Shown piece after piece: positions 1 through 35,467 of a stretch of DNA of 35,467 nucleotides (position 1 is the first letter of the stretch; every line of letters begins with the position of its first letter). The notes beneath the pieces were generated by a model that was not told where the DNA came from, did no database searches, and worked only from the letters and a program-made list of their open reading frames with translations. The stretch lies in contig QKYT01000417.1 of the NCBI GenBank assembly GCA_003550305.1, positions 69,360-104,826 of the forward strand. The letters are read 5' to 3'. This DNA comes from Glomus cerebriforme. Its lineage: Eukaryota; Glomeromycota; Glomeromycetes; Glomerales; Glomeraceae. Both the position numbers and the translations under genes were made by a program.

Positions 1-2040
1 TTTTTTTTTTTTGTTGGTAACGCCTGATTTCGCCACCCACGTGACATTGGCAGAAACTTTATTAAAGCAATACACAAATACACATGTACATGAGTGAATG
101 ACTGAGCCCCCCCAAGGGGTAAACCCAATGGGGGAACTGAACAAGCTACGAAAAAAACATGAAAAATAATCGCGCTGGGAAAACTAAACTAAAGGGAAAA
201 AAAGGATGGTAAAGTCCAGTAGAGAAAAAAAACACACTAGGCGCTCTATGTAGTCCCATAAATGGCAATGGTCTTGTATATTCTGACGCGTCCGCGAGGA
301 AAGAGAAGCTGGAAAAAAGTTTTAGTCAAAAAAGAAACCCTATCTAAATCCGAGTAAAGACCGTTTATCTACCCTAAGACAACTACACGGGAGGCCAAAA
401 ATGTACCAGTCCCAAACGGACAGAAAAAAATCAGATCAGGAACCTTTATTATTGGAACCATAGACATTCGGGACCAGTGATTTGAATTTTCCTTTCGTAA
501 TCTTGTGAAACTTATTGTCATAAGCATAAGATAGAGGAATCCCGCCGAGGTTTGCGAAATGCGCATGCAAATCAGTGACCATTCTGGATAAACGATCTAC
601 TTGTTTTTCAATATTAACGTATTTCTGATCGTTAGCGGTGCGCTTAGCGTTTTTCTTTCCAGCGGCGGATTTTTTAGAGGATGACCTAGCAAAGTCAGTG
701 AGCTTATAGTCAGGTCTTTTGTTCTTCGAAGAGGAAAATTTTGCCGATAGGTAAGACAGGTCAGACGTTTCTTCCCGATTTTATCTATCTTCCATTTGAC
801 GACGAGTTCGTGGATCTTGAATTCAGCTTGGCAAGCACTGTTCAGATCATCTGAGGTTCAGAAGAACCTGATTAATTTGGGGGTACCTTTGGGATCTTTC
901 ACCAGTTTGATTGCGGCCAGGCGATGTTGGTTCATAAATTCCCTATCCTGAAAAATTAGATGTTCTTCAAAGCCTTCGCCAAAGTCAGTTAATACAGCTT
1001 GGAAGACCGTTCTTTGTTTCCATTGTACCAAAGACCAGTCCGCCAGGAACCATCTGACGAGTGTGTTGCCTAATAATATTTGCCATTGACCTTCTTCAAA
1101 TACTTTGAGTACTGAAGTTCGCAGTACTATTGTGGCCCTTACACAGGTGTATTTGCCTTGATTCGATAGGTTGGCTTTCACAAGAGAACCTAGGTGTTTG
1201 TTTATCTTTTCTGTTAATTTCTCGGCATCCCATTTATTCGGAATGTCGTATAACATTACATCACGCACGTTTGGTTGTAAATTAGGCAGTATTGTGAATC
1301 CTGTGACGATGTGAGGAGGACGCTCCTTCTTAGCCTTTTTAGGGGACTTTGGAGGTTGCGCAGAGTCATCTGCTTTCTTTGTGGGCTTTGTTTAATTCTG
1401 TGAAGTAATTTCAGGTGGTGAAGGGACAATTTTGGAAATCATTTTCTCTATCTCCATGTGATCGTCCTCCTGAAGCGGTATCTCTTGTGCTTGTGGAATG
1501 TGAGGATCATCCTGTATAACGATCGGTGTGCTCAACTGATTGCCATTGGAATTTTTTGTTGATGGCGATCCTTGGGATATTACCAAAATAGGTTTATTCC
1601 ATGCCTTGACTTTTTCCTCGATAGATAATTCTGGACGTGATATGCCGATAGTCTGAGAGGGCGTCGCACCAGCCGCAGCAAGTTTGGCTTTGAGTTCGTT
1701 GATAGTAATTTCATACCTAGTTATTTCCTCTAAGGCCTCGTCAAGACTTCATAGGTTAGCGTCCAGTATATCTTCGTAAAATTTACTCACTATTCCCCCG
1801 ATAAGAAATAGTATTGTGGGTGAAAACTGTGTATAGTCAGAAACTCCTTTGACAAAACGTCCTAGGTTATTCGTACTGCCATCTTTAAACTTCAACTCGT
1901 GCCAAAGGTTATAGTGTTGTGTGAAGGCAGTAACCTCTTCGAACTTTTTGTTACCTATGTCTTTGCACCCAAGGTTGCGAATATATTCGTTAAAAAGTTT
2001 GTCTGAATAGGTAGATACTGTTACTCCCATTTTAAATTTT
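1..2040 (-). mobile_element. Decayed non-LTR-type retroelement copy or retrocopy, poly-A end at the window edge
   Basis: The window opens with 12 T, which is a poly-A tail when read on the minus strand. It lies about 430 bases downstream of the stop of the decayed ORF at 436-2030. A degenerate ORF with an RRM-like domain followed by a 3' untranslated stretch and a genomic poly-A tail fits a LINE ORF1 region or a retroposed transcript. No endonuclease or reverse transcriptase is present and the 3' boundary coincides with the window edge, so target-site duplications cannot be tested. Base composition is clearly less AT-rich than the flanking DNA, consistent with foreign or repeat origin. The mobile-element call is an inference. 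Confidence 0.5.
436..2030 (-). pseudogene. Decayed ORF with RRM-like domain (retroelement ORF1-like)
   Basis: Starting at the ATG at 2030-2028, one minus-strand frame can be followed to about 785. It is broken by TGA at 1751-1749, TAA at 1394-1392 and TGA at 860-858. Around 780, within an A-run on the minus strand, one base is missing; the neighbouring frame then continues clearly as coding to TGA at 438-436, about 531 codons overall. Seen in order: an N-terminal part starting MGVTVSTYSDK; a Glu/Leu-rich helix; a Pro/Gln-rich linker; a Lys-rich basic patch; an RRM-like fold (RDVMLYDIP as an RNP2-like strand, then a helix and the strand CVRATIVLR, about 1265-1080); and a basic C-terminal part ending in GSNNKGS. 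Amino-acid character stays protein-like across the breaks, so they are lesions in a once-continuous gene. The exact family is not recognised. Confidence 0.6.
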
Positions 2041-2281
2041 TATTAAACAATAAATTTTTGTGAAAATTACTGCATATTTCTAATAAAATGTGAAAAGTGG
2101 GAAAAAGTTTTTTTTAATCAAAAAAATTTGGCATGACACGGAGAGTGTGACAATTATTTTACTATTATCACGTGGGGAGGGGAATTTGGGTGATCATCAC
2201 CTATATGATAATATTTTACTGGTGTATATACAGTAAGTTTAGAAAAAATGTATTTGTAACATCCCGTTATATGTCTTAAAT

Positions 2282-2321
2282 AAACTAGTTGCTACCCGTT
2301 GCTTTGCAACGGGTTTAGTTT
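2282..2321. repeat. Hairpin repeat, GC-rich stem in AT-rich DNA
   Basis: A perfect 9-bp stem (2294-2302 pairing with 2306-2314, arm ACCCGTTGC) with a TTT loop is enclosed by a further 6-bp stem (2282-2287 with 2316-2321). It stands out in composition from the surrounding DNA. An 8-base inverted match TCCGGCCA / TGGCCGGA occurs at 2325-2332 and 2743-2750 and might mark the ends of a short non-autonomous element, but this is weak. Confidence 0.45.
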
Positions 2322-3125
2322 AATTCCGGCCAGAATTATGTGTATGCCCATCAATTTCCTTTTTTGGAATCTGTGTAATGTCACGTGATCAAGTTACACA
2401 ACTGTAAAGCTTTTATTTATACAGTTAATCTAAACGTTACAAATTTTTTTAATTAGATAGATTAATTTAAATGTTTTATAAATAAGATTTATACATGTAA
2501 AATTTAATTTGGAAAACTTTTACTTAATGTAACAAAGACAGTTTCATAGATAAAATTTTAAGTTATAAGCAGTTTTTTGAAATTTTTTAAAAAATTCTTT
2601 GTTTTAGTTACACAACTGATCTTTTATTTTGATTCGCTAAACTATTTACGTTACACCTGATCTTTCTCACTTTTTTTTTATTTCTAATAATTTATTGGTT
2701 TATTTATTAAAAGTTAATAGCTAATTAAAAATTCTTCATTTTTGGCCGGATCCAATTTTCCACATAGTAGAAATATAATTTAAATTAGGAATTTGAATCG
2801 ATTCTACTAAAATCTAATTAGTCGAAAATAAAATCAGAATCGATTTAATTTTAATAATTTTATGGCATATAAATTAATTAGAAACGATTAATCAAAATCA
2901 AATTTTAGAATCGAAACTTGAGTAATGATAATCGTAAATTCGTGATGAATCATTCTAAAATTAATTCTAATTATGAGAATTGATTCCAATCCCTTAGAAC
3001 CTTATCTGCTCGAGCTGACATCAATTGAGTTTAAGAATCACACATACCGTAACTTCTTTTCAAATCCTTTTACCTGTGAAATACAACAACAAAATCTCAG
3101 CTACAATTACTCTACAATTATAGAA

Positions 3126-3575
3126 TTACAAAAAATGCCTGAATAGCATTCCTTGTTCTTGTTCTATCTCATCTATTGCGCAGAGATAAGATGTTACCGG
3201 ATACAATAACTCACCTTTGAAATAATTTTTCTTCGGAAATGATACCCTCCTTGAATTGCGCCTCTGATATATTAACTTCAGCTCCTTATGAGGAATTTTT
3301 ATACCTCAATAAATAATGTGATATCATTGGCTTGCTCGACTAATAATGATTCTAACATTGGCTTAAAAGTTGTATCAGTTTCTTGTTTCTTTGTTTGTTT
3401 TAAATCCCCTGCTACTTCCTACTTCATTACTTTTAATCCATAGGACCTTAAGAGTTCATTTACTTTCTATCTGTATTAGTTTTCATCAAAATTGTTTCTG
3501 AATATCATTTCCAAAATTTACATTTTTAACAGTTTTCTTTGTATAACAACTTTTCTGCAATTTGAACAATAACGA
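3126..3575 (-). pseudogene. Decayed gene fragment, family not recognised
   Basis: On the minus strand from about 3570 to 3299 one frame reads as protein. It runs from CSNCRKVV (a Cys pair) through NELLRSYGLKVMK and KPMLESLLVEQANDI, interrupted by in-frame stops near 3519, 3470, 3461 and 3422 and ending at TAA 3301-3299. Protein-like sequence resumes downstream in other frames: AEVNISEAQFKEGIISEEK near 3275-3215, then, past an AAAGGTGAGT string resembling a 5' splice site, LLYPVTSYLCAIDEIEQEQ to a stop at 3128-3126. The charge pattern and the shared strand support a dead gene rather than noise. The family and original length are unknown. Confidence 0.4.
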
Positions 3576-5155
3576 ACTGATCAGATATGTATTTAAAGAT
3601 AAGATTTTTTCGTTTCCAAATTAATACTCAATGTAAATGCTACCATATAGAGTAATGGATTAGGTATGATGCATTCTATCTGTAAGAAAATGAGGACAGT
3701 TCGTTAAATTATATAATAGAAAGTCCTGGTTTAATTACATTGCTACTAATAGTAACAGGAAGAAACGGTTAGATTTTTGATTAGAGCATTTTCGGTTAGA
3801 ACTTGGAAGTAAAATTCGGAATATCTATCTGTTATCAAAAGTGTAACTCTCTTACCATGTAATTCATATGATTCATTAGAAAGCAGGGCAATAGAATTCT
3901 ATTGTTCCAATATCTTTTCCATATACACCAAAACAAAATGAATAAAAAGAAGAGGGAACCCAAAAAACCAGTTTAGCGCCTAAAATATATTACGACAGTA
4001 CGTATGACGATCGGCTTATATGCATAGTATCTTTTTTACAGTAACAGTGACATATTTTTAAATTAATCTTAGCGGGTAAAAATCAATTGAATTTTAACTA
4101 TTAATTAATATTAAATGTAACTTTTATAAAAGTTTGGTTGATCTCTAAGGTTTCGTCTACAAATCGTTATAATATTCATTAAACGGAAAATAATCATGAA
4201 AATCTGCTGATCACTTTGGTGGTTTAAATATAAGGACAGCATTGCCTAAAGTAGGTGAAGAAAAACCACCGATCCAATCCCTGAACCTGCATATTTGACC
4301 CTGCTGCTATGGTAAAGATCCTCTGAAGACGGTGTGGCTGTTAATGATCGTATAATCGAACCTTTATCAACTTAAAGAATCATCTTAAAAAGTCATTTAA
4401 TAAAAAACAATAGATTATCACATAAATAAATAAAAACTTCTTTTTGGAACGAAAAAAAGAATAGGTTCCAACACTACAGTTATAATCAGAACGATAGAGA
4501 GATTTGCGTAGCCTTGCACAAAGATGACACGTTAATTTTTTAAATACCCTTTTTATGGATTGCACATTTATAATTTGTACATACAGTACTGTAGACTGAG
4601 TCGTTATTTGATTTGTAATGTTTCAATTTTATATATATTGCCTTAAAATCGTGTTGCATAAATGTTTGGAACGCTGTCTTATAAACCTTTACCTTTTGAC
4701 AAATTATAATTTGCCTAATATCTAAGGCATGCAGGATTTGCTAATTTCAGACTTGAATTAACAATTTTGGATATATGCATTGTCGCTTGCACAAAAAAAG
4801 CCACAAATTATGCTTTAGTCACGTGATCACAAATGATCAGTATATTATAAATATCAATTTCATCGCAAATAAAATTGTCAGTCTTCTTTCTCATTATTTT
4901 AAGAAAAAAAGCGTGGTTTTATTTATTTCTTTTTTTTAAAAAAAAAAACAAAATAAAAAAAAACATATGTATAATTATCTTATTTAATAATTATTTAAAC
5001 ATTTTTAAGCATTATTCGATAATCAAAACTTTTTTCATTTTCAATTTGATAATAAATCCCATCATTAAAAATTTTCAGTAATTATTCTACTTATTTATTA
5101 AAACTGAAAAAAAACCTATTATAAATATCACTTTCTATTCCATTTTAAATATATT

Positions 5156-8100
5156 ATGAATAATTCGAAAAACCTGAGTTTGCAAGAGGCCAAAGTAAAA
5201 TATATTTTCATTTTTTTTTTTAAATACTTTTAAAATTATTCACGTAAATTTCTTTAATTAGCAATTACAAGACGATGAAATTGAAGCTATAAAAGGCAAG
5301 TACGAATTAAATTAAATAAAAAAACAAAATAAATATTAAAATTTAACATAATTGCTCGTAATATGATACTATTTATAATTAAATTAATTTTAATAGCAAT
5401 CTATATGGATGATTTTGAAACCGTTATAACACGAAATGCTTGGAAGCCAGTAAGTTACTTAAATATATAAAAGAATATATTCTATTTAACCTAATCATGT
5501 TAAATTCACTTATTTTTATTTTACGTAGGTTGCTCCAACAGGTCATGAATTTAGACTTCATTTGTGTCCAAATGAAGAAGAATTAAAAAAGCATATAAAG
5601 GTTGATTTACATGTAAAGTGCGTATTATTAATTTTTGTAATTTAAAATAAGAATTTCATATTTTCCATGTGTGATATTCATCATTTTATAATAATTAATA
5701 TATTTACAAACCAAGATTTCCAAAAACATATCCCCGTATATCACCAGAAATTAAAATTGAAAATGCTCGAGGGCTTTCATCGGCACAATTAAAACAACTT
5801 CAGATTGAAGTTACTAGAAAAGTAAAAGCAAATGTCGGTCAAGAAATTGTTTATACGATAGCAGAATTTGTGCGAGAGTTTATTACAACAAATAATAAAG
5901 GAATTCCGAGCGTAGTTAAGCAACCATCTTTTCATGCACAAATGTTGAGCAGAAATGAACAAATGTCGAAGGTCTGAAATTTATAAATTTATTTATTTAA
6001 TTTTTTTTGGATAAAAATATTAAAATATTTTATTTTTAGGTTCAACATGAAAAGGAAATGGAGGAAATTAATAAAGCTAAACAAATAAAGGAACAAGAAG
6101 ACTTGAATTTAGCACAAAAAATTGAAGAAGAGACTCAGAGACGAAAAGAAAAGATGGAAGTTGAAAGACAAAAGAGAAAACAATTGAAATTTAAAGTTAG
6201 TCAAGAGTTAAATAAGTGTGGTGATCATAATTCAATGCAATTTACAACTATTGATTTTGATTCGCTAATAATGTTAGATCCCGATGATTCACAGGTATTT
6301 ATATTTAAAATTTCTTTTGTCAATAAGGGAAAAGATTAATTATTTCAACTATTACAGAGTATACCATTTAAATCAGTAATGCTCGGTCCATCCATTGGCA
6401 AAGGTGAATAAAAGTAAAAAAAAAAAAAAAAAAAATTCGTTTCGATTAATAAAAATTTAATTTATTTTAGGTCCAATTGGTATAACATATATAGTTCAGG
6501 CTACCAATTTTCAAATTAAAGAAGTATCGATACCTTTGAGGCATATTTTAGCTCTTAAAGATATTGAGATAACAAATCCACATTATTTAGAACTTGATGG
6601 CAAGAGAAAGGTTAGCAAATATCTACATTTTTATAGCTATGATTATTTCTATTTCTAATTTAATTATTTTGGATTACAATAGCTTGAGGAGATAGAAAGG
6701 GATCTTGATGTGCTGAAAAAGATACGTCATCCGAACACCGTTATGATTTATGAATCAGAACTCAAAAGGCGTTTAACCGGATGGAATTTATATATTCTTA
6801 TGGAATATGCAAGGGGTGGAACTCTTGTTGATTTATTGAAAAAATGCGGAGTTGTGAGATTATCATTAGCAAGAAAATATATGAAACAGTTATTGACGGC
6901 CCTGGAGCATATACATAACAATAATTTTGTACATAAAGGTACAAATATAATTAAGGATTTTACTTGGTTAATGATTTAATTTAAAGACATTTAATGTAAA
7001 TCTTTTAATCAGATATCAAGGCTTCAAATATATTATTTATGGAAGTTCCTGGTACGGAGGAATCCATTGCCAAATTATCTGATATTAATTATCACAGGAA
7101 GTTGTTGGGTATTGTTTATGTTGCTTTATATTATTTAAGACATCTTGAGAAACCGGAAAAGAAGTTCTCACTGACGTTCGGTTTATCAAATTCGCGGTTT
7201 ATTTATTTATTTAATATATTAATTAATTTTATGTTTAGATATGCACGAGAATTATCCATTCACTCAACAGTCATGTCTGGAAGAAATAAATAGATGGTTA
7301 TTATTGGAATTTATAATTTGTTATTTATTATTATTTTAAAAGTTTGAATTTTTATAAATTTATTGTTATTAGGCTACCGCCAGAACAAGAATCGAGACCT
7401 AACATTTATTCCAGGTAAACATTATAATCATAGTAATTTATTAAAGTAATTTACAATCCCATATTTATAAAGGCAGTTTTTTAATTATTTAGGAAAACTG
7501 ACATTTGGCATATGGGAGTAATTTTTGTACAAATGTTATTTGGATTAAAAACAACTCAATATTATAATTCTTTGGATAGCCTCTTCAGCTCTTGTATGTT
7601 AGTTATTATTAATTTCTTATCAATATTTATTAATATAATTAAATATTAATTTATATTTATTTATTTTAGCTAAACATGAAATACCAGATCCTGTAAAAAA
7701 TGTCTTAAAAAGTATGCTTCAAATGTAAGCAATTATAATTTTATTTCATTTACTTTTATTTACTTTTTTTCTTTTGTTAATAGATTGATATTTGATTTTT
7801 TAAATTTAGGGATCAAAGAAAAAGACCGACTCCATTAGAATTACTGAACAATTCCTTCTTTAATGAAGGAACATCTTTTAATGAAGATCCTGTTACAATA
7901 ATAGATCCTTCGTTAAAATATATGATATCGCCAGGTTTGTTTTAAGATGTGGATTTACAAAAGCAAGTTTTTATCTTTTGTTAATAATTCTTATCTTAAT
8001 AGGTCAACCGAATTTATCAAGGGATATACATACTTTATTTAATAAAGAAAATCATAATGAAATAGTCGGCGGTTTTAGTAGCCACCATGCTGTATCTCCG

Positions 8101-11100
8101 CCCACATTATCAACACAAAATGTTTCATTTTCAAGATATAAACTTGATTTTGAAGAACTTGCTTTTCTTGGCAGAGGCATGTATTAATGAATTGTTTGTT
8201 ATGTTACAATTTCATGTTAATAAATTTCTTTAATTTAGGTGGATTTGGTGAGGTTGTTAAGGCTAGGAATAAATTGGATGGAAGGTACGTTAAAGTACTG
8301 AGTCATTCTCGATATAACGGATCTATATAAAAATTCGTCATACCGAATTATTGTCCGTTATATCTAGAATTGGTATATATATATAGTTTCCAAATGGTAA
8401 GTATTTATTAAGTATTATAAATTTATTATTATAGATATTATGCAATTAAGAAAGTACGTCTTAATCCAAATGATATCGAGAAAACGAAAAAAATTTTAAG
8501 AGAAGTCACGACTTTATCGCGATTACATCATCAATATGTTGTTAGATATTATACGACATGGTTTGAAGGTGAACCTTTTTTTTTTTTGTAAATTTTTATT
8601 TTCGTTATTTAATATAAACAATTTTAAATTCGTTTAAACAGACTCTGACAACAGTTGGAATGATACCGAGTCATTCAGCGAAGACATTACAACAGACGAA
8701 GAATCGATATCCTCTAATACTAATGATGTAGACTTCCCAGATTCAGATGATTTTGATTTAATGCTGGAAGCTTCTTCGAATCGTGGATATTCACATATCC
8801 GTTTTGGTGAATCATCGTCGTCTGATAGTGATGATGAATTCGACTTACAAAATGAGGATTCTCCAAAAGACGCAGGATTGTATAGTGTTAGAAATAGAAC
8901 CCCTGGACCAGGAAAAAAGAATAATTCAAAAGAAGAGAAAACAAGAATTCTTTATATTCAAATGGAATACTGTGAGAATAAAACGTTAAGAGATATTATT
9001 GATCTAGGAATGAATGAAGATGAAGGATGGAAGTAGGTTGAATTTTTGATGAAACAATTTTATGATCTTTTATATAATTCTTATTATTTAAAATTTTGAA
9101 AACTAGGATTTTTAGACAAATCGTTGAAGGACTTGGTATTTGATTTTTCTTATCCTTATTTTGATAACATTTGTATAAATTAACCTAAATTTCTTATTTA
9201 ACAATGTCCTTATTTTTTAGCTCATATTCACAGACAGGTATGAACATTCAAATAGTTAATACCGAATGCGATTTATTATACTTTTTTTTATTAATTGTTT
9301 CTTATTTTATGATTAGGGAACGGTAATTAATACCCTTTCGATTTTATAAAGACAAAAAATTTTATCCTTGATACTTAATTATTTTTATAAATAGATTCAT
9401 CGTGATTTAAAACCTAGCAATATTTTCTTGGACGCTAATGGGGATGTCAAAGTAAGTTGTTCTTAATCTAGATTATTTATGGTTGTTCATTTATAATCAT
9501 AATGCTGCTTATTCAATTTTTTAACATATGTATGGATAAGATTGGCGACTTTGGATTGGCAACAACAAACAATGCTATGTTTGATCCTGGTTCATTCAGA
9601 AATGTTCAAATGGGCAACGAGGATTCTATGACTGGAGGTATGTAATTAATTAATTGAAATTTTTACTACTGTTATTTTATTTATTAAAAATTTTTTTTTT
9701 ATTTGTATTAGGCATAGGTACGACTTTATATGTCGCTCCAGAAGTAACTAGTAACGTCGTCATTGGTACGCGTTATAATCAAAAAGGTAAAAGTCGAGAA
9801 TATTGGCATATTAATTTTATTGTATGTCAAATATCGTATATTTACAATTTTATTTGTTTTGAATCATTTAGTTGACATATATTCTTTAGGTAAGTAATTA
9901 TTTGCTCCTGCCTGGCATTTATTTCTGATACTGATTTCTTCTTGATCTATTTCTTAAGGAATAATATTTTTCGAAATATGCTATAAGTTTTCTACAGAGA
10001 TGGAACGTCGTATGGTAAGAATTTAATTATTTATAAATTGTATGATAATTAATCTTAAAAAAAATCTAATAGCTATATATAATTATATTACTTGTTAGAC
10101 AATAATGAATTTACGAAAGCCTGAGATAATTTTTCCGGCAGAATTTATGATTTCTAAAAATCAAAATAAAATTAAATTGATTAGATGGTGTTTACATCAC
10201 AATGCTAAGGATCGTCCTACAAGTTTAGAAATCCTGAAAAGTGAATTATTGCCAGCAAAAATTGAAGATGAACATATGCAAGATGTCGTTAGAGCAATGG
10301 GTTTGTATTATTATTATTATTATTATTTTGGTAAAAAACAAAAATAGACGTACTTATTAAATATTATCGATACAATAGCGAAACCTAATACACCGTATTA
10401 TCGAGCATTGATGTCGAATTTATTTACTCAATCACCAGATAAATCAAAGGATTATACTTATGATTTGAATTCAGTAATTAATATGAAATTATTTTTAAAT
10501 ATTTGTAATTATTTGCAATTAAACTTATCTTTAATACCCTTTCCTTAATAGGGAAATAATTTTGACCAATTAAATGCATTAACATATATTAGAGTTCGAG
10601 ATCATATGATGAAAATATTTCGACATCATGGCGCTGTAGAGTTGAATACACCGTTGTTAATGCCAAAATGCAATCTTTACGAAGAAGATAAGAAAGCTGT
10701 TTATTTAATTGATGGTGATGGTGGTCTTGTACAGGTAATAATATATTCTTTTTTTTTTAAAAAAAATAGTTTATATTAAAGTTATATCTAAACCTTTTTA
10801 TTATTCTCATTTTTAGCTACCGTATGATTTAACTGTTCCATTTACGAGATATATTTCAAGAAATAATATAATGAATCTAAAGAGATACACATTTGATTGT
10901 GTTTACAGGTAATAATTGATTTTATGCCCCGTTTTTTTTTAAAAAAAAACAAATTATAATTTAATAAATATATTAGAGAGAGTATTGTCGGAGGTCAACC
11001 ACGTACAATGTACGAAGTTGACTTTGATATAGTTCATAGTTCTCCTGCACCTATGGTTGCCGAAGCAGAGATAATAAAGATTGTAGATGAAATCCTCTTG

Positions 11101-13157
11101 GAATTCCCTCCAATTAAATCACTAAATTACGTATTTTATGTGAATCATGCAAATATATTGAAAATAATATTTGATTCGTGCAGAATTCCTGAGGATATAA
11201 GTAGAGGAGTTTGTGGACTCCTTGGACAATTGGATAAGAAATATACTTTATCACAGATTAAGACTCAATTAATGAATAAATATGAATTATCCAAAATGAT
11301 ACTGGATGAACTGATATTATTTGATATTAGAGGTATGTATGTCTTGCGTTGTTTAATTAAAGTTTCTGAAAAATATATCATATATATATATATATCATTT
11401 CTATGTATTTTTTTTTTATATTTTTTTGTTTTTAGGTAATTTGGAATTCGTATCAAGTTCCCTTGAGAAATTAATACCATCAACATCCATGAAATCGCAG
11501 ATAAGAGAAGTTTTTAAAGATTTTAAATTGTTATTAGATTATGTAAAATCCCTTGGTGTTAACCATGAAATAATTTTTGTTCCATTATTAGTGTAAGTGT
11601 GATGAATGAATAAAAGCTTTTTTAAATTGAAAATTTTTTAATATATTTATTTTTCTTAGGTATAATGATCATTATTATAAAAATGGAATAATATTTCAAG
11701 TTGTAAATGATAATAATCATAAAGATGTTTTAGCAGCAGGAGGAAGATATGATTGGTTGATACAGCAATTTCGACATCCTACCGCTGTATGCGGAAAAGG
11801 AAGAGCCAGACAACAAATCTATGGAATTGGTGTTAGTATTGCTATGCAAAAAATTATATTTGCATTAGAAAACTATCAAACAGCAATATTAAAATCAAAA
11901 AAAGTTGAGGAGGAAAAAAATTTTAACTTTTGGGCTCCTAGAAGAGTACGTATCATATATAGTGTTTTTTCTTAATTCTTTTTGTTAATTCCTAAATAAT
12001 ACGTTTGATCTCTTCAGTGTGATGTGTATGTAGCAAGTTTTGGGAAAACACTATTACAAGAAAGATTGGATCTTGTGGGAGAGTTATGGGCTCATAATAT
12101 TAAAGCTGATTTCATGTATGAGGAACCAACAGATCTTACACCTGAAATTCTGACAACTAAATGTAAAAATCAAGGAATTAATTGGATAGTTATAATGAAA
12201 TATAAAACTCAAGATACAACAAGTGTTTCTAGAGATGCTTTAATCACTGTAAAGATAAAAAATTTAATTAAAAAAACTGAAGAAGAAGGTAATACATTAG
12301 ATTTTTTTTGAAATTATTTGAATTATTCAAGTTTGTATAATTTTATGCTTATCTGGATTTTTGTGATTATTAGTGCTTCGAAGTGAAGTAATTATGAAAT
12401 TAAGTTCCGAGATAATGAGAGCAGAATTGGCTTCTGGTGCTTCTGGTTCAAAGTACCATAAACATTTTTCAGTTACACAAACGGATTATTGTTAGTTTTT
12501 AATTCGGCTTTTTTTTCCTCTGATAAATTTGTTATTTGATCTTTTTTAATCTAAATTTGTGATTTTATATTTTAGTGTCAGCACACGACTATGGAAATAC
12601 AAGTCTTTCAACGTCACCGGAATCTTCAAGTCGTCTATCAATAAGTGTTGTTGTTCCTCCGACACAAAAGAATAACAAAAAAATGAAACATAAACAGAAA
12701 AAGTTACTTATGGATAAAGGTAGTGTAAAAAATAATGCTTTTAAATAATTACTTGTAATTTAATTGTTTTTTTTTTTATGTTGATTCTTTTAGCACATGA
12801 CAATATATCAAGTATCGTAGAACAGATTAAAAATAATGGTGTACCTGTTTTAGCGGTAGATTTAAGTAAAGATTTACTAAGGAAGATGTCTGATTGTAAT
12901 GTATTAGAGGATGAATCATTCAAGAATAAAAGTAAGCTTGGATTGTTTTTTTTTCTTGATTTAAGAAATTTATTTTATTAATATAATATTTTTTAATTTG
13001 TTAAAAAGTACTGGATATTGCACCACTTCATCAAAAAGAGTATGTTCTTGAAGTTCAGAATATACTAAAAAATCGACGTAACCAAGAAGGTCATAAACAT
13101 GTCTGGTTACATTCACATAGGGATGATTTCGGAATATTGTATCAATTTTTTAGTTAA
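5156..13157 (+). CDS. GCN2: GCN2 eIF2-alpha kinase, 39 exons, 1668 aa
   Basis: Amino-acid starvation sensor: uncharged tRNA and the ribosome activate it, and it phosphorylates eIF2-alpha. Order: RWD domain (about 12-150, DDEIEAIKAIYMDDFE); charged helix (158-225); pseudokinase (252-550, HKD 388-390, DIN in place of DFG); kinase (about 618-1000, GRGGFGEV 629-636, Lys651, HRDLKPSN 840-847, DFG 860-862, activation-loop GTTLYVAPE 892-900) with an acidic insert at about 691-790; HisRS-like domain (about 1007-1500, GGRYD 1328-1332); C-terminal dimerisation/ribosome-binding region. Length equals the family norm (yeast about 1660 aa). The start is the first ATG leading into the RWD. Exons: 5156-5194, 5262-5295, 5397-5449, 5529-5617, 5716-5971, 6040-6294, 6358-6403, 6471-6610, 6683-6938, 7013-7180, 7239-7296, 7373-7414, 7493-7593, 7670-7724, 7810-7934, 8003-8176, 8239-8284, 8435-8568, 8642-9032, 9107-9135, 9221-9237, 9317-9322, 9395-9451, 9541-9637, 9712-9786, 9872-9889, 9959-10014, 10099-10300, 10379-10473, 10552-10734, 10817-10908, 10977-11332, 11436-11592, 11660-11945, 12018-12288, 12374-12490, 12576-12719, 12794-12931, 13009-13157. 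The frame closes exactly over 5007 nt with no lesion. Confidence 0.95.
5296..5396 (+). other. GC-AG intron 2 of GCN2
   Basis: Donor AAAAG|GCAAGT at 5295/5296, acceptor TAATAG ending at 5396. Only the GC donor restores the conserved RWD reading EAIKAIYMDDF. The nearest GT (5300-5301) would throw the next exon out of frame. GCAAGT is the classical GC-donor consensus. Confidence 0.8.
8177..8238 (+). other. GC-AG intron 16 of GCN2, inside the glycine-rich loop codons
   Basis: The donor GGCAGAG|GCATGT and acceptor TTTAG|GTGG join to give GRGGFGEV, the kinase nucleotide-binding loop. The GT at 8180-8181 gives the wrong frame. The donor deviates from the GCAAGT consensus at position +4, so it is a weak GC site. 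Confidence 0.75.
9317..9322 (+). other. 6-nt micro-exon of GCN2 (Gly-Thr)
   Basis: GATTAG|GGAACG|GTAATT provides canonical acceptor and donor around only two codons. Including it gives AHIHRQ-GT-IHRDLKPSN, matching the spacing of the eIF2-alpha kinase consensus (His-Ile-His-x-x-Gly-x-Ile-His-Arg-Asp). Leaving it out deletes two residues directly before the catalytic loop but keeps the frame. Confidence 0.8.
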
Positions 13158-13559
13158 TTTTTTTTTCAAAAAAATGTTAGAATCTATTTTTGTATTTATA
13201 TTAGGTAGTAAATAATTTTGGCGAAGCATATATTTATTATCCATTATTATCCAAAAACTATTTAAAAAAAAAATTAATTTATTATTTTATTATTTCCTAC
13301 TTAAATTGACTGCTAAATTTTCTCTGTGATAATCACCCATCCCGTCTCCTACCATCGTCTATCTGCAGTAGTATCGGTATCTACATAAAATTCATCCAAA
13401 TTTATATATTAAAAACGATTTTGTTCCTAGAAAAGGCGAGAAAAGCGCGTTTGTAAATTTACTTGTCATTAACGAATACGAGTTCCTAAAGTTCCTAACG
13501 AGTTAAAAATTCTAGAAACGTTATAAAAAATATTTTTTTTTTTTTTGGTATTAAAAGTC
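13158..13559. other. Intergenic gap between GCN2 and the helicase
   Basis: About 400 AT-rich bases between two genes on the same strand. No ORF or RNA gene is evident. A less AT-rich patch near 13318-13380 and a T-run at 13531-13546 just before the helicase ATG are the only features; the sequence probably holds the GCN2 3' end and the helicase promoter. Confidence 0.5.
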
Positions 13560-16500
13560 ATGAATGATAAACAGCAAAACATTCTTAACCTCTTAAAAAA
13601 AAGAAACGAAAATCCATACAATAGACAGCTTGCTGTAATATTTACACAAGAAGGCGTAAATTATTTTCTTGAAATAAATAAAGAAAATAATCAACAACAT
13701 TTTTTATGTTGCCCAAAATACATCAATATCATAGTTGAATTATTTCCTGCCTTAGTTGTTGAAGAAAAGAGTTTCATCGTACTTCGAAATATCCTAAAAA
13801 ACCATCTTTCAATATGCTTCGATTGCGTTGAATCTTTTTATATTAATACTAAAAAATTGTATCAACGGTAAATAAATATGATTAAAAAGTATATTGCTTA
13901 TTTTCGATAATGTGATTAACATATAAATTAATATTTACTATTTTTTATTTTTCTTAGTCATAAATCAATATATATAACAGATATTGAAAATAAAAATATA
14001 GATACCTTCTTTGAAAATCTTGGAGAATGGCAAATAAATCGAATCGTAGCGGCATTGATGAAGATCAAAGAAAAAATTAAGACCGATAGTTCTAATGAAA
14101 TTTTTTTACCAGTTATCTTTGAGTTACTTTTGAACTTCAAATGTCTACAGAATAACAAAATCAATGAACTTTTTATCAATGTTTTGTCAACTTTAAAACA
14201 ACAAGGAAGGTTTTTTAAATTGACAAATAATAGATATATGCCTGGATTATTATTATGTTCTTTACACGAGAATCATGAAGTTAGGAAATGGGCTTGGGTG
14301 TCACTTCAAACCATTAATTGTGAGATAAAAGTTAAAGAATTTAGGGAGGTTGAATATGATATTGTAATGGACGTTATTTTACAAAAGCTTGTAAAGTTTA
14401 ATGATGATAACCAAGACTTTAAATATCCTTTTACTAAAGACATTATAGAATTCTGGAAGGGATTTAGAAGAATTCTTTCCTGTTTAGAAAATAACATTTT
14501 ATGTGATCAATACTTTGTCAAGCCAATTATATATTCTTATTGGAAAAAATGTAATCGTAACCAAGAATCCTTGTTGATCGAATTATTAAAAGCTCTAAAT
14601 ATGCTCTTAGAAAAGCTAAAAGAAGATTTCTGGACAAATTATGAACAATGGAAAATTAAAATTCTTGACATATTTGAATCATCTAGTTTTCAATATCTCA
14701 CAAGGGTACATTCAAAAAAAATGTTTTTATTATCTTGGATTAAATCTTACATAATTTCAGTACTTACTTCAGATAATTTTATAAATATATTAGAAAAAGT
14801 ATTAGATATTCTTATGAAGGAATCTCAAAAATCAGACTGTGATGAAGGATATAGGATCGTTTGTTACGACACGATTTTAGTGATAATTATTCAAACTCTA
14901 TCATCAAATCATGATATTATCTATTATAAATTTTACTTTGATTATTCTTCAAAAAGTTCAAAATTTAAAACGATCTTCGATAATATTACGAGAAATTTTT
15001 CACATGAGGATATTAAAAGGAATGTGCAGAATTTGGGGATATCCGGAATGAAAAAAGAATTACTATATAAACTTAAGGAAGATCAGAAGAGGTGGTCCGC
15101 AAAATATTCAAAGAGACAAGTACGCGTAATTGAAGCTCCTCCGAATGAAGAAAAAAATCAATGGATGTTACGCGTTCAAAAACAAAGAGAAGATAAAGCT
15201 CGTTTAATGCCAAATGTGAACCAGTTTTATAAGAAGATATTATCATTAAATTGTACGGCAAATAGCGAGTTGTCACCAAATTCTTGTCTACATAATTATA
15301 AAGCGATTCCAAACATATTTTTATCAGCCGAGCATTATGTAGAGATTTTTGAACCGTTTCTTATTTTGGAATGTTGGAATAATTTGGTAAATTTAAAAAA
15401 GGTGAATAAAGATATGATGGACATTTTCATAGAAAATGTTTGTATGGTCGATGATTTTATAGAAGTTTCATTCAATTGTGAAAAGTACAATCGGGATCGT
15501 TTTTCGGAAAGTGATCTATTATATATTTATTACGAGCCGTCAGAGAAAGAATGTTTGCAATACGATGTCCAAAATATGGCAATATTCAAAAGTAATAAAT
15601 TATTATTTTACTTGGATGACTCTTCTCATAATGTTCGACGTTTTTTATTTAAAGACAGTAAATGGAAGGTGTATCAAATTATGAGGTTAGTGATAACAAA
15701 TTCAATTGTTTAATAAATATAATTTTTTTTTTTAAAAAAAAAAAGGCAAAATTATCAAACAAAATTCGGATTAGATAATTATTGTTCTTTCCTGTAGTTT
15801 GACATCAATAATTCGAGAATATGCAGCTTTAATTGCTATGTCGAAATTCTCATTAAAAAATCAAATTATTAACCCTCGAATTATTACATCATCACCACCA
15901 CCATCATCGTCGTCATCATCATCATCATCTACTATTCAAAAAATTGAACATTACAAAAAGAACTTTCACGTTAATTATTCGCAAGCGGAAATCATTGAAA
16001 AAATTCTAAATAATGATCGTGGATTTTCGTTAATTAAAGGTCCACCAGGAACTGGAAAATCAGAAATTGTTGTTGGCTTAATTTCTGCTTTAAAAGAAAA
16101 TTCAGATGATCAAGGAACATCTCTCATCTGTGCGCCTAACAATTTAATGGTTAATATATTAGTGAAGAAATTGAAAGCTGGAATTTATGATTCAGCAGGA
16201 AATCTCATTAGGGTTAACATCGTATGCTTAAGTTTAGATTCCGTCACGAATGATACGAAAGATGTGTCTTTGGATTTTTTGGCGGAAAAAATGATGTCAG
16301 AGATAAAAGACAATGAAAAAAAAGATATATCATATTATAAAGGAAAAGTATTAGAAGAAGCAGACGTAATATGTTCCACATTGATCGAAAGTGGACATGA
16401 AATTTTGACAACTATGAACATTAATTTTAGCACGATCATAATTGATAACGCAACCCAAGCAACTGAGCTAAGTTCATTAATACCTTTAAAATATAATCCG

Positions 16501-18325
16501 AAGCGGGCTGTATTAATTGGAGATCCAAATCAATCGACGCCAACAGTCTTATCGAAAATAGCAAGGCAATTCTCTTATGATCAAAGTTTATTTACTCGCA
16601 TACAGAAGAGTTGTCCTTCATTAATTTATATGCTAAAAATTCAATATAGAATGCATAGTGAAATAAGCAAATTTCCCAATCTATTCTTCTACGATTCACT
16701 TATCAAAAATGCTGATAATTTATTAAAAAAACGAAATCAACCATGGTATCGAAATCAATTCTTTTCCCCTTACAGATTTTTTAACGTTGACGGAATAAGA
16801 AAGGGAAAAGATACAAATATGTTGACTTTTAATAACTCTGAAGCAAAAATTATTTCTTTAGCGTGTAAGAGGTTGATTAAGGATTTCCCCCAAGTGAATG
16901 TAAGATAAATTGTGTAATTTAAAAATCATAATTTTGATTTTAGTTTAATTAATTTAATCCTATATCAAAATAAAAAAAAGTTTGAAGGTCGAATTGGCAT
17001 TATCATTCCTGATAAAAGTCAAAAGGTTGATTTTATAAAAGAACTTACAAAAGACACTTTTATTGAATTTGAAATAGATACAGTGGTAAATATATTTTTA
17101 TCATTTTTATCTAAATATATACATATATATATATTTAATAATAATACTTACTTTCATTTATATTTAATAAAAGGATGCATTTCAAAGTCAAGAAAAGGAT
17201 ATCATAATATTATCTTGTTTTTGCGCTACTGAAGGTAAATTATTATAATATTATTATAATATATATATATTTTTTACCTGTTATAAATAATATTTAAATA
17301 TTAAATTTCTTAATTTATATTATAGAGAAAAATGCTGGATTTTTAAGAGATCCAAAAAGGTTAAATGTCGCTCTTACTCGTGCGAAAAGTTCACTATGGA
17401 TTTTTGGTTCAACAAAGACTCTTGTGCAAAATAATGATACCTGGAAAGCATTAATTGAAGATGCCAAAAATCGTAAATGTTATACAGAGGTTTGTCTCGT
17501 AATACAACTTATTATCTAAAGGTTTACATAAAAAAAAAGAATTTAATAATTTTATTTTAACTTTATTAGGCATCCGATAATATGTTTTCTGATGTAGAAG
17601 AAGAAAGTATATCTGAAAAGAACTTGTTTGCGGCAGAGGTAAAAACAGAAAAAAATAATGAACCAAATTATCGATCGATGTCATTACAATCCGGACTTTT
17701 AGTTCGATTTAACGATTCGGTCCCATCTGAAGAATCTCCTTCACTCTCATATTTTAATAATCATGTCTATTATGAACGAAAACCAGTAAATCAGAGGACA
17801 GGGGTTTCAACCGGAAATCAAAACAGGAGACGTTCTCCAATTAGAGTTCATTATCGCGAACAGTTTTCCGATCATCAATATAGTTCACATTATCACGGCA
17901 GAAGAAGCGAATATGACCAAAGAGATCACACTAAATTGCATTATGATAATAGGAGAATTTACGAGCATGATTCATATTCATTGGAAAATCGATTACAATC
18001 TCCAATAAGGAGCTATGATGATGTTGAAAGGAATTTGGGAATTCAAATACACGAATCTAATATAAATGAAGATTATAACGATTGTAATGCGATGGTTATC
18101 GAACGCTCATCATCACCAGAAGAAGATACAAAACATAAAAGGTTTAAAAATGAGAAAAAGATTCATCGCCACGATCGTAAGAGAGATCATAGTCCTCGAA
18201 ATCATACGAAAGATCGTGATGGCCAGGAAAATAATTATTGGGAAAGAAACATTTTATCATCGCAAGATTTCGAGAAATATCATAAAGAATCTTATTTTCG
18301 AGATTTGAAGCAAAGGCAATATTAA
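13560..18325 (+). CDS. Sen1/senataxin-like SF1 helicase, 7 exons, 1407 aa
   Basis: A UPF1-like SF1B helicase; Sen1/senataxin members unwind RNA-DNA hybrids and help transcription termination. Exons: 13560-13867, 13958-15685, 15798-16899, 16981-17085, 17174-17234, 17326-17489, 17570-18325; the frame is continuous. The N-terminal half (1 to about 480) is helical, like the Sen1 N-domain. The segment YVEIFEPFLILECW (about 593-606) is the Sen1/SETX signature preceding the helicase core. Motif I GPPGTGKS (760-767, Lys766); motif II reads IIIDNATQATE, so the usual DEAxQ is DNATQ (Asn896 replaces the catalytic Glu); motif III GDPNQSTPT (920-928); motif IV QYRMHSE (961-967); motif V TVDAFQSQEKD (from 1080); motif VI LNVALTRAK (1114-1122). 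A Ser run (about 710-723) precedes the core. The last 250 residues are low-complexity, rich in Arg, His, Tyr and Ser. Exon 4 uses an acceptor in an A-run without a pyrimidine tract. Shorter than yeast Sen1 (about 2230 aa). Confidence 0.88.
15887..15930 (+). repeat. TCA/CCA/TCG trinucleotide run coding Pro-Ser
   Basis: A run of TCA, CCA and TCG triplets inside helicase exon 3 encodes a Ser-Pro-Ser tract between the N-terminal domain and the ATPase core. It probably forms a flexible linker and is prone to length variation. Confidence 0.7.
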
Positions 18326-19434
18326 CATCAATTGCCATATGGGAATAAATACAAATTTTAATATTTTTCTATAGAATAATTTGAAAATTATTCCTGGCGG
18401 CATTACGTATTAAGAAATTAATCATGTGATAATATTGTGTGACAGATAAAAAAAACTTTAGGTTCGACTGAGTGACAAGTTTATAAAGTGCCATACTGTG
18501 CCACTCTATGATCGTGATTTCCATGATCTTAGTGATAGTAGTGATATTAGTGATCATTAAGATCTTTAGGATATTAAGTCACGTGCGTGAAAAATATTTT
18601 GGTGATACGCATTTTGTATCACATGATAAACCAGTTAATTCTTAGCGAGAATAAATGTCACTTTTTTGAATAAATAAGAAGCCAACCGAGGACATGACAA
18701 AAAATCACTGAATCAGATGTTCAAGTACTGAATAAAATATCTTTCACAATTTGTAAATTATGAATGTGTGATCGGTTTGATTTAGGTATACAATTGGCCT
18801 TTTTATCTGAATAAAAGTTTTAACATTATTTTAGCATTTTAATATATATACTGTATCGTCTGTATGTATTTATCCTGAATTCCTCAAATGCTTTTAAAAA
18901 GAAAATTGAAATGTAAATTAAAAGATATTTCGTCATTTAAAACAATACTATGAAAATGTAGTGATATAATACACGTAATTTCAAAGAATGCAAAAGGTTA
19001 TATACCAATTTGATAACCTGAAAGGGTGATATTACATTTATGGAAATTTCGATCTTGTAATCCATCAAGAAACTAAATAGTAACATTGACAATGGTTTCA
19101 TTAACTGTTAATACTTTTTAGAGCTTTCTATAGTTGAATAGTGTATAGTGTATTATATAGAGGTCAAGAAAGTAAGACAATAAAAACCAAGAAGGTAACT
19201 TTTGAAACGCAAGGGTTTATTAAATAGGGACTATGAATCGATAAGATGTAGTAAGCAACGAAGGCTTTAACTAATATTTATTAAAATAATTCGTTAGTAA
19301 ATTTTATCATGTAACTTTATCGAAATTACTGCGGAAAATAAACGTATTTTATTTTATTATAAAATTAATAAACCACTTTTTTTTTTTTATTTAAAAAAAA
19401 ATAAAAATAAACTTTTTAATGATTTGAAAAAGAA
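18326..19434. other. Intergenic gap between convergent genes
   Basis: About 1.1 kb between the helicase (plus) and the small pseudokinase (minus), which are convergent. It is AT-rich with only chance short ORFs, including 18369-18557 (minus). A GTCACGTGCGTG string sits near 18579. No gene, RNA or element is recognised. Confidence 0.5.
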
Positions 19435-20553
19435 TTATTTCTTATCGGCTTCGTTAAATAATTCAGCTAACCTATCGCACCATTCTGATACGATATTTTC
19501 AAGTTCATTTATACTAGGTCTAACAGAAGGATCTTGAGCCCAACACATTTCAACCACTTCATTAAATATGTTAGGAGCATTATCACTCAATTTTGGTCTT
19601 TCTCCCTGACAAATATTAATAGCTAAATTCATATCAAGTTGTTGGTTATCTTTAAATGTATCTTTAAATGGAAATTCACCAGTACTTAATTCACACATTA
19701 CAATGCCAACACTATAAATATCCGAAGCTTGAATGTATTCTTTACCTTTTAAAACTTCAGGTGCTATATAAGGTAGAATACCATAAATTCCCTCTTTTTC
19801 ATTTTTATTTCCTGTAGGGACCATTGGTCTTGTTAGGCCGGATGTTGGAAGATAAGCGATTAATAAATTCTCTTCTCGAAAAGAGGTTTTATTTTTTGAG
19901 AGGAGAATGTTTTTACTATGGATATCTTTGTGTATAAAACCTTGTTCATGAATTGTTTTTAGATCACGAAGAAATGAAGAGAGAATGGAAAGTTTTTTGT
20001 TCCAATTGAGAGAAGAAAAATTACTGTTAAGATAATCATGTAGATCTCCTCCTTCTGCATATTTAATTATGGAAATAAATTCATTTTTCGAAGGATCTTT
20101 GGTAATTCCATAAATTGGTAAAAATTTATTGGGAGATTTATTATAACAAATATAATGATAATGAACCTAATTAAAATTTTTATTATTTTTTACAAAAAAA
20201 AAAATAAATAAATAAATAAATAAAATATACATAATAATTCTTGCTGCGCCATTAACAACTATTAATCAATAATCACATACTTGATTTAAAATTGAAGATA
20301 GTTCCGAATTATTATTTTCCAACTTAAATATTTTAAGTACAACATTTAAAGGACCACTTCTTTTTTGTTCTTTTCTATCAATAATAGGACCATTAATCCA
20401 TTTTGCAGTACGAATATTTGAAATTTCTCCATGTGAAATAGATTTTATATTTTCAAATTGTTCGTAATGTATCCATTCAAAATATTGTGAATTTGATGAA
20501 TTTTCTTGAATTTTAAGAATAAAATTATCAATAATTTCGATACCCGAAGTCAT
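19435..20553 (-). CDS. Small TKL pseudokinase, 2 exons, 334 aa
   Basis: Exon 1 is 20553-20281 and exon 2 is 20166-19435. The donor CAA|GTATGTG and acceptor TTAG|GTT keep phase 0. The fold follows the lineage-expanded TKL kinases: FEWIHYEQFENIK lead-in (25-37), N-lobe strand VVLK (Lys74), KYAEGGDLHDYL (125-136), catalytic-loop segment HKDIHSKN (170-177), APE (226-228), SDIYSVGIVMCEL (239-251) and CWAQDPSVRPS (299-309). Three catalytic elements are degenerate. The glycine-rich loop reads SHGEISN; HRD is HKD; and the DFG/DLG position reads AYLPTSG (195-201), with Tyr replacing the metal-binding Asp. The frame and C-lobe are intact, so this is better called a pseudokinase than a pseudogene. Phosphotransfer is unlikely; a scaffolding or decoy role is inference. 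Convergent with the helicase. Confidence 0.85.
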
Positions 20554-21566
20554 TTTAAAAAAAAAAAAAAAAATATTTTTTAAGCGTCAAGAAATTTCGA
20601 AATTTTGGTATTTATAAGAAATGTGATTTAGAAGAGATTTACGTGTCACACCCAAATTTAAATCCATAATAAGTCATAATTTCATCGATCAAAAATCTTT
20701 TGCGCAACCAATTTATGTAATATTTATCTTTAAAGAAAAAATTTTGATTTTAGAAACATTGTTCTCTATCAATTTAGCAAAAAAATAAAAAAAAATTTTA
20801 CTTTATATAAAAAAAAAATTAATGATAAAAAATTTTTTCTGATTATAAATACGGGAAAAAGTAATAATAATATATATATTAACATTGTTGGTTCACACAC
20901 GATCTCAGAGAATTTTTATTGGTGGAGACACAATCAGTAATCATATGCTACATCTAAAATTTAGAATTTAAAATTGATTTTTTGATAAATAAAACAATGC
21001 ATTTTTTTATGATAGCGCATAAAATGACATATCATTTTGGGGTGTTTTTTTTAAATTTGTGAAATTTGTGAGACTGTTACATACGAAACATATGAACTTT
21101 TCAAAATCAGGTTATCGATAAAAAAAGTTTCATTTTTTTTTCATTTTTTCACTTTTTCGTTAATCTAACACCGATAATTCCGATAACGATCAATCGTCTA
21201 AATCATCAAAAAATTTTTTTTTTTTTTTATTAATTTTATTTTACATACAAAAAAAAAGAAAATTTTCAAGAATTGCTCTTTCAAATAAATAAATAGTAAA
21301 TCAACTAAAAAAAAACTATTTTACAAAGATATACACAAATAAAAGGAGATATTCCATTTTTGATAAAAGGAAAAAAAAAAGTCAAAAATTCTTTTTTTTT
21401 CAAATTCTTAATTCTTAAAAAAAAAAAAAAAAAGTTCTTTTATATATTTTGAGAGAATTTTTTAATGGATGCTAATCTATTTAACAAATTTTTTTTCACT
21501 TTCTAATACTTATACACTTGGAATATTGACGGATTAGCGTCAAACGATTGCAGCACGTGATGAAGC
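20554..21566. other. AT-rich gap
   Basis: About 1 kb upstream of the pseudokinase and downstream of the coiled-coil gene (both minus). It has many A and T homopolymers. No ORF with protein-like content, RNA gene or repeat family is recognised. Confidence 0.5.
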
Positions 21567-23799
21567 TCAATCCGCAGTCTCGCAATTAGAGATTCCATCT
21601 CTAAAAACGCTAACGAGACCAACAACAGGTCTTACGTAAACTGCATACAAGACCGATGTGGCGATACTAGCAGATACGGTAATGGTGTTGTATAATGGAT
21701 TAACCACCAATGTACTTACAAGGGTGCTCTTCGAGTAAATTTGTGGTGATTGTGAGTGATTGGTTTGAATCAATGCTCTTTCCTCCTCCCCCTGTTGTGA
21801 TATAATTAGATTCTGATCCTCGCCCTGAGTTATTCTCAATCGAGAAATATTTCCATTTGCTAATAATAATTGTGGATTTTCCCCACTCCTAATAAAAATT
21901 AAATTTTTAAAAAATAATTAGTTTAAAAATAATAAAAAAATCTGTAAACCTCTCTCTCCGCTTACAAAATTCATTGAAATAAGCTTACGCACAACTGTCC
22001 CACAACAGATTTTAGACGAATCAATTCCTCATTTTGTTGATCAATCTTGTTTTCTAAACGTTTAATGGTCTCTTCAAATATTTTACTAACGCTTGTGCTA
22101 TCAAATTCATCTTTTTGAACATTTGCTTTTGATTCTAAACGTTGTATCGTTTCCGCCATACGTTTAGAAAGGTCAATTTGTTGCTGCATAATTTGGTCCA
22201 TTGAATTAAATTTGTTAATTTGACCATTTTGTTCAGCGACTTTAGCCTCAAGTTTTTCTTTAGTATTACTCAAAGTTTTATTCATTTCTTCAAGTTCTTG
22301 CAACTATAAAAGTAAAATAAAATTTAAATAAATTTGAATCAATTTAATCTGATTGAAAGAGAGTAGAAAAAATTAATTATTATTGAACTTACCTTTTTCG
22401 AAACTTGTTCGTTGAGATTGTCATAACCATATTGGTCAGATAATGTTTCTTCATTTTTTCGTTCTCTGTCATCGGCAACATTTGGTTTAATATTATTAGT
22501 TGAAATAGATAGAGGTTCAAAATTTCTTGATTTTTGAATCGTTCTCTTGATTTCATGAGGATCCGATTTGATAATTGAATTAGCAGCATTATTCTGATCG
22601 ACTTTATCTTCTTTCTTATCCTGTTCATCTTTTTGTATCCGGGTTTGATCATCAGATTTATTAGTGATTTCAACATTAAACTCTAATGATGGTTCAATAG
22701 GTGTGACAATTAATTTTGGAGTAGTAGGAGAACCGGAATTATATTCATTCTCAGGTTTATTATAAATTTCTTGATTATAATCTTGATCATCAACTGAACT
22801 TGGTTGAGTGGAAGAATTGGTCGATTGAACGTCATCGTTAAGGGAATCGTCAATAATCACATTAGGTGAATTATTATTATCATTATCAGAAGTAATTGAA
22901 TTATTACGATGAACATTTTGAGGGGATTCAACATAATCTTTGATTAAATCATCACCATTATTATTATTATTATAATTATTATTATTATTATCACTATTTG
23001 AAATTTGTTTATTTTTTAAGGAAGAAGGAGAACCAGAATAAAAAGAATTTTTTGGACTTTTTGGACTATATATAGGTTCATCAGGTTCAAGAAAATTATC
23101 TTCCCATACATTATATGGTTTTGAGGATGATTTATTTTCATCGAAACCTAAAATTTTACCAATGTTAACACTGATACGTTTTCCTTTTTTAGATGATTTA
23201 TCTTTTTCTAAACCATCAGTATTACTATTTTGTCTAGATTTTCTTCCTTTCTTTGAGGTAGTATCAACTTCAGGTTTCTCATCATCATCGGAAAAGAAAA
23301 TAAAACTACGCCTATTTTTTGACGTTCTTCCTTTCTTTGAGGTAGTAACAACTTCAGGTTTCTCATCATCATCGGAAAAGAAAATAAAACTACGCCTATT
23401 TTTTGACGTATCACTGTTAGATGAAGTACGAGAAGTTGGACGTAAATGTTTCTCACTTTCAAAAGTATTATTATTACGTTTATTATGATCCTTATCTTTA
23501 TTAAAGATTCCTGATAGAGAACGAACCAAACCTTCAGAATGATGTTTTTCTTTCTCTTCTTTTTCTTTATTACTATTAAACATGCTTATAAAACTATTAC
23601 GCTTGTTGCGTTTAGAAGAGGAATTTTTTTCTTCTTTGTTTTCTTCAAAGCTAATTTTCTTTGTATCATTAACATAAGAAGAAGCTGAAGAAGGATAATC
23701 TTTTGATGTTTCAGAAGAGTTATCGATTTCTTCCTCGTAAACATCATTATTATTATGATTATTATCATCAACAACATTAGTTTCGTAAGTAGATTCCAT
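21567..23799 (-). CDS. Low-complexity Asn/Asp/Ser-rich protein with C-terminal coiled coil, about 679 aa
   Basis: Function not recognised. Exon 1 is 23799-22393 (469 codons): acidic and polar, with repeated basic-Ser patches (KRNSF, NRRSF) that look like phosphorylation sites, Asn runs, and two tandem copies of a 28-residue unit (SFIFFSDDDEKPEV). Exon 2 starts at 22303 and encodes a heptad-type coiled coil from LQELEEMNK to EELIRLKSVVGQL. The 3' end is uncertain. Donor GTGCGT (exon 2 ending at 21993) with acceptor 21889 keeps the GC-richer frame open to TGA 21569-21567; its end holds a hydrophobic stretch, SASIATSVLYAVYV. The stronger-looking donor GTAAGC (exon 2 ending at 21989) with the same acceptor instead reaches a stop at 21702-21700, and with an acceptor at 21825 it rejoins the preferred frame. 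The preferred frame is chosen for its composition. If correct, the protein may be tail-anchored through the C-terminal hydrophobic segment (inference). Confidence 0.6.
23241..23408 (-). repeat. 84-bp tandem duplication inside the coding exon
   Basis: Two direct copies, 23241-23324 and 23325-23408, are nearly identical at DNA level and keep the reading frame (28 codons each). One visible protein difference is Val versus Asp after KPEV. Near-identity at synonymous sites points to a recent slip or unequal crossover. Confidence 0.85.
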
Positions 23800-23824
23800 A
23801 CTTTTTTGACTAAAAAAAAAAAAA

Positions 23825-23847
23825 NTTTTTNNNAANNGNAANNNANN
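23825..23847. other. Ambiguous bases (N) in an A/T homopolymer
   Basis: A cluster of N mixed with A, T and G lies about 26 bases upstream of the ATG of the coiled-coil gene. It reflects unresolved sequence at a homopolymer, so the 5' flank here is unreliable. A lone N also occurs at 28602 inside an exon of the kinase tail array. Confidence 0.95.
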
Positions 23848-26010
23848 AAAAAAAAAAAAAAGTGAAAAGTGTGAAAGAAAGGATTGATTTATTTATTATT
23901 TATTATTTGTTTCGTTCGTTGTTATTTTAGTTCAAAAAAAAAAAAATCCTTAGAAAGGGAAATAGGAGTACTCTTTTTATAATAAAAGTGGGTACGAAGA
24001 ATGTTTTACTACATATATATTACCAGCCACAGAATTAAAAAAATGTAAAAGATTTTCATTAATGCATATAAAATAAAATTTTTTAATTTATAAAAAAAAA
24101 AAATAAATAAACATGTAGTAATATCCGATATGTTATAAATAATGGGATCAACTTCCAATAAAAAAGGATGAAGTAATTTTTTTTAAAGTGGCTGTTAAAA
24201 ATATATAAAAAATGAGTAATTAAGTATTGATGATGATATTGATGGTTATAAAGCAAAAATATTACAATCAAATAAATAAATATGTAACTTAAGTTTATTT
24301 ATAGTTAATGGACTACTTAAAATTGATTATCAGATAAAATGTTTTTGAAACAATACTCCACAAGATAAGCAAAGTAAAACTTTAAAAAAAATTGTTTCAA
24401 AAAAATTTTTTTTTTTATCAAATGATGAAAACCATGACAAAAAGAAGTCAAATTAAGTAATTTTTTTTTTACAGGTGAAAAAATTTATCCGGATTTAATA
24501 TCAAGAAAAAAATAAAGTTGCTTACCTTAAGGTTTTGAAAGAACGTGCGAGTTGTTATCAATCAAATTACGGGCTGAGCATTGACCACTTTAACCACTTA
24601 TTGTCACTTGTTGACGCTTTGATCTTGTGATTTATTAAATTACAAGAGTGTGGGAAATACAGAAGGGTTTACTATTAAAATTTTCCTTTTATGTATAAAA
24701 CCTTGTAAATCATTACTAAATTAGTTAAGGAAAATAAGAACCAAAATATCCTCATTGAAATTTATACTTGAATCCGGCGTTAATATTGCAGATTGTAAAC
24801 AAGGTTTTTTATTTGGATTTCATCGATTGTTCTTTTCGCTTATTTTTTACTTATTTTATTCTTTGATGACATTTCTCATGCGCTACGTTGATAGATCGTT
24901 GGGCGTAAAAATTAACGCTTTGTAACCACAATTTCAACAATTCATGTGAAAAGTTGATCAAAACTTGAATATGTTACTAATATGTTTGTGCGAAATGTTT
25001 CATTAAGGTCATAATAATATCATACTACAGATAAATTATTAGATGCTCGTGTGTGCATCATGTGGGCATTTGTATGCATTATCGCTGCGAATGACTTTAA
25101 GTGAATATCCATCATATCAGATTATATAATGCATGCGCTTGGAATTATAGAATTACACTAGTTCTCATTATGGACTTTATTACCAAAAACTATTTGTCTA
25201 AAATTTTGGCTGAAATCGTTGATCATCATTATTTAAAAAATCTTCAGTTTTTTGCATATGAAAGTTTTTAATAACATTTTTATCGTTCAATTCATCATCT
25301 TCCGCAATGATTTATTAACCAGATTTATGTCCCGATTCTTGGGTTCGAACCTATAATTTATTATTATTATTATTATTATCATTATTTTATTAATGTTTTT
25401 TTTACTTATATATGGAAACGAAATAAAGTATTTTATAATTATATTCTCAAATTGATCATCATCTATCAACAACGAATTTCAACCTTCAGATACAACAAAC
25501 AATTTGTAACATTACAATGGATCTACATACTCTGTGATCACGAGGCGTGATAAAACTCTTTTTATCATCTTTATGTAACCCAAAAGAATTGCAAATCACA
25601 ATATATTCGGAAATTCATTCCGGACTTAGATGTTTCTTATTATAAATATCCCGATCTCTTTAAAGACTTGGTTTTTAAAGACGGGAACATTCGTCAAATG
25701 AATCTAATCATAAATAAACGAGTCACGATGCTCGGCCGAGTTCGACAATTTTTTCGAAAATTTCCGATTATTATTTGTTTAACAGTAATTTGAATTCAAT
25801 AAATATTATTAAAATGAAACTACCTAATTTTGGAAAAAAAAATATAGTGGTAATCATCAAATAAATTAATAAATTAATCTTGTGTTATTTATTAAGTAAT
25901 AAGGTCGGACACGTGACCCACATCACATAATCATTTAAATACTACAAATTGTGACAAGAAATTTCTAATTATCATTCATATTTTTTCCTTTTTTTTTTTA
26001 AAAAAAAAAA
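23848..26010. other. Divergent intergenic region with a possible coding relic
   Basis: About 2.2 kb between divergent genes (coiled-coil protein on minus, membrane kinase on plus). A minus-strand AAG|GTAAGC near 24525 could be the donor of a 5' UTR intron of the minus gene. At about 25605-25795 (plus) a frame reads RKFIPDLDVSYYKYPDLF and onward to a stop near 25794, in locally less AT-rich DNA; it has no start or partner exon, so it may be a relic exon. A CACGTG lies near 25911, about 100 bases before the kinase ATG, followed by a homopolymer leader. Confidence 0.45.
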
Positions 26011-29000
26011 ATGGTAATTATTCTAAAAGAATTGTTTGAATGGATAACTACTGGAAAAGGATGGAAAATTGGGTTGATGTCATTTTTTATTGCGGTATTG
26101 GATAGTTGTACATGGGTTTACACGGGAGATTCGAGAATTCAGACAAACTTTGATCTAATAGCTTTGTTAATAGGAATAAGTTATTTATTATATACTGAAG
26201 CAGATAGAATGCAATTATCAAGACAAGAATTTCAATGGTTATTTTTGAGATTTTGTAATAAAAAACCACTTCATGCGTATTCTTGTATAATTCTTTTGAT
26301 ATTGTCAACGTTTAACGGATATTTATATTTAAGTTCGATCATTTTTATAATCTTCTGGAAGTTTTTAAGTGATTCTGTACCAGAAAACCTATTCGGAATT
26401 TCTGAAATTAGTTCAAAACTTATTAAAATTCTTCATTATGTGGTTCCACAAATTTTTATGGTTATTTGGTTTAAAATCTTTTTAGAAATATTAGTGACTT
26501 CAAGATCTACTATTGAAATATTATCTTTTGCTATTTATGAAACTTTATTTTACTTTTCATGTCCTTTTTTATTTTTATTTTTAATAATATTTTCAAAAGT
26601 CACTTATGATATATATGTCACACATTATGACGGAAAGCGTTCTCATTATTTTTATTTATCATTTTCATGGAAAATACAAAAATTGTATTGGATGATGATA
26701 TTCGAACTTCTATGTATGATGTTACCAATATGCATACATTGTAGTCGAATGCTATCAGAACGGAATTGGTGTCAAAATTGTGGAAGAACCCATTTTATTA
26801 ATAATTTATCAAATTGGACAAGTGGTCATAAAGTTATTGATGAATTAATTAAAGAATTTCAATTCAAAGCGAATAATGAATTTGAATGTATAGAATGGAT
26901 TCCTTATAATGAATTTGATAATATTAAACAAATTGGTAGAGGTGGTTTTGGTACAGTTTATTCTGCTACATGGAAAAGTGGTCCTTGGACTATGATTGGT
27001 CTAACCGGAAATTTTGGAAAGATTTATAGGTCTGGTAAACAAAATGTTGCTATAAAAAGTCTTGGTTACTCGGATAATATTACAAAAGAATTTTTACATG
27101 AATTAAAAGCTCATATAAAATGTGCTACAACATATTCAAGTGATTTTTTTGCCGTAGTTAGGTGTTATGGTTTAACCCAAGATCCAATCTCAAAAGCATA
27201 TATGATTGTAATGGATTTAGTAGAAAATGGTAGTTTATATCAATATTTAAACAAAAATTTTTCTGTACTTAAATGGAATGAAGATAAATTAAGATTATTG
27301 GTTGAAATATCTAGTGGATTAAAAACAGTTCATGAAGCAGAACTTTTACATCATGATTTTCATACTGGTAATATTTTAATAGGAAAAAATGGTACCGCTT
27401 ATTTAGCAGATTTAGGATTAAGTTGTCCTGCTGATAAACAATCATCCGATTCTGGCGTGTATGGTGTATTACCATTCGTCGCTCCTGAAGTTTTACGCAG
27501 ACATCCATATACTAAAGCTTCTGATGTTTACAGTTTTGGAATGATTATGTGGGTGTTAACTTCTGGTCAAAACCCTTTTTCTTATTGTGATCTTAATAGC
27601 GATTTAGCATTAAGAATAATATCCGGACATGAAAGACCTCCTATTATTGAAGGAATTCCTAAAATATATGTAGATTTAATGAAAAAATGTTGGGATCCTG
27701 ATCCATTAAAAAGACCTTTATCTGTTGATTTAGAAAAGATATTTAAAAAATGGTATTTTAGTGGTGAATTTTATGATGAATTTGCACAAGCTGATGAATT
27801 AAATAAGGATGATATTATAAGAACTATTAAACAATCAAGTCAACTTATTCATAGTTATGAAAGTTATAAAAGTTGTGAAAGCTCAAATCAATCAAGTAAG
27901 TACAATAACAAATATCCAATAACGGCGGATAATCTTAAAAATATATCCTAATCTATCGAACTATGTTATATTATTATTACCCATATACTAAATATAATTT
28001 TCATTGTAGAATCTAATGATGTTGAAAGTAGTTTATTAGATTCAATGCAACAAGATTTATTACTTGATGAAATACCTATTAGTAGTAAGTTTGTTTCTTT
28101 CAAGATCATAAATTTAGGTAAGTGTCTTTGATATTGTATTATATATAAGTAATACAATATAATTTTTTTTGTGTTTAAAGAATCCGAACAATTAGATGGA
28201 AAAAATTTGGTAATAATAATATACATATTTACTAAATAATTTCAAATTATTAAGATCAGAATTGAAATTTTTTTATTATTTTAATTTATACTATTTATAC
28301 TGTATATTATAATAAAGATAAAGAAGACCAACTTATTTATAGTAAATTTGAAGGAGCTGAAAAAGCAAACACAAACCAATTAGATGAGGCGAGTTTAGGT
28401 AAGTTTAAGTCTACAATAATATATGTTGTTAAAATAATTTTATATATTTGCTAAATAATCAGTTTTATATAGATTCAACGCAACTAGAATTAATTCTTAA
28501 CGATGAAATTTCAGGTAAAATGCGATTTTAATTATTTATTTCTTAATTCTTTTTTATTATATTTAAAATTCTTTTAAATTATACACAATAATAGAAGATA
28601 ANGAAAGCAAATTTATTCATAGTAAATTTGAACGCGCGGAAAACCCCAACCAATTAGATGAGGCAAGTTTAGGTAAGTTTAAGTTTATAATAATATATAT
28701 TTTTAAAATAATTTTTATATGTTTGCTAAATAATTAGTTTTATATAGATTCAACACAGCAAGAATTAATTCTTAACGATGAAATTTCAGGTAAAATATGA
28801 TTTTAATTATTTATTTCTTAATTTTTTTCTATTATATTTAAAATTCTTTTAAATTATACACAATAATAGAAGATAAGAAAAGCCAACTTATTAATAGTAA
28901 ATTTGAAGGAGCGGAGAAAACCAACCAATTATATGAGGCAAGTTTAGGTAAGTTAAAGTTTACAATAATATATGTTTTTAAAATAATTTTTGTATATTTG

Positions 29001-29772
29001 CTAAATGATCAGTTTCATATAGATTCAACACAACTAGAATTAATTCTTGATGATGAAATTTCAGGTAAAATGCGATTTTAATTAATAATCCCCTGTCGCA
29101 CTAAGTGTCACTCATGATTGCCTTCAGTCTAATTTTTTGCATGTGATCAGCTAACCGGGAATTTTCATTCACTTATTCCTCAGTCTCATATAGACAGCCG
29201 GGAAATCACTAATTTTATAAGAACTGTTTAAAATGTCTTATAATAACTTAATAATTTGTAGAAAAATAATGTAAAAAAATAGTTAATCATGTAAAGTCAC
29301 ATGTTATTTAATGAGTGACACGCTCCGGGGGATTACCCATTTATTTCATGGGGGGTTAGGAACATCATGGTTTTTTTCCCTTCGGGAAAAAACCATAATA
29401 TTCCTAACCCCCCATGAAATAAATAATACTTATTTCTTGATTTCTTTTTTTATTATATTTAAAATTCTTTTAATTTATATGCAATAATAGAAGATAAAGA
29501 AAGCCAAATTATTCATAGTAAATTTGAAGGAGCAGAGAAAACAAATCAATTAGATGAGACAAGTTTAGGTAAGTTTAAGTTTACAATAATAAAATAATTT
29601 TTTACATTTGCTAAATAATCAGTTTCATATAGATTCAACACAACTAGAATTAATTCTCGACGATGAAATTCCAGGTAAAATGATGTGTTTGTTTATTTAT
29701 TATTATTTTTTATTAACTTTTTAATTTTTGATAATAATAGAAGATGAAGAAAGTCAATCAATCGAAAAATAA
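26011..29772 (+). CDS. Multi-pass membrane TKL kinase with exon-array tail, about 835 aa
   Basis: Exon 1 (26011-27895, 628 codons) begins with a hydrophobic region predicted to span the membrane about six or seven times (near 19-37, 46-61, 90-117, 139-162, 168-197, 225-242). A juxtamembrane NWCQNCGR Cys pair (254, 257) and NWTSG follow, then a kinase domain: GRGGFG (309-314), VAIK Lys349, HHD (447-449, in place of HRD), Asn454, DLG (467-469), APE (491-493), CWDPDPLKRP (560-569). The catalytic Lys and both Asp are kept, so activity is likely. Splice donor TCA-A|GTAAGT at 27896 leads into the repeat exons: 28010-28117, 28318-28398, 28473-28514, 28595-28672, 28748-28789, 28870-28947, 29023-29064, 29491-29568, 29633-29674, 29741-29772 (TAA). 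All join in phase 1 and the frame closes at 836 codons including the stop. Reading through the first intron instead ends at TAA 27949-27951 and gives a 646-aa tail-less form. A role as a receptor-like or organelle-membrane kinase is inference. Confidence 0.85.
28181..28210 (+). pseudogene. Relic B-type exon in the tail array
   Basis: After an acceptor-like GTTTAAAG, this stretch reads ESEQLDGKNL when joined in phase 1, matching DSTQLE of exon B. Its only donor (TTG|GTAATA at 28211) leaves phase 0, which cannot join the next exon. Skipping it (28117 to 28318) keeps the frame. It appears to be a decayed first copy of exon B. Confidence 0.5.
29086..29335. mobile_element. MITE-like insertion in an intron of the tail array
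   Basis: Ends TAATCCCC (29086-29093) and GGGGATTA (29328-29335) are inverted. The inner inverted match GTGTCACTCAT near 29106-29116 pairs with ATGAGTGACAC near 29311-29321. The equivalent intron in module 2 is 80 nt; this one is 426 nt, so the extra 346 bases match this element plus the adjoining palindrome. No coding capacity. Confidence 0.65.
29339..29424. repeat. 86-bp near-perfect palindrome with a 3-nt TTC loop
   Basis: Outer arms of 24 bp (29339-29362 with 29401-29424) pair exactly, followed by a 4x4 internal mismatch and an inner stem (29367-29380 with 29384-29396, one extra T) closing on CCC-TTC-GGG. It abuts the MITE-like element within the same intron and would form a long hairpin in RNA or cruciform DNA. 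Confidence 0.85.
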
Positions 29773-32210
29773 ATTAACCTTCTCTTTTATTTATTTATAC
29801 TTTAAGAAAATATTCTATCTTTTAAACTTACATGACATGTTATATCATTATTATCTTATATTATATATAATTATTTATTTGAAAAACCCAGATAGCAATG
29901 TATTTATAATCATCTTACTAATCTTATTTAATATAATATTTCATTGTTCAAGTACAACATATAAAATGAAATACATTTTATAATTAGTTTGGTATCATTT
30001 TAAAAAACTTGTTAGCCAAAATAAGCAAACTAATCGAGCATAAACCAGAAAAATAACTAAAGTTAAATAATAGATAAAATGGAAAAGAATAGTCGGTTAA
30101 TTAATATTGGGTTACTTTCTCTTCTTTCGTCCATCAAACTCTTAACCACAATAATAATGAAGTTGCCCCCACTTTTAATCTTGCAGCCCGCTAATCTATC
30201 CTCATGAATCAACTCACTATTAATCCTGTCTTCTCTAATCCAACCTCTCCGAGTTCTTATCAGAAAAACTCACAATAAACCCTTCCCCATGACCCATCCG
30301 TAATCTATAATATTCAATCATGACTATTACAAATTAAATTTAAAATTTGCTAAAATAGTATGTGATTAATTTTACTGTGTATATTATAGTAGTTTGATTT
30401 TTTAGAAATCGGACTTTGGCTTATTAAATTTATCTCCTATAAACTTGAAAAAAATTAAATTTCTAATATAAACATTACAATACTATACACTACAAAATTC
30501 TAAGGTTGAATGGAAATACTGTAACAACAAAAGAATTCAAATTATAATACAACAAGATCACGGAATGGAAATTGAGTGAAAAGATACAGGCAGCATATCA
30601 TGAACTTTTTCAGGATCATGAATTTTTTTTCGAATTATGAATTACTTACAAAAATTGGTATGCAGTTTTTAAACCATACTAAGAGATGGAACTTCCAACT
30701 ATGCATTGTGCATACATCCTTGTGTTTTAACAGATTATAAATGACCTAGGTAAATATATACTGTATATAATAAAATGAAGAAAAAATCATGAAAATTTCA
30801 TATTCATATTTACATTTTTTTTCAACATCATAATTAAATTATTTCATTATTACTCTTATTAACTTTTATTTTCATAAATCTTATCATCAGTAATTTATTA
30901 ATAAATGGTTTATGCTAATACAACTAGTTACTATAAAACAGTTAATCGGCACTTCGTGCATGTTATTTATCCGACTTTTGTAATAGATAAGTGAAACCTT
31001 CTTTATTATAAACATTCATAGCTGACATCGTTTAGTGGAATATTAAATAATAAAAATGACAATGAATATTCTTTTTGTCATTTACCAAAGTTCAGGTGTA
31101 TCATTTGATTGAAGGAATATATTTATATTATATGACAAGTTTCAAGAGAATTTCTATATTACCAAGTTTTTCAAAATGTTCTTACTGTCATAATTACTTT
31201 ACTATTATTGAATAAATAACATTTCCTTATTCATGTTTATTTTTCTAAATTACTATTAGATGCAGGCGTAATTATAAAGAATGGAAAACGAGAACTGCCA
31301 GAATGTGCGAAGCGTCATATAAATTAATATACAAGGAATTATGTGGTTATAATGTTGTTGTTCTATTTCAACTCTTTAATAATATATACCGCTCAAGAAA
31401 TTTATTTTATCACGCGTGAATTATTTATTTAATCTCCAAAGCTAAAATTGAAAAATCACCACGCAATGGCAGAATTACATAATTTCTAATCGACCTCCAA
31501 CCAGCATTATTAATTTTGCACTAGTAACCGTCACCAGCCGTGATGTTTAGAAATACTAAAAAATAAATTTTTTAAATACACTTTATTAATATACATAATA
31601 AAAGTAGAAAAAAAATTATATCGGTTAATTTATAGATACTAATGGACTTCAAAGTTTTTTTTCTTTATCCTTACGCGACGGTGAGAACTTTTTAAAAAAA
31701 CATGCAAATGTAATATAAGTGACAATATATTTCATTTTATAACTTTTCAAAATGACTGAAAATTTATAACTTATATACATTTCATGACCAAAAAACATAA
31801 CTTAATGGAAACTCTTTGTATAAAAGGAAACTATAAACGCAAGAAAATGCTTTTTTTTTTTTTTATAATAAAACCGGTTTGTTTCATTTATAAAAGTCCT
31901 TTTGTTCATTTTCCACATAATATGGTAAAAAAAGCCGTACAACTTTTGTCGGTGCGATATGTTGAATTAGCGTAATTACCTACAATAGATATATCATACT
32001 CATAAGGCACACTATTTTTTAGAAGCATTTGGGGTTATCCAAAAAAGACGCCTTTTTTTGTTTAAGATAATGACACTATATGTTAGGTTATATGAGTTAT
32101 CTGGAAATTCATTTCGAAAAGTTTTATTAATTTCCTTTTTTTTTTTTTTTTTTTATAAATAAACTACATAAAGTATTGCTTGATAATACATGAAAAACGA
32201 TTTAAAAAAT
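29773..32210. other. AT-rich gap between the kinase and the coiled-coil pair
   Basis: About 2.4 kb with no intact gene. A less AT-rich pocket at about 30115-30310 has an open minus-strand reading of about 65 codons containing RRGWIREDRINSELIHEDRL, after a TGA; it may be a relic of an unknown gene. Remaining short ORFs at 29744-29983 and 31784-31975 (plus) look like AT-rich chance products; the former overlaps the kinase stop exon in another frame. Confidence 0.45.
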
Positions 32211-33788
32211 CTAATCAGCAGTAATAGCATTTGCTTGAATATCATTTTCCAGATTGGCTTCTTGCTCGTTCATTTTACTCTCCTCAAGCCTCAAGTTGCG
32301 TTTAGTCTTTTCAGTTTTCTCTTTGAGCTTGATGGCGAGGTCCTCAATTATGGCATAACTCTGGTCACGATTAGGGCTCTCTTTCAAATATTCCACCAAA
32401 TCATGATGATTTACTTCTATCTGACTCTTGTATCCATGACAGGTCACACGCTAAAATATAAATCATTTAATATCAATGTATACTATAGAATGTAGATGAT
32501 AAATACTGATAAATTAGCTTACCACCGCAATCCACTTGGCATATACCTTGATAGCTTCGCGCTTGAATGGAAGACTCTGATACATATTTTGTCGCTTATC
32601 TTCGTCATATTTTTCAAGACCATTTGTAATTTTTTGACGAAATTTCTCAGTTGAAAGTTGTTTACAGTGCAAGTACATTTTTTCCCAGAATATCCGTGCA
32701 GTTTCCATTATTCCTTCAATATTATTGAGAGCAGAGATCGCATGGTGCAAGGAATTAACGACAGTATCTAACAAAACTGTTTGGTCTTTGCATTCTCCTA
32801 TCATAAAAGCAAAGGTGGCAATTTTTTCATTAGCTTCGCGACGTGATTCGATTTGGCGTCGTCGATCTTCAATTAACTTTTTTTTTTCTGGCAATTAAAC
32901 GTTATATAATTGAGAGGAGTTATAAATAATTTTTTTTTAAAACTAGTTTGAAACACTATAATACCAACCTTCTCGATCTTTATCAGCTTGTTCATTGGCA
33001 TTTTTGGCTATCTTACTGAAAGGTAAGAAAGGAATAATTGCATCAACAATCGTCCAATTAGCGGCTGACTTCTCTAATTTTTCAATTTTTGTAGTAACGT
33101 TGTTGATTTTGGTATCCAATTTATTTAGTTCATTTTGAACATTATCCTTATTTTTCTTCCATTCTGCCTCTTTTGATGTGTATTCTTTTCTATTTTTATC
33201 AGCCTTTTCCTTGTTCTCGTTATCCTCTCCTTTTTGTTTGTTTGCTGCATTGGAAACTTTCTGAACTTCTTTGCAAGCATTACTTGCATCTTGTTTCAGC
33301 CTCTCTGACGTATTTAGCATTTCCTTGGCTATCTCTTCAATGCTGGCAAGCGTGATAAGTGCTTCATCTTCAAAAGAAGAAACCAGATATTCGTACACTG
33401 TTTTCAGAGTTTCCGCCACTTCAGCAGAAGCTTTCTCAAATGAATGGATTGCCAATGATGTGTCACCGACTAATCGGGTGATGATGCGACCGATATCACG
33501 AATCTTTAATTGAAAAATATGGAAAATGAAACTTAAAGTTATATATAGGAAATAAAATTAAATTAATACCTGAATTTGAATCTGATAACGATCGACAGCT
33601 CCATTTTCTGCGAGACGAATAAGCATACCAAGTTGGGTAAAATCTGAAACGAGATTTTGAAGGTCTATATCTTTATTAATTACCGAACATTCTGCCTTGA
33701 TCAATTGGCTTTCTGGGTCAGGAAGTTCAAGTAAATCAAAGGTTTCAGACTTGTTGCTAGTGACAATTTTAACTTGTGTTTCTGACAT
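32211..33788 (-). CDS. Coiled coil / hydrophobic segment protein, 4 exons, 452 aa
   Basis: Exons 33788-33570, 33503-32969, 32887-32523 and 32450-32211 join in frame (452 codons plus stop). There is no signal peptide. Residues 1-110 are helical; about 120-215 form a long charged coiled coil. A short hydrophobic segment, TIVDAIIPFLPFSKIAKNA (224-242), is followed by a second coiled coil (EDRRRQIESRREANEK) and a helical C-terminal domain ending in a Glu/Lys-rich helix. This helix / coiled coil / apolar hairpin / coiled coil layout is typical of alpha-helical pore-forming proteins (ClyA, Hbl/Nhe, XaxAB/YaxAB types), but it could also be an intracellular membrane-binding coiled-coil protein. It is divergent from, and resembles in layout and C-terminal helices (YAKWIA versus YSNWID), the neighbour at 34134. 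Function unproven. Confidence 0.75.
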
Positions 33789-34133
33789 CGTTATTGCAAA
33801 AAGTTGAAATTCTTTAAAATTGGAAATTGACTGCTGATGTGAGGCTTTTTTTATATATCCCGTCGTACATGATCAGGTTGAAAATTTTAAGAGAACTTTG
33901 ATTATATAATATAATTTGAAGAATTTAAGTATTGTTTACTTAATAATTTATTAACACATCATGTGATTATTAGGCTGAGAGAAATAAAATAATTTGCTTA
34001 TTAATCTTACTAATCACAAAAACAATATCCTTAATTTGCTAATTTGGAATGGACCTTTATCGTTATTTTGGGAAAAAAAAATTGTCAAATATATTAAGAG
34101 AAAAAAAAAAAAAAAATTACTAGTAGTCGAGGA
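33789..34133. promoter_or_regulatory. Shared divergent upstream region of the coiled-coil pair
   Basis: A 345-bp AT-rich interval separates the ATGs of two head-to-head genes, so their promoters must lie in or overlap it; a long A-run at 34102-34116 precedes the plus gene. No specific box is recognised. Coordinated expression is inference. Confidence 0.45.
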
Positions 34134-35096
34134 ATGGAAGAAGCAAACAATCTTCTTGTTTTATTCGAGAAAGCTGTTATCGCAAAAACTTCTCCAGGGG
34201 AGACCCATAAACTCGTTTTAAAATCACGAGATGTCATCGGTCAGCAGCGCAAGTTTGCGATTGAGTGTCAGGAACGTTGTAAGCAATTGGAAGAATTATA
34301 TGTTAAGCGTGATAAAAAACTCATACAAGAAAAATATCAAGCTGAAAAAGATGCCGAACAACTCAAAATGCAGTGTGATGGAATCAGAAAAGAAATTGCG
34401 AGTAAACACGCACGACGTAATACCATGATGGCAGAAAAAAGGGAACTTGAGAATAGAATTAATAATTACCGTCACGAAAAAGAACAAGCAGAAATAAGAA
34501 GAAATAATGCCGTTTGGTTTTACCTTATACCCGTTGCTGGTCTCATTGTAGCTCCAATTGTGGCAGCTGTCAACGATGCGGATGTTCATCGTTTCAATGA
34601 TAGAATTAATTCACTCCACTGCGAAATGAATAATCTAGAGAGTGAGATCAACCGAAATCAACACAATCTCTCAGACCTCGAAAACAAAATCAACTTAAAG
34701 AATAATCAAATCAATTCGACTACTCAAAAAATCAAAAATACACAAAATAAAATGAGAGAAATGAGACAAATCGTCGCATTTTGTGTGCAGGCATGTAATG
34801 TGTGGAAGGAGTTGGACACCGATGGTAGGCATCTTGAAATTAAGGCGTCTACATTTGCCAACGTTCTTCAAAAATACACCAATACGGAAAGTCAGTCCTT
34901 AAAGTTTTTCCGTTCTCGCGCTTTTACCAATTCGGCTACATCGTTTTACTCTAATTGGATCGATTTTACGAAAGCAATTCAGGATAAAAGTGATAACGGT
35001 TTGCAGTTTAAGTGCGAGCGTTGCAGCCAGGAATATAACGGACTTCCTTTCACGAAACATGAACTGATCATTTGTGAAAATTGTTATCAACGTTGA
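34134..35096 (+). CDS. Coiled coil / hydrophobic hairpin protein with C-terminal zinc-ribbon-like motif, 320 aa
   Basis: A single exon. The ATG at 34134 is the first in frame after an A-run and stop-rich leader. Helical N-terminus; coiled coil at about 45-125; hydrophobic segment VWFYLIPVAGLIVAPIVAAV (127-146), long enough for one span or a tight hairpin; second coiled coil (about 150-212, periodic Asn/Leu); helical region with CNVWKELDTDGRHLE (221-235) and FYSNWIDF (271-278). It ends with CERC (294-297) and CENC (314-317), a zinc-ribbon-like pair at the very C-terminus. No signal peptide. The central layout matches that of alpha-helical pore-forming proteins and parallels the divergent neighbour, suggesting paralogy or a two-component pair (inference). 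Alternatively it is a cytoplasmic membrane-remodelling coiled-coil protein. An AATAAA lies just after the stop. Confidence 0.8.
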   Translation: MEEANNLLVLFEKAVIAKTSPGETHKLVLKSRDVIGQQRKFAIECQERCKQLEELYVKRDKKLIQEKYQAEKDAEQLKMQCDGIRKEIASKHARRNTMMAEKRELENRINNYRHEKEQAEIRRNNAVWFYLIPVAGLIVAPIVAAVNDADVHRFNDRINSLHCEMNNLESEINRNQHNLSDLENKINLKNNQINSTTQKIKNTQNKMREMRQIVAFCVQACNVWKELDTDGRHLEIKASTFANVLQKYTNTESQSLKFFRSRAFTNSATSFYSNWIDFTKAIQDKSDNGLQFKCERCSQEYNGLPFTKHELIICENCYQR

Positions 35097-35106
35097 AATT
35101 ATTATT

Positions 35107-35112
35107 AATAAA
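35107..35112 (+). terminator. Poly(A) signal candidate
   Basis: AATAAA 11 bases after the stop codon of the 320-aa gene. Such hexamers are common by chance in this AT-rich DNA, so support is positional only. Confidence 0.35.
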
Positions 35113-35467
35113 GTTGGTATTCTTTTCTCAGCAGAAATTAATTTATCATACAAAATTCACGCAACGACCATATATATATATATATTTATTGAGAACGAAA
35201 ATTCATTGATCTTTAATTGCTTGTAAATTTTTTTTTTTTTCAGAGAATAAATATAAACTTGTGTTATTCATAATCATGATCTTATAAATTTCTTGATAAT
35301 ACTATATATAATATTCTCGAGAGGATTAATAACAACTCATAAAATTTCTTGGAAGTAAATTCTGATTGCGTTTCTAATACCCTGTTAATATAAAAAAGTT
35401 ATGTTATTTCACGTAGCAATCGTAATAAACAAAATTGAATTGTCAATATTATCGAACTTTAATCAAA
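35113..35467. other. Trailing AT-rich flank
   Basis: Contains a short TA dinucleotide run near 35171-35185 and a T-run at 35228-35240. No gene is seen up to the window edge. Confidence 0.5.

Follow-up and report, generated by a model that had tools for sequence, protein, structure and literature searches.

Repeats in titin, collagen, and nebulin have grown through duplication of phase-matched exons. The gene described here shares this with them, but its unit is an exon pair, placed 3′ in the kinase gene of a fungus. A second close parallel comes from schistosomes. Excerpts of one account of schistosome micro-exon genes (MEGs) describe small symmetric exons whose combinations leave the frame unchanged (PMC4350168). 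In the MEGs the coding region consists mostly of very small exons of this kind, and they are reported to undergo alternative splicing. As in the MEGs, the small symmetric exons of the kinase gene keep the frame on combination. In contrast to the MEGs, they form only the tail of a kinase and are predicted exons of 42 to 81 nt. Tandem duplication of symmetric exons is already known, and the kinase gene is a new example of it. Judged by titles and the beginnings of abstracts, the literature on tandem exon duplication in fungi, including arbuscular mycorrhizal fungi, yielded no fungal exon array. Literature on kinase splicing or exon skipping in Rhizophagus irregularis, judged by titles, yielded no fungal kinase isoforms. 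Kinases are a highly expanded gene family in this species, according to an excerpt of PMC8647823. With a frame-neutral exon module a non-catalytic tail can change quickly by simple means, and the locus suits a clean test of copy number and exon use across strains or nuclei.

The gene lies at positions 26011–29772 on the forward strand of the window, the whole 35,467-nt stretch of Glomus cerebriforme DNA analysed. Its model has 11 exons (Table 1) with 2475 coding nucleotides, equal to 824 aa and a stop. The frame closes from the kinase ATG to the terminal stop, as the original prediction had it. GT–AG borders are present at 10 of 10 introns; the acceptor is AAG at exon A1 and TAG at the other nine. 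Because all nine internal exons begin and end in phase 1, an added exon pair leaves the frame unbroken. The uniform phase had been predicted correctly, whereas the proposed exon sizes (81/78 and 42 nt) fail for exon 2, which has 75 nt. The accompanying claim that exons can be skipped or gained without a frame change agrees with the model, in which every one of the 512 possible sets of internal exons is computed to stay open, giving 61 predicted lengths from 638 to 824 aa. In the same predicted model, each extra exon pair would lengthen the C-terminal tail by 40–41 residues. Retention of a single intron adds 3–21 residues and then a stop for nine of the ten introns; retained intron 7 gives 89 further residues up to the normal stop. 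Exon 2 has no intron at the site matching the A–B intron of the modules, and the match score of its DNA with spliced A3+B3 was equalled by none of 500 shuffles.

Table 1 Exons of the kinase gene and the element inserted among them, in window coordinates
Feature	Position	Strand	Basis and remarks
Exon 1	26011..27895	+	ORF, hydropathy, exon model; hydrophobic N-terminal region and kinase domain; 3′ end phase 1
Exon 2	28010..28084	+	75 nt, phase 1-1, B-like unit
Exon A1	28318..28398	+	81 nt
Exon B1	28473..28514	+	42 nt
Exon A2	28595..28672	+	78 nt, N at 28602
Exon B2	28748..28789	+	42 nt
Exon A3	28870..28947	+	78 nt
Exon B3	29023..29064	+	42 nt
Repetitive element, ~345 bp	29085..29429	.	Genome matches; within B3–A4 intron
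Exon A4	29491..29568	+	78 nt
Exon B4	29633..29674	+	42 nt
Terminal exon A5	29741..29772	+	32 nt, stop codon inside

The tail exons had been described as four A+B pairs and a stop-bearing A copy with a period of about 275 bp. A repeat search recovers these units, but the period holds for the first three copies and not for the fourth, where the last module spacing is 610/621. Tandem Repeats Finder reports positions 28309–29084 with period 275, 2.8 copies, and 88% match. The repeat search finds a 125-nt block containing B in four copies, spaced 275, 275, and 610; A blocks turn up at four sites. The period breaks at the fourth copy because a repetitive element has inserted in the B3–A4 intron, which measures 426 nt instead of 80. 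The 3′ part of this element is a hairpin with 41-nt arms (29339–29424). It has at least 74 match rows in the genome, its own place and secondary hairpin matches counted (40 of 112 candidates scored), and the best copy is 97% identical across nearly the whole query. The borders of the element were judged from the genome matches and from four other copies (four of nine loci; plus strand, matches of more than 150 bases).

Similarity between copies extends through the introns. Identity is 84–88% for A exons, 88–93% for B exons, 89–95% for A–B introns, and 82–95% for the first three B–A introns; it falls to 68–74% for the last B–A intron, before the terminal exon. A1 differs by 6 nt plus a 3-nt acceptor shift, so that exons vary in length by multiples of three only. 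Lengths of the module introns vary by 1, 2, and 10 nt, and this contrast speaks for coding use of the exons. The homologous exons are adjacent, are accompanied by homologous introns, and have symmetric phases, as expected of tandem exon duplication. Tandem duplication of an exon pair, introns included, has lengthened the 3′ end of the kinase gene, probably via unequal crossing-over or replication slippage. Two further candidate copies were rejected. Short matches hinted at a decayed extra module in intron 2 (28085–28317), but 180 of 500 shuffles score as high. The last part of exon 1 resembles A, but weakly, with 3 of 500 shuffles reaching the score. Elsewhere in the genome (112.5 Mb, 1117 contigs) no tail modules were found, all five matches at E ≤1 lying inside the kinase gene (8 candidates scored).

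Exon 1 supplies the catalytic part. Its product matches PK_Tyr_Ser-Thr (PF07714) with 141.2 bits against a Pfam cut-off of 23.1 (E 4.8e-41), and solved relatives include the EGFR, MLT, and TAK1 kinases. C-x2-C and W-C-x2-C motifs are present, and a 19-residue hydropathy scan shows about four distinct hydrophobic regions. The N-terminus is hydrophobic and probably membrane-bound. Against the genome, the N-terminal region gave five weak matches besides its own (142 of 173 candidates scored); a tblastn search of viral contigs found no relatives. Among the 196 residues of the predicted tail, 54 are D/E versus 15 K/R. The kinase, the hydrophobic N-terminal part, and the acidity of the predicted tail are as foreseen, and attachment to a membrane is probable.

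The best protein match is an R. irregularis protein, P0001 (794 aa), which is 61% identical across 97% of the query. P0001 and two other R. irregularis proteins, P0003 and P0004, resemble the product described here: a related hydrophobic N-terminus and kinase are followed by a repeated tail of similar units. P0001 differs in that its units are fewer and diverge more, it has its own repeats, and its tail is less acidic (170 residues, 33 D/E versus 21 K/R); splice junctions of the R. irregularis genes were deduced from the proteins. Aligned locally, the two tails score 171, compared with a shuffle mean of 59 and a maximum of 109 in 2000, and two-sequence BLASTP gives E 1e-12. A database-wide search with the P0001 tail returned P0001, P0003, and P0004 only. 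Parts of the kinase domain are missing from P0003 and P0004, so not every R. irregularis model can be relied on. The tails of the two species are unequal in length, as are those of the deposited R. irregularis gene models, some of them apparently unreliable. Tail length thus seems to have changed between species, and change between species is the source of tail variation that these comparisons support.

We consider it likely that this is a kinase gene whose 3′ end was extended by duplicated exon pairs with their introns, giving a frame-neutral acidic tail that may serve in docking. The tail is probably flexible. The structure predicted for P0001 is of poor quality (mean pLDDT 40.7), and values of about 20–34 per block in its tail therefore say little about disorder. 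A short hydrophobic–acidic peptide resembling LELILNDE recurs in the tail and could act as a multivalent docking site, in which case module copy number would set binding strength. The peptide may resemble SUMO-interacting or LxLxL motifs. A strict form of the motif occurs three times in the kinase tail versus a shuffle mean of 0.56, and four times in P0001 versus 0.32; because the copies are not independent, these counts are a lead at most.

An extended tail need not mean variable splicing. All modules could be constitutive, with one tail length per species and no isoform choice. This is compatible with the explanation preferred above, and we put its chances at about even. The uniform splice sites fit it, and annotation noise could account for the differences among P0001, P0003, and P0004. 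Some of those differences, however, speak against it. The peptide ESMQL is present in P0003 and absent from P0001 and P0004. Use of an acceptor 15 nt further downstream would account for its loss, and all four B exons of the G. cerebriforme gene carry an AG at the matching position. P0004 also lacks a 13-residue stretch of P0001. Isoform choice by splicing is possible, and the design for variable tails proposed originally, with differences between strains or nuclei, is likewise no more than a possibility.

A more radical alternative is that the working protein stops at 27951 (646 aa) and that the downstream repeats are a decaying duplication of former 3′ exons, spliced rarely or never. We regard this as unlikely. 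Left unspliced, exon 1 does read through 18 more codons to a stop at 27949–27951, and the tail is weakly matched in a database-wide search, with P0001 alone among the matches listed (E 0.12; 7990 candidates scored). Exons and introns also diverge alike: between copies, A–B introns differ by 7.5%, B–A introns by 12.9%, A by 13.4%, and B by 8.7%, and introns that diverge no faster than exons count against coding use. On the other hand, the four modules retain their frame and splice sites and show an excess of synonymous change. Pooled between-copy ps is 0.28 versus pn of 0.09. The minimal substitutions between copies number 12 synonymous and 18 nonsynonymous (n = 30), against an expected synonymous share of 18–30%. 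Over eight mutation models omega is 0.33–0.65 with P from 0.004 to 0.16, the significance depending on the model: P is <0.05 in five of the eight and 0.06–0.16 in three with strong transition bias. That none of the 30 substitutions creates a stop is unremarkable (P 0.07–0.29; 0.086 in a separate computation).

The R. irregularis proteins also speak against an ending at 27951. Another of them, P0002, reads past the exon-1 donor, which implies a donor at the matching point, and its read-through peptide differs from that of the kinase gene here, as expected of an intron. Models of R. irregularis splice into a tail. P0003 and P0004 end ...NDETGKIYFYFE, resembling read-through of the B donor here (GKMRF, GKI). 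With omega below 1 and with the R. irregularis orthologue bearing a repeated tail of similar kind, the predicted tail is probably translated, and the A and B blocks are probably used as exons. Least credible, to the point of being highly improbable, is that the module copy number is an assembly artefact: the ambiguous base at 28602 may reflect reads shared between copies, but aligned parts of the copies are 5–18% different and one intron carries the 345-bp insert, so the array is not one stretch duplicated by assembly. It is possible that further near-identical modules were collapsed in the assembly.

We compared the gene with other kinase loci of the genome. At least 146 kinase matches were found (144 of 2137 candidates scored) and 50 loci were taken. 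Ten with only TGA stops in the matched stretch were left out, leaving 40 including the target, two of which (L041 and L068) overlap. Flanks were unequal, 1.5 kb or about 3 kb per locus. Arrays of period ≥40 occur at three other loci among the 40. At L061 and L066 they consist of AT-rich simple repeats that lie about 1 kb or more past the kinase frame; at L074 a coding repeat of 42 bp lies about 2 kb past it. Repeated exons were not seen at these three loci, a comparison that covers 40 of at least 146 loci and about 1.5–3 kb at each.

A short 3′ exon of comparable size occurs at other kinases. In 6 of the 39 other loci (L043, L062, L066, L072, L073, and L075) the kinase exon is followed by a single phase 1-1 exon of 42–54 nt that begins with [DE]S; unlike the exons described here, it is present in one copy each. 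The scan pattern required a [DE]S start and an in-phase GTA 36–59 nt on, and the 11 of 40 loci that lack the catalytic-loop pattern were scored as misses. It gave eight sense matches (two in the target) and no antisense match in 151,462 bases. This was not an independent test, because the pattern was written after L066 had been seen. At L018, L040, L071, and L074 an acceptor and the motif are present, but either a stop falls in frame or the donor is missing; at L074 the combination is probably due to chance. At L040 and L071 the in-frame stop falls within the [DE]S-type 3′ exon after the kinase, which suggests that this family may lose tail exons and not only gain them.

The duplicated unit may derive from this common short phase-1 3′ exon. 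Peptide similarity is not significant, so this origin is a lead only: 62 of 1000 shuffles reach the score of B against the other 3′ exons, and 474 of 1000 do so when the first two residues are left out. A wider proposal, which we hold to be rather doubtful, is that a small phase-1 3′ exon shared by the kinases of these fungi was amplified in this lineage, together with the adjoining exon, to give a tunable array of docking peptides, whose number and splicing would differ between species, strains, and perhaps nuclei.

The ten TGA-only kinase matches (L017, L019, L020, L022, L023, L025, L028, and L033–L035) lie on contigs C36, C980, C726, C765, C1049, C1007, and C133. L020, the sole one examined, has long open frames with a kinase under code 4. 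These loci probably belong to a Mollicutes-related endobacterium in the assembly. Such endobacteria are reported, in an excerpt of PMC10507103, to carry kinases acquired from fungal hosts. Elsewhere in the window, an 84-bp direct duplication with 98% match (23241–23409) lies inside a minus-strand ORF (22339–23799) and encodes an in-frame 28-residue repeat. A SEN1-like helicase gene is present in pieces at 14055–16908 (SEN1_N, AAA_11, and AAA_12). It contains a CAT microsatellite (15887–15929), where the frame reads a serine run.
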